In this document: positions 1-64,000 of the stretch, piece after piece | Layout: each line of letters opens with the position of its first letter | Position numbering within the stretch: position 1 is the stretch's first letter | Assembly: GCF_900129875.1 (NCBI RefSeq) | Contig: NZ_FQXC01000004.1 | Location: 248,001 to 312,000 of the forward strand | DNA length: 64,000 nt | Reading direction: 5' to 3' | DNA from: Marivita hallyeonensis | GTDB taxonomy: Bacteria; Pseudomonadota; Alphaproteobacteria; Rhodobacterales; Rhodobacteraceae | Notes under the pieces: generated by a model | The model's input: the letters and a program-made list of their open reading frames with translations, nothing else | Told to the model about the DNA's origin: nothing | Database searches by the model: none | Made by a program: the position numbers and the translations under genes

Positions 1-1
1 A

Positions 2-133
2 GCGCTGAAAGACGGCGGCATCCGCGCGCTGCATCTCGAAGCGGATCAGGACAATCAGACGCTCGTCAAGTTTTACGAGCGCCTGAAGTTCGAGACGCGG
101 AACGGCTACGCCTATATGTCTCGGATCTTGTAG
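2..133 (+). CDS. GNAT-family acetyltransferase, C-terminal fragment
   Basis: Only the last 43 codons lie in the window; the reading frame enters from the left edge and stops at TAG 131-133. The peptide carries the typical end of a GNAT N-acetyltransferase: a strand leading to acidic and polar residues, then NQTLVKFYERLKF (the alpha4/beta7 segment NxxLxxFYxRxGF) and the terminal AYMSRIL. Enzymes of this fold transfer an acetyl group from acetyl-CoA to an amine. The substrate cannot be told, because the acetyl-CoA loop and the N-terminal half are outside the window. It reads the same way as selO, which starts about 40 bases later. Confidence 0.7.
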   Translation, partial: ALKDGGIRALHLEADQDNQTLVKFYERLKFETRNGYAYMSRIL

Positions 134-174
134 GATCTCGCGCGGGGCTGGAGGCTGTGCCGCCCAGCCCCTAT

Positions 175-1602
175 ATGTCGGACATGACCCTGCACATCCC
201 GTTCGACAACAGCTACGCCGCCCTGCCCGACAGCTTCTATGCCCGCGTCGCGCCGACGCCGGTGCGGGCGCCGGAACTGATCGCGTTCAACACCGATCTG
301 GCAAAGACGCTTGGGATCGACGGGGCCGAAGATCCGGCTCTCGCCTCGGTTTTCGCGGGCAATACCCTTCCAGACGGCGCTACGCCGATTGCCCAGCTCT
401 ACGCCGGGCACCAATTCGGCCAGTACAATCCTCAACTGGGCGACGGCCGTGCGGTTCTGCTGGGCGAAACCATCGGGACCGATGGCATCCGGAGGGATAT
501 TCAGCTCAAGGGATCGGGACAGACGCCGTTCTCCCGCATGGGCGACGGTCGCGCGTGGCTGGGACCGGTCCTGCGCGAATATGTGGTGAGCGAGGCGATG
601 CACGCCTTGGGCGTCCCGACGACGCGAGCGCTCGCAGCAGTCCGCACCGGGGAAACGGTGGTGCGGGAAGCGCCCCTGCCCGGCGCCGTCCTAACCCGCG
701 TGGCGCAAAGTCATCTGCGTGTCGGCACGTTCCAGGTCTTCGCCGCGCGGGGCGACATCGACGGGTTGAAAACACTGTTCGACTACGCCGTGGACCGCCA
801 CGCGCCGGACGCCACCGATCCGGCCAGCTTTCTTGACACCGTGATGCGCAAACAGGCGGCATTGGTGGCACAGTGGCTGAGTCTTGGGTTCATCCATGGC
901 GTGATGAACACCGACAATTGCAGCATTTCGGGCGAAACCATCGACTACGGGCCGTGCGCCTTCATGGACAGCTATCACCCCGAGACGGTCTATTCATCGA
1001 TCGACCGGTTCGGGCGCTATGGCTATGCTGCGCAGGCCGACATCATCGTGTGGAACATGGCCCAGCTTGCCACCGCGCTACTCAACCTGATGCCGGACCC
1101 CGAAGCCGCCGTTGAACCGTTCACCGCGCAGATCCACGGCATGCCCGAAATGATCCGCGCAGAGTGGCTAAAGCAGTTCGGGGCGAAGATCGGCCTCAGC
1201 GCACCGACGCAAGATGACGCGCGCCTAATCGTCGATCTGCTTGCCGCAATGCAAGAGGTGGAGGCCGATTTCACCAATACCTTCAGAGGGCTGATTGACG
1301 GGAGCGCACGCGACCATTTCCCCGATCCCACTTTGTACGACGCTTGGTCGGACCGCTGGCAAGCCCGGCTTGAGGCCGAAGAAGACCCGCACGCGGTGAT
1401 CCGCGCGGCCAATCCGGTGCTCATCCCGCGCAATCATCGCATCGAAGAGATGATCGCGGCGGCGGTCGACGGTGACGACACGCTATTTCACCGCTTGGTT
1501 GCAGCTTACGCCAAGCCCTACGATGACACGCAAAGCAACATCGATCTGCGCAATCCGCCCGCACCGAACGAAGTCGTGCAGGCAACGTTCTGCGGGACTT
1601 GA
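175..1602 (+). CDS. selO: Protein adenylyltransferase SelO (YdiU/UPF0061 family)
   Basis: SelO is a pseudokinase-fold enzyme that transfers AMP from ATP to hydroxyl side chains of proteins and is linked to redox stress. The family core is visible: LYAGHQFGQYNPQLGDGRA, then KGSGQTPFSRMGDGRA, and the metal/ATP-binding stretch HGVMNTDN...DYGP around residues 240-260. A cysteine sits near the C-terminus (FCGT), the position where eukaryotic SelO has selenocysteine. The length of about 475 residues equals the family norm. Possible starts are GTG 157, ATG 175 and ATG 184. The GGAGG at 150-154 is too close to 157 and rather far from 175, so the exact start is uncertain. Confidence 0.92.
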   Translation: MSDMTLHIPFDNSYAALPDSFYARVAPTPVRAPELIAFNTDLAKTLGIDGAEDPALASVFAGNTLPDGATPIAQLYAGHQFGQYNPQLGDGRAVLLGETIGTDGIRRDIQLKGSGQTPFSRMGDGRAWLGPVLREYVVSEAMHALGVPTTRALAAVRTGETVVREAPLPGAVLTRVAQSHLRVGTFQVFAARGDIDGLKTLFDYAVDRHAPDATDPASFLDTVMRKQAALVAQWLSLGFIHGVMNTDNCSISGETIDYGPCAFMDSYHPETVYSSIDRFGRYGYAAQADIIVWNMAQLATALLNLMPDPEAAVEPFTAQIHGMPEMIRAEWLKQFGAKIGLSAPTQDDARLIVDLLAAMQEVEADFTNTFRGLIDGSARDHFPDPTLYDAWSDRWQARLEAEEDPHAVIRAANPVLIPRNHRIEEMIAAAVDGDDTLFHRLVAAYAKPYDDTQSNIDLRNPPAPNEVVQATFCGT

Positions 1603-1758
1603 GCGCGGACATTCCAGGCGGGTTTGAGACCTGAGACTGGCACCCCGACCACTGCAAGCGCCAATGCCGAACGAACCCGTCGTGCCGCGACCGTTGCGCA
1701 TGTCGCCAGACACGGCCGAATCTGTCATCGTGCCAACAACCAACACGGGAGACACGAC

Positions 1759-2544
1759 ATGAGCCTCATGGGAACCTTGGCAAAAGTAGCCATCGGATAT
1801 GCAACTGCACGCGGGGTGGATCACCTGTCCGGCGGCAAGGGTCTTGGCGGGCTCATGGGAGGTGCGCAGGTGCCGGGCGACAATCCGATGGCGCAAATCC
1901 AGGCCCAGATGGGCCAGATGATGGGCGGCGCAGGGGGCGAAAACCCGCTCGCGGGCATCATGGAAAAACTGCAATCGGGTGGCCTCGACCTGTCCTCGCT
2001 CATGGGCGGCGGCGCGGCAGGGTCCGATCAGGGTGACAAGGGTGGGCTTCTCTCCTCACTTGGCGGCGGAGGTGGCGCAGGACTCGCCGGCCTTCTGGCA
2101 GCCGCAGGTGGTATGGCCGCGATGGGCGGCAAGAATATGGGCGGCATGATGGACCAGTTCGCAAAATCCGGCGCCGCTGCACCCGAGGCCGAGGCGACCG
2201 CCGCGCTCATGTTGCGCGCGATGATCCAGGCGGCAAAGTCCGACGGAGGCATCGACGAGGCCGAGCGCGCCAAGATTATCGACACCGTTGGCGATGATGC
2301 GGATGCCGAAGACATCGCCTTTGTGCAGGATCAACTTGCAGCGCCCATCGATGTCGAAGGGTTGGCAAATGACACGCCTGCCGCACTGCGCACCCAGGTC
2401 TACGCGGCGTCTCTGATGACGATTCGCCTCGATACCCAGCCCGAGGCACAGTATCTGGACGCTTTGGCCCGGGCGATGGACCTCGATCAACCGACCGTCA
2501 ACGCGCTCCATATGCAGATGGGGGTTCAGCCGCTCTACAGCTGA
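1759..2544 (+). CDS. DUF533 family protein (YebE/TerB-like)
   Basis: A 261-residue protein of unknown role. The N-terminal 150 residues are rich in glycine, methionine and alanine (runs such as LMGGG and GGGGGAG) and are probably disordered or membrane-associated. The C-terminal part, from about residue 160, is a helical TerB-like domain: AALMLRAMIQAAKSDGGIDEAERAKI, with the acidic D-G-x-I-D-E-A-E motif typical of DUF533. I chose ATG 1759 because GGAGA at 1749-1753 lies a normal distance upstream and the family begins with MSLMGTLAKVA. TerB-like domains are known from tellurite-resistance loci, but no ter genes are near, so no such role is claimed. Confidence 0.8.
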   Translation: MSLMGTLAKVAIGYATARGVDHLSGGKGLGGLMGGAQVPGDNPMAQIQAQMGQMMGGAGGENPLAGIMEKLQSGGLDLSSLMGGGAAGSDQGDKGGLLSSLGGGGGAGLAGLLAAAGGMAAMGGKNMGGMMDQFAKSGAAAPEAEATAALMLRAMIQAAKSDGGIDEAERAKIIDTVGDDADAEDIAFVQDQLAAPIDVEGLANDTPAALRTQVYAASLMTIRLDTQPEAQYLDALARAMDLDQPTVNALHMQMGVQPLYS

Positions 2545-2573
2545 CGCGGTCCATCAAACCCTGACCTGCCTCG

Positions 2574-3419
2574 ATGAAAGGCATCCTACTTGCCTGTCTC
2601 GGCGTGCTCATCCTCACGCCGGACGCGCTGTTGATACGCCTGTCCGAACTCAGCGCAGCGCCTTTGGTGGCATGGCGCGGCTTGGCAATGGGCACGTTCT
2701 TCCTCGTCGCGGCGCTTCTGATCGGTCAGGCCCGGCACTTACCGCGCCTTGCTTCCGGCGTCGGCGTTGCCCTGATCCTTGCGCAATGGGCCAATGCCGC
2801 GCTGTTCGCCCCGGCCATTTCGCTCGCCCCTGTCGCGCTGGTGCTGATTGCCGTGGCAACCGTACCGATCTGCGCCGCGCTCTGGTCGTGGCTGCTCTAT
2901 CAGCAGCCAACGCGGCCAGTCACATGGGTGACCATTGCGATCGTCACCTGTGGTATCGCCTTCGCCATGTCCGGCAAGGGCGAAGTGGCTCTTTCAGGGA
3001 ACTGGGTCTTGGGTGTCCTCTGCGGGATCGGGGTTGCGCTGAGCCTGTCGCTCAGCTTCACGCTTCTGCGTCACAACCCGGAGATGCCATTGCTGTTGGC
3101 CGTGGGCATCGGTGCCCTCCTGTCCGGGTCAAGCGCATTCCTGTTCACCAGCCCGGCCGAGATGGCCAGCGGCACCACATGGGCCATCGCTCTTGCCAGC
3201 TTTGTCGTACTTCCGCTGTCCTTCTACCTGATGTCCGAGGCTTCGCGTCATACGGCATCCGTCAATGTCAGTCTGGTGCTTTTGCTTGAAACGATCCTCG
3301 GACCGCTTTGGGTCTGGGCCGGGATCGGCGAAGCCCCCACCGCGCGCATGGTGATCGGCGGCGCGATCGTGATCGCCACGCTCGCTGTCTATCTCTGGCA
3401 CCTGCGCCGCAGCGTCTGA
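2574..3419 (+). CDS. EamA/DMT-superfamily transporter
   Basis: A 281-residue inner-membrane protein with about ten hydrophobic segments arranged as two EamA repeats, the plan of drug/metabolite transporters. The first repeat begins ILLACLGVLILTPDALLIRLS; the second carries the conserved P-L-S-x-x-L-M-S and the LLLETILGPLWVWAGIGE segment, in which the glutamate and glycine pattern is characteristic. The substrate is unknown. It lies 29 bases after the DUF533 gene on the same strand and about 75 bases before the Fur-family regulator. A second EamA gene, 3959-4852, follows that regulator. Confidence 0.85.
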   Translation: MKGILLACLGVLILTPDALLIRLSELSAAPLVAWRGLAMGTFFLVAALLIGQARHLPRLASGVGVALILAQWANAALFAPAISLAPVALVLIAVATVPICAALWSWLLYQQPTRPVTWVTIAIVTCGIAFAMSGKGEVALSGNWVLGVLCGIGVALSLSLSFTLLRHNPEMPLLLAVGIGALLSGSSAFLFTSPAEMASGTTWAIALASFVVLPLSFYLMSEASRHTASVNVSLVLLLETILGPLWVWAGIGEAPTARMVIGGAIVIATLAVYLWHLRRSV

Positions 3420-3495
3420 TTTTTCGAGCTGCTTTATGTGGCCTTGCGGCGCGCCATTGGCTAAACCGTCCCGCGCGAGCTTGAGAGACGGGATC

Positions 3496-3906
3496 ATGTC
3501 CGACACCATCATTTCACGTTGCGAGGCCAAGGGCCTCCGCCTGACAGACCAACGGCGCACCATTGCGCAGGTTCTTGAAGACGCGGATGACCATCCCGAT
3601 GTCGAAGAGCTTTATGCCCGCGCCTCCGGCATCGATCCCAATATCTCGATTGCAACCGTATACCGGACGGTAAAACTCTTCGAAGAGGCCGGGATCCTCG
3701 AAAAAGTCGACTTCGGTGACGGGCGGGCGCGGTACGAAGACGCCGAACGCGACCACCATGATCACCTGATCGACCTGCAATCAGGCGAGGTGATCGAATT
3801 CGTCGACCCCGAAATCGAGGCCCTGCAGGAAAAGATCGCGGCCAAGCTTGGGTACCGTCTCAAGGGTCACAAGCTCGAACTCTACGGCGTGCCGATCAAG
3901 AAATAG
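3496..3906 (+). CDS. Fur-family metalloregulator (Mur/Fur-like)
   Basis: A 136-residue winged-helix regulator. The DNA-binding helix region contains LRLTDQRRTIAQVLEDADDHPDVEELY and ISIATVYRTVKLFEEAGI, followed by the metal-site signature HHDHLIDLQSGEVIEF and a dimerisation domain ending KLELYGVP. It lacks the CxxC zinc pairs of classical Fur (the only cysteine is near residue 9), as in the alphaproteobacterial manganese-responsive Mur group. It lacks the extra histidine/haem motif of Irr. It may sense iron or manganese; sequence alone does not decide. ATG 3496 was preferred to an upstream codon because the family starts close to the first helix and a purine-rich GAGACGGGA precedes it. Confidence 0.88.
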   Translation: MSDTIISRCEAKGLRLTDQRRTIAQVLEDADDHPDVEELYARASGIDPNISIATVYRTVKLFEEAGILEKVDFGDGRARYEDAERDHHDHLIDLQSGEVIEFVDPEIEALQEKIAAKLGYRLKGHKLELYGVPIKK

Positions 3907-3958
3907 CATTCGCGCGGAACAACTGGTGTCCGTCGGCGAAACGGCGTAGCTGCTGGGG

Positions 3959-4852
3959 ATGCAAACAATCCGCGCCATCCTCCTGATGATCCTCGCGATG
4001 GCGCTTCTGGCGCTGAGCGACATGTTCATCAAGCTGTCCTCTCGCGATCTGTCCCCGGGGCACGTGATGTTTTTCCTGAGCGCTGGCGGAACGCTGTGCT
4101 TCGTTCTCATCGCGAAATGGCAGGGAGCCAAGCTGATCACCCGCGATGCGCTGCACCCTTGGGTTCTGGCGCGAGGCGGTTTGGAAATCATCGGCGGGCT
4201 CGGCCTTGTTTTGTCCATCGGAAAGATCCCGCTCTCGCTCTTCGCCGCCATCATGCAGATGGCCCCGCTGGTCGTCACATTGGGTGCTGCGGTGTTTCTC
4301 AAGGAAACGGTAGGCACCCGGCGCTGGATCGCCATCTTCGTCGGCATCTTCGGGATGCTGCTGGTGATCCGACCCGGCGCCGAAGACTTCGAACCGGCAG
4401 CGCTTTTCGCGGTGATGGGAGTGTGTGGCCTTGGATTGCGCGATTTGATCACGCGGCTGGCCCCGCGCCATATCCCATCCATTTCGCTGGCCACCTGGGG
4501 GTTTTCCGCCACCATTCCAACCGGGCTGATCTTGGTCCTTGCCCTCGATGCACAGGCCAACATCAATGCAACCTCATCGATGAACATGCTCGGCGCGATC
4601 ATCGTCACGGCCCTTGGGTATTATGCGGTTACCCAAGCCATGCGGATGGCGCCCGCCAGCATCGTCTCTCCCTTCCGCTACACGCGCCTCGTCTTCACCA
4701 TGAGCTTGGGCATACTCGTGTTTGCCGAACAACCCGACGGTCTGACGCTGCTTGGTGCGGGGATCATTCTCGCCGCAGGCCTCTATGCGCTCTACCGAGA
4801 ACGCCAGCTCGCGCTTGCCGCCGAGAAAACCGCCGAAGGAACACCACGTTAG
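3959..4852 (+). CDS. EamA/DMT-superfamily transporter
   Basis: A 297-residue membrane protein with ten predicted membrane segments in two EamA units. The first unit starts AILLMILAMALLALSDMFIKL; the second includes LGYYAVTQAMRMAPASIVSPFRYTRLVF, the typical A-P-A-x-x-x-P-F-x-Y motif, and ends LLGAGIILAAGLYALYRERQ, with a basic cytoplasmic tail. The substrate is not predictable. It follows the Fur/Mur gene by about 50 bases and precedes eno by 77 bases on the same strand. Its start overlaps a GGGG tract (CTGGGGATG). It is not a near-identical duplicate of the EamA gene at 2574-3419. Confidence 0.86.
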   Translation: MQTIRAILLMILAMALLALSDMFIKLSSRDLSPGHVMFFLSAGGTLCFVLIAKWQGAKLITRDALHPWVLARGGLEIIGGLGLVLSIGKIPLSLFAAIMQMAPLVVTLGAAVFLKETVGTRRWIAIFVGIFGMLLVIRPGAEDFEPAALFAVMGVCGLGLRDLITRLAPRHIPSISLATWGFSATIPTGLILVLALDAQANINATSSMNMLGAIIVTALGYYAVTQAMRMAPASIVSPFRYTRLVFTMSLGILVFAEQPDGLTLLGAGIILAAGLYALYRERQLALAAEKTAEGTPR

Positions 4853-4914
4853 CGCTACCAGCGATAGTTTACTTCGCGTCCATCCCTGATATACCGCCGC
4901 CAAACGCAGCTTAG

Positions 4915-6207
<1,293 letters not shown>

Positions 6208-6240
6208 ATGCTTCGAATTTTCCTTCGGAAAATCCGACAA

Positions 6241-6289
6241 GCCGGGCGCTGCGCGCCCGGTTATTTGCATATTTGGAAAAAGAAGAAGC
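6241..6289. repeat. Intergenic hairpin element, copy A
   Basis: Between the convergent eno and ccmE stops. A GC-rich stem (CCGGGCGC 6242-6249, loop TGC, GCGCCCGG 6253-6260) is followed by TTATTTGCATATTTGG and the purine tract AAAAAGAAGAAGC, ending at 6289. The same arrangement, hairpin plus a near-identical AAAAAGAAGAAGC tail, recurs at 23042-23090; related copies in the opposite orientation lie at 41600-41661 and 46058-46107. The stem sequences differ, so the structure rather than the sequence is kept. The element can act as a terminator for eno; this is inferred. Confidence 0.6.
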
Positions 6290-6301
6290 CAGGGGCGGGT
6301 T

Positions 6302-6757
6302 TCAGCTTCCGGCGTCCGGTTCTTTGTAGACGCCTTGCTCTTTCAGTGCGTCGACGACCTCAGCCGGCATATATTCCTCGTCGTGCCGCGCGAGGATCTC
6401 CTGGGCCTGAAATACGCCGTCAACGAAGCGGCCCGTGCCGACCATGCCTTCGTTTTCGTTGAAAAGGTCCGGCAGAACACCCGTATAGACGACCGGAACG
6501 GTTGCCCCACCATCGGTGACGCGGAACGACACCGCCTCGCCCTGCCCGCGCACGATAGACCCTTCTTCGACCAATCCACCAATCCGGAACACCTCTGTCG
6601 GAGCGGGCGGTTCGGCAACAACCTGGCTGGGCGAGCGGAAGAAGTTGATGCCATCGCGCATTGCGTACCCAATAAGCACCGTCGAGATGACCAAAGCCAG
6701 CGTCGCCAGTGCGATCACCTGAATGCGTCTTTGCTTCTTGAGCGATTTCAGTGCCAT
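6302..6757 (-). CDS. ccmE: Cytochrome c maturation haem chaperone CcmE
   Basis: A 151-residue periplasmic haem chaperone anchored by one N-terminal membrane helix (about residues 12-31, after the basic KSLKKQRRIQ). CcmE takes haem from CcmCD and passes it to the CcmF/H ligase. The soluble beta-barrel (OB) domain is visible from FRIGGLVEEGSIV to GRFVDGVFQAQEILARHDEEYMP. His125 in the ARHDEEYMP motif is the residue that covalently binds haem, with a conserved tyrosine four residues on. No other ccm genes are in the window. The start ATG at 6755-6757 was chosen because the family begins with a basic stretch before the membrane helix. Confidence 0.95.
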   Translation of the reverse strand: MALKSLKKQRRIQVIALATLALVISTVLIGYAMRDGINFFRSPSQVVAEPPAPTEVFRIGGLVEEGSIVRGQGEAVSFRVTDGGATVPVVYTGVLPDLFNENEGMVGTGRFVDGVFQAQEILARHDEEYMPAEVVDALKEQGVYKEPDAGS

Positions 6758-6821
6758 GGCGTCCTCGTCTCCTCGCTGACGTACATATAAGCACAAAAGC
6801 GCGCGTGAAAACTGCGACAGA

Positions 6822-8285
6822 TCAAACTGTGGCGGATTGGGTCGCCATGCGGGCCGCAATCTCGGCAGCGGCTTTCAGGTCGGCGTGAAACGCGCGCTCC
6901 TCCCGCTGCCGCTGCTCGGCATCGCGCAATCGCAGAAGGTAGCTCGGGTGGACGGTGACGAAGATGGGCTGGCCGCCCGACATCTCGACCTTGCCACGCC
7001 GCTTGAGCAAGCCGTCGCCGTTTCCGGTTAATCCGCGCAGCGCGGTCGCGCCGAGGGCGACGATCAGCGCAGGGCGCACGCGTTCCCGTTCCAGATCGAG
7101 CCACCAGCGGCAATGGTCGATCTCATCACGGTTCGGAGACTGGTGCAGCCGCCGTTTGCCACGCGGCACGAATTTGAAATGCTTGACCGCGTTTGTGAGA
7201 TACACCTCGGACCGGACGATACCCGTCGCTTCTAAGGCACGATCCAAAAGCTGCCCCGCCGGGCCGACAAAAGGCCGGCCTTCAAGGTCCTCGCGGTCGC
7301 CCGGCTGTTCGCCCACGAACATGAGCCGCGCGTCGAGCGGTCCCTCGCCCGGCACCGCCTGTGTCGCATCCTGCCAGAGTGGGCAGCGGCGGCAGGATGC
7401 CAGAGCGTCGGTCATCCGTTCTTCGCCGCCCGATGCACGCGCTGCGCCCAACATGTCCGACACCCGTGCCGTAACCTTTTCGGCGCGAAGCGGTGGCAGG
7501 GTTGGCGCGGCGGCCTGCATCTCGGCCGCCCGCGCCCGCGCGCCAGCGATCATCTCGGGCAGATGCGCGGTTTCTGGCATGTTCTTCCAGTATTTCTTCG
7601 GCATCTCGGCCTGCATCGCCTTCAGTTTCACGCGCGCCGGATTGAAGATGTTGCGGAAATAGGTGCCCCAGAGCTCTTCTGTGGCGTCTTCCGGCAGCGG
7701 AGGCTTCTCGACACCCGGTTCAAACCGCACCTTCCCGCCCTCGAACACCGCCGTCAGATCCGGTGTGAAGATCGTCCAGTCCATGTCGCCGAACCGCTTT
7801 GCGAAGAAGGGCGCCGTCGGCTCCACGATGTGGTGCGACGGCTCAAACCACGCGGCAAAACGACGGCGCGGCGCGGTACGGTCACCGATGTCCCGAAAGC
7901 GCACGAACGCGGTCATCTTGTGTTTGTCGCGCCCGACCTCTTTGGCCAGCGCATTGAGTTTGGCGACACGCGGGTCACCACAGTCCTCGAACAACCGTGG
8001 CGTCGATTGCAGGTCCCAAAGCACCGCGTAGGCGCGGGAAAATCGCTCTGGATCGCGATGCCACAGGGCCAGTTTCACAGTCGACAGATAGGTTTTCGGC
8101 ACAGTGAAGCCAGCCTGCGCCGCGACATCCGGCAAAGCCGCGCTTTCCGTACCGAAAAGGTCGACCTCGCCCGCCCCCCTCTGCCAGATCACGGTCTCTG
8201 GCGGGATCGACGCGGCGAGCGCTCGGCGGGCCGCGTCGCGCCAGGCGTCGAAGGTGCCGATCTCGGGCAAGGTGATGCGAAACAT
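6822..8285 (-). CDS. udgX: DUF4130 - UdgX uracil-DNA glycosylase fusion
   Basis: A 487-residue two-domain protein. Roughly residues 1-260 match the DUF4130 DNA-metabolism domain (WDLQSTPRLFEDC, VRFRDIG...FAAWFEPSHHIVEPTAPFF, MDWTIFTP). Residues 285-470 are a family-4-like uracil-DNA glycosylase: CRRCPLWQDATQAVPGEGP, the motif GEQPGD..D..GRPFVGPAGQ, and VHPSYLL. The loop KRRLH (His381) marks the UdgX subfamily, in which this histidine forms a covalent bond to the abasic site left after uracil excision. The gene lies 12 bases after the radical SAM gene at 8298-9530, in the same direction. Together they form a known cassette whose chemistry is not established. Confidence 0.9.
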   Translation of the reverse strand: MFRITLPEIGTFDAWRDAARRALAASIPPETVIWQRGAGEVDLFGTESAALPDVAAQAGFTVPKTYLSTVKLALWHRDPERFSRAYAVLWDLQSTPRLFEDCGDPRVAKLNALAKEVGRDKHKMTAFVRFRDIGDRTAPRRRFAAWFEPSHHIVEPTAPFFAKRFGDMDWTIFTPDLTAVFEGGKVRFEPGVEKPPLPEDATEELWGTYFRNIFNPARVKLKAMQAEMPKKYWKNMPETAHLPEMIAGARARAAEMQAAAPTLPPLRAEKVTARVSDMLGAARASGGEERMTDALASCRRCPLWQDATQAVPGEGPLDARLMFVGEQPGDREDLEGRPFVGPAGQLLDRALEATGIVRSEVYLTNAVKHFKFVPRGKRRLHQSPNRDEIDHCRWWLDLERERVRPALIVALGATALRGLTGNGDGLLKRRGKVEMSGGQPIFVTVHPSYLLRLRDAEQRQREERAFHADLKAAAEIAARMATQSATV

Positions 8286-8297
8286 GGGCCGCGCCTG

Positions 8298-9530
8298 TCA
8301 GAACAGCGCGAGTTGCTCGGGCGGCGGCGCGAAGCGGGCGCGCAGATCGGCAGCATCGAGACCCTTCGCCTGCCACCCCGGCAACGAGATGAACGACCGT
8401 GCGGATTTCAGGTTAGCCCCCATGCGTGTGAGGTCTTCCCACCGCACGGTGCGATGCCGTCGCGTCGCAAGGAGGCGCCCCACCGTGCGCGTCCCGAAAC
8501 CCGGCACGCGCAGTAGCATATCCCGATCGGCACGGTTCACGTCCACCGGAAACAGCGCTCGGTTTTCCAGTGCCCAGGCGAGTTTGGGATCAAGCTCCAG
8601 ATCCAGATTGCCGTCAGACCGCGCCGCAGTGATTTCCTTCGCATCGAAGCCGTAGAAGCGCATCAGCCAATCCGCCTGATACAAGCGATGTTCGCGCATC
8701 AGGGGCGGCTGGATCAGCGGCAATGTGGCCGAGGCATCCGGGATCGGTGAGAACGCCGAATAGTAGACCCGCTTCAATCGGTAGCCCGAGTAAAGCCGCG
8801 TCGAGGTCCTCAGGATCGTCGCATCATTCGCGCCATCGGCACCCACGATCATCTGCGTCGATTGCCCCGCCGGCGCAAAGCGTGGTGCGCGGCGGCCACG
8901 ATAGGTCTTTTCCTTCCGCGCCTCTTTCAAAACCCGCACATCCGCCATCGCGCGGCGAATTTGGCTGGGGTCCTTCTCGGGCGCATATGTCTTCACCGCC
9001 GAGTCCGTTGGCAGTTCGATATTGATCGACAGGCGATCCGCGTATTTTCCAGCCTCTTCAATCAGGTGCGGCGAGGCGTCGGGGATGGTCTTGAGGTGCA
9101 CATAGCCGCGAAAGGCGTGCTCTTCCCGCAAGCTCCGCACGATGCGCACCATGTCCGCCATGGTGTCATCCGGCGACCGGATGATGCCCGAGGACAAAAA
9201 CAGCCCCTCGATGTAATTGCGGCGGTAGAACTCCAACGTCAGTTCCACCACCTCTTCCGGCGTGAACCGCGCGCGTTCCACGTTCGAGCTCACCCGGTTC
9301 ACGCAATAGGCGCAATCGTAGATGCAGAAATTGGTCATCAGGATCTTGAGCAGGCTGATGCAGCGCCCGTCAGGCGCATAGGCGTGGCAGATACCCGACC
9401 CGGTGGTCGAACCGATCCCCTTACCGTCTTTCGAGTCGCGCTTTTGCCCCCCGCTGGACGCGCACGAGGCATCGTATTTGGCTGCATCCGACAGGATGGC
9501 GAGCTTCTGTTGCAGTGTGAGCCTGGACAT
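8298..9530 (-). CDS. Putative DNA modification/repair radical SAM protein
   Basis: A protein of about 410 residues that usually accompanies UdgX. The radical SAM cluster motif is present as CIYDCAYC (CxxxCxxC), preceded by GRCISLLKILMTN. The middle region AFSPIPDAS, with barrel motifs such as GLFLSSGI, fits a partial TIM barrel. Near the C-terminus LLRVPGFGTRTVGRLLATR is a helix-hairpin-helix DNA-binding motif. A further cluster of cysteines lies near residue 20. ATG at 9528-9530 starts directly beside an SOS box (9534-9548), so the message may be leaderless. An upstream in-frame start at 9566 would place the box inside the gene and is less likely. The reaction is unknown. Confidence 0.87.
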   Translation of the reverse strand: MSRLTLQQKLAILSDAAKYDASCASSGGQKRDSKDGKGIGSTTGSGICHAYAPDGRCISLLKILMTNFCIYDCAYCVNRVSSNVERARFTPEEVVELTLEFYRRNYIEGLFLSSGIIRSPDDTMADMVRIVRSLREEHAFRGYVHLKTIPDASPHLIEEAGKYADRLSINIELPTDSAVKTYAPEKDPSQIRRAMADVRVLKEARKEKTYRGRRAPRFAPAGQSTQMIVGADGANDATILRTSTRLYSGYRLKRVYYSAFSPIPDASATLPLIQPPLMREHRLYQADWLMRFYGFDAKEITAARSDGNLDLELDPKLAWALENRALFPVDVNRADRDMLLRVPGFGTRTVGRLLATRRHRTVRWEDLTRMGANLKSARSFISLPGWQAKGLDAADLRARFAPPPEQLALF

Positions 9531-9533
9531 AAT

Positions 9534-9548
9534 GTTCACATTATGTTC
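9534..9548. promoter_or_regulatory. LexA (SOS) box
   Basis: GTTC at 9534-9537, seven bases, then GTTC at 9545-9548. This is an exact match to the direct-repeat LexA operator of alphaproteobacteria (GTTC-N7-GTTC; read on the minus strand, GAAC-N7-GAAC). It lies 4 bases upstream of the radical SAM start, where a bound repressor would block transcription of the radical SAM-UdgX pair. A match of this type can occur by chance, but position and target gene (DNA repair) make it credible. Confidence 0.75.
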
Positions 9549-9608
9549 CACACCCGTCAAACGCAAGACGCGCCGCGCTCACATCCGCAACAGCGGATCA
9601 GCCGCGTG

Positions 9609-10637
9609 TCAGGGGAAACAGGGCGCGAGCATCAGACCGGTGGTTTCCTCGACCCCCAACATCAGGTTCGCGTTCTGCAGCGCCTGTCCCGACGACCCTT
9701 TCGTCAGGTTGTCCAACGCCGCCACAACGATGGCACGTCCGTCGATCCGGTCCCCCGTCACGCCGATGTGGCAGAAGTTCGATCCGCGCACGTCATGGGT
9801 CGAGGGCGTCTGGCCGAACGGCAACACCTGAATGAACGGCTCATCGGCATAGGCAGCGCTGAGAGCCTTATAGATCGCCTGCGCCTCGCCGCTCACATAG
9901 CAGGTGGCCAAAATACCCCGGTTCGCCGGGATCAGGTGGGGCGTGAACTGGATACGCACCTCTTCACCCGCCAAGGCACTGAATTCCTGATCGAATTCCC
10001 CCAAATGCCGATGCGTGCCGCCGACCGCGTAAGCGTTGGTGCCTTCCGACAATTCGGCATGCAGCAGGTTCTCTTTCAACGACCGCCCTGCCCCCGACAC
10101 CGCGCATTTCAGGTCGAGGATGATGTCCGTGAGACCGATCACCCGTTTGGCGATCAGCGGCCGCAGCACGTACTGCCCCGTCGCAGCGTTACATCCCGTC
10201 CCCGCCACAAGCCGCGCACCGCGGATGTCCTCGCGGTAGAATTCGGTCAGGCCATAAACGGCCTCTTTCTGCATCTCGACCGCCGCGTGTGGGTTGCCGT
10301 ACCACTTTTGATAAACCTCCGGGTCACGCAGCCGGAAATCTGCGGACAAGTCGACAATCTTCAAGTTGGTCGGAAGCTTCGAAATCACCTCTTGGCTTGT
10401 CTTGTGCGGCAAGGCGCAGAAGCACAGGTCAATCTGCGAAAAATCGATCTCTTCCCAGGTCACAAGGGTTGGCAGGTCGAGATGCCTCAGGAACGGAAAA
10501 ACCTGCGCGATGGTCTGCCCCGCCTTGGAATTCGCGGCCAGCGCGGCGATTTCCATTTCGGGATGGGTGGCGATGAGGCGCAGCAATTCGGCTCCGGTAT
10601 AGCCGCTGGCACCGATGATGGCGATTTTGTAGGGCAT
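9609..10637 (-). CDS. argC: N-acetyl-gamma-glutamyl-phosphate reductase
   Basis: Third enzyme of arginine biosynthesis: it reduces N-acetylglutamyl phosphate to the semialdehyde with NADPH. At 342 residues it is of normal length. The Rossmann motif [17 protein letters not shown] opens the protein; the catalytic cysteine is Cys149 in [34 protein letters not shown] and [10 protein letters not shown] with the substrate-site histidine are also visible. AGGAGG lies five bases before the ATG at 10637, a strong ribosome site. murI follows upstream on the same strand with a gap of about 50 bases. No other arg genes are present. Confidence 0.97.
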
Positions 10638-10689
10638 GCGAACCTCCTTCAGGACGCAAATATCAGATCAGATTGGAAAATGTCGGGCG

Positions 10690-11502
10690 TCAGGCCGCTT
10701 CAAACGTGATCTGTCGTCGCAAAAACTGCGTCGCGTGATCCGACACTTTTTTCGGATCACCGGTTGTCAGGAACGTGGATGTCTCTCCAGAGCCCAGCAT
10801 GTTCGGATGCCGGTCCAGATAGTCGGCCAAGGAATCGGCCACCAGATTGGCCTGCGAATAAACCGCCACATCCTGCCCCAGCGCATCCTGAAAGACGTCC
10901 TGCATCAACGGGTAATGCGTGCAGCCAAGAATGGCCGCTTCCGGGTCCGGCATCTTGCGCTTGAGCGCATCGACATGGGACCGCACCAACGCCTCGGCGA
11001 GGATCATGTCGCCCTCTTCGATGGCATCGACTAGCCCACCACAGGCCTGTGCTTCGACGTCGACCCCAATCGCACGGAACGCCAGCTCGCGCTGGAACGC
11101 CCGGCTGCGTACCGTTGCAGGCGTCGCGAAAAGCGCGACGTGCTTCACAGCCACTTCGCGCGGTGGGGAATTGTCGCCCCATTGCCGCTCTGTGAGCGCT
11201 TCGATGAGCGGGACAAACACACCCAGCACACGCTTGTTGGGAGGAATCCAGCTTTCCTGCATCCGCCGCAGAGCGGCCGCAGACGCGGTGTTGCACGCAA
11301 GAATGACCAGATCGCACCCGGCCTCCCACAGCCGTTCCGTCGCGGCACAAGTCAGGTTATAGACGTCATCCGCGTCGCGCACACCGTAGGGCGCGTGTTT
11401 GCTGTCTCCGAAATAGACAAACGGCACGTCGGGCAGGCGCTTGGAGACGGCATCCAGCACCGTCAATCCGCCCAATCCGCTGTCGAATACACCAACCGCC
11501 AT
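10690..11502 (-). CDS. murI: Glutamate racemase
   Basis: Makes D-glutamate from L-glutamate for peptidoglycan. The protein has 270 residues and is cofactor-independent. The two catalytic cysteines are seen in [11 protein letters not shown] (Cys70) and GCTHYPLM, together with the N-terminal [11 protein letters not shown] and [11 protein letters not shown]. Both half-sites are intact, so the enzyme should be active. It lies between the acyltransferase gene (11529-12419) and argC, all on the minus strand with short gaps of 26 and 52 bases, and may share a transcript with them. Confidence 0.96.
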
Positions 11503-11528
11503 GTCGCGACCCCTGTCGGGTGCTCGCG

Positions 11529-12419
11529 TTAGCGGGTCACCCGGTGTTTTTCATCAAACTCAAAGCCATATTCCTTGAAGGGAACTGGCGTTGGAGACAG
11601 CTCATACGTCGCTTCGCGCAGAAAATCCATGAGCTTCCGCGCGTCTTTTTGGCGTGTGGCAATCTCGTGCGATGGAATGGGGTCTCCGATCGATACATGA
11701 ACCGGCGTATCCACCCGCGCGCGGAACTCGTGGATGAGAAGCCCCATGCGCAGATTGGCATGCAAATGGCTCGCCAACTGGAACATCCGGCTGGTGTGGC
11801 CGTGAAAATAGATCGGCAGAACCGTCGCCCCGGATTTGGCAATCATACGTGCCGTGAAGCTGCGCCAGCCCGGATCCACCGGATGGTCGAACGGTCGCGC
11901 CGCGGTGGACACCGTCCCGCCTGGGAAGACCCCGACGCAGCCCCCGTCGGCAAGATAGGTCAGAGCCGCTTTTCGAGTGGCGATATTCTGTGCCACTGCC
12001 TCTTTCGTCTCGTCGAAATTCACCGGAAGAATGACGCGCTTGAGGTCCTCCGCCTTCCGGAACACGTGATGCGCCAGAACCCGGAAATCGCCGCGTGCGA
12101 CGGACAGGATATGCCCAAGGACAAGCCCGTCGAGAATGCCGTAGGGATGGTTGGCGATCACGATCAAAGGGCCGTTCGACGGGATATTCGACAAACACCC
12201 CTGCACCACGTCAAGCTCAAGACCGTAGCGGTCGACCATGACCTCCCAGAAATCGCGGCCCTGCGCGACTTCGCGCTCATACCCGGCGGCGCGCCGGATC
12301 AGGCCCATCCGCCCGGTCGCGTTCTCCATCAACCGGATCATCGCGCGGCCGGGTCGGGACCGGGCCACATGGGCATACGAGATGTCGCGGGCGACGGACT
12401 GCGCGGAACGGGATAGCAC
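11529..12419 (-). CDS. Lysophospholipid/ornithine-lipid-type acyltransferase
   Basis: A 296-residue member of the PlsC-like glycerolipid acyltransferase superfamily. The active-site block is [16 protein letters not shown], with the His and Asp of the acyltransferase motif separated by one extra residue, and the later block is VGVFPGGTV. The C-terminal portion ([23 protein letters not shown] ... [18 protein letters not shown]) resembles the OlsA/haemolysin-type acyltransferases that acylate lyso-ornithine lipid. Roseobacters do make ornithine lipid, but no olsB is adjacent, so the acceptor lipid is an open question. It probably acts at the inner face of the cytoplasmic membrane. Confidence 0.8.
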
Positions 12420-12510
12420 CGGGTACGGCTCCGAAAACGGTTTGCGGCCTGCTACCGCGCCCGTGTGCTACCGCAAAGCTGTAACAGTCGGATAACGGTG
12501 ATTTGCCGCA

Positions 12511-15500
12511 TCACTCCGCCGCTTGCTGTGTCACCGGCCCGCCGGCGCGCAACACTGCGATCAGCTCTTCCCGCCGCTTGGCCGCCTTGCGTTCGTTGGC
12601 TTCTTTCACCGGCCCAAAACCCCGGATCTGCAGGGGCAACTCGGCCAAAGCGACCAGCGCGTCCATGCTCTCGGGCGTTGCTTTCGGCAGCCACTCGACC
12701 ATATCCGCCTCGTACTGCTTGATCAGCGCCCGCTCCATCCGCCGCTCCGCCGTGCGTCCAAACGGATCAAGCGGAGTGCCGCGCAGCTTCTTCATCCGCG
12801 CGAGCAGCGCGAAGGCCCGCAACATGCCTTCACCGTATTGCTTCTTCAAAGGACGACCGTCCGGCCCCTCCTTGCTCAGCATCGGCGGGGCAAGATGGAA
12901 TGACATGCGGAAATCACCGTCGAACTGCTCTTTCGCCTTTTCGCGGGTTTCCAGATGCAGGCGCGCGACCTCGTATTCGTCCTTGTAGGCAAGAAGCTTG
13001 TGATACCCCTTCGCAACCGCCTCTTTCAGACGCGGATCGGACACCTGGTCGACCAGCCGTTGATACCGCTTCGCGTAGCGCTTGCTCTGATATTTTACCA
13101 AATGGTCAAATCTGTACCGAATACGATCATCCAGCGTCTTCGGCATCGCCACCACATTCGGCGTGATGAGCCGCGCCGCATCCTCGGGATGCGTGACCGC
13201 CCAGCGTCCAACTTCGAACGCGCGCTGGTTCTTCTCTGCTGCCGCGCCGTTCAGTTCCACCGCCTTGAGGATGGCCTCCCGGGTCAGCGGAACCAACCCA
13301 CGCTGCCACGCGGCGCCAAGGATCATCATGTTGGAAAAGATCGAGTCGCCCATCACGGCCTTCGCCAGTTCGGACGCATCGAACAGGTCCAGACGATCCC
13401 GCAACCGCGCTTCAAGAGCAAGTTGTAACCGCTCAGACGGCAACGAAAATTCCGTGTTTCGTGTAAAGTCACCTGTGATGATTTCGTGGCTATTCACGAC
13501 CGCACCCGTGCGCCCCGATTTCATCAGCCCAAGCGTTTTGGCCCCGGCACTGACCACCAGATCGCCGCCAATCACCGCATCCGCTTCGCCGGTCGCGACG
13601 CGAATGGCGCTGATGTCCTCGGGCTGCTCGGCCAGCCTCAGATGGATATGCACCGCGCCGCCCTTCTGGGCCAGACCTGCCATCTCCATCATGCCCGCGC
13701 CCTTGCCGTCGATCTGCGCCGCCTGCGCGAGAACCGCGCCGATAGTTACGACGCCTGTGCCACCGACGCCGGTAATGACCATATTCCACGTGCCGTCGAT
13801 CGCCGGCAGCGTCGGCTCGGGCATGTCGGGCAAATCCAGAGAGGCCGTCGCGGCCTTCTTCACCGTTGCGCCCTCCAGGGTCACGAAGGACGGGCAAAAC
13901 CCTTTCAGACAAGAGAAATCCTTGTTGCAGGAAGACTGGTCAATGGCCCGTTTGCGACCAAGCTCCGTCTCTTCCGGCACGATGGACACACAGTTCGATT
14001 GCACCCCGCAATCGCCACAGCCTTCACACACGTCGGTGTTGATGAAGACGCGCTTGTCCGGGTCGGGAAACTTGCCCCGTTTGCGGCGGCGGCGCTTTTC
14101 GGCGGCGCAGGTCTGGATGTAGACAATGGCGCTTACGCCTTCGGTCTTTGCAAACTTCTCCTGCACGGTTTGCAAATCCGCACGCTCTGCAAATTCAATG
14201 CCTTGCGGGAAAGCCTTCAGGTCGACATCTTCTTTTTCGTCGTAAACAACGGCCAGATGCTTCACCCCCATCGCGCGCAATTCCGCCGCGATCTGCTGCG
14301 GCGTCAACCCGCCATCGTTCTTCTGCCCACCGGTCATCGCGACTGCGTCATTGAAAAGGATTTTGTACGTGATCGTCGTGCCCGCCGCGATGGCGGCGCG
14401 GATCGCCTGCACGCCCGAGTGGTTATACGTCCCGTCACCGAGATTCTGGAACACGTGGTCCCGCTTGGAAAACAGCGACTCGCCGATCCAGTTCGCGCCC
14501 TCGGCTCCCATATGGGTGAAGCCAAACGTCTCGCGGTCCATCCACTGCACCATGAAATGGCACCCGATCCCGGCATACGCGCGGCTGCCCTCCGGCACCT
14601 TGGTTGACGTGTTGTGGGGACAGCCCGAACAGAAATACGGAAGACGCGCCGCGATCTCCTCGGCGTTATCCGCTTTCTGAGCTTCATCAATCGCTTGTAG
14701 ACCGGCCTTGATGCGATCGGTGTCGCGACCTTCTTCGATAAGGATCGTGCCGAGCTTCTTTGCGATCATGATCGGATCAAGCGCCCAATGCGTCGGGAAC
14801 AGCTCTTCCCCGTGCATCGACCCCGCGCCGCCGCCTTTATGCCAGCCGTACACCCGCCGTCCGCGCCGGTCGTCGAATATCGCTTCTTTGATCTGTACCT
14901 CGAGCAGCTTCCGCTTCTCTTCCACCACGACAATCAGGTCGAGCCCCTCGGCCCAATCGTGGAAGCCGCGCATATTCAGGGGCCAGGTCTGCCCCACCTT
15001 GTAGGTCGTGATGCCAAGCCGTTCGGCCTCGTCAGCGTCGATGCCCAAAAGCGACAGAGCGTGAACAAGGTCGAGCCAGTTCTTGCCCGCCGCCACAAAC
15101 CCGATCTTGGCCCCCGGCTTGCCCCAGACGCGCTTGTCGATCCCGTTGGCATCGGCGAACGCCTCAGCGGCGAAGCGTTTGTATTGGATCAGCCGCGTTT
15201 CCTGCAGGTAACGGTCGTCGACAAGCCGGATGTTGAGCCCGTCTTTCGGCATGTCGAATTCAGGTGTCACGAAAGACATGCGGTCCGGCCGTCCATCGAC
15301 AACGGCAGTCGCCTCCACCGTATCTTTCATCGTCTTGAGGCCAACCCAGAGACCGGAAAACCGCGACAAGGCAAAGCCGTAGAGGCCGAAATCCAGGATT
15401 TCCTGGACGCCCGCCGGCGACACCACTGGCATATAGGCGTCGACCATCGCCCATTCGGACTGGTGCAGCACGGTCGACGATTCACCGGTATGGTCGTCGC

Positions 15501-15933
15501 CCATGGCCATGAGCACACCGCCGTGTTTCGACGTGCCCGCCATATTGGCATGCCGCATGGCATCGCCCGAGCGGTCCACTCCGGGGCCTTTGCCGTACCA
15601 AAGGCCAAAGACACCGTCATGCGTACCTTCGCCCCGCAACTCGGCCTGTTGCGTGCCCCAGATTGCGGTGACGGCGAGATCCTCGTTCAGACCTTCCTGA
15701 AACACCACATCCGCCGCTTTGAGGTACTTTTCGGCGCGGTGCATCTGCATATCGACCGCGCCCAGTGGCGATCCGCGGTACCCGGTCACATAGCCTGCGG
15801 TGTTCAGCCCGGCGGCCAGGTCACGCGTCTTTTGCATGAGCATCAAACGCACCAGCGCCTGCGTTCCGTTCAGAAGAACAGGCGATTTGGACAGATCGAA
15901 ACGGTCGTTCAGCGAAATTTCCGGCTTGCTCAT
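12511..15933 (-). CDS. Indolepyruvate ferredoxin oxidoreductase (fused alpha-beta)
   Basis: A 1140-residue enzyme that oxidatively decarboxylates aryl or branched 2-oxo acids to acyl-CoA and reduces ferredoxin. The TPP-binding region includes YFCSGCPHNTST and GIGCHFMVQWMDRETFGFTHMGAEGANWIG. A cysteine-rich cluster site CEGCGDCGVQSNC follows, and then the gamma-type domain starting VITGVGGTGVVTIGAVLAQAA. Fusion of the iorA and iorB parts in one long chain is usual in alphaproteobacteria. GGGAGG lies 7 bases before ATG 15933. A LysR gene is divergent with a 165-base gap that holds a palindrome at 15979-15997. Confidence 0.93.
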   Translation of the reverse strand: MSKPEISLNDRFDLSKSPVLLNGTQALVRLMLMQKTRDLAAGLNTAGYVTGYRGSPLGAVDMQMHRAEKYLKAADVVFQEGLNEDLAVTAIWGTQQAELRGEGTHDGVFGLWYGKGPGVDRSGDAMRHANMAGTSKHGGVLMAMGDDHTGESSTVLHQSEWAMVDAYMPVVSPAGVQEILDFGLYGFALSRFSGLWVGLKTMKDTVEATAVVDGRPDRMSFVTPEFDMPKDGLNIRLVDDRYLQETRLIQYKRFAAEAFADANGIDKRVWGKPGAKIGFVAAGKNWLDLVHALSLLGIDADEAERLGITTYKVGQTWPLNMRGFHDWAEGLDLIVVVEEKRKLLEVQIKEAIFDDRRGRRVYGWHKGGGAGSMHGEELFPTHWALDPIMIAKKLGTILIEEGRDTDRIKAGLQAIDEAQKADNAEEIAARLPYFCSGCPHNTSTKVPEGSRAYAGIGCHFMVQWMDRETFGFTHMGAEGANWIGESLFSKRDHVFQNLGDGTYNHSGVQAIRAAIAAGTTITYKILFNDAVAMTGGQKNDGGLTPQQIAAELRAMGVKHLAVVYDEKEDVDLKAFPQGIEFAERADLQTVQEKFAKTEGVSAIVYIQTCAAEKRRRRKRGKFPDPDKRVFINTDVCEGCGDCGVQSNCVSIVPEETELGRKRAIDQSSCNKDFSCLKGFCPSFVTLEGATVKKAATASLDLPDMPEPTLPAIDGTWNMVITGVGGTGVVTIGAVLAQAAQIDGKGAGMMEMAGLAQKGGAVHIHLRLAEQPEDISAIRVATGEADAVIGGDLVVSAGAKTLGLMKSGRTGAVVNSHEIITGDFTRNTEFSLPSERLQLALEARLRDRLDLFDASELAKAVMGDSIFSNMMILGAAWQRGLVPLTREAILKAVELNGAAAEKNQRAFEVGRWAVTHPEDAARLITPNVVAMPKTLDDRIRYRFDHLVKYQSKRYAKRYQRLVDQVSDPRLKEAVAKGYHKLLAYKDEYEVARLHLETREKAKEQFDGDFRMSFHLAPPMLSKEGPDGRPLKKQYGEGMLRAFALLARMKKLRGTPLDPFGRTAERRMERALIKQYEADMVEWLPKATPESMDALVALAELPLQIRGFGPVKEANERKAAKRREELIAVLRAGGPVTQQAAE

Positions 15934-15978
15934 TTGACGCCTCCCCGCGCGAAATGTGCATGTTGTATATCTAAATTT

Positions 15979-15997
15979 AGGTCATAAATTCTGACCT
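15979..15997. promoter_or_regulatory. Candidate regulator site between ior and lysR
   Basis: An inverted repeat AGGTCA (15979-15984), seven bases, TGACCT (15992-15997) in the AT-rich gap between the divergent oxidoreductase and LysR genes. It contains T and A spaced as in LysR boxes (T-N11-A). The location fits control of one or both genes by the LysR protein. No binding data; assignment is inferred from position and symmetry. Confidence 0.35.
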
Positions 15998-16098
15998 TAC
16001 CACCAAAATCTACGTGATTTCGGTCAAGTCGCAAAACTTGTCGTTCATATATTTCTTTGTGTCATGTAGACCGCCGTCAACGAAGGAAAGCGAATACC

Positions 16099-17019
16099 AT
16101 GGACTGGGACAAGCTCAGAATCTTTCACGCCGTTGCCGACGCCGGAAGCCTGACGCATGCCGGAGACGCGCTGCACCTGTCGCAATCTGCGGTGTCGCGG
16201 CAGATCCGGACGCTCGAAGAATCACTCAACACTGTCCTCTTTCACCGCCACGCGCGCGGTCTCATCCTCACGGAACAGGGTGAGCTTCTGTTCGACGCCA
16301 CGCGCTCCATGAACAAGCGGATCGAGGCCGCGACGGCGCGCATCCGCGACAGTGAGGAAGAGGTGTTCGGCGAGTTGCGCGTGACCACGACGATCGGTTT
16401 CGGCTCTCTCTGGCTGGCCCCGCGCCTGCCGAAGCTCTACGAAAAGTATCCCGATCTGAACATCGACCTGATGCTAGAGGAACGCGTCCTCGATCTGCCG
16501 ATGCGCGAGGCGGACGTTGCCGTGCGCATGAAAGAACCGAGCCAGGCTGACCTCATCCGCAAGAAGCTGATGACCATCCGCATGCGGCTTTACGCGTCGC
16601 CGGAATACCTTGCTCAGAACGGCGCACCCGAGCGGATCGAGGACATGGCACGGCATCGCCTGATCTGCCAGAATCCCCGGGCTGCACAGGTGAGCGCCGG
16701 CATGATGCTGGTGCAAGAGCTATTAACCTATGACATTCACTCAACACTGACGGTGAACAATTACTTCGGAGTTCTCCAAAGCGTTTTGTCCGGCCTCGGT
16801 ATCGGCGTTCTGCCTGACTACGTGATCGAGGATTTCCCGAGCGTGCAGCGCGTGCTACCGAACGTTGAGTCCGTGGAAGTGCCTGTTTTCCTTGCCTATC
16901 CTGAAGAGCTCCGGCAATCGAAGCGCATCGCGGCCTTCCGCGATTTCGTTCAGGAGGAGATCTTCGCACACCGGCAGACGCGAAAAGCGCTTGAGGCGGA
17001 CGCTGCGTCCAAGGTGTGA
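16099..17019 (+). CDS. LysR-family transcriptional regulator
   Basis: A 306-residue LysR-type regulator. The N-terminal winged helix-turn-helix is clear: LRIFHAVADAGSLTHAGDALHLSQSAVSRQIRTLEESL, followed by RGLILTEQGELLF. The ligand domain begins VFGELRVTTTIGFGSLWLAPRLPKLYEKYPDL and has the usual GVLQSVLSGLGIGVLP. Start ATG 16099 was taken because AAGGAAAG stands upstream and LysR proteins begin MDWDKLRIFH. It is divergent from the indolepyruvate oxidoreductase, so control of that gene is plausible but not shown. The effector is unknown. Confidence 0.93.
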   Translation: MDWDKLRIFHAVADAGSLTHAGDALHLSQSAVSRQIRTLEESLNTVLFHRHARGLILTEQGELLFDATRSMNKRIEAATARIRDSEEEVFGELRVTTTIGFGSLWLAPRLPKLYEKYPDLNIDLMLEERVLDLPMREADVAVRMKEPSQADLIRKKLMTIRMRLYASPEYLAQNGAPERIEDMARHRLICQNPRAAQVSAGMMLVQELLTYDIHSTLTVNNYFGVLQSVLSGLGIGVLPDYVIEDFPSVQRVLPNVESVEVPVFLAYPEELRQSKRIAAFRDFVQEEIFAHRQTRKALEADAASKV

Positions 17020-17105
17020 CCCATGCGCCTCACGCATATCGGGATTGCCACCGGTAAAGGTACATATCACTTGATATGAATCAGACTGATGACATATTTG
17101 GCATA

Positions 17106-17187
17106 TGTGAGATGAAACGCCGAATTGCGCATCATCTTCATACCTCCCTGTTGGACTTCGGCCGAGCTTTTGCTCGGCCTTTTTTTT
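17106..17187 (+). ncRNA. Candidate small RNA with anti-SD-like CCUCC motif
   Basis: The 170 bases after lysR contain no convincing gene. A promoter-like pair TTGATA (17071-17076) and an AT-rich ATATTT (17094-17099) with 17-base spacing could start a transcript near 17106. It would end at the strong terminator at 17160-17187 and be about 80 nucleotides long. Before the terminator lies ACCTCCCT (17142-17149), an anti-Shine-Dalgarno-type stretch common in single-stranded loops of alphaproteobacterial trans-acting sRNAs. An in-frame peptide from 17077 runs through the terminator stem and is not believable. The terminator might simply serve lysR. Confidence 0.4.
17160..17187 (+). terminator. Rho-independent terminator after lysR/sRNA
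   Basis: Perfect 8-bp stem GGCCGAGC (17160-17167) / GCTCGGCC (17172-17179) with a TTTT loop, followed by eight T residues (17180-17187). The T-run is only on the plus-strand side, so it ends plus-strand transcription (lysR or the candidate small RNA), not the convergent kinase gene that stops at 17190. Confidence 0.85.
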
Positions 17188-17189
17188 GC

Positions 17190-18200
17190 TCAGGGAGCTA
17201 ACGCGGAGTCGGGCAGGCTCATGCGGTAGGTGAAACCGCTTTCGTCATAGGAAACGGCCACATCCGCCTCGAGCGAGAGCTTCGGCAGTGTCTCCAGAAC
17301 TTGGGTCCCGAATCCTCGGCGCGACGGTGACGTCACCTTGGGTCCGCCTCGCTCTTTCCAGACAAGCGCAGCATCTGAGTGAGCGAGCTCACCACCCCAA
17401 TTCACCGAAACGCGCCCGCCCTGTTTGGACAACGCGCCGTGCTTGACGGCGTTGGTGGCGAGTTCATGCACAACCATGCCTACAACTTGCGCCGCCGCCG
17501 CGTTCAGACGCAACCTCGGCCCTGTCATCTCGACCCGCGAGGTCAACTCTTCATCGAACGGGGCAAGCTGCGACCGCAGCAATTCGCTCAACTCAAATGA
17601 CCCGGCACCTTCCTTGACCATGGCGTCCTGATTTCGGACCAGCACCATCAGGCGTTTGTTCAGTTCCTCCGGAAACTCTTCGGGTGACACTGTACGAGCC
17701 AGAAGACGGCTGATGCCCTGAACGACCGTGATCAGATTTTTGGTCCGGTGGTTCAACTCGCCAATCAGCAGATTCGTCTGCTCTTTCGCGCGCATGTATT
17801 CGGTCACATCGACGACGGCGAAGACACCTTCGATTGGCCCCTCCGGACGTACCGCCCGGTCAAAGAACACGCGTTTGCGCGCGTTGACCCATCGCACCTG
17901 CCCTCCCGGTTGCAGGATGCGGTGCGTCAGATCAATCACATCCGGCAGTTCCGGCGCCAGAAGGATGTCCACTTCTCGCTCTACCACCGGCCAGTCGTCG
18001 GGATGAATGCGGGAATGAAACTCCGATCTTGGAATATCCACGTTGTCCGGAAAGCCGAAAAGCTCTGCGCTCAGCCCATCCATCCGCACGGTGTCTTTGA
18101 GGTAATCTACTCGTCCGATGCCCACGCGGGCAACTTCCAGTCCGACCTGCATTTCGGTCGATGACAAGTGGCTATACTGTGGTGCCACTTTGGTCGTCAT
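17190..18200 (-). CDS. PAS-domain HWE-family sensor histidine kinase
   Basis: A 336-residue soluble kinase with no membrane segments. Residues 20-135 form a PAS fold (LEVARVGIGRVDYLKD ... RWVNARKRVFFD ... GVFAVVDVTEY). The H-box is IGELNHRTKNLITVVQGI with phospho-acceptor His151, followed by the N-box VVHELATNAVKHGAL and the W-x-E pair in LVWKERGG that gives the HWE family its name; the glycine loop is RRGFGTQVLE. Such kinases often act on PhyR in the general stress response or in light/redox sensing. No response regulator is adjacent, so its partner is unknown. AGGAGA precedes ATG 18200. Confidence 0.9.
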   Translation of the reverse strand: MTTKVAPQYSHLSSTEMQVGLEVARVGIGRVDYLKDTVRMDGLSAELFGFPDNVDIPRSEFHSRIHPDDWPVVEREVDILLAPELPDVIDLTHRILQPGGQVRWVNARKRVFFDRAVRPEGPIEGVFAVVDVTEYMRAKEQTNLLIGELNHRTKNLITVVQGISRLLARTVSPEEFPEELNKRLMVLVRNQDAMVKEGAGSFELSELLRSQLAPFDEELTSRVEMTGPRLRLNAAAAQVVGMVVHELATNAVKHGALSKQGGRVSVNWGGELAHSDAALVWKERGGPKVTSPSRRGFGTQVLETLPKLSLEADVAVSYDESGFTYRMSLPDSALAP

Positions 18201-18388
18201 AGTCTAAGGTCTCCTACGGCCCCAATCGTAAATTTAAAGTTACACCCTCATTGTATCTTTGTCTTGACAGATTGGCTACCGGGTAGTTCGGCGCATCTGA
18301 GGCTCTGAAGACAAAAGGCCGCCGGTTTGCATAATTGAGGCATCTCTGCTTGCTTCTTACACAGCCTGCCAAACAACGGAGCATCTGA

Positions 18389-18958
18389 ATGACGGATGAC
18401 AGACACCACACATGCCAATGCGGCAAGATGGAGTGGCGGATTGCCCCCACAGCTCCCGGGACACATTTGGTATGCTACTGCGCCGATTGCCAGACCTATG
18501 CCAACGTTCTGGACCACGGCGCAACGCGTGTGGATTCCGATGGCGGCACCGAGATCTTCCAGACACTGCCCGCGAATTTCGAATTCCTTCGCGGCCAAGA
18601 CCACCTTGCCGTCCTGCGGCTTAGCCCGAAAGGCATTCTGCGATGGTACGCGGGGTGCTGCGGCACGCAGATCGCGAACACGCTACCGGGTCCCGGTCTG
18701 CCCTTTGTCGGTGCGGTCTTGCCGCCCGGCGCGAAAGGCTATGGCCCCATCACGGCGTTGCTCAGCACCGTTGGCACAGCCCCACATATCAAGGAAACCG
18801 GCGTGCTGAAGGCTCAGCTCTCGGTCATCGGGCGCATCCTGGGCGGCGTCTTTTCGCCCTCAAAGCGCGCATCACCGTTCTTCAACGACGACAAAACACC
18901 CGTCGTGGCCCCTCGAGTACTCAGCAAGTCCGAAAGGAACGCGGCGCGGCCGCAGTGA
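18389..18958 (+). CDS. DUF6151 (GFA-like zinc-binding) protein
   Basis: A 189-residue protein with the cysteine pattern of glutathione-dependent formaldehyde-activating (GFA-like) folds: [20 protein letters not shown] and [11 protein letters not shown] supply about seven cysteines for zinc. It matches the DUF6151 group by the N-terminal CxCG...W and the C-terminal region [18 protein letters not shown]. The enzymatic role is not established; GFA-like proteins are not all formaldehyde enzymes. It is divergent from the HWE kinase (gap about 190 bases) and precedes purL. Confidence 0.75.
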
Positions 18959-19085
18959 TCGTCTGCCCCTAATGCTCGTTTCGACGGGGTGTGTGCGACC
19001 GGCAAATCGCAAAAGCTGCGGCACGAGGCCTTTCCCCCGGCGTCACGGTGTCCTAAACACCGCGTGCCAAGCTCAGGGACCCACG

Positions 19086-21245
19086 ATGCAAGACCCAGCC
19101 ATCACCGAAGACTTGATCGCCGCACACGGCATCAACGCAGATGAATACGCCGAAATCCTGAACATCATGGGTCGTGAACCAACTTTCACCGAGCTGGGGA
19201 TTTTCTCGGCCATGTGGAACGAGCATTGCTCGTACAAATCCTCCAAGATCCACCTCAAGACCCTGCCGACCACCGGTCCGCAAGTGATCTGCGGTCCCGG
19301 AGAAAACGCTGGCGTGGTCGATATCGGCGACGGTCAAGCGGTCGTCTTCAAGATGGAAAGCCACAACCACCCGTCGTACATCGAGCCCTATCAAGGTGCC
19401 GCGACTGGCGTCGGCGGCATCCTGCGCGACGTGTTCACCATGGGCGCCCGCCCAATCGCGGCGATGAACGCGCTCAGCTTTGGTGAAAAGGATCATCCGA
19501 AAACGCGTCAGCTGGTGCATGGCGTCGTCGAGGGCATCGGCGGATACGGCAACTGCTTCGGCGTGCCGACGGTGGGTGGCGAAGTGCGCTTTCACCCCGC
19601 CTATAACGGCAACTGCCTTGTGAACGCATTCGCGGCGGGCCTCGCAGACGCGGACAGCATCTTCTACTCGGCGGCCAGCGGCGTGGGCCGCCCGGTCGTC
19701 TACCTTGGAGCCAAGACGGGCCGCGACGGCGTGGGCGGCGCGACGATGGCTTCGGCGGAATTCGACGACAGCATCGAGGAAAAACGCCCCACGGTTCAGG
19801 TCGGCGATCCATTTACCGAAAAGCGCCTGATGGAGGCGTGCCTCGAGCTGATGCAAACCGGCGCGGTGATCTCGATCCAGGACATGGGCGCAGCCGGACT
19901 GACCTGTTCGGCAGTCGAGATGGGCGACAAGGGTGGGCTTGGCATTCGGCTCGACCTTGAAAAGGTGCCGCAGCGCGAAGAGAACATGACTGCTTACGAG
20001 ATGATGCTCTCGGAGTCACAGGAGCGGATGCTCATGGTGCTCGACCCCGCCAAAGAGGCCGAGGCGCGCGCGGTATTCGACAAATGGGACCTCGACTTCG
20101 CCATCGTTGGGGAAACAATCGCGGAAGATCGTTTCCTGATCATGCACAACAACGTGACCAAGGCTGACATGCCGCTATCGAAGCTCAGTTCTTCCGCACC
20201 GGAATACGACCGCCCCTGGGTGCCGACCGAAGCACCCGCACCGATGGAACCTGTGTCTGCAGTCGATCCCATCGAGGCGCTGAAAACGCTGATCAGCAGC
20301 CCGAACTATTGCGCCCGAAACTGGGTCTACGAACAATATGACACGATGGTCATGGCCGACACAGTGGAGGGCCCCGGTTGGGGCGCCGGGGTGATCCGTG
20401 TCCACGGGACCGACAAGATGCTTGCCTTCACCGCCGACGTGACCCCGCGCTACGTCAAGGCCAATCCCATCGAAGGCGGCAAACAGGCGGTGGCCGAGGC
20501 CTATCGGAACCTCTGCGCGGTCGGCGCCAAGCCGCTGGCGACCACGGACAACCTCAATTTCGGCAACCCCGAAAAGCCCGCGATCATGGGCCAGTTCGTC
20601 GGCGCGATTCAGGGGATCGGACGGGCCTGCGAAACGCTGGACATGCCCATCGTCTCCGGCAACGTCTCGCTCTACAACGAAACCGACGGTCAGGGAATCC
20701 TGCCCACCCCCACCATCGGTGCCGTGGGCCTGATCGCGGCGGGCGAAGAACCGATCCTCGGCCGGGCGCGAGAAGGCCACATGGCCCTCCTCATCGGAGA
20801 CACCGCGGGGCATCTCGGCCAAACCGCACTGCTTGCCGAGGTGTTCAAGCGTGAAGACGGCGACGCCCCGGCGGTCGATCTTCTGGCCGAACGCCGCAAT
20901 GGTGAATTCATCCGCGCCAATCGCGATGTGATCAAAGCCTGCACGGATCTCAGCGACGGCGGTCTTGCGCTTGCCGCGTTCGAAATGGCCTGCGCGTCCG
21001 GCGTTGGTGTCCAGATCGACGAGACCGATCAGGCAATGCTCTTCGGCGAAGACCAGGCCCGCTACCTTGTCGCCTGCAATTTCGATCAGGCCGAGGCGCT
21101 GTTTATCGCCGCCGGACAGGCCGACGTGCCGATCAAATCCGTGGGTCGCTTCACCGGCAACACGGTCAAACTCGGAGGTTCCGAGGCGTCTTTGGAGGCA
21201 TTGTCCGAGATGCATGAAAACGCATTCGCCGGTCACTTCGCCTGA
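19086..21245 (+). CDS. purL: Phosphoribosylformylglycinamidine synthase II
   Basis: The synthetase subunit of the PurLQS complex in purine synthesis: it converts FGAR, ATP and glutamine-derived ammonia to FGAM. At 719 residues it matches the small PurL type. Seen: [58 protein letters not shown], the phosphate loop in [21 protein letters not shown], a second repeat with [21 protein letters not shown], and [15 protein letters not shown]. Start ATG 19086 fits the family; the reading frame stays open upstream but without conserved residues. purF is elsewhere in the window (39750-41222); purQ and purS are not here. Confidence 0.97.
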
Positions 21246-21311
21246 TGGCCGGGGCTGCCAAACGGGCATGGGGGCCGCGGGCACTGCTGTCTGGCGGGTT
21301 GGAGAAAGCCA

Positions 21312-21728
21312 ATGAAGCTTGAATTTCATCACATCAATTACGTCTCGAAAGACGTTGATACGATGCATGATTTCTACACACGCGTACTGGGACTGGACAA
21401 CATCGCACAGGAGAACTTCCCGCGCACCGAGGCGAGCGCTTCTGCGGGCTATGACGGCAAGATCCGGTTCGCCACCGATGGCGGCATGCAGATGCATTTG
21501 GCAGAGCGCGACTTTTCCGTCGCCTTCAAAAACGGGCAGGTCATCAATCCCGTCGATCAAGGCCACATCGCCTTTCGCACCGATGACCTTGCCGCGTTCC
21601 TGGCTGTGCTCGACGCCGAGGGGATACCCTATTCCGACTACGGCACGACCTTCGCAAAGGAATGGCATCAGGTGTTTTTCCAGGACCCCGAAGGCAATGT
21701 CATCGAGGTGCACCAGCAGGTCGGATAA
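21312..21728 (+). CDS. VOC-superfamily (glyoxalase-like) protein
   Basis: A 138-residue single-domain protein of the vicinal oxygen chelate fold. It opens LEFHHINYVSKDVDTMHDFYTRVLGL with the metal-ligand histidine, then has GGMQMHLAERD and HIAFRTDDLAAF, and closes HQVFFQDPEGNVIEVHQQV, with the glutamate of the last strand. Members include glyoxalases, dioxygenases and resistance proteins, so the reaction cannot be set. It follows purL by 66 bases on the same strand. Confidence 0.85.
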   Translation: MKLEFHHINYVSKDVDTMHDFYTRVLGLDNIAQENFPRTEASASAGYDGKIRFATDGGMQMHLAERDFSVAFKNGQVINPVDQGHIAFRTDDLAAFLAVLDAEGIPYSDYGTTFAKEWHQVFFQDPEGNVIEVHQQVG

Positions 21729-21779
21729 CACTCCGCGTCATAGCAGAGTGCGCGTTCCGATAACGGAAAGCCGCTCCGA

Positions 21780-23030
21780 TCAGAGCGTTGCCATCAATCT
21801 GGCCTTCTCCCCGAGATCATCTGGACGCGAGATCGCCTCGGCCAATTCCTCGAGCGACTGGATCGAATGCCCGGCGCGAAAGCTGTCCACATGGGGCAGC
21901 ATCGCCCGGATCCCGGTTGCCTTGGGTGCAAACCCGTCCCAGCGCAAAAGCGGGTTGAGCCAAATCAGGCGACGCGAGGACAGGTGAAGGCGCTCCATCT
22001 CTTTTTCCAGCGCACCGGCATCGTCCCGGTCGAGCCCGTCAGTGATCAAGAGCACAACCGCGCCCTGCCCCATGACACGGCGCGACCAGTCTCGATTGAA
22101 GGCGTGCAGGCATTGACCGATCCGGGTGCCGCCTTCCCAATCCTGTGCCTCCGCGCCCGCGGCCTTCAAAGCCGCGTCCACGTCGCGGGTGGCCAGGTGC
22201 CGGGTGATGTTCGTCAGCCGCGTGCCGAAGGTGAAGGCGTGCACTTTGGCCCAGCCCGCGCCTTTCTCGTTCGCCACCGCGTGCAGGAAATGCAGCACCA
22301 TCCGGGAATACTGGCTCATCGACCCAGAAATGTCGCACAAGACCACCAGATTGGGCCAGCGCAAGCGAGGCGTCTTGCGCGAGATTGACCGGATTTCTCC
22401 GCCGTAGCGCATCGACCGCATCAGCGTTCTCCGGTAATCCGCCTGCCGCCCCAGCACCGACGCCTTGCCCCGCCGTGAGGGGATGGGTTTCACAGGCAGT
22501 TTCAAACGTGCCAGCATGCGTTTGGCCTCTGCCATCTCGGCCGTGGACATCTGTTCGAAGTCGAGCGTCCTGAGCTTTTCCTCGGCCGACATGGTCAGAG
22601 TCGATTTGACCTCGATCTCGGTACCTTCCTCGGACTGTTCGTTTTCCGGCACCTCGGGCAAAAGATCGTCCAGAAGCGCCTGCGCCGCGCGTTTTTCGCC
22701 GGAGGCTGCCGATTTCTCCTCCTGCACGCCGCGAATGGCCGGCAGCATCATCGACATCATGTGCTCAAGGTAACGCGGATCGCGCCAATACAGGCGGAAG
22801 ACCTGTGCAAAGATCACGCGGTGCTCTGGCCGGTTCACGAAACAGGCGTGCAACGTCCAGAAAAAATCCATCCGCTCCGTGAAGCCTGCGGCCTCGACCG
22901 CGCGAATGGCGTCGATCACCCGTCCCGGCCCGATGGGCAAACCCGCCCGGCGCAGGGCGCGGGCGAAATGGATGATGTTCTGCGCCAGACGCGGATTATC
23001 CGGCAGTTCGAGGGGGATGTATTCGGCCAT
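21780..23030 (-). CDS. vWA-domain protein, CoxE-like
   Basis: A 416-residue cytosolic protein. The N-terminal half is helical (HFARALRRAGLPIGPGRVIDAIRAVEAAG) and the C-terminal half is a von Willebrand A domain with an intact metal site: VVLCDISGSMSQYSRMVLHFLHA (DxSxS), GGTRIGQCL (threonine) and LLITDGLDRDD. Such proteins work with a MoxR ATPase, encoded here upstream at 23092-24000, to insert or activate metal centres. The CoxD/CoxE pair does this for Mo-CO dehydrogenase, but no cox structural genes are present, so the client is unknown. Confidence 0.9.
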   Translation of the reverse strand: MAEYIPLELPDNPRLAQNIIHFARALRRAGLPIGPGRVIDAIRAVEAAGFTERMDFFWTLHACFVNRPEHRVIFAQVFRLYWRDPRYLEHMMSMMLPAIRGVQEEKSAASGEKRAAQALLDDLLPEVPENEQSEEGTEIEVKSTLTMSAEEKLRTLDFEQMSTAEMAEAKRMLARLKLPVKPIPSRRGKASVLGRQADYRRTLMRSMRYGGEIRSISRKTPRLRWPNLVVLCDISGSMSQYSRMVLHFLHAVANEKGAGWAKVHAFTFGTRLTNITRHLATRDVDAALKAAGAEAQDWEGGTRIGQCLHAFNRDWSRRVMGQGAVVLLITDGLDRDDAGALEKEMERLHLSSRRLIWLNPLLRWDGFAPKATGIRAMLPHVDSFRAGHSIQSLEELAEAISRPDDLGEKARLMATL

Positions 23031-23041
23031 TACATGGCCGA

Positions 23042-23090
23042 CTGGAGGCTCTGCCTCCAGACCTCCGGCATATTTGTAAAAAGAAGAAGC
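23042..23090. repeat. Intergenic hairpin element, copy B
   Basis: Between the moxR stop and the vWA start. Stem CTGGAGGC (23042-23049), loop TCT, GCCTCCAG (23053-23060), then ACCTCCGGCATATTTGT and the tail AAAAAGAAGAAGC ending at 23090. The tail is the same as in copy A (6241-6289). On the coding (minus) strand the tract precedes the hairpin. Placed within an apparent two-gene unit, it may lower expression of the distal gene; this is inferred. Confidence 0.6.
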
Positions 23091-23091
23091 A

Positions 23092-24000
23092 TCAGGCCGG
23101 TTCGAGCGACGCCTTGGCCTCGTCCAGCAGGCGTTTGGCCTCGGAGCCTTGCAGTTTCTGGATGTCGTCCTGGTACTTCAAGATCGCGCCCAATGTGTCG
23201 GAGATCACTTCGGGCGATAGGTCGATCACGTCCAAAGCCAGCAGGCACTTGGCCCAGTCGATGGTTTCGGCCACGCCCGGTTTCTTGAAGATGTCCTCGG
23301 TGCGCAGCCGCTGAACGAAGGCGACGATCTCGCGGCTGAGCGTCTCTGCCGCCTCTGGCGCGCGGGCGCGCAGGATTTCCACTTCGCGGTCGAATTGCGG
23401 GTAATCGACCCAATGGTAAAGACAGCGCCGCTTGAGCGCGTCATGCACTTCGCGCGTGCGGTTGGAGGTCAGGATCACGATCGGCGGCTCGGGGGCCTTG
23501 ATGGTGCCCATCTCTGGAATCGTGACCTGAAAATCCGACAGCGCCTCAAGCAGAAACGCTTCGAACGGCTCATCGGTGCGGTCCAGCTCGTCGATGAGCA
23601 GGACGGGCGCACCGTTGGCGTCGGGGCGCATGGCCTCGAGCAAGGGGCGTTCGACCAGGAAATCCGGGCCGAAGAGTTCCCGCTGCAGCATCTCGCGGTC
23701 GGCATTGCCCGCCGCCTCGGCAGTGCGGATGGCGATCATCTGTGCCGGGAAATTCCATTCGTAGACTGCGCTAGAGGCATCCAGACCCTCGTAGCATTGC
23801 AGCCGGATCAACTTGCGCCCCAGCGATGCCGCCAGCGCCTTGGCGATCTCGGTCTTTCCCACACCCGCTTCGCCTTCAAGGAAAAGTGGTCGGCCCAGCT
23901 TCAGCGACAGGAACACCACCGTGGCAAGCGCGCGGCCGCAGACATAGCCGGTCTCTGCCAGCATGGATTGAACGGCGTCGATACTGTCTGGGGTTTGCAT
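23092..24000 (-). CDS. MoxR-family AAA+ ATPase
   Basis: A 302-residue AAA+ ATPase of the MoxR group. Walker A is FLEGEAGVGKTEIAKALA; Walker B is APVLLIDELDRTDEPFEAFLLEAL; sensor 1 is IVILTSNRTREVHDALKRRCLYHWVDYP, including the arginine finger region. It pairs with the downstream vWA gene in the same direction. MoxR-vWA pairs act as chaperones that remodel enzyme complexes. The target in this organism is not indicated by the neighbours. Confidence 0.93.
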   Translation of the reverse strand: MQTPDSIDAVQSMLAETGYVCGRALATVVFLSLKLGRPLFLEGEAGVGKTEIAKALAASLGRKLIRLQCYEGLDASSAVYEWNFPAQMIAIRTAEAAGNADREMLQRELFGPDFLVERPLLEAMRPDANGAPVLLIDELDRTDEPFEAFLLEALSDFQVTIPEMGTIKAPEPPIVILTSNRTREVHDALKRRCLYHWVDYPQFDREVEILRARAPEAAETLSREIVAFVQRLRTEDIFKKPGVAETIDWAKCLLALDVIDLSPEVISDTLGAILKYQDDIQKLQGSEAKRLLDEAKASLEPA

Positions 24001-24144
24001 GGGGCGTGCTCCTTGTTCCGACGTTGCTGCCCGTGCGGGCCAGCGAGGTCAATAGCCCCATAGTCGCAGGATCACGGGCGATTTGACGGCTGCGGGCCCG
24101 CCTGACACTGTGCGCGCAACGACCTGAACCCTGGAAGCGCTTTC

Positions 24145-25203
24145 GTGAAAATCACCGTCGTTCTCTGTGTCCGCAACGAAGCGGCGTTTCTTCTGGATTG
24201 GCTGGCCTGGCACCGAAGCGTTGGAGTGACGGATTTTGTTGTCGTGTCGAACGAGTGCGCTGACGGCACGGACGACCTGCTGGACCGCCTCGCAGAACTG
24301 GGGTGCCTGACCCATATCCGAAACGCTCCGCCTTATGGCAAAGGCGGCATTCAGTTCTCTGGGCTGAAACTGGCGAACAAGGCCGAGGCCGTGCGCAAGG
24401 CAGATTGGCTTTTGACGCTGGATATCGACGAATTCGTGACGGTCCATGCCGGCGACGGCACCCTTCCCGACCTGATCCACGCGCTGCCCGAGGCGACGGC
24501 CATCACCCTGACATGGCGTGTGTTCGGAAACTGTGGCGTCGTGGAGTACGTCGATGATCCCGTTCCGGTGCAATTCACCCGTGCCGCGCCGCGCACCGTC
24601 GGATGGCCCTGGCGTCTGGCCATGTTCAAGACTCTGTACCGAAACGACAAAACCTATCGTGCGCTCGGTGTCCACCGGCCGCGCAACCCGGTCGAGGACA
24701 GGCTACCAAACGCGCGCTGGTACGATGGAGAGGGTCGCCGCCTTGGGTCGGAAATGGCCACGGGTCGGCTCTTTTCGGACTACACGCAAAACAATAACAA
24801 GCTGGTCCAGTTGAACCACTATCCGCTGGGGTCGATCGAAAGCTATGTCCTCAAATCGGATCGCGGGCGGGCGGTCCACAGCGCGGACAGCCTGGGACTG
24901 GACTACTGGGTCGAACGCAACCTGAACACTGACGAAGACCGCTCAGCTGCCGATCTCTGGCACCGCGCGCAACCCTTTCGGGACGCCTTTGCAGCTGACC
25001 CGGTTGTGGCAGAGCTTCACGCCAAGGCCGTTGACTGGCGCAAGGCAAAGCTCGAAGAGCTTTTGCGGCAGGATCGGTTCCGCGATCTCTACGGTCGCCT
25101 GCTGATGGCACAGCCCTCGCGCGCACTGTCGAAGCAGGACGCAGCCCGATTGACGCGGGCGGCACAAAGATCGCGCGACGCATCGCGGGTGACGGGCACG
25201 TAA
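24145..25203 (+). CDS. Glycosyltransferase family 2-like protein
   Basis: A 352-residue protein starting VVLCVRNEAAFLLDWLAWHRSVGVTDFVVVSNECADGTDDLLDRL, the nucleotide-sugar-binding fold of GT2-like enzymes (the group often labelled glycosyltransferase 2_4). The metal-binding DxD is seen in WLLTLDIDEFV. A C-terminal part with HYPLGSIESYVLKSDRGR and a basic tail follows. Donor and acceptor are unknown. It is divergent from moxR with a short gap of about 145 bases. A related-context gene follows at 25305, but that sequence is not a glycosyltransferase. Confidence 0.82.
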   Translation: MKITVVLCVRNEAAFLLDWLAWHRSVGVTDFVVVSNECADGTDDLLDRLAELGCLTHIRNAPPYGKGGIQFSGLKLANKAEAVRKADWLLTLDIDEFVTVHAGDGTLPDLIHALPEATAITLTWRVFGNCGVVEYVDDPVPVQFTRAAPRTVGWPWRLAMFKTLYRNDKTYRALGVHRPRNPVEDRLPNARWYDGEGRRLGSEMATGRLFSDYTQNNNKLVQLNHYPLGSIESYVLKSDRGRAVHSADSLGLDYWVERNLNTDEDRSAADLWHRAQPFRDAFAADPVVAELHAKAVDWRKAKLEELLRQDRFRDLYGRLLMAQPSRALSKQDAARLTRAAQRSRDASRVTGT

Positions 25204-25304
25204 TCTTCATAGAGTTCACTGTATTTTGGCTAAATTATGCCTAAATCCAACTCTAGCTTTGCGTTCAACAAATGACCTGAAACCGGGCGTAGAGTTACGA
25301 GGAC

Positions 25305-26261
25305 ATGTCGATCATGCAGGATACATCGGATCCGTTTTCCATAACTTTGACCGATTTGCGCCCCGTCCAGTGGTTGCAGGCGATGAAAGCACATGGCGAC
25401 TCCTACGGGTTTTTCGAACCGCTCGGGCGCGATCACAACGCGGTCTTCATCGAAGACGGAGACACGCTTCTCGTCACCTTCGAAACCCTGCCCGCCATTC
25501 AGGCCCTGTCCGAAACGGCACGCCCCATCGGATTTGATCTTGCACGCGAAAAAGGCTGGTCCTGTTTGTCGGTCATCAGCAATCGCGACACATGGTTCCG
25601 CGATCCCGGGATTTTCGGATTTTTCGACCAGATGACCGATGACGATTTCTTTGAGGATTTCGACCAAGTGATCTTCTACGGTGCCGGACCATGCGGCTAC
25701 GCGGCCTGTGCGTTTTCGGTGGCCGCGCCGGGCGCGACCGTGATCGCGCTTGAACCGCAGGCCACTCTCGACCCGCGGGTGACCGAGTGGGACGACCGGT
25801 TCACAGACATGCGGCGGCTCGATTTCACGGACCGTTACGGCTATGCGCCCGACATGCTGGAAGCCTCGAAAGCGGCCTACGTGGTCTATGACCCGCAAGA
25901 GCCGCTGGATGCCATGCACGCGGCGCTGTTCGAACGCAACGGCACGAAACGCTTTCGCGCGCGCCATCTTGGCGGCGGTATGCAGGCCCATTTCGACCTG
26001 ATGGGTGTTCTGTCGCCGCTGGTGCAAAGCGCCGCTGCAGGAACTCTGGATGATGAAGTCTTCGCCGCGCTTTATCGCAGGCGGCGCGACCATGTCGCCT
26101 ACTGCAAGAAGCTGTTCAGCAAGGTCGAGGCACAGGGACGTCATTGCCTCGCCGAAGCCGTTTGCGCCTATATCTGCGAGAAATGGGGCGCGCCGCGCTA
26201 CCGGCGCAAACTCAAGGCCATGCGTCAGGCCCGCACACACGATGAGGCGGCTGAGGCCTAG
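25305..26261 (+). CDS. Conserved Rhodobacteraceae protein of unknown function
   Basis: A 318-residue soluble protein. I do not recognise an assigned domain. Visible: a nucleotide-binding-like strand-turn-helix [35 protein letters not shown] around residues 120-155, acidic stretches ([12 protein letters not shown]), and a basic C-terminal tail ([15 protein letters not shown]). The G-A-G-P-C-G turn is like methyltransferase or Rossmann folds. Relatives in databases may be labelled phosphoadenosine phosphosulfate reductase, but I see no CCG or ECG(I/L)H motif to justify that. Either ATG 25305 or 25314 could be the start. It lies 32 bases before pyrC. Confidence 0.65.
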
Positions 26262-26293
26262 TCTCAATCAGCGGCGCGTGCTACGCCCGCGAT

Positions 26294-27337
26294 ATGACCA
26301 AGACGATCACGCTTCGCACCCCCGACGACTGGCACCTTCATTTGCGCGACGGCGATATGCTGCGCGCTGTAGCGCCTGAGACAGCCCGCCACTTCGCCCG
26401 CGCCATCATCATGCCCAACCTCGTGCCGCCGGTGGTTACAGGGCGTGATGCTGCCGCGTATCGCGACCGGATTCTGAACGCCCTGCCCGCCGGGTCGACC
26501 TTTGACCCGCTGATGACGCTCTACCTAACCGAAGACACCGATCCGGACGATCTGGAAGCGGCGCATAAAGACGGGCTTGTGACAGCGGTGAAGCTTTATC
26601 CCGCTGGCGCGACAACCAATTCTGCGAGCGGCGTGCGTGACTTCGACAAGGTGCGGCCGGTGTTGGAACGGATGGCCGAAATCGGCTGCCCGCTCTGCGT
26701 GCATGGCGAAGTGACGGACAGCGATATCGACATCTTCGATCGGGAAGCCGTGTTCATTGAACGTGTGCTCGATCCGATCCGTCGTGGGACACCGGGCTTG
26801 CGTGTCGTTATGGAGCACATCACGACCATGCAAGGCGTGGAATACGCGTCAGAGAGTGGTCCCGACCTTGGCGCGACGATCACCACGCATCACCTCGTCA
26901 TCAATCGCAACCATATCCTCGCCGGTGGAATCAAACCGCACTATTACTGTCTGCCGGTCGCCAAGCGCGAAGAACACCGGCTCGCTTTGCGCAAAGCGGC
27001 AACGAGCGGCGACCCGAGCTTCTTTCTTGGCACCGATAGCGCGCCGCACACGGATGCGAACAAGCTTTTGCCCTGCGGCTGCGCCGGATGTTTCACCGCA
27101 ACCAACACCCTGTCGATCCTCGCCGAAGTGTTCGAGCAGGAAGACGCGCTGCACCATCTTGAGGCCTTCACATCTCTGAATGGCCCGAAATTCTACAGAC
27201 TGCCGGTGAATGACGGCCAGATCACCCTGACCAAGGGAGACCCGGTCGCCTATCCCCCTCAGATCGAGACGACAGACGGCCCGGTCACCGTCTTCGACCC
27301 ACAAATGCCGCTGCACTGGTGGGTCGAAACCGACTGA
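26294..27337 (+). CDS. pyrC: Dihydroorotase
   Basis: Third step of pyrimidine synthesis: cyclises carbamoyl aspartate to dihydroorotate. At 347 residues it belongs to the class II type. Zinc ligands are visible: [10 protein letters not shown] (HxH), the carboxylated lysine in [37 protein letters not shown] and the catalytic aspartate in GTDSAPHT. pyrE lies 4.2 kb downstream on the same strand; the puc operon and a DUF6647 gene stand between them. Confidence 0.96.
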
Positions 27338-27476
27338 CCTGACGGGGTCTCAGCGCTCCAACTCTTACGCCTGCGATGGATGAAACTGGCGCTTTGGCCG
27401 GGTTTTGACGTGCGGCCGCACGCTACCTAAGCGGCCGCGCGCCATTGTTTCAGTGTGCTTTCCAAACGCGAACCGC

Positions 27477-27489
27477 AATCAACTCATTG
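27477..27489 (+). promoter_or_regulatory. IHF-like site upstream of puc
   Basis: AATCAACTCATTG fits the IHF consensus WATCAANNNNTTR at all fixed positions. It stands about 50 bases before the first PpsR box in an AT-rich stretch. IHF is known to bind upstream of puc promoters in Rhodobacter, where DNA bending helps activation and repression. Binding here is inferred. Confidence 0.45.
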
Positions 27490-27541
27490 CTTTTACTTGA
27501 AAAAGACCGCGAATACGGCAGTTCACCTGCAAAACGAATAG

Positions 27542-27559
27542 TGTAAACTAAAGCTTACA
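27542..27559. promoter_or_regulatory. PpsR/CrtJ box 1
   Basis: TGTAAACTAAAGCTTACA: TGT-N12-ACA with extended dyad symmetry (TGTAA ... TTACA). This is the operator type of PpsR/CrtJ, the oxygen/light-responsive repressor of photosynthesis genes. It stands 8 bases from a second box; paired boxes with such spacing are typical for PpsR control. Confidence 0.75.
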
Positions 27560-27567
27560 TTTGATTG

Positions 27568-27585
27568 TGTCAGATTAATGTGACA
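27568..27585. promoter_or_regulatory. PpsR/CrtJ box 2, overlapping the -35
   Basis: TGTCAGATTAATGTGACA fits the consensus TGTcaN10tgACA exactly. It covers the putative -35 hexamer (27580-27585) so a bound repressor would exclude RNA polymerase. With box 1 it predicts cooperative repression of pucBAC under high oxygen or high light. Confidence 0.85.
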
Positions 27586-27608
27586 ATATTTCGCATAGAA
27601 ATTAGAAT
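27580..27608 (+). promoter_or_regulatory. puc promoter (sigma70-like)
   Basis: GTGACA (27580-27585) and TAGAAT (27603-27608) with a 17-base spacer form a good sigma70-type promoter. Transcription would start near 27615, giving a leader of about 110 bases before pucB. The -35 lies inside PpsR box 2. The remaining sequence 27338-27476 shows no gene or clear motif. Confidence 0.6.
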
Positions 27609-27724
27609 CTGGACGCCGGTGGTTGTTGGAGCGCTCGCCGGAGGTCTTGGGCCTGGTTCAGCCAACGGGTCCCCCATTTCAGCGCTCCGTGACCAATTGC
27701 AATCATCCTGAGGAGGATCCACCC

Positions 27725-27883
27725 ATGGTTACTGATGACGAAGACAAGGTTTGGCCCACCGGTCTGACCCTGAAGGAAGCTGAGGAAGTTCACAGCTATC
27801 TCATCGACGGCACCCGAGTATTTGGTGCCATCGCTCTTGTGGCGCATTTTCTCGTCGCCGCTGCCACACCCTGGCTCGGATAA
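27725..27883 (+). CDS. pucB: LH2 antenna beta polypeptide
   Basis: A 52-residue single-helix antenna protein of the peripheral light-harvesting complex. It has the expected order: acidic N-terminus, W10, EAEEVH with His23, R31, and [12 protein letters not shown] with His41, the axial ligand of the long-wavelength bacteriochlorophyll a, followed by W50. GAGGAGG stands at the usual distance before ATG 27725. It is followed after 12 bases by pucA and downstream by pucC, the order of puc operons. It forms an alpha-beta pair in the cytoplasmic membrane. Confidence 0.95.
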
Positions 27884-27895
27884 CGGAGGCCCACC

Positions 27896-28216
27896 ATGAA
27901 TAACGCAAAAATGTGGTTGGTCGTCCCCCCCGCAGTGGGTGTTCCGGTCTTCCTGGGTGCCGTTGCCGTTGGCTCGTTCGCAGTACACGTGGCCGTTCTC
28001 AGCAACACGTCCTGGGTGTCCGATTTCCTCTCAGGTCAGGAACTTGGCTCAGGCGACATGGAAGCCGCAGCACGGATTGCGCCCGAGGCCAACACGGCCA
28101 AGGCGAGCTACGCCGTGGAACGCGCGGATGGAAGCCTCGAAGTGACGATCATCCTTCCGGATGGCAGATCGACGACGGCGCTCATTCAAGCGCCACCCTT
28201 GCAGCCAGAGTTATAA
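27896..28216 (+). CDS. pucA: LH2 antenna alpha polypeptide with C-terminal extension
   Basis: A 106-residue alpha chain; common LH2 alpha chains have 50-60. The core MNNAKMWLVVPPAVGVPVFL, SFAVHVAVL with ligand His31, and TSW40 is standard. Positions 44-45 are Phe-Leu, not the Tyr-Tyr or Tyr-Trp pair that hydrogen-bonds the B850 acetyl groups; Phe44 with Leu or Thr at 45 is known from blue-shifted B800-820 complexes. Residues 48-106 form a polar extension (SGDMEAAARIAPEANTAK, then a strand-like VERADGSLEVTIILPDGRS and PPLQPEL) expected on the periplasmic side. Some other puc alpha chains also carry extensions. AGG stands before ATG 27896. Confidence 0.93.
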   Translation: MNNAKMWLVVPPAVGVPVFLGAVAVGSFAVHVAVLSNTSWVSDFLSGQELGSGDMEAAARIAPEANTAKASYAVERADGSLEVTIILPDGRSTTALIQAPPLQPEL

Positions 28217-28223
28217 CGCTTTT

Positions 28224-28255
28224 CGCAGGCCCAGTCGTTTCGAGTCGGGCCTGCG
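28224..28255 (+). terminator. Hairpin between pucBA and pucC
   Basis: CGCAGGCCC (28224-28232) pairs with GGGCCTGCG (28247-28255), a perfect 9-bp stem, and is followed by the pyrimidine-rich TTTTCCTTTTT. In Rhodobacter puc operons a hairpin at this place protects the abundant pucBA message and lets only part of transcription pass into pucC. Attenuator and mRNA-stabiliser are both possible. Confidence 0.75.
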
Positions 28256-28318
28256 TTTTCCTTTTTCCGATTGAGCCCCGTCGCTGGGTGCTCGGTGACC
28301 CCTGATAAGGTGACCCGA

Positions 28319-29758
28319 ATGCTCGACTTCCGCCGCATCGTTCTGCACCGCATCGCGACCGTTGGTCCGCGCTATTTCCCATTTGCCGATGTGGCAAGCA
28401 AGAACGTGCCGCTGTCCCGCCTCCTGCGTCTGGCGCTGTTTCAGGTCACCGTCGGCATGGCGCTGGTGCTTCTTGTAGGCACGTTGAACCGTGTGATGAT
28501 TGTCGAACTCGCGGTCCCGGCGGGCCTTGTCGGTTCGATGCTGGCCTTGCCCATCGTCTTTGCCCCGTTCCGCGCGCTGATCGGTTTCAAATCCGACACT
28601 TACAAATCCGCGCTCGGTTTGCGCCGCCTGCCTTACATCTGGAAAGGCACGCTGTACCAGTTCGGCGGTTTTGCCATCATGCCTTTCGCGCTGCTCGTCC
28701 TGTCGGGCTACGGCGAGTCCTACGACGCCCCGAGATGGGTGGGCTACAGTTCTGCCGCGCTGGCCTTTCTGTTGGTCGGTGCGGGTGTGCATATTGTCCA
28801 AACCGTCGGTTTGGCTCTGGCAACCGACCTTGTGAAAGAGGCGGACCAGCCCAAGGTCGTGGGCCTGATGTATGTCATGCTTCTTTTCGGCATGGTGGTC
28901 AGCGCGATCGTTTTCGGGATGCTTCTTGAAAACTACTCGCCCGGCCGCCTGATCCAGGTGATCCAGGGCGCCGCCGTCGTGACCGTCGCACTTAACTTCA
29001 TCGCCATGTGGAAACAGGAAGCGCGCGACCGGGTGCGCGCCCGCGCGATGGAAGCTGCGCCGGACATCGCCTTCGGCGATGCATGGGCCAAACTGATGGA
29101 ACACCGGGGAATGCTCCGGCTGTTGCTTGTTATCGGCTTGGGAACCTTCGGCTTCGGCATGGCCGATGTGCTTCTGGAACCCTACGGGGGTGAAGCGCTT
29201 GGCCTGTCGGTGGCCAGCACGACAAAACTCACTGCCCTTCTTGCCGGTGGTACGCTTCTTGGCTTCGGCGTCGCATCGCGCGTCCTTGGCCGAGGCACTC
29301 CGCCATCGGCCCTGTCGCTCAGCGGTGCGCTGATCGGCATACCCGGTTTTGTCAGCATCATCTTCTCGGCCTATGGCGGCGGCACCACAGCCTTTCTAGC
29401 CGGCACCTTGATGATCGGCATCGGTGCCGGACTGTTCGGTCATTCGACCCTCACCGCTACGATGCGCGCCGCACCGAAAGACAATGTCGGCCTCGCGCTT
29501 GGTGCGTGGGGCAGTGTTCAGGCGACCGCGGCCGGTGTCGGCATGGCGCTGGCCGGATGGGTCCGCGATCTTATCATCGCCCTGCGCCCTGAAGGTGGGT
29601 TGGCGGTCGAAACGCCCTATCTGGCCGTGTTCTCAATAGAAATGGTCTTCCTCGCCCTGGCCGTTCTGATCACCCTTCCGCTCGTCACCCGCAGCACCCA
29701 TTCAAACACGACGCGATCCGCACCCAACGCGCAATCCAGCCCAGTGGAGGCCCCATGA
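28319..29758 (+). CDS. pucC: LH2 assembly protein PucC (BCD-family MFS)
   Basis: A 479-residue membrane protein with 12 predicted helices, of the bacteriochlorophyll-delivery group in the major facilitator superfamily (PucC/LhaA). The signature region FVP/FAP-F-R-A-L-I-G-x-K-S-D is seen as VFAPFRALIGFKSDTYKSALGLRRLPYIWKG, with ATDLVKEADQPKVVGLMYVMLLFGM later. PucC is needed to form LH2, probably by handing pigments or sheltering subunits. Start ATG 28319 has AAGG upstream. Its stop codon overlaps the start of the next gene (ATGA at 29755-29758), so the two are translationally coupled. Confidence 0.95.
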   Translation: MLDFRRIVLHRIATVGPRYFPFADVASKNVPLSRLLRLALFQVTVGMALVLLVGTLNRVMIVELAVPAGLVGSMLALPIVFAPFRALIGFKSDTYKSALGLRRLPYIWKGTLYQFGGFAIMPFALLVLSGYGESYDAPRWVGYSSAALAFLLVGAGVHIVQTVGLALATDLVKEADQPKVVGLMYVMLLFGMVVSAIVFGMLLENYSPGRLIQVIQGAAVVTVALNFIAMWKQEARDRVRARAMEAAPDIAFGDAWAKLMEHRGMLRLLLVIGLGTFGFGMADVLLEPYGGEALGLSVASTTKLTALLAGGTLLGFGVASRVLGRGTPPSALSLSGALIGIPGFVSIIFSAYGGGTTAFLAGTLMIGIGAGLFGHSTLTATMRAAPKDNVGLALGAWGSVQATAAGVGMALAGWVRDLIIALRPEGGLAVETPYLAVFSIEMVFLALAVLITLPLVTRSTHSNTTRSAPNAQSSPVEAP

Positions 29759-30804
29759 CAACGATCATCACGAGGTATTTCGAAAACGCGGATCACGCGC
29801 GATCTGTTGAGCATGACTTGATTTATGACCACCAGGTCTCTCCGAGGATCATCAGTATCTACGACAACGCCGATGGGCTGGCCGATCGGCTGATCGCGGC
29901 GAACGTCCTGCCCGATACCGCGCAGGCGTACCAGGACAGGATGACCAAAGGTGGCGCGATCCTTTTGGTCCGCGCTGGGTACAAACCGCTCGGCGTAGCC
30001 AAGATCACCCGTCGCGTCGCAGATGAAGGCGGCGCTGCCGACATGGGATCTCTGGACGAATCCGTGTTCTTCAAAGACGAACGGAAACGCAGTCTGAGCG
30101 TCCTGACCGAGCATCCTTACATGCTGTCGCGGATGCGCAGCAGCAAAAGCAAGACCTACCATATGGCCGACTGGCCGATCCCGCTCATCAGCCGCCGCAA
30201 GCCGGCCGACGCCTTTGCGTTTCCCCGTCATGCCCGAATGGCTAATTTCCCAATCCCTCTGATCAGCAAACGCAAACCATCCGACGCCTTCGCCTTTCCA
30301 CGCCACGCGCGAATGGCAAACTTTCCGATCCCTCTGATCAGCAAACGGAAGCCTTACGACAAGTTCGCCTTTCCACGGCACGCGCGGATGGCAAACTTTC
30401 CGATCCCGCTGATCAGCAAACGAAAGCCATACGACAAATTCGCCTTTCCGCGCCACATGCGCATGGCAAATTGGCCCTTCCCGCATCTGATCGACGGCGA
30501 AACGGGCACCAACGCCATTGTTCCCGGCCACCCGCATATGGCGAATTTTCCGATCCCCCTGCTGAGCGACCGGAAGCCATATGACAAATTCGCCTTCCCC
30601 CGCCACGCGCGAATGGCAAACCTGCTGATCCCGTTGATCAGCCGCCGCAAGCCGGTCACCAAATCGATCATCCCGCGCCATGCGCGCATGGCCGATGCCA
30701 TTCTGCCGTTGGTGATCCGCCGGTCCGAGACGCGAAAATCCGACGGCGGACAAGGGTTTTCCTTCTCCAAATGGCTCGGCATGCCGACGATCAAGCGTCG
30801 CTGA
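29755..30804 (+). CDS. Repeat protein coupled to pucC, function unknown
   Basis: A 349-residue protein whose ATG overlaps the pucC stop (ATGA), placing it in the puc operon. Residues 1-97 look like a small alpha/beta domain (TIITRYFENADHARSVEHDL ... AYQDRMTKGGAILLVRAGYKP), distantly like the YflT/GSP17M stress-protein fold; this likeness is my reading only. Residues 98-136 link. Residues 137-311 are seven 25-residue tandem repeats opening MANFPIPLISKRKP and closing FPRHAR, then a worn eighth copy and a basic C-terminus ending GMPTIKRR. Each repeat has about four prolines, several Lys/Arg and one His. No signal peptide or membrane helix. Neighbouring repeats differ mostly at synonymous sites, so the protein is under selection. 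I do not know a described homologue. Confidence 0.85.
   Translation: MTTIITRYFENADHARSVEHDLIYDHQVSPRIISIYDNADGLADRLIAANVLPDTAQAYQDRMTKGGAILLVRAGYKPLGVAKITRRVADEGGAADMGSLDESVFFKDERKRSLSVLTEHPYMLSRMRSSKSKTYHMADWPIPLISRRKPADAFAFPRHARMANFPIPLISKRKPSDAFAFPRHARMANFPIPLISKRKPYDKFAFPRHARMANFPIPLISKRKPYDKFAFPRHMRMANWPFPHLIDGETGTNAIVPGHPHMANFPIPLLSDRKPYDKFAFPRHARMANLLIPLISRRKPVTKSIIPRHARMADAILPLVIRRSETRKSDGGQGFSFSKWLGMPTIKRR
30163..30687 (+). repeat. Seven tandem 75-bp coding repeats
   Basis: In-frame units of exactly 75 bases, each starting with ATG, at 30163, 30238, 30313, 30388, 30463, 30538 and 30613; a degenerate eighth unit starts at 30688. Units 2-4 and 6 are the most alike; unit 5 (30463-30537) diverges (MANWPFPHLIDGETG). 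Units 3 and 4 differ in eight codons, seven of them synonymous, which shows selection on the encoded peptide rather than recent DNA amplification alone. Confidence 0.95.
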
Positions 30805-31005
30805 CCACGAACCAATGACACACATAGACCACCCAGGCTGACACGCTCGGCTGGCCTGTGCCGTTCCATACGTCACACGGCGTCGAAACCGCCCAAAAGG
30901 CGCGCAACCCTGTGTCTGCTGCGCAGCAGCTGCGACAATCTCTACGACTTTGGTCGTATAAGCCCTATTCTGATCTCGGGAGGATCAGAGCGAGAGGGCC
31001 TCCCG

Positions 31006-31476
31006 ATGGAGATATTGATCGACGCGCTGCTCGATTGGATTGCGGATCACAGCGACTATGTCACCGAAGACCTGCCACACCCCGTGGTGCTGCAACTGAC
31101 CCCCGAAGAGCTGACCACCGAGTATTACACCGGTGTTGCGCATCTCATGCCAGAAGATGGCGTTGATGAGCGGCTGAACGCGCTCTACGCGGCGACCGAT
31201 GGCGCATACGGGACGATCTACTTGCGTGCCGCCGCAGGGTTCGATGAATCGGAGCATTTCGAAGATCCGACCGAAAACCCGCTCTGGCGTGAAGTTCTGC
31301 TGCACGAGCTGGTGCATCATGTGCAGTGGCAAAGCGGAGAGGCCCAGACATGGCACTGCCCGGCACAAGGGGAACGCGTCGCGTATCATCTGGGTGGGAT
31401 CTACCTCGCTGAATCACACGTGTGGGACCCGATGGGCAATCGGGCGTTCTGGGCACACATGTATTCGCGCTGCTGA
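31006..31476 (+). CDS. DUF6647 putative metallopeptidase-like protein
   Basis: A 156-residue protein. It has a zinc-peptidase motif H100-E-L-V-H104 in REVLLHELVHHVQWQSG, preceded by GTIYLRAA and followed by C-rich TWHCPAQGE and an aromatic C-terminus. This pattern fits DUF6647. No clear signal peptide, although the N-terminus is moderately hydrophobic. A third zinc ligand is not obvious; GERVAYHLGGIYLAE (E or H) could supply it. It stands about 200 bases after the repeat-protein gene and 60 bases before pyrE, all on the plus strand. The 201 bases before it (30805-31005) hold no clear site beyond short imperfect hairpins. Confidence 0.7.
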   Translation: MEILIDALLDWIADHSDYVTEDLPHPVVLQLTPEELTTEYYTGVAHLMPEDGVDERLNALYAATDGAYGTIYLRAAAGFDESEHFEDPTENPLWREVLLHELVHHVQWQSGEAQTWHCPAQGERVAYHLGGIYLAESHVWDPMGNRAFWAHMYSRC

Positions 31477-31536
31477 CACTTCAAACTGCGCGCAGGATGG
31501 CGTAATGCGGCCTCACACCGTTTCAGGAGGCGCGCC

Positions 31537-32211
31537 ATGATCCCGACATCCTATCCGCCAAAAGACGAAATCGCCCGCCTGACAGCCCGGATGCTGCTTG
31601 AAATTGGCGCGGTGAACTTTCGGCCGGACGATCCGTTCATCCTCGCGTCCGGCAAGCCTTCGCCCACCTATATCGACTGCCGCAAACTGATCTCCTTTCC
31701 GCGCATCCGTTCAACGCTGATGGATTTCCTGACGGTGACCGTCATGCGCGACGCCGGGTTCGAAGCGTTCGACAATATCGCCGGTGGTGAGACGGCAGGC
31801 ATCCCCTTTGCGGCACTGGTCGCGGAACGCATGGCCTTGCCCATGACCTATGTGCGCAAGAAACCCAAGGGCTACGGCCGCAACGCCCGCATCGAAGGCG
31901 CCATGTCCGAAGGCGAGCGTGTGTTGCTCGTGGAAGATCTGACAACCGACGGTGGATCGAAACTCAGCTTCGTCGACGCGATCCGGGACACCGGCGCGAC
32001 CTGCAGCCACACGGCGGTGATCTTCTATTACGATATCTTCCCCGAAACCGAAAAGACCCTTGGCGATCATGGGGTGACACTGCATCACCTCTGCACGTGG
32101 TGGGATGTTCTGGCCGAGGCACGCGCGCAAGCAGCGTTTGACGAGGACACTTTGACCGAGGTCGAAACGTTCCTCAAAGCGCCCCGAGCCTGGCAGGACG
32201 CGCGGGCGTAA
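31537..32211 (+). CDS. pyrE: Orotate phosphoribosyltransferase
   Basis: Joins orotate to PRPP to form OMP in pyrimidine synthesis. At 224 residues it is typical. [25 protein letters not shown] opens the fold, and [17 protein letters not shown] and [17 protein letters not shown] form the catalytic flexible loop. The PRPP-binding motif is [20 protein letters not shown] before ATG 31537 is a strong ribosome site. The last 38 bases overlap the convergent vWA gene at 32174-32914. Confidence 0.96.
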
Positions 32212-32914
32212 CCTCGCTGAGCACCTGACACCCAAGGGTCTGACGCAACGCGCCGATCAGATCGTCCAGCGTTTCGGTGTGCACATACATCCCCCCGGTG
32301 CGATCCGCGAGGCACCGGGCGACAGGTTCGATCATCATGTTTTGCGGCTGGTCCGGCCAGTTGAAGTGTTCGCCCCGCACACGAAATCCGATCACATGGA
32401 CGGTCAGATCCGCCCCCGCCGCAAGGTCTGCCGCCAATTGGCAAGGCGACCCGCCGCAGGTTTCCTTGCCATCGGTGACAAGCACGATTTCTCCGGGCTT
32501 GTGTTCGTAATCCAGCACCCGCGCCGCTTCGGCAATGGCTTCGGTCAGCGGGGTCTCGCCCGCCGGATGAAGACGGTCGATCTCGGCAATGATCCGGTCA
32601 GCCGCATCCGGTTCTGGAGGGAAGCGCACAACAACACTGGAACAGCTTTCCTGCCGCCCGAACCCGTAAGTCACAAGACCCATCCGCCGTACCGGCGCAA
32701 CCTGGGGCATGACAGTGCGCACGGCGCGGCGCGCGTCGAAAATGCGCGGTTCGTCCATCAGGTTGAACCCCATCTCGGCCATCGATCCCGACCCATCGAA
32801 CACCACCATCGCGTCGCGGGTGCAGGTCTCCTGCGCTGCGACCGGCGTGATCGCCACACCAAGAGCCGTGACGCCACTCAGAATCGATTTCGCAGTTTTT
32901 GACGTCGCCCACAT
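32174..32914 (-). CDS. Secreted vWA-domain protein
   Basis: A 246-residue exported protein. After a signal peptide (about residues 8-27, [16 protein letters not shown]) the mature chain is a von Willebrand A domain: [18 protein letters not shown] (DxSGS metal site), [16 protein letters not shown] (threonine) and [20 protein letters not shown] (aspartate). Six cysteines could form disulphides in the periplasm. The gene also stays open for 36 codons upstream of this ATG, but the signal peptide decides the start. A second secreted vWA-like protein is at 59860-60519. Function unknown. Confidence 0.8.
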
Positions 32915-33156
32915 GCAGGTCAGCTTCGCACGCGCCTGTGTCGTCTGTAAACGAATTCTCAAACCACGCACTGGCGACTTGCTGCGTGTCTCTTGTGTCA
33001 CAGCGAAGCGCCCATTCCACAATATGTTGACGAATGGCGTCTTCGCAGCGCAAGATGCACCCTCAGCAGACGCTCACAGCTTTTCCACAGGATATACATT
33101 TTGCGCTTCCAGCGACGCATCGCTACGCAAGGCCCGGGATCAACGGGGGTAACGAA

Positions 33157-34647
33157 ATGAACGAAATCACTGCATTCAATCCGACGGGCGCAGAGATCCA
33201 GAACCCCGAAACAATGCCCCATTCAATCGAGGCAGAGCAGCAGCTTCTGGGCGCGATTCTGACCAACAACGACGTCTTCGACCGTGTCGCGTCGATCATC
33301 GGGCCGCAGCATTTCTATGATCCCGTTCACGCGCGAATCTTCGACATCGCCGCAGCGCGCATCGCCAAGAACAACCTCGCCTCGCCCGTCACGCTCAAAG
33401 CGTTCATGGAAGATGACGAGGGCTTGAAGGAACTGGGTGGACCGGCCTACCTTGCCCGGCTGGCGGGTGCCGCTATCAGCTCATTCGCAGTCCGCGACTA
33501 CGCGCAGATGATCTACGACCTCGCCGTGCGCCGCGACCTTATCGGCCTTGGCCGGGATATCAGCTCCAAGGCTGCCAAGGTGGATGTCGCGTCCGAACCA
33601 CGCGAACAGATCGTAGAGGCCGAACAGGCGCTTTACAAGCTCGCCGAGCAGGGCCGTAGCGAAAGCGGATTTCAAAGCTTCCTCAAGGCGGTAACGGACG
33701 CAGTTAATGTCGCCAACGCCGCCTATCAGCGCGAGGGTGGTCTGGCCGGCATCTCTACTGGCCTCATGGATATGGATCGCAAGCTGGGTGGTCTGCATAA
33801 GTCCGACCTGCTGATCCTTGCCGGACGTCCGTCCATGGGCAAAACCTCCCTCGCCACCAACGTCGCTTTCAACATCGCCAAAGCCTACCGCAAAGGCACC
33901 CGGCCCGATGGGACTGAAGGCACGGTCGAAGGCGGTGTCGTTGGCTTCTATTCCCTCGAAATGAGCGCCGAGCAGTTGGCCGCGCGGATTCTGTCAGAAG
34001 CGGCCGAAGTGCCGTCGGAACAGATCCGCCGCGGCGACATGACCGAAGCCGAGTTCCGCCGCTTCGTGGACGCCGCGAAATCGCTCGAAGCCTGTCCGCT
34101 CTACATCGACGACACACCGGCCCTGCCGATCAGCCAGTTGGCCGCACGGGCCCGTCGGTTGAAACGGACGCATGGGTTGGACGTTCTGATCGTGGATTAT
34201 CTCCAGCTTGTGCGCCCGGCATCGGCCAAAGACAGCCGCGTGAACGAGGTGTCGGAGATCACCCAAGGCCTGAAAGCCATCGCGAAGGAACTCGATATCC
34301 CGGTCATCGCCCTGTCCCAGCTGTCGCGTCAGGTGGAAAGCCGCGAGGACAAGCGCCCGCAGCTCTCGGACCTGCGCGAATCCGGTTCCATTGAACAGGA
34401 CGCGGATGTCGTGATGTTCGTGTTCCGCGAGGAGTATTATAAAGAGCGGGAAAAACCCGGCGATCACGACCTCGAAAAAATGGCCGCGTGGCAGGAAGAG
34501 ATGGAACGCCTCCACGGCAAAGCCGAGGTCATCATCGGCAAACAACGCCACGGGCCCATTGGCACGGTCGAGCTGAGCTTCGAGGGTCGCTTCACCCGCT
34601 TTGGCAACCTGATCAAACCGTGGCAGCAGGGCGCGGAAGACATGTGA
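33157..34647 (+). CDS. dnaB: Replicative DNA helicase DnaB
   Basis: A 496-residue hexameric helicase that unwinds DNA ahead of the fork. The N-terminal domain is PHSIEAEQQLLGAILTNNDVFDRV and FYDPVHARIFD. The RecA-like ATPase has Walker A LAGRPSMGKTSLATN, Walker B LDVLIVDYLQLVRP, and later LSQLSRQVESREDKRPQLSDLRESGSIEQDADVVMFVFREEYY. No intein. ATG 33157 was taken because the region before it, open in frame, lacks conserved residues, and GGGGGT precedes. alr follows after 72 bases. Confidence 0.97.
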   Translation: MNEITAFNPTGAEIQNPETMPHSIEAEQQLLGAILTNNDVFDRVASIIGPQHFYDPVHARIFDIAAARIAKNNLASPVTLKAFMEDDEGLKELGGPAYLARLAGAAISSFAVRDYAQMIYDLAVRRDLIGLGRDISSKAAKVDVASEPREQIVEAEQALYKLAEQGRSESGFQSFLKAVTDAVNVANAAYQREGGLAGISTGLMDMDRKLGGLHKSDLLILAGRPSMGKTSLATNVAFNIAKAYRKGTRPDGTEGTVEGGVVGFYSLEMSAEQLAARILSEAAEVPSEQIRRGDMTEAEFRRFVDAAKSLEACPLYIDDTPALPISQLAARARRLKRTHGLDVLIVDYLQLVRPASAKDSRVNEVSEITQGLKAIAKELDIPVIALSQLSRQVESREDKRPQLSDLRESGSIEQDADVVMFVFREEYYKEREKPGDHDLEKMAAWQEEMERLHGKAEVIIGKQRHGPIGTVELSFEGRFTRFGNLIKPWQQGAEDM

Positions 34648-34719
34648 TGTAGCCATCGTCGGCGAGGTACAGCACATTTCCGTCTTGACCCACCGCCCAG
34701 ACCTGCCAAACACCCGCGC

Positions 34720-35757
34720 ATGGCACAGGCTCAACTGACAATCGACCTTGGCGCGATCCGCGCGAACTGGCGCGCTCTGGCCGCAATGAACGCTGCCGAA
34801 ACCGCGGCCGTGGTCAAGGCCGATGCTTATGGTCTGGGCGCGGACCGCGTGTCCAAGGCCCTGGCCAAGGCTGGCGCACGGACGTTCTTTGTGGCGCAAG
34901 CCGAAGAAGGCGTACTCGTTCGCGAGTCGCTTGGTGACGGTCCGACCATCGGTATCTTCGGGGGTCACATGGAAGGTGACGCGCCCCTGATCCGTGACGC
35001 CAATCTGACTCCGATGATCAATTCCATCGACCAGATGCTGCGCCACGTGGAGTCCCTGCCCGGCCATCCGTTCGGCATCCAACTCGACACCGGGATGAAC
35101 CGTCTCGGTATGGAGGCGGGCGAATGGGCGGCGTTGCGCGAGATTGCACTGAGCCAGAACCCCTTTCTTGTCATGAGCCATCTCGCCTGTGCGGATGAAC
35201 CGACGCACGGCATGAACGAATTTCAATTGCAGAACTTCCTGCAGATGACTGATGGGATCAAGGCTCAGCGATCCCTTTCCGCCACTGGTGGAACACTCCT
35301 GGGAGAACACTACCACTTTGACATGACGCGCCCCGGCATCGGGCTTTATGGCGGCCTGCCATTCGTCGATGCGCAACCTGTTGCGTCGCTGTCGATCCCC
35401 GTCATTCAGGTCCGCGAGGTCAACCCAGGCGAGTCCGTGGGCTACGGAAACAGTTGGGTGGCGCGCGTGCCCAGCCGGATCGCAACGATTTCCGCAGGGT
35501 ACGCTGACGGCATCATCCGCGCGATGGGCCCGAAAGCGCATGTCTGGGCCAATGAAACCCGCTGCAAGATCGTCGGCCGCATTTCCATGGACCTGATCGG
35601 CGTGGATGTCGGCCCGGTGAAGGACTTGCCCGACACGGTAGAGCTTTTGGGCCAACATCAGTCTGTCGACACAGTGGCAGACGCAGCCGGAACGATCGGG
35701 TACGAAATTCTGACGTCCCTGGGACACCGCTACGCCCGCACGTATGTCGGCGGATGA
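34720..35757 (+). CDS. alr: Alanine racemase
   Basis: Makes D-alanine for peptidoglycan, PLP-dependent. At 345 residues it is of usual length. The PLP lysine is K33 in [13 protein letters not shown]; other marks are [20 protein letters not shown], the motif [24 protein letters not shown] and [12 protein letters not shown]; the tyrosine of the second base lies in SAGYADG. It stands between dnaB and the small membrane gene at 35771, with 14 bases to the latter. Confidence 0.96.
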
Positions 35758-35770
35758 TCCGGGCGGGGAA

Positions 35771-36157
35771 ATGAGCTTTTTCGAACCCTCCCCCGTGCTG
35801 CTGGCACTCATCTTTGTCCAACGCTTGGTTTACTTCGAGGTCTTGGCGCTTCTTGCTCTGCTCCGTCTGATCGTCGGCCGCGGCGCAGCGAGGCTTCCGG
35901 CCTTCTTGACATTGACGATATGCGCCGTCGCCATCTTCACGACCTTCGCCCCTGCCCTGAACTTGCAGAGCGTGCCGTTCTACGGGGATGCCGCACGCCT
36001 TCTGGCAACCGGCGGCGGCGCGGCCTTGCCTCTTGCGACCTCCGGAGTATTTGCACTCTGCTTTCTGTTTCAGCAAAGGCGCTGGCGATGGATCGATCTT
36101 CTTCACCTGCTGGGTGTCCTCGCCTTTGTTGGCCTCTGGGCGATCACGCGGGTGTAA
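35771..36157 (+). CDS. Small membrane protein, unknown
   Basis: A 128-residue protein with about four hydrophobic segments (LLALIFVQRLVYFEVLALLALL, AFLTLTICAVAIFTTFAPAL, LATSGVFALCFLF, LLHLLGVLAFVGLWAIT). I do not recognise a family. ATG 35771 has GGGCGGGGA just upstream; an earlier in-frame ATG at 35744 overlaps alr and is less likely. It is followed after 3 bases by the PqiA-like gene on the same strand, so the two are probably cotranscribed. Confidence 0.6.
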   Translation: MSFFEPSPVLLALIFVQRLVYFEVLALLALLRLIVGRGAARLPAFLTLTICAVAIFTTFAPALNLQSVPFYGDAARLLATGGGAALPLATSGVFALCFLFQQRRWRWIDLLHLLGVLAFVGLWAITRV

Positions 36158-36160
36158 AGA

Positions 36161-36601
36161 ATGGCTTGGTTGAAATGGATCAACCTCGCGCTTCTTGTCC
36201 TGTACCCGGTGTCCTGGGCAGCGCCCTTGATGCGTGCGGGGCTGCTGCCACTATTCGGTTTGAGTGAGATCAGCGTGCTGACAGGTCTTCAAGCCTTGTG
36301 GTCAACCGATATCCTTCTGGCGCTGATTGTCACCGTGTTTGCGCTCTTCGCGCCATACGTGAAGACCATCGGACTGGCCTTGGTTCAGTTCGATTTTCTC
36401 AAGCGCACGGCCCTGCCGGTGCTGAGCGTTTTGGGCAAACTGGCCATGGCGGATATCTTTCTCATCGCACTCTACATCACGATCGTGAAAGGCATTGGGA
36501 TTGGCCGTATCGAGACCGCCTGGGGCCTGTATCTTTTCACCGCCTGCATCCTTGCCTCACTGCTGATCAGCCTTGCTGAAATGGGCCAAACGCGGGATTG
36601 A
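36161..36601 (+). CDS. Paraquat-inducible protein A-like membrane protein
   Basis: A 146-residue protein with four membrane segments matching one PqiA domain: WINLALLVLYPVSWAAPLM, LALIVTVFALFAPYVKTIGLALVQF, LSVLGKLAMADIFLIALYI and TAWGLYLFTACILASLL. PqiA partners with MCE-domain proteins (PqiB) in lipid movement between membranes. No MCE gene is near and the protein has half the usual length, so a role cannot be assigned. It follows the preceding membrane gene by 3 bases. A weak stem (ACGAA...TTCGT, 36610-36624) followed by TTT may end the transcript. Confidence 0.75.
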   Translation: MAWLKWINLALLVLYPVSWAAPLMRAGLLPLFGLSEISVLTGLQALWSTDILLALIVTVFALFAPYVKTIGLALVQFDFLKRTALPVLSVLGKLAMADIFLIALYITIVKGIGIGRIETAWGLYLFTACILASLLISLAEMGQTRD

Positions 36602-36753
36602 TCCAAAAGACGAAACAGTTTCGTTTTCCGCGCCCCATTGTTCACAAATCCGCTAACAGTCCAAAAAATCGTTAAAAAACAGTATGTCGTTGCGGCGCTT
36701 CGGCATAAACTTGCCGATGTTGCCAACTAGTATGATGGTTTCTGGGGGTTAAA

Positions 36754-37602
36754 ATGATTGGGGCTGTGCGTTCGTTCGCGTTCGCCACGTCGTGGCTGAT
36801 GCAACGATTGATGTTCGCGTGTGTTGCCACGCTTGGGCTTGGGTCTCTCGCCTACACAATTGCTTGCGCGATGGGTCACGCGCCGTGGCTAGAGATGACC
36901 GCAACATTTGGGGGTATGATCTATCCACAGGCCGGACCGGTGGTACAGATCGGTGTCACTGCGCTATTGCTGGGCATCTGCTTTTTCCTGCCGTCCAACG
37001 CCCGGATCATGGCGCTCGAGAACTCACACCGCCGGTTCCAGATCGCGATGGAGGACGTGGCCCGTGCCTATCGTCTGTCGCATGCGGCCGATCGCGAAGG
37101 CGTGTTCAAGATGCGCTCCGAATTTGATTCGGTCCGCGAACGCATCGCTTATCTGCGCGATCACCCGGATCTGGCGGAATTGGAGCCCTCCGTACTCGAA
37201 GTCGCCAGCCAGATGAGCCACGTGTCCAAAGACCTGGCGAAGACTTACTCGGACAGCAGCGTCAACCGCGCCCGCGACTTCCTCATCCAACGCCAGCAGG
37301 AAATCGAAGATTTCAACGACCGCCTTGATGCCGCAAAGGCTACTGCAGCAGAAATGCGCGTCTGGGTGGACAAAATCGAGCTCGAAGAATCGGTGGCACA
37401 AGCGCAATTGACCCGCTTGAACGAAGAGCTTGCGGACATCCTTCCCGAACTGCACAGCAGCGAGGACGCACCGCTTATCCCACCCCGAAAAGCGCCACAT
37501 GACGCGCAAGCGACCACGAACGATTGGGACGAGGCCCCTGATTTCACCGACAAGGACGGCAATCGCATCGTTGCCCTTCTGGCGCGGCGCGCCGCCGAAT
37601 AA
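36754..37602 (+). CDS. Membrane-anchored coiled-coil protein
   Basis: A 282-residue protein with two membrane segments (residues 19-40 and 60-88: LMFACVATLGLGSLAYTIACAM and VVQIGVTALLLGICFFLP) and a long helical, probably coiled-coil, cytoplasmic part (residues 95-235) rich in Glu, Ala, Arg and Lys. No enzymatic motif. Relatives in Rhodobacterales are sometimes called DNA repair protein, for which I see no basis except that radA follows 57 bases downstream. The 150 bases upstream are AT-rich and may hold its promoter. Confidence 0.65.
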   Translation: MIGAVRSFAFATSWLMQRLMFACVATLGLGSLAYTIACAMGHAPWLEMTATFGGMIYPQAGPVVQIGVTALLLGICFFLPSNARIMALENSHRRFQIAMEDVARAYRLSHAADREGVFKMRSEFDSVRERIAYLRDHPDLAELEPSVLEVASQMSHVSKDLAKTYSDSSVNRARDFLIQRQQEIEDFNDRLDAAKATAAEMRVWVDKIELEESVAQAQLTRLNEELADILPELHSSEDAPLIPPRKAPHDAQATTNDWDEAPDFTDKDGNRIVALLARRAAE

Positions 37603-37659
37603 CACACCGTCCGATCCTGTGGCTTGCAGGCCCTGCCCCCTTGCTCCAAAAGCGGCGGC

Positions 37660-39027
37660 ATGGCTAAACCGACGACTTCCTTTGTTTGCCAATCCTGCGG
37701 CAACAGCACGACCAAATGGTCAGGGCGGTGCGATGCGTGTGGGGAATGGAATTCCATCGTTGAAGAAGCCCCGCTGTCGGCCGGACCCTCAGCGAAATCG
37801 CTAGGGGCCACCAAAGGCCGTGCACTCGCGCTAAGCGCGCTGTCCGGGACCGAAGCGCCGCCACCGCGCACCACGTCTCATCTTGCCGAACTCGACCGGG
37901 TTTTGGGCGGCGGGCTTGTTCCGGCGTCCGCCCTGCTTGTCGGTGGCGATCCGGGGATCGGCAAATCGACGCTGCTTTTGCAAGCCGCCGCCGCCTTTGC
38001 CCAGTCCGGGCTGAAGGTGGTCTACATCTCCGGCGAAGAGGCCAGCGCTCAGGTCAGGATGCGCGCCGCGCGCCTTGGCCTTCGGGACGCGCCGGTGAAA
38101 CTCGCTACGGAAACAAACCTGCGCGATATCCTGACCACTCTGGAAGCCGAAAAGCCCGATCTTGCGGTCATCGACTCGATCCAGACCATGTGGGTGGACA
38201 ATGTGACCTCGGCCCCCGGCAGCGTGGCCCAGGTGCGCGCCGCGGCGCATGAGCTGACCAGCTTTGCCAAACGACGGGGCACATCCGTGATCCTGGTAGG
38301 CCATGTGACCAAGGACGGCCAGATCGCCGGACCACGGGTTGTCGAGCACATGGTCGATACAGTCCTGTATTTCGAGGGCGAGCGCGGACACCAGTTTCGC
38401 ATCCTACGCGCGGTGAAGAATCGTTTCGGTCCTGCTGACGAGATCGGCGTGTTCGAAATGACGGGCACTGGCCTCGCGGAAGTGGCGAACCCCTCGGCGC
38501 TGTTTCTTTCCGAACGCGGCGACCCGACGCCGGGATCGGCGGTGTTTGCGGGCATCGAAGGCACCCGCCCGGTGCTGGTCGAGTTTCAGGCTCTCGTCGC
38601 GCCGACACCGCATAGCCAGCCGCGCCGCAGCGTCGTCGGATGGGACGGCGGGCGGCTGGCGATGATACTTGCCGTGCTCGAAGCGCGCTGTGGCATCCCC
38701 TTCGCCGGGCTGGACGTCTATCTGAATGTCGCAGGCGGCATGAAAGTGAGCGAACCCGCGGCCGACCTCGCCGTCGCGGCTGCCCTTCTCAGCGCGCGCG
38801 AAGACGTTGCTCTGCCGCCGGAAACGGTGGTCTTCGGCGAAATCAGCCTGTCCGGAGCACTTCGCCCGGTGGGTCAGACCGAAAATCGGTTGAAAGAGGC
38901 GCAAAAACTTGGTTTTACCGCCGCGATTGTACCAAAGGGTGGCAAATCAGTGCCGACCGGCGGAATTAAAGCCACCGAGATTGACGCGTTGGCAAGCTTT
39001 GTAGGGGATGTCTTCGGAGCCGGGTAA
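37660..39027 (+). CDS. radA: DNA repair protein RadA/Sms
   Basis: A 455-residue helicase-like protein that helps branch migration in recombination. The zinc finger is CQSCG..(C10, C13) and CDACGEW (C24, C27). The ATPase has Walker A GGDPGIGKSTLL, the RadA-specific motif VKNRFGPADEIGVFEM (KNRFG), and a Lon-protease-like C-terminus from RRSVVGWDGGRLAMILAVLEARCGI to SLSGALRPV. ATG 37660 was taken at the beginning of the zinc finger. cvpA follows after 31 bases. Confidence 0.96.
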   Translation: MAKPTTSFVCQSCGNSTTKWSGRCDACGEWNSIVEEAPLSAGPSAKSLGATKGRALALSALSGTEAPPPRTTSHLAELDRVLGGGLVPASALLVGGDPGIGKSTLLLQAAAAFAQSGLKVVYISGEEASAQVRMRAARLGLRDAPVKLATETNLRDILTTLEAEKPDLAVIDSIQTMWVDNVTSAPGSVAQVRAAAHELTSFAKRRGTSVILVGHVTKDGQIAGPRVVEHMVDTVLYFEGERGHQFRILRAVKNRFGPADEIGVFEMTGTGLAEVANPSALFLSERGDPTPGSAVFAGIEGTRPVLVEFQALVAPTPHSQPRRSVVGWDGGRLAMILAVLEARCGIPFAGLDVYLNVAGGMKVSEPAADLAVAAALLSAREDVALPPETVVFGEISLSGALRPVGQTENRLKEAQKLGFTAAIVPKGGKSVPTGGIKATEIDALASFVGDVFGAG

Positions 39028-39058
39028 GGCACGACAGGCAATAGAAGGGCAGTGACGG

Positions 39059-39631
39059 ATGGAAGGTTTTACCATTATCGACGGGGTGGTCGCCGCCATC
39101 ATCGTTCTGTCGGCCCTTTTGGCCTATTCCCGTGGCCTCGTGCGCGAAGGCATGGCGATCCTCGGCTGGGTCGCGGCGGCGATCCTCGGCTTCATGTTCG
39201 GCCCGCAGCTGCGTCCGTTGATGACGGAAATCCCGGTCCTCGGCGAATTCATGACCGGCAGCTGCGAACTCAGTGTCATTGGCGGGTTCGCAGCCGTGTT
39301 CACCATCGCCCTTGTGATCATGTCCTTTTTCACACCGCTCTTTTCGACGCTGGTGCAACGTTCGGCCCTCGGCGGTCTGGATCAGGCTTTGGGCTTCCTC
39401 TTCGGCGTGGCGCGGGGCGTCCTCCTCGTCGCGGTCGGCTTCTTTGTCTATGAGGTCGTCATCACCGCGCAGGACATCGCCATGATCAACGACAGCCGCT
39501 CTGCGGTGGTGTTTGGGCGCATGACCGGCCAGATCGAGGATCAGAACCCCGAACAGGCCCTTGGCTGGATCACCGCACAATACGAAGCTCTCGTGAGCGT
39601 CTGCGAAGCGCCTGCCGGCGACGACGCGTGA
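39059..39631 (+). CDS. cvpA: CvpA-family membrane protein
   Basis: A 190-residue protein with four membrane segments and the CvpA pattern (IIDGVVAAIIVLSALLAYSRGLVREGMAILGWVAAAILGFMFGP and LGFLFGVARGVLLVAVGFFVYE). The family was named for colicin V production. In proteobacteria it often stands before purF, as here: purF begins 118 bases later. Its role is unknown, perhaps in envelope integrity. A loose C-terminal tail of about 50 residues is cytosolic or periplasmic. Confidence 0.9.
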   Translation: MEGFTIIDGVVAAIIVLSALLAYSRGLVREGMAILGWVAAAILGFMFGPQLRPLMTEIPVLGEFMTGSCELSVIGGFAAVFTIALVIMSFFTPLFSTLVQRSALGGLDQALGFLFGVARGVLLVAVGFFVYEVVITAQDIAMINDSRSAVVFGRMTGQIEDQNPEQALGWITAQYEALVSVCEAPAGDDA

Positions 39632-39749
39632 TCGAAACACCGCTTTGCCTGCACGGCAATGTCGCGGTTTCATGATCCTTTCGTGACAGTCGGCGCCGTG
39701 GCGCTTATGAGGGGGACAATCTCTGCTGCCACGGATTCGGAGTCCCGAT

Positions 39750-41222
39750 TTGTCCGACACCCAGATGCCTCCCGCCCATCCGTTTGACGACGACAAACTG
39801 AAAGAGGAATGCGGTATTTTCGGCGTCATCGGCGTCACCGATGCTGCGAACTTCGTGGCTCTTGGTTTGCACGCCCTGCAGCACCGCGGGCAAGAGGCCG
39901 GCGGCATCGTTTCGCACCATCCCGATCACGGCTTCAACAACGCCCGCCGCTTCGGTTACGTGCGCGACAACTTCACCAGCCAGAAGCTGATGGAAACGCT
40001 GCCCGGCCCGCTGGCCATCGGCCATGTGCGCTATTCGACCGCCGGCTCGAAGGGCCAGACGCAGATCCGTGACGTGCAACCGTTCTTCGGCGAATTCTCC
40101 ATGGGCGGCGCGGCAATCGCCCATAACGGCAACATCACGAATGCCGACGCCCTGCGACGCGAATTGATCGAGCGCGGTTCGATCTTCCAGTCCTCGTCAG
40201 ACAGCGAATGCATCATCCACCTGATGGCGCGCTCGCTCCAGCGCAACATCCCCGAACGCATGGAAGACGCGCTGCGCCGCGTCGAAGGTGCGTTCTCGGT
40301 GGTGGCCATGACCCGCACGAAGCTCATCGGGGTCCGCGACCCGCTGGGGGTCCGTCCCCTCGTCCTGGGCAAGCTGGGCGACGGCTGGGCGCTGTCATCC
40401 GAAACCTGCGCGCTCGATATCATTGGCGCGGAATACGTGCGCGAGATCGATCCTGGTGAGATGGTCGTCATCACCGCCGAACACGGTGTCGAATCCATCC
40501 GCCCCTTCCGCCCGCAAAAATCCCGGTTCTGCATCTTCGAACACGTCTATTTCTCGCGCCCCGACAGCATCATTGGCGACCGTTCTGTCTATGAGACCCG
40601 CCGCCAGATCGGTGTGGAACTGGCCCGCGAAACCCCGATCGAGGCCGACCTCGTCTGCCCGGTCCCCGACAGCGGCACCCCTGCGGCCATCGGGTACGCG
40701 CACGAGTCGGGCATTCCCTACGGTATGGGCATCATCCGCAACCAGTATATGGGACGCACCTTCATCGAACCGACTGAGCAAATCCGCAACATGGGCGTCC
40801 GCCTCAAGCTCAACGTCAACCGGGCGCTGATCAAGGGCAAACGCGTGGTTCTGGTGGACGACAGCGTCGTTCGCGGTACCACCAGCCGCAAGATCAAGGA
40901 GATGATCCTCGACGCCGGCGCGGCCGAGGTGCATTTCCGCATCGCGTCTCCCCCGACGGCATGGCCCTGCTTCTACGGCGTGGACACGCCGCAGCGTGAA
41001 AAGCTTTTGGCCGCGACCATGTCCGAGGACGAAATGCGCGAGCATCTTGGCGTTGACAGCCTCAAGTTCATCTCACTTGATGGCCTCTACCGTGCGGTAG
41101 GCGAAGCCTCGGGTCGGGACCCCAAATCGCCGCAATATTGCGATGCCTGTTTCTCGGGCGAATACCCGGTGGAACCTTCCGACATGCTTGAGAAGGGCTT
41201 TCAGATGAAGGCCGCCGAGTAA
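39750..41222 (+). CDS. purF: Amidophosphoribosyltransferase
   Basis: First step of purine synthesis: PRPP and glutamine to phosphoribosylamine. At 490 residues it is normal. The N-terminal glutaminase begins after a short propeptide at KEECGIFGVIG, the cysteine being the nucleophile; ALQHRGQEAGGIVS follows. The PRPP loop is RVVLVDDSVVRGTTSRKI. The start is taken as TTG 39750 since GGAG (39740-39743) lies seven bases before; an in-frame ATG at 39765 is the alternative. It lies downstream of cvpA, a common order. Confidence 0.96.
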   Translation: MSDTQMPPAHPFDDDKLKEECGIFGVIGVTDAANFVALGLHALQHRGQEAGGIVSHHPDHGFNNARRFGYVRDNFTSQKLMETLPGPLAIGHVRYSTAGSKGQTQIRDVQPFFGEFSMGGAAIAHNGNITNADALRRELIERGSIFQSSSDSECIIHLMARSLQRNIPERMEDALRRVEGAFSVVAMTRTKLIGVRDPLGVRPLVLGKLGDGWALSSETCALDIIGAEYVREIDPGEMVVITAEHGVESIRPFRPQKSRFCIFEHVYFSRPDSIIGDRSVYETRRQIGVELARETPIEADLVCPVPDSGTPAAIGYAHESGIPYGMGIIRNQYMGRTFIEPTEQIRNMGVRLKLNVNRALIKGKRVVLVDDSVVRGTTSRKIKEMILDAGAAEVHFRIASPPTAWPCFYGVDTPQREKLLAATMSEDEMREHLGVDSLKFISLDGLYRAVGEASGRDPKSPQYCDACFSGEYPVEPSDMLEKGFQMKAAE

Positions 41223-41319
41223 CGTCACGGCACAATCCCGCGCATCCGCAGATCACGCCTTTTCATCCGGCGCGCAGGGCCCCATCTGGCACGCGATGGA
41301 TATGGCATAAACGACTCTC

Positions 41320-41586
41320 ATGGCACAGACTGAAACCTCGTCCCTGGTTGCGCGAAATGCGACGCAATCCACCAACGATCTTGGCCGCGGCCTATTGCTG
41401 CTGGGCACCTTCGGCTCAAGCGCGGATCCGCAAGCGCTCCTGAAACTCCGCAACGGCAGAACCAAATCCGTATCGCGCGGAGACAGCGTGAATGGCAAGA
41501 CGGTGATCGCCATCGAAGAAGGCCGCGTCGCACTGACCGGTAATGGCGATACCGAATGGCTCGAAATGCCCGCACCATCGTCCTGA
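41320..41586 (+). CDS. Small PilP/GspC-like protein
   Basis: An 88-residue protein. The stretch LLLLGTFGSSADPQALLKLRNGRTKSVSRGDSVNGKTVIAIEEGRVALTGNG has the beta-rich pattern (L-x-G-T ... A-L-L-x-x-x-x-G ... V-x-x-G-D-x-V ... V-x-x-I) of the HR domain in type II secretion GspC and pilus PilP. No signal peptide or membrane segment precedes it, unlike GspC. No secretion genes are near. Likeness is moderate, and a cytoplasmic role is possible. Confidence 0.6.
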   Translation: MAQTETSSLVARNATQSTNDLGRGLLLLGTFGSSADPQALLKLRNGRTKSVSRGDSVNGKTVIAIEEGRVALTGNGDTEWLEMPAPSS

Positions 41587-41599
41587 AGGACACCGCCTG

Positions 41600-41661
41600 C
41601 TTCTCTGTTTCCCAAATACCTAGGGGGCGTCCGCTGAAGGCGGACGGGGGCAGCGCCCCCT
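41600..41661. repeat. Intergenic hairpin element, copy C
   Basis: Between two convergent gene ends. A core CTTCTCTGTTTCCCAAATAC (41600-41619) precedes a two-part stem: AGGGGGC (41622-41628) with GCCCCCT (41655-41661), and inside it GTCCGC (41629-41634) with GCGGAC (41640-41645). The core is nearly the same as in copy D (46058-46080) and is the opposite-strand relation of the tails in copies A and B. The last bases overlap the stop of the desulfurase-like gene. Confidence 0.6.
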
Positions 41662-42859
41662 ACAGCACCGCGTCGAGCGCATCGATCAGCTTGGTGACCT
41701 CCGCCTCGGACGTGTAATGCACGAAACTCAGCCGCAGCACACCCTTGTCCGCATCGACGCCCATCGCCTCCAGCGCACGCACCGCGTAGAAGTCCCCGCC
41801 ACCGCACATGATGCCGCGCGCCGCCAGGTCCGCTGCCACCTCTTCGCCGGGCCGGTTCAGGGCCAGCGCCACGGTCGGTGCTCGCAAGCAGGCCTCGGAG
41901 GGGCCGATGAGCCGCACCGAATTGCGGTCCTTCACCGCGTCGAGCAGCGGCTGTAACAACTGCACTTCATGTCCGCGCATCAGATCGTGTACCTGTGACG
42001 CGCCGACACCGTGATGCGCCGCCACGCTATCGATGTAATCCACCATGCCCGCGCAAGCCGCCACCTGCGCGTGATCCGGTCCCGCAGGCGTGAACCGTTT
42101 GTAAAGGCTGCCTGCGTTGAAATAATGCCCCTGGTTCGGCAGCATTTCCCCAAGCGCGCGGCGAATGACCATCACGCCCTGATGCGGGCCATAGGTCTTG
42201 TAGCTCGAAAACAGGTAGATATCCGGACCCAACTGCCCGACATCAACAAACCCGTGCGGCGCGTAGCTCACACCGTCGACACACACGAACGCGCCTGCGG
42301 CATGGCAGAGCGAGGTGATCTCAAGCACCGGATTGATCTCTCCCACCACGTTCGAACAGTGCGGGAAACACACCAAGCGCACGCGCTCATCCAGCAGGTT
42401 TTCAAGCTCATCCGTATCAAGATGCCCGATGTCCGGATCGACCGTCCATTCCCGCACCTCGATCCCCTCGTCGGCCAGCCGCCGCCACGGTCCGGAATTC
42501 GCCTCGTGATCCTGGTTGGTGACGATGATCGCCTCCCCGGGCGACAGGAATTTTCGGAACGCCTGCGCCAAAACGTATGTGTTCTGCGTTGTGGACGGAC
42601 CGAAACTGACCTCATTGGTATCAACGCCAAGAAGCTGCGCCAACCGCGCGCGCGCCTCGTCCATCTCTTCGCCACCCAGCCGCGACGCGTCATACGGGCC
42701 GTAGGGCTGCACCTTTCGCTCCCGGTAGAACCGGGTCAGACGATCGATGACCGGGGCGCAGGTATAGGACCCGCCCGCGTTCTCGAAGAACGCCTGCCCC
42801 AGTAAAGACGGCTCTGAAAACGCCGGAAACTGCGCGCGCACAAATTCGATATCCAGCAT
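41660..42859 (-). CDS. Cysteine desulfurase-like aminotransferase class V
   Basis: A 399-residue PLP enzyme. It begins LDIEFVRAQFPAFSEPSLLGQAFFENAGGSYTC, has FGPSTTQNTYVLAQAF, the cofactor aspartate region CHAAGAFVCVDGVSYAPHGFVDV, and the PLP lysine in YLFSSYKTYGPHQGVMVI. It belongs to a subgroup labelled cysteine desulfurase-like, separate from IscS/SufS; the C-terminal active-site cysteine loop of true desulfurases is not evident to me, so the reaction may differ. ATG 42859 has GAGGGGG upstream; an open stretch before it lacks conserved residues. Confidence 0.85.
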   Translation of the reverse strand: MLDIEFVRAQFPAFSEPSLLGQAFFENAGGSYTCAPVIDRLTRFYRERKVQPYGPYDASRLGGEEMDEARARLAQLLGVDTNEVSFGPSTTQNTYVLAQAFRKFLSPGEAIIVTNQDHEANSGPWRRLADEGIEVREWTVDPDIGHLDTDELENLLDERVRLVCFPHCSNVVGEINPVLEITSLCHAAGAFVCVDGVSYAPHGFVDVGQLGPDIYLFSSYKTYGPHQGVMVIRRALGEMLPNQGHYFNAGSLYKRFTPAGPDHAQVAACAGMVDYIDSVAAHHGVGASQVHDLMRGHEVQLLQPLLDAVKDRNSVRLIGPSEACLRAPTVALALNRPGEEVAADLAARGIMCGGGDFYAVRALEAMGVDADKGVLRLSFVHYTSEAEVTKLIDALDAVL

Positions 42860-42990
42860 GGACCCCCTCCCTCGTCTTTGCGACGCACAAAACCCCGCGA
42901 TCCGACCCGGGTCAAGCCGGTCGCGCCACGCAACGAAAAGGCCCCGGCACATCCTGTACCAGGGCCAATCTCAGACGTCGGGACCGCGGT

Positions 42991-44847
42991 TTACTCCGCC
43001 GGGTTCGCCGATGCTTTCAGTTCGGCCGAAGTCGACGCCACACCGTTCTTGACCCGGTGACTGTCGCGCCAGATCGCCTTGAGAACGGAGATCCCCATCA
43101 ACACCATGACCGCCGAGAATGGCAGCGCGCCGATGACCATCGCCGTCTGGATGGCGCTGAGGCCGCCCGCGATGATCAGGCCACCCACCACGAGCGCCAG
43201 AGCCGCACCCCAGAACAGGATATGCGGACGCGCTTTGGGTCCCTCGTCGCCAGCCGCGTTGATCGTGTTGATGATCAGAACGGCCGAGTCAGCTGACGTC
43301 ACGAGGTACGTCAGTAGCAGGATCACCACGATGATCGACATGATCCAGGCGAGGTTCTCGGACAGCATGAAGGCCAGCATCGCAAAAAGCTGGTCCGACT
43401 GACCGGCCCCGACGATGGCGCCATCGGCCCCGCCGTTGAGTTCCAGGTCGATCGCGGTGCCGCCCACGATGGCGAACCACACAAAGCACATGAATGCCGG
43501 GATCACGATTGCGCCCAGAACGTATTCACGCACGGTGCGACCCTTGGAGATTCGCGCAAGGAACACGCCGACGAAGGGTGCGAAGGCAATCCACCACGCC
43601 CAGTAGAAGATGGACCATGCGCCCTGCCAACCAGACAGACGGTTGTCGGTCGCCGCGGCATAGGTTGCGGCGATATCTGCTTCGGACAGCCCTGCAGCCG
43701 ATGCCGGCAAACCTTCACCGAAGGACTGCAAAGTCCCCCATGGGCTGGTAGCCGAGTCGTAAATCGCCGTCAGATCCTCTGCGGGCAAAGCCTGAACCGC
43801 CGGAGGGACGGTCGCCGTGAATGTCTCAACCGGCGTGCCTGTCCAGACCGTCATGATGTTGCCCGGGATCGACAGGATGTAATCCCAAATGCCCACGAAC
43901 AGCGCCTGCAGCCCGAAGAACGTGGAGCCGAAGACAAGGAAGAAGGCGAGGATAAAGAAACTGAGACCCATGTTGATGTTGGACAGCCACTTGATGCCCT
44001 TGCCAACACCGGACAGGGCCGACAGCGTCGAGGCCCCCATGATCACAAGAAGTGCCGTGACAATCGCCATCGTCGACATGGTCTGATCGCCAGCTGCGTT
44101 TGTAGTGTAAAGCCAATCGCCGAACCCGATCCGCGACAGACCTGATACGAACTGTTCCACGCCGAAGCCCAGCGTTTGCGACACGCCCAGAACGGTCGCG
44201 ACGACAGCCACAACATCGACCACGTGACCCACCGTCCCTGAGAGGGACCGCCCGAAGATCGGCGCAAGCGCGGACCGGATCGTCAGTGGCAGATCGCGTC
44301 GATAGGCGAAATAGGCCAGTGACAAGCCCACAATCGCGTAGGCTGCCCAAGCAGCAAGCCCCCAATGGGTGAACGACCAGACATAGGCCTGACGCACGTT
44401 GTCGGCCCCGCTCGCTTCGGTGAAGCCCTGGATGGTGCTGGGATTTCCACCCCAGTGATAGAGCGGTTCCGCCGTGGCGAAGGTCAACATCCCGATGCCG
44501 ATACCGGCCCCGAACATCATGGAAAACCATGAGAAATTCGAAAACTCGGGCACATCGTCATGGTGCCCCAGTTTCAACCGGCCAGACGCAGGCAAGATCG
44601 CCAGGATGAGGCAGACGGCGACGAAAAACGCCATCACGTAGACATACCAGTAGTTGAATGTCGCGAGGATCAGACTGTTGATGCTCGACAGCACAGTCCC
44701 GGCCTGATCCGGAAAGGCGACGGCCCAAAGGATGAGCGCTCCGACGAGCAGTTTGCCCGAGATCGTGACGAGTTTTGCGAAGCCTTTGTAAAATCCACTA
44801 TCGGCCGTCTCGATCGGCAAATGCATTAATGGCGGTTTGATTGCCAT
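42991..44847 (-). CDS. BCCT-family betaine/carnitine/choline transporter
   Basis: A 618-residue secondary transporter with 12 predicted membrane segments, for quaternary ammonium compounds or DMSP. The glycine-rich helix is MMFGAGIGIGMLTFATAEPLYHWGGNPS; the aromatic substrate region is WSIFYWAWWIAFAPFVGVFLARISKGRTVREYV. An unusual 60-residue loop (about 330-395) near the middle interrupts the fold (TATVPPAVQALPAEDLTAIYDS...). DMSP is carried by some BCCT proteins; the position next to acuI and dmdA makes DMSP a fair guess, but unproven. Start at ATG 44847 has GGGAGG upstream. Confidence 0.9.
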   Translation of the reverse strand: MAIKPPLMHLPIETADSGFYKGFAKLVTISGKLLVGALILWAVAFPDQAGTVLSSINSLILATFNYWYVYVMAFFVAVCLILAILPASGRLKLGHHDDVPEFSNFSWFSMMFGAGIGIGMLTFATAEPLYHWGGNPSTIQGFTEASGADNVRQAYVWSFTHWGLAAWAAYAIVGLSLAYFAYRRDLPLTIRSALAPIFGRSLSGTVGHVVDVVAVVATVLGVSQTLGFGVEQFVSGLSRIGFGDWLYTTNAAGDQTMSTMAIVTALLVIMGASTLSALSGVGKGIKWLSNINMGLSFFILAFFLVFGSTFFGLQALFVGIWDYILSIPGNIMTVWTGTPVETFTATVPPAVQALPAEDLTAIYDSATSPWGTLQSFGEGLPASAAGLSEADIAATYAAATDNRLSGWQGAWSIFYWAWWIAFAPFVGVFLARISKGRTVREYVLGAIVIPAFMCFVWFAIVGGTAIDLELNGGADGAIVGAGQSDQLFAMLAFMLSENLAWIMSIIVVILLLTYLVTSADSAVLIINTINAAGDEGPKARPHILFWGAALALVVGGLIIAGGLSAIQTAMVIGALPFSAVMVLMGISVLKAIWRDSHRVKNGVASTSAELKASANPAE

Positions 44848-45034
44848 GGTGTACTGTCCTCCCAAACATTTTCTGGCTCTTATCGGGGCAGCCTAGCATA
44901 GAAATCTGCAAGATCAGAGAGAAATCCGCCGGAATCCCCGCTTTTTTGTTTAATATCAATGTCTTGAATCACATTCCACGCCTGTCGGAATGGCCGAAAC
45001 CACCCCGATCCAGACACGCTTTTGTCCGCCGCCG

Positions 45035-46027
45035 TTATCCGGCAGCGACATCCACTACAACACGCCCCTTGACCTGACCTCGAAGGATTTCCGACCCAAG
45101 CTTCGGCAAATCCGACAGACCAGCCGGATGGATCATCGCTTCGAGCTTGTCCATCGGCAGGTCCTTGGCGATCCGTGTCCAGGCGCGGACGCGGTTGTCA
45201 TAGGGCTGCATCACGCTGTCGATCCCCAACAGGTTCACTCCGCGCAACAGGAACGGAATGACCGTCGCGGGCAGGTTTGCCCCACCGGCCAGCCCCACCG
45301 CCGCAACCGAGGCCCCGTATTCCATCTGGCCGAGCACACGCGCGAGCATCGGGCCGCCCACCGCATCGACACAACCGCCCCAGGTCTCGGACTCCAGAGG
45401 CCGCTTTGTGGTCTCGTTCAACTCTTCCCGCGCCACGATCTGCGTCGCACCCAGTGATGTCAGGTAATCCGCCTGCTCGGGGCGTCCGGTGACCGCAGCC
45501 ACCTTATGCCCGAGAGCCGCAAGGATCGCCGTTGCGACAGACCCCACACCCCCCGCTGCCCCGGTCACAAGCACCGGGCCCGGTTTGATCCCGTGATCCT
45601 CCAGCGCCATCACCGCCAGCATCGCGGTGAAACCCGCTGTGCCGACAGCCATCGCCTGCCGCGTATCAAGCCCATCGGGCAGCGGCACCAGCCAATCCGC
45701 CTTCACGCGTGCCTTCTGGCTGTACCCGCCCCAATGGGCCTCACCGACGCGCCAGCCGGTCAGCACAACCTTGTCGCCCGGCTTGTAGCGATCATCATCA
45801 GACGCTTCGACCGTCCCTGCGAAGTCGATCCCGGGTACATGCGGGTACTTCCGCACAAGCCCGCCACCGGGTCCGATGCACAAACCGTCCTTGTAGTTCA
45901 CCGTCGAATACTCGACCGCCACCGTGACCTCGGCTTCGGGCAGGTCGGTCAGCTCCAGTGTTTCCACCTCCGCCGACGTCTTGCCGCTCTCTTCGTCCTT
46001 GCGGACCACCAGTGCGCTAAATCCCAT
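45035..46027 (-). CDS. acuI: Acrylyl-CoA reductase-like MDR oxidoreductase
   Basis: A 330-residue zinc-independent medium-chain reductase of the YhdH/AcuI group. It shows MGFSALVVRKDE, STVNYKDGLCIGPGGGLVRKYPHVPGIDFAGTV, the NADPH-binding LVTGAAGGVGSVATAIL and DAVGGPML. AcuI reduces toxic acryloyl-CoA to propionyl-CoA, a step of DMSP use. The gene follows dmdA on the same strand (gap about 100 bases, carrying hairpin copy D), the arrangement of the dmdA-acuI operon in roseobacters. GGAG precedes ATG 46027. A general quinone-reductase role is the alternative. Confidence 0.87.
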   Translation of the reverse strand: MGFSALVVRKDEESGKTSAEVETLELTDLPEAEVTVAVEYSTVNYKDGLCIGPGGGLVRKYPHVPGIDFAGTVEASDDDRYKPGDKVVLTGWRVGEAHWGGYSQKARVKADWLVPLPDGLDTRQAMAVGTAGFTAMLAVMALEDHGIKPGPVLVTGAAGGVGSVATAILAALGHKVAAVTGRPEQADYLTSLGATQIVAREELNETTKRPLESETWGGCVDAVGGPMLARVLGQMEYGASVAAVGLAGGANLPATVIPFLLRGVNLLGIDSVMQPYDNRVRAWTRIAKDLPMDKLEAMIHPAGLSDLPKLGSEILRGQVKGRVVVDVAAG

Positions 46028-46057
46028 GCCTCGTCTCCTTTTGCTGTCGTGTCGCGT

Positions 46058-46107
46058 CTTCTCTGTTTCAAAAATACCTCGGAGAGCGCGAGAGGCTGGC
46101 CTCTCGC
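46058..46107. repeat. Intergenic hairpin element, copy D
   Basis: Between acuI and dmdA. Core CTTCTCTGTTTCAAAAATAC followed by CTC and the stem GCGAGAGGC (46088-46096), loop TG, GCCTCTCGC (46099-46107). The core matches copy C with a few changes. Since it stands inside a two-gene unit on the minus strand, it may cut down or process the message between dmdA and acuI. Confidence 0.6.
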
Positions 46108-46128
46108 TCCCTCACTCAGCCATCGGCG

Positions 46129-47232
46129 CTAGAGCCAGAACGTCTCCCACACCTGCGCCGCCCGCACCCCGTCCGGCAACACCACATCCAGATCAGTGCC
46201 CTCGTCCCAGTGCGTCATCCGCACCATACCAATCGCAACGTTGGTGTTGAAATCGGGCGACCACGCCGCGCTTGTCACCTGGCCCACCTGCTTGTCACCC
46301 GACATCAGCGGCCAGGCCCGGTCGCACCCGGGCACGCGGTCGCCAAAGATCTCGATGGCCCGGATCTGCCGCACCGGCCCTTCACGCGCAACCCGCAAGA
46401 GCGCATCGCGCCCGACACAGCCAATCGCCGTCTGGGTGTTGCAGAACTTGCCCAACCCACATTCATGCGGCGTATTGTTGTCGGTCATGTCGTTGCCGTA
46501 GCTCAACAAACCGCCTTCGATCCGCTCGATCAGGTTGGGACAGCCGGCATGGACGTCCAGATCCGCACCTGCCTCCATCAGCGCGTTCCAGAGCGGCATG
46601 CCAAGGTCACCGCCCTCGACATAGATCTCGAACCCGCCTTGCCGCGAATACCCCGACCGCGCGACCGCCAGAGAGCGGCCCTGGAAATCCAGCATCTTGA
46701 AGCGGAAAAACCGGATATCGCGCACCGCGTCGCCAAAGACCCGCGCCATCAGCTCATCGGCTTTCGGCCCCTGCACCGCCAGTGGCGACACGTCGGGCTC
46801 GTCCACCAGCACATCCAGCCGGAACCCGTAAGCCAACCCCTTCACCCAGTAGAGCAAATCGCTGTCAGCAATCGAAATCCACCAGCGATCCTCCGCCAGT
46901 TTCACCGCCACCGGATCGTTGAGCATCCCGCCCGTCTCATCGACAATGGGTACATAGTAACACTGGCCCGGCAGCATTGAGCGCAAATCGCGCGGCGTAA
47001 GCATCTGCATGAGCCGCCCCGCATCGGGACCGCGCAATTCGACCTGCCGCTCACAGGCCACATCCCAGACCTGCACCGCCTCTTTCAGATGCCGGTAGTC
47101 CTCCTCGACCGACCGAAACATCGTCGGCAGAAGCATATGGTTGTAGACCGTGTACGCCTTGATGCCGGCAGCTTCGACACCGTCCGAGAACGGAGTGCGC
47201 CGCAACCTGCGGGATGGGGAAATCAGAGCCAT
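46129..47232 (-). CDS. dmdA: DMSP demethylase-like GcvT-family protein
   Basis: A 367-residue protein of the aminomethyltransferase fold. DmdA moves a methyl group from dimethylsulfoniopropionate to tetrahydrofolate. Seen: SRRLRRTPFSDGVEAAG, YTVYNHMLLPT, VWDVACERQVELRGPDA, QCYYVPIVDE, DVSPLAVQGPKADELM, GGFEIYVEGGDLGMPLWNAL and LLSYGNDMT, as I recall of Roseobacter DmdA. Adjacent acuI supports this. Other GcvT-like demethylases look alike, so I hold the symbol with reserve. ATG 47232 has GAGG seven bases upstream. It may be cotranscribed with dinB (gap 71). Confidence 0.75.
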   Translation of the reverse strand: MALISPSRRLRRTPFSDGVEAAGIKAYTVYNHMLLPTMFRSVEEDYRHLKEAVQVWDVACERQVELRGPDAGRLMQMLTPRDLRSMLPGQCYYVPIVDETGGMLNDPVAVKLAEDRWWISIADSDLLYWVKGLAYGFRLDVLVDEPDVSPLAVQGPKADELMARVFGDAVRDIRFFRFKMLDFQGRSLAVARSGYSRQGGFEIYVEGGDLGMPLWNALMEAGADLDVHAGCPNLIERIEGGLLSYGNDMTDNNTPHECGLGKFCNTQTAIGCVGRDALLRVAREGPVRQIRAIEIFGDRVPGCDRAWPLMSGDKQVGQVTSAAWSPDFNTNVAIGMVRMTHWDEGTDLDVVLPDGVRAAQVWETFWL

Positions 47233-47303
47233 GTGCACACCTCAAGCACGAAAAAACGGGTTGGCGGGCGGGGCGATGCGCTGTGCGCAAGCGGCGCGCG
47301 CCA

Positions 47304-47813
47304 TCACAGCCAAGGCCCCTCCTCGGGCATAAACAGAAGATCGGTGACAGGCGCCGTCGCACCCGCCGCCGTGAGCATCGCGTGGATCTGCCCCCGGTGA
47401 TGGGTTTGGTGATTGAAAAGCGCCGACACGCACAGGTCGAACGGATGTGTGAAATCGCGATCCGCCATCACCGACCGCCAGACCACATCGCCTTTGAGGT
47501 CCACCGTATCCAGCTTTTCCGCCCAAGCGATCAGCCGCGCATCCGTCTTGTACCGCTCGCCCGCCCATACAGCCGGTGTCGGCGTGAGCGAAAGGTGGTC
47601 ACCCTCGGGGGCATCGCCGATCCCAAGACGATACATCCACATCCGGTCGGCCCACAGAATGTGGTTCGCCGTCTTGAAGATCGAGCCAAAGAACGCCTTG
47701 CGCTCCTTGCGTAACTCCGCATCGCTCAACGCCTCAAAAGCGTCACGCAACTGCTTGTTCTGCCACGCATTATAGCGCGCCATCGTCACGCAATAGTCGC
47801 GCGTCACCAACAT
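47304..47813 (-). CDS. DinB-family protein
   Basis: A 169-residue four-helix protein of the DinB/YfiT type. The metal triad is visible as His52 in KTANHILWADRMW and two histidines in the segment FNHQTHHRGQIHAML. Such proteins include thiol transferases (mycothiol, bacillithiol) and proteins of unknown role. It follows the DUF1326 gene with a gap of one base, so translation is likely coupled, and precedes dmdA by 71 bases on the same strand. Confidence 0.88.
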   Translation of the reverse strand: MLVTRDYCVTMARYNAWQNKQLRDAFEALSDAELRKERKAFFGSIFKTANHILWADRMWMYRLGIGDAPEGDHLSLTPTPAVWAGERYKTDARLIAWAEKLDTVDLKGDVVWRSVMADRDFTHPFDLCVSALFNHQTHHRGQIHAMLTAAGATAPVTDLLFMPEEGPWL

Positions 47814-47814
47814 C

Positions 47815-48519
47815 TTACTTTGGTCCGCGCCAGTCGATCGGGCAGATCTCGGCCGACTTGCCGCCGAAATCCCAGATCCGACCGTAGTCGCGGACTTTCG
47901 ACTTCAATCCCTTCGCCGCGATGATGTCCGGTCCCATCCAATATTTGGAGTTGGTGATCATCACGGGGTGATCGTCATCCGCGCCATCGATCATCTCGAT
48001 CTCGCCCTGAATCTTCCGTCCGATAAAAAGCCCGCGCTTCTTGCCGTCCCGAATGATCTCGACCTTCTCGCGCTCGGCTCCCACGATGTCGCTCACCAGC
48101 ATGGTGAAAAGACCCGTCGTACCGCCGGCAGCCCCCGAAAAGATCTGCAGAATGCCGTTATAGGCCTTTCCACTGGCCCGCTCATCGACATAGGCCGCCA
48201 CCTTCCAGCCGCCTTCCGCCATGCGGCCGGGAATTTCGACCATCAGACCCACATTCAGCCCCGACAGGCTCTCGCCTTCGTAATGACCTTCGTCGATCGC
48301 AATCGCCATCCACGCATAACAGTGTCCCTCGGTCGGAGGATGCGCGCCAAGGCTGACCACACAGGGACAGAACACCGTGCAGGAGCAGTTGAGGAACAAC
48401 TCGCCCTTGATCTCCCACTCCGTCGGCGTCATGCGCCGCCGCTTTGGGTTGTCCATCCGTTGGTCGATCCGCTGGCTGACCGGCAACCGGTCCGCGTCTG
48501 GGCGTTTCTTGACCGCCAT
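47815..48519 (-). CDS. DUF1326 protein
   Basis: A 234-residue protein. The DUF1326 domain begins at residue 30 (MTPTEWEIKGELFLNCSC) and has CTVFCPCVVSLGAHPPTEGHCYAW with five cysteines (a metal-site pattern), then VGLMVEIPGRMAEGGWKVAAYVDE and KYWMGPDIIAAKGLKSK. The first 29 residues are a basic extension; the start is fixed there because GGGAGGATAAG stands right before ATG 48519. It is paired with DUF2182, as often seen, and may serve metal handling. Role unknown. Confidence 0.82.
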   Translation of the reverse strand: MAVKKRPDADRLPVSQRIDQRMDNPKRRRMTPTEWEIKGELFLNCSCTVFCPCVVSLGAHPPTEGHCYAWMAIAIDEGHYEGESLSGLNVGLMVEIPGRMAEGGWKVAAYVDERASGKAYNGILQIFSGAAGGTTGLFTMLVSDIVGAEREKVEIIRDGKKRGLFIGRKIQGEIEMIDGADDDHPVMITNSKYWMGPDIIAAKGLKSKVRDYGRIWDFGGKSAEICPIDWRGPK

Positions 48520-48520
48520 C

Positions 48521-49309
48521 TTATCCTCCCATCAACACGGGCCAGCCCATCACCGCGAGACCCGCAATGATCAGGGCAAAGCCCATTGGTTTTGTCACCA
48601 CATGCCCGATCTGGGGCAATTTCTCGATCACCATGAAAAGCGTCGCCAGCCCCATCCAGGCCAGGTTCATCACGCCGCCGACAAAGCCCAGCACCATGAA
48701 GCCCCAACAACAGCCGACGCAGAACACGCCAAGGCCAAGCCCCATGCGCAGGCCGCCGCCAAAGCCGGTTTTCCAACGTGTGAGAAAGTACGACATCGGG
48801 CTGTGGCAGACGCCGTGGCACACTTCCTTGGCGCGGCTGAACTGGAACGCACCCACGACGATGAGCAATCCGCCTTGCAGCCAAGGGCTGCGCGCGATGC
48901 CCAGCATGTCGATCACGCCGCCGAAAAGCAAAACAAGTTGCACACCGGTGATCAGAACGGCAAAGCCGACCCAGACCACGAAATAGCCGAGCAGAACGCC
49001 AAACCATCCGGCCCGCGTTCCGTTCGCGCTGATCATGAGGTCTTCATAGGCGCGCAGCGTAGGCACCATCGTTGGAAGCATCATCGCGGCCATCATCACC
49101 GCCCACATCGCGAAAAGCGGGCCGAACTCCGCCATCGGCATGCGCATATCCATACGCGGATCCATGCCCTGCATGGCCTGCCCCATTGGTCCGGGACGCC
49201 CGAAAAGATCGAGGTCCATACCGATGGCCATCATGTAAAGGAACACCCACGCCCCAAGGATCGACGCAAAGAACGCCAACCACCCCACGGTGCGCAACGT
49301 GCCTTGCAT
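48521..49309 (-). CDS. DUF2182 integral membrane protein
   Basis: A 262-residue membrane protein with six to seven helices and the motif MWAVMMAAMMLPTMVPTLRAYE, typical of DUF2182 (predicted metal-binding). Later CVGCCWGFMVLGFVGGVMNLAWMGLATLFMVIEKL shows a second motif with clustered cysteines. Methionine-rich faces suggest metal contact. It is the first gene of a minus-strand run: DUF2182, DUF1326, DinB, perhaps to dmdA and acuI. GGGAGG stands before ATG 49309. The GntR gene is divergent 61 bases away with a palindrome in between. Confidence 0.85.
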   Translation of the reverse strand: MQGTLRTVGWLAFFASILGAWVFLYMMAIGMDLDLFGRPGPMGQAMQGMDPRMDMRMPMAEFGPLFAMWAVMMAAMMLPTMVPTLRAYEDLMISANGTRAGWFGVLLGYFVVWVGFAVLITGVQLVLLFGGVIDMLGIARSPWLQGGLLIVVGAFQFSRAKEVCHGVCHSPMSYFLTRWKTGFGGGLRMGLGLGVFCVGCCWGFMVLGFVGGVMNLAWMGLATLFMVIEKLPQIGHVVTKPMGFALIIAGLAVMGWPVLMGG

Positions 49310-49344
49310 GTGGTCGCCTCCCCAGACTCAGCTTGACCGCATGA

Positions 49345-49370
49345 TTGTCAGACAATTAAATGTCTGACAA
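49345..49370. promoter_or_regulatory. Palindromic operator at the gntR start
   Basis: Perfect inverted repeat TTGTCAGACA (49345-49354), spacer ATTAAA, TGTCTGACAA (49361-49370), ending one base before the gntR ATG. The left half TTGTCAGACAA fits the FadR-type GntR consensus TNGTNNNACNA. It stands in the 61-base gap between gntR and the divergent DUF2182 gene, so it may control both. No ribosome-binding site fits between it and the ATG. Confidence 0.75.
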
Positions 49371-50093
49371 ATGAAAACTGCAAAACAAACCTCCAGCCTC
49401 TCGGTCCAGATCGCCGATGCCATTCGCGCGGCCATCGTCGACGGGCGGCTCTTGGTCGGCGACCGCCTGCCATCCGAGGCCGAACTGGCCGATCAGCACG
49501 GCGTCTCGCGCGCCACGGTGCGCGAGGCCCTCAAGCGACTTGCGGCGCAATCGCTCATCCGAACCGAACGCGGTGCCTTCGGCGGGGCGTTCGTCAATCA
49601 TCTGTCATATGAAGAGGCCCGCGCGCAGCAGGTCACGACCTCCACGCTGCTGCTCGGCATGAACGCGGTCAGCTTCCAGGTCGCCTGTGAGGCCCGTTAT
49701 GCGCTGGAGCGAAGCTGCACCGCGCTCGCCGCCGCCCGCCGCAGCGACGCGACCCTCACGACCATGCGGACCGAGATCGCGCGCCAATCCGATCCTGACC
49801 TCACCGACGAAGCGTTCTGCGCCTCGGACGTCGCGTTTCACCGCGCGCTCGTCGACAGCGCCGGCAACGAGGTGCTCAGTTATCATCTCGCCGGAAGTGT
49901 CGAGGCCATGCAGCCTCTGATGAACATGATCACCTTCACCCAGCGCAGCCGCGCCGAGATCGTGACGCTGCACACCAAGATCGCCGATAGCTTGGACGCC
50001 CGCGACGCCGCTGCAATCGACGCTGCACTGACCGCGCTCGAAGGCTACACGATCACCTTGGGTAAATCGGTGCTGGAACAGCGCGCACGCTAG
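49371..50093 (+). CDS. FadR/GntR-family regulator (FCD domain)
   Basis: A 240-residue regulator. The winged helix is IADAIRAAIVDGRLLVGDRLPSEAELADQHGVSRATVREALKRLAAQSLIRTERGAFGGAFV. The FCD ligand domain follows (EARYALERSC, DVAFHRALVDSAGNEVL, LHTKIADSL) with Asp and His residues for a metal. It begins directly after a palindrome, with no room for a Shine-Dalgarno site, so the message may be leaderless. It probably represses itself and the divergent DUF2182 unit. Its stop overlaps the convergent ccdA stop by four bases. The ligand is unknown. Confidence 0.9.
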   Translation: MKTAKQTSSLSVQIADAIRAAIVDGRLLVGDRLPSEAELADQHGVSRATVREALKRLAAQSLIRTERGAFGGAFVNHLSYEEARAQQVTTSTLLLGMNAVSFQVACEARYALERSCTALAAARRSDATLTTMRTEIARQSDPDLTDEAFCASDVAFHRALVDSAGNEVLSYHLAGSVEAMQPLMNMITFTQRSRAEIVTLHTKIADSLDARDAAAIDAALTALEGYTITLGKSVLEQRAR

Positions 50094-50842
50094 CCGAGCA
50101 ACGCAAGGCCTGGGAAGGTTTCCAGAAGCCAGAACGCGAAAGACGTGAACGCGCCCGTCACCAGCGCCAAGCCGACGACGACCAGAAGCGCACCCATCGC
50201 AATCTCGATCTTGCGCATGTGCTTCTTGATCCGGTTCATCAGCCCCATCGCCCGCGTCATGAACATCGCGGCCAGAAGGAACGGAATCCCCAAGCCCGCC
50301 GCGTAGACACCCAGCAAAACGGTGCCCCGCGCCACTGACGCCTCAGACGCCGCCAGAGACAGGATCGCCCCAAGTTGAGGGCCGATACAGGGCGTCCAGC
50401 CAAAGGCGAACGCAAAACCAAGGATGTAAGCCCCAAAGGCCGACCCGCCGTGATCGCCTGCCTCAAGCCGCCGCTCCTGATCCAGAAACGGGATACGGAA
50501 CACCCCCAGGAAATGCAGCCCAAACAGGATCACCACCACGCCAGAGGCCTGCGCCAGTTGGGTCTGGTATTCGAGGAAGAACGCCCCAAACGCCGAAGCC
50601 GTAAAGCCCAGCAGGATAAAGATCGTCGATAGCCCCAGCACGAAAAACAGCGCCGCCGTCACAGCGCGCCTGCGCCCGTGCCCGCCTTCTTCCATCTCCT
50701 GAACGCTTACACCGGACATGTAAGCCAGGTAAGGCGGCACGATGGGCAGGACACATGGGCTCAGAAACGACAACGCCCCGGCCAGAAGCGCAATGCTCAT
50801 GGCCGGAAACAGGGCGGCGTCGATGATCTGAAATTCCAACAT
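50090..50842 (-). CDS. ccdA: CcdA-type thiol-disulphide membrane transporter
   Basis: A 250-residue protein with six membrane helices that moves electrons from thioredoxin to periplasmic partners in cytochrome c maturation. The redox cysteines are in SFLSPCVLPIVPPYL (helix 1) and FAFGWTPCIGPQLGAIL (helix 4). The charged loop QEMEEGGHGRRRA lies between. ccmE is also in the window but far off (6.3 kb). Start ATG 50842. It overlaps the convergent gntR gene by four bases. Confidence 0.92.
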   Translation of the reverse strand: MLEFQIIDAALFPAMSIALLAGALSFLSPCVLPIVPPYLAYMSGVSVQEMEEGGHGRRRAVTAALFFVLGLSTIFILLGFTASAFGAFFLEYQTQLAQASGVVVILFGLHFLGVFRIPFLDQERRLEAGDHGGSAFGAYILGFAFAFGWTPCIGPQLGAILSLAASEASVARGTVLLGVYAAGLGIPFLLAAMFMTRAMGLMNRIKKHMRKIEIAMGALLVVVGLALVTGAFTSFAFWLLETFPGLALLG

Positions 50843-50951
50843 CAGATGTCACATATGCGAAGCGCGCCTGCCTGTCACGCGACGCACAGTCACATAATCG
50901 TGGCGCGGGTTCCGCATGGACACCCTCAGGGCCACGACATACATCACCCCC

Positions 50952-51173
50952 ATGATGGAAGAACTCGACGCCACGGGACTGCTGTGCCCCCTGCCCGTAC
51001 TGAAGGCCCGCAAGCGATTGCTGAGCCTGCCTTCCGGCGCAGCGCTGGTCATCCGCACGGACGACCCTGCGGCCATTGTTGACGTCCCACACTTTTGCAA
51101 CGAGGCCGGGCACGCACTTGAGAACAGTCAGGAAGACGGCGACGCCATGATCTGGACGATCCGAAAAGCCTGA
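50952..51173 (+). CDS. TusA-family sulfurtransferase
   Basis: A 73-residue protein of the SirA/TusA fold: EELDATGLLCPLPVLKARKRL has the CPxP motif with the persulphide-bearing cysteine, and the fold closes VIRTDDPAAIVDVPHFCNEAGH. TusA proteins pass sulphur in thiouridine, molybdenum-cofactor or dissimilatory sulphur pathways. Two ATG codons (50952, 50955) are possible and neither has a clear ribosome site; an upstream ATG 50916 would add 12 unconserved residues. Divergent from ccdA by about 110 bases. Confidence 0.87.
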   Translation: MMEELDATGLLCPLPVLKARKRLLSLPSGAALVIRTDDPAAIVDVPHFCNEAGHALENSQEDGDAMIWTIRKA

Positions 51174-51185
51174 TCGCGACCGCGG

Positions 51186-51575
51186 TTAAAGTTTCAGCAC
51201 GCGTTTGACAGACCCTTCTGCACTGAACGACCAGTCCAGCGGGCTGTTCTCCAAAAGAAACATGATCGAGTTGCCCGACGGAAACCCGATCTTATCCAGC
51301 CGCAACCGAACATCTGCATAGAGCGCTTCCTTCTGGGCCTCCGTGCGCCCGGACAGCAGCGCGATCTCGATGACAATCGTCGCCGCCGGATCGCGCACCC
51401 CCAAAAAGGTCGGGTGAAAGATCATGTCTTGCGGCGCGTATCTGCACACGAGGCAAAAGAAATCTTCCGGGTTCACCGCGCAGGTTTCCACCAACGCGTC
51501 GTGAAGCTCCTGATTGATCTTCTGGCAGGTTCCGGGATCAAGGTCTTGCGGCACGTGAAGCTTGTTGAACGGCAT
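51186..51575 (-). CDS. Tautomerase-family protein
   Basis: A 129-residue protein. The chosen start gives MPFNKLHVPQDL with Pro2, the catalytic base of the 4-oxalocrotonate tautomerase superfamily after methionine removal; AAGGA precedes this ATG. The pattern HDALVETCAVNPEDFFCLVCRY and VIEIALLSGRTEAQKEALY fits the long two-unit tautomerases. An upstream ATG at 51638 would bury the proline and lies in the rne terminator. Substrate unknown. Confidence 0.83.
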   Translation of the reverse strand: MPFNKLHVPQDLDPGTCQKINQELHDALVETCAVNPEDFFCLVCRYAPQDMIFHPTFLGVRDPAATIVIEIALLSGRTEAQKEALYADVRLRLDKIGFPSGNSIMFLLENSPLDWSFSAEGSVKRVLKL

Positions 51576-51611
51576 GATCATCCTTTCCGGTTCTTTGTTG
51601 ACAGACGCCCC

Positions 51612-51647
51612 AAAAGAAAAAGGCTTCGTGTCCATCACGAAGCCTTT
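51612..51647 (-). terminator. Rho-independent terminator of rne
   Basis: A perfect 12-bp stem (AAAGGCTTCGTG 51619-51630 with CACGAAGCCTTT 51636-51647, loop of five) lies 20 bases past the rne stop on the minus strand. On that strand it is followed by TTCTTTT (51618-51612). Strong and well placed. Confidence 0.88.
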
Positions 51648-51668
51648 CTTGCACGATGTCTTGGTCGC

Positions 51669-54506
51669 TTAGCGGCCCAGAGACCACCAACCTTTGCGCT
51701 TTTTCTTCGGTGCCTCGTCCTGTGCGGGCTCTGCCTCCGCTGCCGTTGGTTCCGGCTCGGGCTTGGCCTCTGGCTCCGGCTCCGGCGCAGGTGCGGGTTC
51801 GGACTGCGTGACATCTGCCACCGCCACAGCCTCTGTCGCGGCCACGGCCGGTTCCGGATCAACCGGTGCCTTCTTCGCGCGCGATTTGCGAACGGGCTTC
51901 TTGGCCTCTTTCGGGGCCTCCGCATCGACAGTCTCGACCGTTTCCTTCTCAGGCTCCGCCTTTTTCCGAGTGCGCCGCGGCTTCTTCTTCGGCGCTTCGT
52001 CTTCGGCTGGGGCCGCTTCGGCCTCGCTGGCGGGTGCCTCCTCAACGGGTGCTTCGGCAGCCTTCTTGGCAGGAGCCTTCCGGGTCCGCCGTTTCTTTGG
52101 CGCAGGTGCCTCTTCTGCGGCTTCCGCAGGCAATTCCTCGGTTTGAGCAGCGTCCACAGGCGCTTCCTCGGCCTGAGCGGCCTCCGCCGGAGCATCAGCC
52201 TCTGCCGGAACGTCGTCTTTCTTGCGGGACCGACGCGTGCGCTTCGGCTTCGCCGTGGCATCTTCTGCTTTCGCTTCCGCCTCGGCTGTCACTTCGACCT
52301 CAGGAGCTTCTGCAGTGACCTCGGCCTCGGCCGGTGTTTCGCCGTCTGACGGTTCCTCGTCTGACGACTCCGCCCCGTTCTCACCGTCCTCCTGACGGTC
52401 GCGATTGCGGTTGCGGCCTCGGCCGCCTCTGCGTGACCGGCGACGGCGCTTCTTGGGCTTTTGATCTTCGTCTTCGGACCCATTCACGGTCTCTTCGATC
52501 TGATCCTCATCCTCGGACGCGGCGTCCTCGTCCACCTGATCCATCAGGGACGTATCAACGGACACCACGGGTGCCGTCGCTTCCGGCACAGTCCGGGTCG
52601 CCGTCTTGAACTTCTCCATAGAGAAATCCGGGCTGACCATGTGCACATCACCTTCGATACGCACCGACAGCCCATAGCGCGCCTCGATCTGGGCCACGTG
52701 CTCCCGCTTCTGGTTCATCAGGAAGTTGGCGATGGACACCGGACATCTGACCAGCACCTCGCGCGAGCGGCGGCGCACGCCTTCTTCCTCGATCTGGCGC
52801 AGCACCTGCAGCGCCATGTTGTCGTCGGACCGGATCAGACCGGTGCCGTGACAGGACGGGCAAGGCTGCGTCGTCGCCTCGATCATGCCGGGCCGCAGAC
52901 GCTGGCGGCTCATCTCCATCAGGCCAAAACCGGAAATCCGGCCCACCTGGATACGCGCACGGTCGTTCTTGAGCTTGTCCTTGATGCGCTTTTCGACGGC
53001 GTTGTTGTTCTTGCGCTCGTCCATGTCGATGAAGTCGATGACAATGAGACCGGCAAGGTCGCGCAAGCGCAACTGCCGCGCCACTTCTTCCGCCGCTTCG
53101 AGGTTGGTCTTCAACGCGGTCTCTTCAATCGAGCCTTCCTTGGTCGCCCGACCAGAGTTCACGTCGATGGCCACCAATGCCTCGGTCACGCCGATCACAA
53201 TGTATCCGCCGGACTTGAGCTGCACTGTCGGGTTGAACATGCCCGACAGATACGATTCCACCTGATGGCGCGCAAAAAGCGGCATCGGGTCGATGTAATG
53301 CTTCACGTTCTTTGCGTGGGACGGCATGATCATCTTCATGAAGTCCTTGGCGATGCGGTAACCGCGTTCGCCCTCGACCAGAACTTCGTCGATATCGCGA
53401 TTGTAGAGATCTCGGATCGACCGTTTGATCAGGTCGCCTTCCTCGTAGATCTTCGCAGGCGCAATCGACTTGAGCGTCAACTCGCGGATCTGTTCCCAAA
53501 GCCGCTGCAAATACTCGTAATCGCGCTTGATCTCAGTCTTCGTGCGTTTCGCGCCAGCCGTCCGGATGATCAGCCCCGCGCCCTGCGGCACGTCGATGGA
53601 ATTGGCGATTTCCTTGAGCTTCTTGCGGTCGGGCGCATTGGTGATCTTGCGGCTGATCCCGCCGCCCCGCGCCGTATTCGGCATCAGAACGCAGTAGCGC
53701 CCGGCGAGGCTCAGATAGGTGGTCAGTGCAGCGCCCTTGTTGCCGCGCTCTTCCTTGACGACCTGCACCAGAAGGATCTGGCGCACCTTGATCACTTCCT
53801 GGATCTTGTAGCGCTTGGGGCGGGGTTTGCGCTTGGGACGAATGTCTTCCTGTGTGTCGTCATCAGCAACCGACTCGATGTTTTCATCGCGGTCCGCCGG
53901 CTGCGCCTTGGGATCGTAATCATCCTCATCGTCGCTGTCTGTGCCGTCCTTTGCCGAGACGTCCTGGTCGGCATCATCATCGGGCTCTTCCACCGGGGTC
54001 TCTGCGACGGTCTCCATCGGGGACAGACCTTCCTGGTCGTCGTCCTCTTCGCTCAGATCGATGGTTTCCATCCCGGAGATGTCATCCGAGATATCCTTCG
54101 TAGCGACGGCATCGCCGTTTTCGGCTTCCGCCGCCTTGGCCCGTCCCCGCCCGCGACCGCGGCCCCGGCGGGACTTCGGCTTTTCGTCCTCGTCATCACG
54201 CTTGGCCATCGATTCCGCATAGGCGCGCTCTTCCTCGAGCAGCGCCTCGCGATCCGCCACGGGGATCTGATAGTAATCCGGATGGATTTCCGAAAACGCC
54301 AGGAACCCGTGGCGATTGCCGCCGTAGTCGACAAAGGCCGCCTGAAGCGACGGCTCGACCCGGGTTACTTTTGCGAGATAGATGTTGCCAGCAAGCTGGC
54401 GTTTGTTTTCGGATTCAAAATCGAATTCCTCGACCTTGTTTCCATCGACCACCACAACGCGGGTTTCCTCCGCGTGGGTGGCATCGATAAGCATTTTCTT
54501 GGGCAT
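51669..54506 (-). CDS. rne: Ribonuclease E
   Basis: A 945-residue endoribonuclease, the core of the RNA degradosome. It starts MPKKMLIDATHAEETRVVVVDGNKVEEFDFES and GNIYLAKVTRVEPSLQAAFVDYGGNRHGFL (S1 domain). A long acidic and basic insert (residues about 100-240) splits S1, as known in alphaproteobacteria. The catalytic aspartates lie in VAIDVNSGRAT and IDFIDMDERKN; the zinc link is PCPSCHGTG. The C-terminal third (from about 640) is disordered, rich in Ala/Glu with many KKRRTRK-type basic blocks for RNA and partner binding. ATG 54506 was preferred to one five codons upstream because MPKKMLIDATHAEE is the conserved start. Confidence 0.96.
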   Translation of the reverse strand: MPKKMLIDATHAEETRVVVVDGNKVEEFDFESENKRQLAGNIYLAKVTRVEPSLQAAFVDYGGNRHGFLAFSEIHPDYYQIPVADREALLEEERAYAESMAKRDDEDEKPKSRRGRGRGRGRAKAAEAENGDAVATKDISDDISGMETIDLSEEDDDQEGLSPMETVAETPVEEPDDDADQDVSAKDGTDSDDEDDYDPKAQPADRDENIESVADDDTQEDIRPKRKPRPKRYKIQEVIKVRQILLVQVVKEERGNKGAALTTYLSLAGRYCVLMPNTARGGGISRKITNAPDRKKLKEIANSIDVPQGAGLIIRTAGAKRTKTEIKRDYEYLQRLWEQIRELTLKSIAPAKIYEEGDLIKRSIRDLYNRDIDEVLVEGERGYRIAKDFMKMIMPSHAKNVKHYIDPMPLFARHQVESYLSGMFNPTVQLKSGGYIVIGVTEALVAIDVNSGRATKEGSIEETALKTNLEAAEEVARQLRLRDLAGLIVIDFIDMDERKNNNAVEKRIKDKLKNDRARIQVGRISGFGLMEMSRQRLRPGMIEATTQPCPSCHGTGLIRSDDNMALQVLRQIEEEGVRRRSREVLVRCPVSIANFLMNQKREHVAQIEARYGLSVRIEGDVHMVSPDFSMEKFKTATRTVPEATAPVVSVDTSLMDQVDEDAASEDEDQIEETVNGSEDEDQKPKKRRRRSRRGGRGRNRNRDRQEDGENGAESSDEEPSDGETPAEAEVTAEAPEVEVTAEAEAKAEDATAKPKRTRRSRKKDDVPAEADAPAEAAQAEEAPVDAAQTEELPAEAAEEAPAPKKRRTRKAPAKKAAEAPVEEAPASEAEAAPAEDEAPKKKPRRTRKKAEPEKETVETVDAEAPKEAKKPVRKSRAKKAPVDPEPAVAATEAVAVADVTQSEPAPAPEPEPEAKPEPEPTAAEAEPAQDEAPKKKRKGWWSLGR

Positions 54507-54951
54507 AAATTCCGTGCGCACAACCGCCGCCGTCCTCCCTCTGAAGAAGGAGACCGGGATCGGGTGTGTCTTGTCATGGCGATTGAATGCGCAAATGCTG
54601 CGCGGGGCAAATCACCCCGGCGGTCAAGCCATACGTCTTGCGCGCGTTTCATCGCGTTTCTTCTCCGACGCATGCCGAACCCGGCTGCGTCCGTTACGAA
54701 CCTGACGTTTCTCAAAACCCCAGGCATGTTCTAAAGCCTTACGGCCAACTCTGCGTGATGCGGCATCCGAACGATCTTGCCGACGCGCGCACCAGCGAAA
54801 CTCTTTGGCCCGGAAACCGCGACGCGGACTGGGCTGACACGCACAATAGTGCGAGGGGCGCGATCAATACAATGGGCAATCGCATCTTTTCTGATACCGG
54901 GAGCTGCAGTACCACACGCGGACAGCGAGCAGATCAGCAAGGACAAAAGAC
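54507..54951. other. Divergent gap: rne leader and ybaK promoter region
   Basis: About 445 bases with no convincing gene; reading frames on both strands lack family likeness. The rne message in other bacteria has a long structured leader used for autoregulation, and this gap could house one on the minus strand. I saw no clear promoter or known RNA family. ACAAAAGAC just before the ybaK ATG gives only a weak ribosome site. Confidence 0.4.
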
Positions 54952-55419
54952 ATGAGCAAGAGCCTGAAGCGCGTCCGCGCCGCCTTGGAAGCCGCAGGAT
55001 TGCCGGTCGACATTCGCGAAGTCGGACAGGCGCGCACCGCACAGGAAGCGGCGAACAGTGTCGGGTGTCACCTCGATCAAATCGCCAAATCCATCATCTT
55101 TCGCGCCGAGACAAGCGGCCAAGCCGTCTTGTTTCTCACCGCTGGCGGCAACCAGGTAGACCCCGCAAAGGCCTCGACCTGCGCGGGCGAGCCGCTGGGC
55201 AAGGCCGACGCGGCGCTGATCCGTGCGCAAACGGGCTTTGCCATTGGCGGCGTGGCCCCTGTTGGACATCTCACCCCGATCCGCGCCTGGCTCGACCCGC
55301 GCCTGCTGGAATTCGATGTGGTCTGGGCCGCTGCAGGCACGCCGCGACACGTCTTCCCGCTGGACCCACACGTTCTCCCCAAAATCTCTGGCGCACAAGT
55401 ATCTGAATTTACTTCATAA
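54952..55419 (+). CDS. YbaK/ProX-family aminoacyl-tRNA deacylase
   Basis: A 155-residue editing-domain protein. Such proteins hydrolyse mischarged tRNA(Pro). The pattern is VDIREVGQARTAQEAANSVGCHLDQIAKSIIFRAE with the conserved lysine K46 region, VLFLTAGGNQVD, GFAIGGVAPVGHL (the GG-x-P-x-G motif) and WAAAGTPRHVF. It is single-domain and stands alone, divergent from rne. Substrate (Cys or Ala) is not fixed by what I can see. Confidence 0.88.
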   Translation: MSKSLKRVRAALEAAGLPVDIREVGQARTAQEAANSVGCHLDQIAKSIIFRAETSGQAVLFLTAGGNQVDPAKASTCAGEPLGKADAALIRAQTGFAIGGVAPVGHLTPIRAWLDPRLLEFDVVWAAAGTPRHVFPLDPHVLPKISGAQVSEFTS

Positions 55420-55527
55420 TAAAAGTAAATGTAAAAAACATTCACATTTTCTCTTGCAATTTCGCTGGCAAATTCCGATTTCTTGGATGTGAAGACAATT
55501 AACATCCCTCAAACAACGGAGTTGAAA

Positions 55528-55947
55528 ATGAGCACGATCGCCGCCCCCGCTTCTGTCCCTGCCCGTCAGGGTTGGTTTTCCCGCACCGAGGCATGGCTCG
55601 ACAACAAGGGCAAAGGCGCCTGGATCGCCGCAGCCATTCTTGGCCTGATCTTCTTCTGGCCCATCGGCCTTGCCATCCTCGCCTACATGATCTGGAGCAA
55701 ACGCATGTTCAATACATCCTGCGGCAGCCGACGCATGTCGCCCAAATTCACGGCGATGCGGTCCTCAGGCAACACCGCCTTCGACGCGTACAAGAACGAA
55801 ACCCTGCGTCGTCTGGAAGAAGAGCAGCAGAACTTCGAGGCCTTCCTCGAGCGCCTGCGCGAAGCGAAAGACAAGGCCGAGTTCGACCAGTTCATGGACG
55901 ACCGTGCCAAGGCGGCCAAGGAAACCCGCGAAAACGAAGACGCCTGA
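55528..55947 (+). CDS. DUF2852 membrane protein
   Basis: A 139-residue protein with one membrane helix (residues 33-53, AAAILGLIFFWPIGLAILAYM) and a helical, charged C-terminus (YKNETLRRLEEEQQNFEAFLERLREAKDKAEFDQFMDDR), the DUF2852 layout common in alphaproteobacteria. GGAG lies before ATG 55528. The role is unknown; the C-terminal helix may form a coiled coil. RDD-family gene follows by 74 bases. The AT-rich gap 55420-55527 probably carries its promoter. Confidence 0.83.
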   Translation: MSTIAAPASVPARQGWFSRTEAWLDNKGKGAWIAAAILGLIFFWPIGLAILAYMIWSKRMFNTSCGSRRMSPKFTAMRSSGNTAFDAYKNETLRRLEEEQQNFEAFLERLREAKDKAEFDQFMDDRAKAAKETRENEDA

Positions 55948-56021
55948 TCTTGGTCTTTCACGCCCGTGGCTCCATATCGGGGCCACGACCGGTGCAACCT
56001 CTGTCAGCAATGGTTTGAACG

Positions 56022-56471
56022 ATGTACGCGACACAGCCCTATGACCACCTTCCCGACCCGATGGTCCAACCCGAATTCTACGACACCGTCGTCATCAAGC
56101 GCGGTCTCGCCTGGGTCATCGACGCGGTCCTGATCCTAGCCCTCGTGGTGCCGGCGGTGGTGATGACGGCATTCATCGGCCTGTTCTTCTTGCCCTTCCT
56201 GTTCTTCCTCGTGGGCTTCGTCTACCGCGTCGCCACGATCACCGGCGGGTCGGCCACATGGGGTATGCGCCTCATGGCCATCGAGTTCCGCGACCAGCGA
56301 GGAGAGCGTTTCGACTTCTCCCAGGCCTTCCTGCACACGCTGGGTTACACCGTGTCGATGTCGGTCTTCCCGCTGCAACTCATCTCGATCGCGATGATGT
56401 TCCTCACCGAACGCGGTCAGGGCTTGACGGATATGCTTTTGGGCACCGTCGCCCTCAATCGCCGGGCGTGA
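56022..56471 (+). CDS. RDD-family membrane protein
   Basis: A 149-residue protein with two to three membrane helices. The RDD pattern is KRGLAWVIDAVLILALVVPAVV (R..D), ATWGMRLMAIEFRDQRGERFDF and TERGQGLTDMLLGTVALNR. Function unknown in general; some members act in ion exchange. Its end overlaps the convergent ribbon-helix-helix gene by 17 bases. Confidence 0.85.
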   Translation: MYATQPYDHLPDPMVQPEFYDTVVIKRGLAWVIDAVLILALVVPAVVMTAFIGLFFLPFLFFLVGFVYRVATITGGSATWGMRLMAIEFRDQRGERFDFSQAFLHTLGYTVSMSVFPLQLISIAMMFLTERGQGLTDMLLGTVALNRRA

Positions 56472-56688
56472 CCTGCGCCTGGTAATACGCCAGAACAAAC
56501 ACCCGAATGGCCGAGGCAAGGCCCACATCCATGCCTCGGCCTTCATCAATTTCCGCGGCCAAGGCGTTGATCGGCATATCCTTTTCCGCCGCGATGTCCC
56601 GAAACGCCCTCCAGAACGCATCTTCCAGCGACACGCTCGTGCGATGGCCCCGCAGGGTCAGCGACCGTTTGACCGGCCGTCCGCTCAT
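56455..56688 (-). CDS. Ribbon-helix-helix domain protein
   Basis: A 77-residue protein of the RHH_4 type: VKRSLTLRGHRTSVSLEDAFWRAFRDIAAEKDMPINALAAEID. The strand and two helices form a DNA-binding unit in dimers. Its start overlaps the DUF4169 stop by four bases (ATGA), so the two are coupled. Together with fumC and sspB it forms a block usual in Rhodobacteraceae. DNA target unknown. Confidence 0.87.
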   Translation of the reverse strand: MSGRPVKRSLTLRGHRTSVSLEDAFWRAFRDIAAEKDMPINALAAEIDEGRGMDVGLASAIRVFVLAYYQAQVTPGD

Positions 56689-56858
56689 GACTTTGATTTG
56701 CCGTCCAGATCGCGCTCGGCCTTTTCGGCCCGCGCTTTCTCCAGGGTCTTTTGAGCCTTGGTCCGCCCGAACTTCACCGCGTTCTCATCCGCCTTCGTGC
56801 GCTTCTCGTCGCGCGCGCGGACTTTGCGAAACCGGTTGAGGTTGGTGACGTTGCTCAT
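56685..56858 (-). CDS. DUF4169 small basic protein
   Basis: A 57-residue protein starting MSNVTNLNRFRKVRARDEKRTKADENAVKFGRTKAQK, the DUF4169 pattern. It is very rich in Arg, Lys and Glu and probably helical; it may bind nucleic acid. Start at 56858 is inside a longer open frame, and the conserved MSNVTNLNRFRK fixes it. Translationally coupled to the ribbon-helix-helix gene. Confidence 0.85.
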   Translation of the reverse strand: MSNVTNLNRFRKVRARDEKRTKADENAVKFGRTKAQKTLEKARAEKAERDLDGKSKS

Positions 56859-56948
56859 AGACCAAAGATACCCCCTGATCGGAGGCAAACAAGGCCCTTC
56901 CAAGCGCCTTGTCCACGCGATTTTGAAATCGCGCCCCGCACCGCGCGC

Positions 56949-57716
56949 CTAAACAGGCTTCGACAGATGCCAGACCTGCTCCATCGGATAGTTCTTGGCC
57001 CAGTCGGACGGAACCCAGCACCGCGTCTCCGCCGCTTCGTCGGGCGCATAAAGTTCCTGATAGCGCGTGACCGTGAACCCGATCTCGGTGAACAGCGCAA
57101 ACCAGTCCGCGATGGACAGGTTGAACGTCACGCCGCTTGGGTCGATCTCCACCTCCGTCCAGTCGACACCCCACAAACCCCGATACGGCCTGTGCAACAC
57201 CGGCTCGCACGGCGCGCCGTTCAGAGGCGTGCAAATGATCGACAGCGGGTGATTGCCCAGAAACACCAGCGATCCACCGGGGCGCAAAAGCCGCCACGCT
57301 TCGCGCAGCCAGACCTCCGGGCGGCACCAGATCGCCGCGCCATATTCCGAGATTGCGAAGTCGAAACGGCCCGCGTCGAAGCCGGTCGCCTCGGCGTCCC
57401 CCTGAACGAAAGTGATCTCCGCCCCGTACGCGTCCGCCAACTGCCGGGCCGTCGCCAATTGTTCGGATGACACGTCGATCCCCGTCACCCGCGCCCCGCG
57501 CCTTGCCATCCAGCCCGACACGTACCCGGTCCCGCATCCCAGTTCGACCGCATCCAATCCGGTCATGTCTTCGGGCAGCAAGGTCACCGACGTCTCCGGC
57601 GCACCCCAGATCCCCCATTGCGGCGGCCCGCTCCAAAGCCGTTTGCCCAGATCGACCCAGTTCTGGGCATCCTTGTCCCAGACCTCGCGGTTGATGGAGA
57701 CGTGATCTTTGGTCAT
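56949..57716 (-). CDS. Class I SAM-dependent methyltransferase
   Basis: A 255-residue enzyme. Motif I is DAVELGCGTGYVSGWMARRGARVTGIDVSSEQL, motif II region is FDFAISEYGAAIWCRPEVWLREAWRLLRPGGSLVFLGNHP. It starts MTKDHVSINREVWDKDAQNWVDLG, common in Rhodobacterales paralogues. The acceptor is unknown. Start 57716 was chosen over one 22 codons upstream, which adds unconserved residues. It lies between DUF4169 and fumC on the minus strand. Confidence 0.88.
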   Translation of the reverse strand: MTKDHVSINREVWDKDAQNWVDLGKRLWSGPPQWGIWGAPETSVTLLPEDMTGLDAVELGCGTGYVSGWMARRGARVTGIDVSSEQLATARQLADAYGAEITFVQGDAEATGFDAGRFDFAISEYGAAIWCRPEVWLREAWRLLRPGGSLVFLGNHPLSIICTPLNGAPCEPVLHRPYRGLWGVDWTEVEIDPSGVTFNLSIADWFALFTEIGFTVTRYQELYAPDEAAETRCWVPSDWAKNYPMEQVWHLSKPV

Positions 57717-57793
57717 GACAGCACCTACCGGTACGAAAAAAGCTGCCACAGTATCCCGCGGCAGCATTCGAGAGCCTAGCAAAAACTGCTGGC

Positions 57794-59188
57794 CTACCCT
57801 TTCGGCCCGATCATCTGCTCGGGGCGGACGACCTTGTCGAAGGTCTCGGCGTCCACAAAGCCCAGCGCAATCGCCTCTTCCTTGAGCGTCGTCCCGTTCT
57901 TATGCGCGGTCTTCGCCACCTTGGTCGCGTTGTCGTAGCCGATGGTCGGCGCGAGCGCCGTGACCAGCATCAGCGACTCTTTCATCAGCTTGTCGATGCG
58001 CGGCTCATTGGCCTGAATGCCCAAGAGCATCCGTTCGGTAAAGCTGTCTGCCGCATCGCCCAAAAGCTGGATGGATTGCAGCAGGTTGTAGGACATCATC
58101 GGGTTGTAGACGTTCAGCTCGAAATGCCCTTGAGAACCTGCAAACTTGATCGCCGCGTCGTTGCCCATCACATGCGCCGCCACCTGGGTCAGCGCCTCTG
58201 CCTGCGTCGGGTTCACCTTGCCGGGCATGATCGACGATCCCGGCTCATTCTCCGGAAGGATCAATTCACCGAGACCCGAGCGCGGACCAGAGCCCAAGAG
58301 GCGAATGTCGTTGGCGATCTTGTAGCAGGACCCCGCCACGGTCGCCAAAGCGCCCGACATGAAGACCATCGCGTCATGCGCCGCCAGCGCCTCGAACTTG
58401 TTGGGCGCCGTCACAAACGGCAGGCCAGTAATCTCGGCCATATTCGCGGCAACCGTCTCGCCCCAGCCATGCTTGGTGTTAAGCCCTGTGCCAACAGCCG
58501 TGCCACCTTGCGCCAACTCGTAAATGCCCGGCAAGCACGCTTCGACCCGTGCAATACCCTGACGGATTTGATGCGCGTAGCCGGAAAACTCCTGCCCAAG
58601 AGTCAAGGGCGTGGCGTCCTGTGTATGCGTCCGCCCGATCTTGATGATGTCCTTGAACTCTTCTGACTTTTGCTCAAGCCCCGACGCTAGCTTTTCCAAC
58701 CCCGGCATCAGCACATCGCGCACCATCATTGCCGTTGCGATATGCATCGCGGTCGGGAACGTGTCGTTCGAAGATTGCCCCATATTGCAATGATCGTTGG
58801 GATGCACCGGGTCTTTCGATCCGATAACGCCGCCCAGAATTTCAATCGCCCGGTTCGCAATCACCTCGTTGGAGTTCATGTTCGACTGCGTCCCCGATCC
58901 CGTCTGCCAGACGACCAGCGGGAAGTTGTCGTCGAACTTGCCGTCGATTACTTCGCCCGCCGCCTGAATGATCGCATCGGCCAGACGCGGGTCCAGATCA
59001 CCCGACGCCTTGTTCGCCTGCGCGCAGGCTTTCTTGATCACGCCCAGCGCGCGGACAATCGCAACCGGCTGCTTTTCCCAGCCGATCGGGAAATTCATGA
59101 TCGACCGCTGCGTTTGCGCGCCCCAGTACTTGTCGGACGGAACCTCGAGCGGGCCAAAACTGTCGGATTCGGTGCGGGTCTGCGCCAT
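57794..59188 (-). CDS. fumC: Fumarate hydratase, class II
   Basis: A 464-residue TCA-cycle enzyme, iron-free and homotetrameric. The signature [18 protein letters not shown] is intact, with [26 protein letters not shown] at the start, [34 protein letters not shown], and [20 protein letters not shown] with the catalytic histidine. AAGGAGG precedes ATG 59188. sspB lies upstream on the same strand by 78 bases. Confidence 0.97.
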
Positions 59189-59266
59189 GCGAGCCTCCTT
59201 CGGTATACGGTTGCATGCCGTTTACCCGCCCCCAATGCGCGAGGCAATTGTCAAACTGGCGCAGGG

Positions 59267-59764
59267 CTATTTGCGGAAGGTGTCGAGGCTCACCACATCC
59301 GCGTCTTTGCGCGGCTCGCTGCCCTTGTCCTCGGTGGCCGCCGGGCTTGGCGTGACCTCGGTCACAGCGCGCGGCGCCGGGACAAGTGCGGTCTCTTCTT
59401 CGCCATCGTCGTCGGTGCTTTCAAAGCGCAGGCCGAATTCGACGGACGGATCGACAAAGGTCAGGATCGCATCGAACGGAATATAAAGCCGCTCCGGCGC
59501 ATCCCCAAAGTTCAGCGTCACCGCGAACCCGTCTTCCGAGACCTCCAGATTGTCGAACCAGTGTTGCATCACCACGGTCATTTCGCCCGGATAACGGTCG
59601 GACAGCCAATCGGCGATCTCGACATCCGGGTGACCCGTGTCGAAGGTGATGAAGAAATGATGCTCCCCCGGAAGACCGTCCTTCTGCACATCCTCAAGAA
59701 CGGCGCGGATCAAACCGCGCATCGCCTGATGCATCAGGCTTCCATAATTGATGCCAGTGGTCAT
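59267..59764 (-). CDS. sspB: ClpXP adaptor SspB (alpha type)
   Basis: A 165-residue adaptor that hands ssrA-tagged proteins to ClpXP. The fold is INYGSLMHQAMRGLIRAVLEDVQKDGLPGEHHFFITFDTGHPDVEIADWLSDRYPGEMTVVMQHWFDNLEVSEDGFAVTLNF, and a disordered C-terminus ends with a hydrophobic tail (VVSLDTFRK) of the ClpX-docking type. The partner ssrA gene lies 2 kb away at 61715-62056. Start ATG 59764 follows GGGGGA; an earlier ATG at 59791 is less likely. Confidence 0.92.
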   Translation of the reverse strand: MTTGINYGSLMHQAMRGLIRAVLEDVQKDGLPGEHHFFITFDTGHPDVEIADWLSDRYPGEMTVVMQHWFDNLEVSEDGFAVTLNFGDAPERLYIPFDAILTFVDPSVEFGLRFESTDDDGEEETALVPAPRAVTEVTPSPAATEDKGSEPRKDADVVSLDTFRK

Positions 59765-59859
59765 GTCGGATATCCCCCGAGTCGCCCTCAATCATATTGC
59801 ATCGGTCCGAAAACAAAAGACCGGGGCTGACCCAAAGTCAGCTTCCGCCCATTGTATCG

Positions 59860-60519
59860 TCAGAACAGTACCTGAGAGATTTCGCGCAGCACTTTGCGGC
59901 GGATCGCACGCGCGTAGTCACGGTGCCCGCGCGCCGTTTCGACAAAGCCGTTAGCCGTAATCACATTGCGGGTGTAGAAATTGGTGATCGCCACACCGAG
60001 GCCTTCGATGGCGAGCCCGTTCACCGTCACCCCTTCCCGTTCCGCCAGGCGGCGAAATCGGGTCACTTCTCCTCCCGCGTTCGGTGTCCCGTCACCGGAC
60101 ATGTCGATCACCCGGCGCGCGCAATTGGGGCCGCGGTCGAAATGCTCAAGCGCGGTCGACATCGCCTCGGCCGGCGCGGTGTTCGACATCACGAAAGCCC
60201 GTGGAAGCCGTTGCACGGCGTTGGCGAAGAGTTGCACGTGGCTCTGGCTCAGCATCTGCGTCCAGTCGAGGCTCACCTCCTGCGCATCCACGCCCGACCA
60301 CTGTATCACACTCAGCGCGACCTGATCGCGAACGAGGATCTCTGCAATCTCAGGATCCCGCAACGCGGCGGCAAGACCATCGACCTGCAACCGGTACTCC
60401 CCGGGATCGACGGATTGCGAGACATCCATGGCAAGGATAAGCGCCGTACGGCAAGCGAGCGCCGGTTGAGCCAGAAACAGACAAACGAAGAGAACACGCC
60501 ACAGCATCGCGTTATTCAT
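59860..60519 (-). CDS. DUF1194 secreted vWA-like protein
   Basis: A 219-residue exported protein: signal peptide AMLWRVLFVCLFLAQPALAC, then RTALILAMDVSQSVDPGEYRLQVDGL (DxSxS metal site) and DMSGDGTPNAGGEV. It matches DUF1194. The cysteine after the signal could be lipidated but the lipobox is poor. Function unknown. The upstream open part (60520-60567) lacks likeness and is not used. Confidence 0.83.
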   Translation of the reverse strand: MNNAMLWRVLFVCLFLAQPALACRTALILAMDVSQSVDPGEYRLQVDGLAAALRDPEIAEILVRDQVALSVIQWSGVDAQEVSLDWTQMLSQSHVQLFANAVQRLPRAFVMSNTAPAEAMSTALEHFDRGPNCARRVIDMSGDGTPNAGGEVTRFRRLAEREGVTVNGLAIEGLGVAITNFYTRNVITANGFVETARGHRDYARAIRRKVLREISQVLF

Positions 60520-60602
60520 GACGCGGCAATCTCCAGCGTCAAGCGAAAGCCGTTCGATCGCAAGCAACGATTGAGCGCTTCGAGAAGCTAGACGGGACTG
60601 CT

Positions 60603-61595
60603 TCAGGCGCTGAGCGTCACGAAAGATTCCGAATGCGCGTAATACGAACTTGACGGTGCGCGCCCTGCCACTGGACGTTCAAACAGCGCAACCGGAACCG
60701 GGATGCAGTCTTTCGCCATATCGGCCCTTTCCTCGTAAAGACGGCGCATCTCGTTGAGCAACGGTCGCTGGTCATTGGCAAAGCCAACAGACGCAAGCGA
60801 TAGCTCGCTGCGCGCAAAGCCTTGTTTAGTGGCACGATCGCAAATCTCGAAAACAAGCGATCCGGGAAAGCGTTCTTTGACGGCAAGCGATGGCATGCCA
60901 ACCATGTGCTGACCAAACAGCATAAGGAACAAAGCCGCAGCAGTGGCACGATCACAGGACGGCTGTCTGACAACCCAATGCAGCAAGGCCACGTTTCCGG
61001 GGATGTCGTAATTCAATTCGTTCAACATCTGATGCCACAGGTCCGGGTCCGGCGCTTTTTCCTGCCACGCAAGAAATGTTGGATCCGTTGTCTCGATGGT
61101 TTGAGGCCCCGCGTCCGCACGACGTCCGGCGGCTTCGTTTTGAACAAACGCCCGCATGATGATGACACTCCCGGCCAATGGCGAGCCAAATGGGTCGTTT
61201 AGGCGGGCTTGGCACGTGTCGTCCAAAAGCTCCCGTGCCATGTCGTCCATATCCCGAAACTTGAAAAGACCGTAGGCAGTTTCTGCCACACGTGGGTGAT
61301 CCGACATGATGTCCAGAATGGACCCGGCATCCGCACAAAGAATGTCATGCAAAATCGCGCATGCCTTGCGTTCGCCTTGGGTCAGGTGATGAACGCCGGG
61401 CGCGTCCAACAGGGCGTTTTTGCTGTTCTCGCGGCGTACGAAGCGCACGGCAAATGCCATCAGGTAATCTGCCCGCCCAGAGGCCTGATTTGAGATGACG
61501 GACACCTTGCCCTGCCGCAAAAACGTGGACAGACCCTTTGGTGTCTCAAGCGCCTTGCGCCCTTCCTCGTAAGCGATCTCCCGAGCGGTTTGCAT
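60603..61595 (-). CDS. DUF4274-like protein, unknown function
   Basis: A 330-residue soluble protein. The central part WHQMLNELNYDIPGNVALLHWVVRQPSCDRATAAALFLMLFG has the pattern of DUF4274 (aromatic-N-x-D ... cysteine-aspartate ... T-A-x-x-x-F). The N-terminus has AREIAYEEGRKALETPKGLSTFLRQGK and a region like HRVAETAYGLFKFRD. No signal or membrane helix. It lies between DUF1194 and ssrA, on the minus strand; AGGA stands 11 bases before ATG 61595. Confidence 0.6.
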   Translation of the reverse strand: MQTAREIAYEEGRKALETPKGLSTFLRQGKVSVISNQASGRADYLMAFAVRFVRRENSKNALLDAPGVHHLTQGERKACAILHDILCADAGSILDIMSDHPRVAETAYGLFKFRDMDDMARELLDDTCQARLNDPFGSPLAGSVIIMRAFVQNEAAGRRADAGPQTIETTDPTFLAWQEKAPDPDLWHQMLNELNYDIPGNVALLHWVVRQPSCDRATAAALFLMLFGQHMVGMPSLAVKERFPGSLVFEICDRATKQGFARSELSLASVGFANDQRPLLNEMRRLYEERADMAKDCIPVPVALFERPVAGRAPSSSYYAHSESFVTLSA

Positions 61596-61714
61596 GAAGC
61601 TCAAGTCCTGAATGAATACACTTTGGCTTCTGTTTTCACACGGAAAATCAGGCGAAGACTTGGCTCCAATTGGATTTCTTCTGGAAAATCATACCAGTCC
61701 GCAAAATGCGGAGT

Positions 61715-62056
61715 TTTAAAGCAGGACGCGTTTGAATGAAAATGCAGGCTTCTGTTGCCAGGTGCCTGCGAACCCCGCCTGACGCTGCTAGGCCTCAGGG
61801 CTTAAGTTTCGGTAACTCCGACTGCTTACGCAGCCATTGCGACCGGAGCATGGTTGTCATTTGCAACTATACTATTTGAACCGATAACGGTGGTATCTCA
61901 CCGAGACAAAGCAGACGTCTTTAGACGTTCGTCGATCCTGTTTCGGCCCCATGTTCCTGCAAATGACAGGGTATCTGGTGGAGCCGCCGGGTACCGCCCC
62001 CGGGTCCGAGCCGCTTATTACACGCGCGTTTATGTCCATAGTCCCCTTGCGGGAAC
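61715..62056 (-). ncRNA. ssrA: Two-piece (permuted) tmRNA
   Basis: Transfer-messenger RNA that rescues stalled ribosomes. On the minus strand the acceptor piece comes first: GCGGCTCCACCA ends at 61976. After 25 bases the coding piece starts with GGGGCCGAAACAGG at 61950; GGGGCCG pairs with CGGCUCC to form the acceptor stem (one G-U). The tag frame runs 61864 to 61826 and gives ANDNHAPVAMAA then TAA. The acceptor 5' part has a hairpin GTTCCC-GCAA-GGGGAC (62055-62040). Ends are approximate: 5' from a promoter near 62063-62091, 3' near 61715 where stem-forming sequence ends. The permuted order is the rule in alphaproteobacteria. No coding gene is claimed in 61596-62195. Confidence 0.93.
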
Positions 62057-62062
62057 ACATCG

Positions 62063-62091
62063 AATATCGGTGTTCCAACGCCGGATTTCAA
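62063..62091 (-). promoter_or_regulatory. ssrA promoter
   Basis: On the minus strand TTGAAA (62091-62086) and GATATT (62068-62063) with a 17-base spacer. A start seven bases on gives the 5' end near 62056, which fits the acceptor RNA. Inferred from consensus and place. Confidence 0.55.
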
Positions 62092-62195
62092 GCACGATAC
62101 GCATCCGGAACGCCTGAATTTTCTCTGTCCGACCGCACTTGCCAAACCGGCCCGCACGTCGGAAGCTGGCAATCGGCAACCACAGGAGCGCGATA

Positions 62196-62798
62196 ATGTC
62201 GGACACGCAGACCGTATCCTTCACCCAGATGAAAGACGGGACCAAGGAAGACTATGAACTGCTCGACGAACTGGAGAAGCCCTATATCGCGCTGGCCCCG
62301 GACCGCATTCTGGAAGAGCTGCGCAAGCAGGACGATCCCGCCCATAAAGGTTACAAGATCACCCGCGCCCAGCACGGGCTTCAGGCCGCAACACGCGCGG
62401 AAGAGGACGGCGCCGATATCGACTGGATCGTCGGGGCGCTACTTCACGACGTTGGCGACGGCCTCGCGCCCCGCAATCACGATCGCTTCTCGGCCGAAGT
62501 CATCCGTCCCTACGTGCGCTGGGAAGTGGCTTGGACAGTGGAACATCACGGCATCTTCCAGTCCTTCTATTACGGCCACCATTACGGCTGGGACCGCAAC
62601 GCGCGCGACAGGTTCAAGGCGCATCCGTGCTTCCAATCCTGTGCCGACTTCTGCGAACGCTGGGACCAGTCATCCTTCGACCCCGACTACCCCACCAAAC
62701 CGCTTGAGCATTTCGAACCCCTGGTGCGCGAGGTCTTTGCCCGCAAGGCCTACGATCCGGAGGTGATCCGCGAAGGCGTTGTCGTCGGACTGCCGTAA
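62196..62798 (+). CDS. HD-domain protein, PhnZ-like
   Basis: A 200-residue protein. The metal site is H60 in ITRAQHGLQAATRA, LLHDVGD (H84, D85), and HHGIFQSFYYGHHYGWDRN. The set with the inserted YYGHHY stretch resembles the mixed-valent di-iron oxygenases (PhnZ, TmpB, MIOX-like) rather than plain phosphohydrolases. No phosphonate genes lie nearby. Substrate unknown. CAGGAG precedes ATG 62196. A start at 62139 adds a poor stretch. Confidence 0.82.
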   Translation: MSDTQTVSFTQMKDGTKEDYELLDELEKPYIALAPDRILEELRKQDDPAHKGYKITRAQHGLQAATRAEEDGADIDWIVGALLHDVGDGLAPRNHDRFSAEVIRPYVRWEVAWTVEHHGIFQSFYYGHHYGWDRNARDRFKAHPCFQSCADFCERWDQSSFDPDYPTKPLEHFEPLVREVFARKAYDPEVIREGVVVGLP

Positions 62799-62883
62799 GC
62801 GCGTTTCGCTCGCATCTCGGCGCTTGAACTGACAGGCTGTCTCGGGAAACCTGTACCCGATAGCACGAAAGGGATGCACCTCG

Positions 62884-63477
62884 ATGCAAACACGCCCCTT
62901 CTCCGCCAAGGCAGGCCAGACGATCTTTCGTCCCGGTGAGGAATGCCCCGGCTTTCTTGACCTCAAGAAAGGCTCGATCCGTGTCATGCTGACCGGGGCT
63001 TCGGGGCGGGAAGTCGTGCTCTACCGGGTACGGCCCGGAGAGGTTTGCCTGCAAACCTTTTCCTGCCTTGTCGAAGGGCACGCATACGGCGCAGAGGGCA
63101 TTGTCGAGGCGGATGTGGAGGCCGATCTGATCCCGGCATCCCAATTCCGCGAGGCGCTCGAATCCGATGCCGCGTTCCGGCACAAGGTACTGAACTCCGT
63201 GGCCCTGCGGTTCTCGGAGTACCAGCAACTGGTCGAGGATGTGGCACTCACCGCCTTTGACGCCCGGTTGGCGAAGGTCCTCCTGCGTCTCGCGGACGAC
63301 CAAGACATCGTCCATGCCACCCACACCGCACTTGCCGCCGAAACTGCGTCAGGGCGCGCCTATGTCACCCGACGGCTGGCGGTCTTCGCGCGGAAAGGCG
63401 TGGTCGAACAGCTGCCGGACGGCATCGCCATCAGGGAAAAGCGTGCCTTGGAACAGATTGCCGCAGATCCGCGGTGA
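62884..63477 (+). CDS. Crp/Fnr-family regulator
   Basis: A 197-residue regulator: cyclic-nucleotide-binding fold FSAKAGQTIFRPGEECPGFLDLKKGSIRVMLTGASGREVVLYRVRPGEVCLQTFSCL, long helix, and a C-terminal winged helix (HTALAAETASGRAYVTRRLAVFARKGVVE). Cysteines near residues 20, 56 and 60 do not match the FNR cluster pattern (which needs four), but could be redox-active. It is followed by a DUF2892 gene, as is usual for sulphur- and stress-related Crp proteins. AAGGGA precedes the ATG. Confidence 0.87.
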   Translation: MQTRPFSAKAGQTIFRPGEECPGFLDLKKGSIRVMLTGASGREVVLYRVRPGEVCLQTFSCLVEGHAYGAEGIVEADVEADLIPASQFREALESDAAFRHKVLNSVALRFSEYQQLVEDVALTAFDARLAKVLLRLADDQDIVHATHTALAAETASGRAYVTRRLAVFARKGVVEQLPDGIAIREKRALEQIAADPR

Positions 63478-63543
63478 CAGAGTCACCGTCAGACTGCCCA
63501 ATCGCTTGTTAAGGTCTCCTCAATGACATGAAAGGAGATACTC

Positions 63544-63735
63544 ATGACCAAGAACGAAGGCACTCTCGACCGCACCCTCCGCGTGATTGTTGGACTTGTC
63601 CTGCTCTCACTGGTGTTCATCGGCCCGCAGACCTATTGGGGCCTGATCGGCCTTGTCCCGCTGGTAACGGGCCTGATCGGCTCCTGCCCGGTCTACTCAC
63701 TTCTGGGCATCCGGACCTGCCCGATGAAAAGCTGA
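63544..63735 (+). CDS. DUF2892 (YgaP-type) membrane protein
   Basis: A 63-residue protein with two membrane helices (TLRVIVGLVLLSLVFIG and LVPLVTGLIGSCPVYSLLGIRTCP) and the DUF2892 cysteine pair SCPVYSLLGIRTCP. Such units often join rhodanese domains (YgaP) and may deal with sulphur or thiocyanate. AAAGGAGAT precedes ATG 63544. It follows the Crp/Fnr gene by 66 bases. Confidence 0.92.
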   Translation: MTKNEGTLDRTLRVIVGLVLLSLVFIGPQTYWGLIGLVPLVTGLIGSCPVYSLLGIRTCPMKS

Positions 63736-63746
63736 GACATCCCAGT

Positions 63747-63770
63747 AGGTCGGACATATTTGTCCGACCT
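63747..63770. repeat. Inverted repeat after DUF2892 gene
   Basis: AGGTCGGACA (63747-63756), loop TATT, TGTCCGACCT (63761-63770), a perfect 10-bp stem. No T-run follows on either side, so it is a weak terminator candidate. The remaining 63771-63958 shows no gene or known site. Confidence 0.5.
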
Positions 63771-63958
63771 GCGTCCAAACACGAGGCGCGCTGATAGCAC
63801 GCAAAACTGCTCCGGTGCACGCATCGGGGCTTGAAGCTATGGATATCCGTGTCCGACCGTGATGCCGCTGCAGTCTTTCTCCGCCGCGATAACCATCGAC
63901 GGACGAGATCGCATTTCGCCGGTCGGCCGCCCCCGTTCTCGGGAAGGTTCGAACGCGG

Positions 63959-64000
63959 TCAGAGGTTGGCGAGGATCAGCCACGCAGCGAACACCGCTTC
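63959..64000 (-). CDS. Possible C-terminal end of a membrane protein
   Basis: From the right edge, the minus strand reads EAVFAAWLILANL then TGA (63959-63961). The peptide is hydrophobic like the end of a membrane helix. Thirteen residues are too few to name a family; this is recorded only because the frame is open at the edge and the preceding DNA is free of other genes. Confidence 0.25.
   Translation of the reverse strand, partial: EAVFAAWLILANL

Follow-up and report, generated by a model that had tools for sequence, protein, structure and literature searches.

LH2 is the textbook antenna of alpha and beta chains, which form rings of 8 or 9 alpha/beta pairs. The described component closest in design to the protein reported here is the gamma subunit of Rps. 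palustris LH2 (PDB 7zcu chain S). Gamma is a 97-aa chain of ~16-aa units that lies on the cytoplasmic side, runs as a ribbon around six of the nine alpha/beta pairs and holds six extra bacteriochlorophylls (BChls) through Ser, and it has been reported by its authors only from Rhodopseudomonas (PMC9618040). By gene position the closest case is R. capsulatus, where pucDE belong to the puc operon (PMC4634722, PMC9603517, PMC9603854) and the cluster has been named pucBACDE (PMC9231093). In one of these papers pucDE are said to "encode subunits" of the B800-850 complex (PMC9603854), a plural that does not favour a single protein, and one table gives a single entry after pucC, printed "pudCE" (PMC5359404). 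A puc operon of four genes, Dshi_2897-2900, is described in D. shibae, where it changes along with the photosynthesis genes in regulator mutants (PMC10890935). The view of the initial annotation that puc operons end with pucC or short pucD/E genes proves incomplete beside R. capsulatus pucDE, behind pucC, and the four-gene operon of D. shibae, whose fourth gene we infer to be a member of the family described below. No such gene appears in the covered part of the table in a 2018 survey of Rhodobacteraceae photosynthesis clusters, a table of the main cluster and not of puc, and a literature search limited to openly licensed papers (CC0, CC BY, CC BY-SA) found no description of the family.

The window analysed here, a 64-kb stretch of the Marivita hallyeonensis genome, carries a puc operon on the forward strand that begins with pucB for the LH2 beta chain (27725..27883, +; PF00556, 6.2e-10) and pucA for a 106-aa LH2 alpha chain (27896..28216, +; PF00556, 2.7e-11, residues 3-41). 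PucA has a long C-terminal extension of ~50 aa (...SLEVTIILPDGRSTTALIQ...), expected on the periplasmic side. The operon continues with pucC, encoding the LH2 assembly and BChl-delivery protein (28319..29758, +, ATG start chosen; PF03209, 7.6e-145), and then with the gene for a 349-aa repeat protein (29755..30804, +), an open reading frame that is called LH2-associated from the occurrence and place of its relatives. Its ATG (29755-29757) overlaps the pucC stop TGA (29756-29758) as ATGA and is preceded by GGAGG at 29746-29750, which confirms the overlapping 349-aa frame first read from this DNA. Between pucA and pucC lies a hairpin followed by a T-rich stretch (28224..28255, +; -22.4 kcal/mol, z -3.4), a possible attenuator that is absent from the output of a simple terminator scan; such a strong hairpin could make pucC and the repeat gene less abundant than pucBA, fitting a part needed once per ring. 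Upstream of pucB are two TGT-N12-ACA sites (27542-27559 and 27568-27585; 27542..27585, +), presumably the PpsR/CrtJ-like motif. A motif scan gave five matches in the window where 6.85 are expected by chance, and the count was dropped as a mark of the operon; the presence of a pair inside the 44 bases right before pucB is suggestive only. Past the repeat gene, 31006-31476 encodes a 156-aa protein with HELVH, possibly a small metallopeptidase, whose match to DUF6647 is weak (1.1e-4, below cut-off).

Translational coupling to pucC in the window, together with the place just behind pucC in the family, fits what we regard as the main rival to the reading preferred below, namely that the protein is an LH2 assembly factor working with PucC. 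Its N-domain would bind PucC or new alpha/beta, its array would gather several pairs, and the protein would then leave and be absent from the finished complex. We judge this somewhat unlikely, and return to it where the distribution of the gene bears on it.

The protein begins with a folded N-domain of YflT-like or ferredoxin-like type (residues 1-116; 29755..30102, +), predicted by AlphaFold at a mean pLDDT of 84 and aligned across 52 sequences. A linker with a kept HP (EHPYML; residues 117-136; 30103..30162, +) is the least constrained part and leads into seven 25-aa repeats (residues 137-311; 30163..30687, +). Self-identity at period 25 is 0.62 over residues 131-330, whereas 2000 shuffles reached no more than 0.17 at any period between 10 and 59. 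The seven exact-length repeats noted earlier thus stand, with the correction that the fifth (residues 237-261; 30463..30537, +; MANWPFPHLIDGETGTNAIVPGHPH) is a distinct unit with 28-36% identity to the other six, and that a degenerate eighth unit follows. This eighth unit starts at residue 312 (MADAILPLVIRR), lacks its second half and runs into the closing motif GFSFSKWLGMPTIKRR (334-349); the two together span 30688..30801 (+). The whole protein is basic and proline-rich, as first described (pI 10.7, Pro 9.5%, 60 K+R against 30 D+E, no Cys), with its basic charge located in the array (pI 11.8), which is rich in Pro and aromatics, and not in the N-domain (pI 5.9). The top 19-residue hydropathy of 0.92 indicates no membrane helix, again as first described, and the maximum among the relatives tested is 1.71. 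For the array AlphaFold gives a pLDDT of about 28 and predicts no secondary structure, an outcome that a thin alignment and plain disorder would produce alike.

Searches of Pfam and NCBIfam returned no family for the window protein, sequence comparison with the PDB gave chance-level matches (E 0.22 or worse) and no solved relative, and Foldseek found no PDB match at E<=0.001, only weak and mostly ferredoxin-like ones. Four of ten scanned relatives match PF11181 (YflT) over the first 30-50 residues of the N-domain at E 0.00098-0.13; every one of these falls below the curated cut-off of 26.2 bits, the best relative reaching 20.0 bits, and the window protein has no match, so that YflT membership is not assigned. 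Resemblance to the YflT domain, which is heat-induced, is weak (best E 9.8e-4, under the cut-off), and it is what favours the reading that the gene encodes a regulator or stress protein placed in the puc operon by chance, its YflT-like domain sensing stress and its tail binding lipids or RNA; we consider this reading very improbable in view of the distribution given below. Against orthologues, the dN/dS of the repeats is 0.10-0.21 in five of six comparisons (the sixth could not be computed with synonymous sites saturated), and constraint is weakest in the linker (0.32-0.78 in the four of six comparisons that were computable), while synonymous change between repeats inside the window protein is high (pS 0.40-0.79). 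Because repeat dN/dS is low and inter-repeat pS high, the array is, judged from these substitution patterns, an old and selected protein feature and not a recent DNA expansion.

A scan of named genomes yielded 11 loci with 46-70% identity, 7 of them in Marivita, and the 12 N-domains form a gap-free alignment; among 72,556 plasmids, a tblastn search detected no copy of the gene. The family, genes cut by contig ends excepted, comprises two size classes of about 193-233 aa and about 334-365 aa. All 20 complete 25-aa-type proteins, the window protein included, have eight units and a distinct fifth unit at the same place, with 100 or 101 aa preceding it and 106-112 aa counted from it to the protein end; this count omits G098, G180 and G142, which are cut by contig ends and under 330 aa. 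Alignments and motif counts likewise exclude G112, a weak match, as well as G126 and G296, whose genes are broken, and L008 was left out of the family set as a duplicate of G371. Some or most of the 25-aa units give way to 15-aa units such as MAKFPFGHIVPGHKF in five further long proteins (L009, L011, L012 and the copies of G001 and G378), and the landmark fifth unit is kept in both repeat types. These 15-aa-type or mixed proteins have 14 units in three cases, 12 in one and 10 in one, with 112-113 aa from landmark to end in L011, L012 and G001 and 97 aa in L009 and G378; in most of them it appears to be length, not unit number, that is conserved. The number of units in tandem arrays is often variable, and the fixed eight units of the 25-aa type therefore suggest a partner of fixed size, which would suit a component fitted to one ring and also a ring-building ruler of the assembly-factor kind. 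The same constancy speaks against a scaffold between complexes, in which the array, on the cytoplasmic face, would link neighbouring LH2 rings to each other or LH2 to RC-LH1 and thereby set antenna packing or membrane shape: an LH2-linked array of multivalent, basic, interface-type units that are not predicted to fold by themselves is what such a scaffold might look like, yet a bridging array should tolerate a variable unit number, and we consider this reading improbable.

Occurrence was followed with a profile of 12 N-domains in a sample of 394 Rhodobacteraceae genomes from 393 genera, where it matched 47 genomes at 52 places; a PF00556 search of the same sample found LH polypeptides in 165 genomes. 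Taking at least three LHC (LH alpha/beta) matches as LH1 plus LH2, the N-domain is present in 44 of 55 such genomes and in 3 of the 339 others (Fisher p 3.6e-44, overstated since genera are not independent). The three others are a genome with its own pucBA pair beside the gene (G098), one with a decaying puc operon (G126) and one that lacks PF03209 and matches weakly, at E 0.009 (G112). Among the 110 family genomes in which one or two LHC matches were found, the N-domain occurs in only 2, one in a decayed operon and one in an LH2 genome; occurrence thus follows LH2 and not phototrophy generally, which argues against the regulator or stress protein. Two of the 11 negatives (G068, G369) proved on reading to hold a diverged relative directly behind pucC. 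A third, G083, has two matches to PF03209, against three in most genomes. In the remaining eight negatives with at least three LHC matches, one of them R. sphaeroides-like, pucC is present but neither reading nor the wider profile A4 revealed a relative, G091 giving an A4 match only at 0.047 and elsewhere in the genome; eight family genomes with pucBA and pucC and without the gene also count against an assembly factor. Profile A4 includes the G068 and G369 sequences, whose matches to it arise by construction, as do those of the window gene to profiles A1 and A4; the test rests on independent genomes. The window gene itself combines an N-domain match, pucBA and pucC as neighbours and the closing SxxLGxPT motif, and so belongs to the puc-linked family.

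Most members lie where the window gene does: 44 of the 52 places are downstream of a same-strand PF03209 match, 43 within 229 nt and one, a tandem copy, at 1477 nt. The remaining eight include second copies in G185, G378 and G001, around which no LH genes were recognised, two fragments of the broken G126 gene, the gene of a broken operon in G296, G112, and G022, where the contig begins 296 nt before the gene and a puc-type pucC runs off another contig. Two gene copies occur in each of G001, G378 and G185 (loci L059, L058 and L056, respectively), the short one following pucC and the long one elsewhere, outside puc; in G235 (L054) both a long and a short copy follow pucC as a tandem pair. G035 encodes a 228-aa member behind pucC. 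The puc operon and the repeat gene decay together in G126 (L060) and G296 (L089): pucBA is not recognised in the former and pucA is damaged in the latter, the pucC frame is broken, and the repeat gene is frameshifted or truncated. As a separate observation, C-terminally extended alpha chains are common in genomes with the repeat gene, L081 and L088 being exceptions with the gene and a short alpha, and none was found in those genomes seen without it in which alpha was recognised (L092-L099).

Outside the family, a profile of 52 N-domains matched 23 of 337 alphaproteobacterial genomes, that of the window included. Seven of the 22 other matches lie beside LH alpha/beta genes (G457, G488, G491, G515, G540, G638, G717), the one in G515 only at E 0.001; the other 15 are away from LH genes (best E 3.5e-6), 13 of them in genomes without an LHC match, and look by sequence like generic YflT-type proteins. 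At least three LHC matches were found in 10 of the 337 genomes, the window's own included, and in eight of the nine other LH2-type genomes a relative stands beside pucBA, six found by profile and two, in G420 and G483, missed by the profile and read between pucA and pucC. The ninth, G520, has none beside its puc genes, and with the eight Rhodobacteraceae genomes it implies that the protein is not needed for every LH2. Relatives outside Rhodobacteraceae carry Ser-rich units such as SFGLPLLSKNPAPLSSLLGMAPLS. A closing-motif profile built from 30 Rhodobacteraceae closing motifs (SxxLGxPT) matches all nine relatives tested outside the family, G420 and G483 included (p 0.001-0.015 against shuffles), and kinship therefore reaches beyond the N-domain. 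The gene is upstream of pucC in G420, G483, G515, G540, G638 and G717, lying between two pucBA pairs in G717 (L123, 5230-8180) and G540 (L124, 5166-8060), and an assembly factor would accord with such places as well; in G488 and G491, however, it is on the strand opposite to pucBA, and coupling to pucC is not general. Rather than being a lone extra gene, it has a relative in most LH2 operons examined. Occurrence tracks pucBAC in Rhodobacteraceae and in the class sample, in keeping with the proposed role tied to LH2, and homologues spread widely away from puc in non-phototrophs, which would have spoken against that role, were not seen, the LH-distant matches being weak and YflT-like.

Together, these data make it very likely that the protein is a component of the LH2 system, structural or in assembly. 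Our preferred reading, to which we give a probability of roughly 0.5, is that it is an extrinsic subunit dedicated to LH2 with its array along the cytoplasmic rim of one ring; of the roles proposed earlier, a cytoplasmic-face scaffold ordering LH2 comes closest, while roles in membrane invagination or in binding lipid headgroups are more speculative. About one repeat protein would be made per LH2 ring. As PucC hands over alpha/beta and pigment, a new repeat protein would approach and dock on the cytoplasmic side. At the membrane interface, each Met-Ala-x-(Phe/Trp)-Pro-x-x-Leu-(Ile/Leu)-Ser unit would abut an alpha/beta pair, and the Arg/Lys/His stretches that separate the units would turn toward lipid headgroups or beta N-termini. 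The array would then form a belt around the rim on the cytoplasmic side, keeping the ring together and in order, and may bind extra BChl as gamma of Rps. palustris LH2 does; the N-domain would act as a cap that begins docking or touches PucC. Binding to LH2, to pigment and any control of ring size are what we infer from this arrangement.

Both gamma and the repeat protein are helix-free repeat proteins tied to LH2, with a P-L-I/L core followed by basic or polar residues. Gamma units are 16 aa long and those of one family type 15 aa; a cytoplasmic position is shown for gamma and presumed for the repeat protein. Unlike the repeat protein, gamma has no N-domain and has six units, and its Ser ligand has no clear counterpart in the repeat protein, the 15-aa units lacking Ser and many short members lacking His, which weighs against the rim subunit as a pigment holder of the gamma kind. 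The repeat profile A5 found no chain in the PDB set at E<=10, gamma included; the gamma units (EYKGxSGxPLILKQEG) gave a position-specific score no better than permuted units (p 0.86), and the closing motif scored p 0.40 on gamma. Homology by sequence is not supported by these tests, and the likeness is one of design only, with no detectable sequence kinship. Other points also weigh against the rim subunit: short members (193-233 aa) hold few units, too few for a full ring, L009 and G378 are shorter past the landmark (97 aa), and second long copies lie off puc in G001, G378 and G185. With 10 to 14 units in the 15-aa type and few in the short class, units are not a simple count of alpha/beta pairs, and a rule of one unit per pair is uncertain.

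The gene sits directly behind pucC in the puc operon, a position like that of PucD/PucE. Work by Tichy et al. in 1989 is reported to have described two open reading frames in R. capsulatus, 113 and 118 codons long, together with a 14-kDa LH2-associated protein; combined, these lengths would equal the 193-233 aa short class. We know of no eight-unit array in R. capsulatus PucD/PucE, and PucDE is a likely candidate for the named relative of the family, to judge by gene place and size. The gene family is real, conserved and LH2-linked, and has apparently gone unnoticed outside R. capsulatus; our analysis may bring the old, unexplained pucDE of that organism into a wider family. More tentatively, many alphaproteobacterial LH2s might possess an overlooked third subunit, a rim belt matched in length to the ring that adds pigment sites or fixes ring size. 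If so, Rps. palustris gamma would represent a general design in an independent or far-diverged form, and the belt would have been absent from the LH2 complexes of other phototrophs whose structures are solved, or lost from them during purification. Were most LH2 operons to encode such a belt-like partner, current models of LH2 composition, ring size, B800 count and roseobacter antenna packing would need revision.
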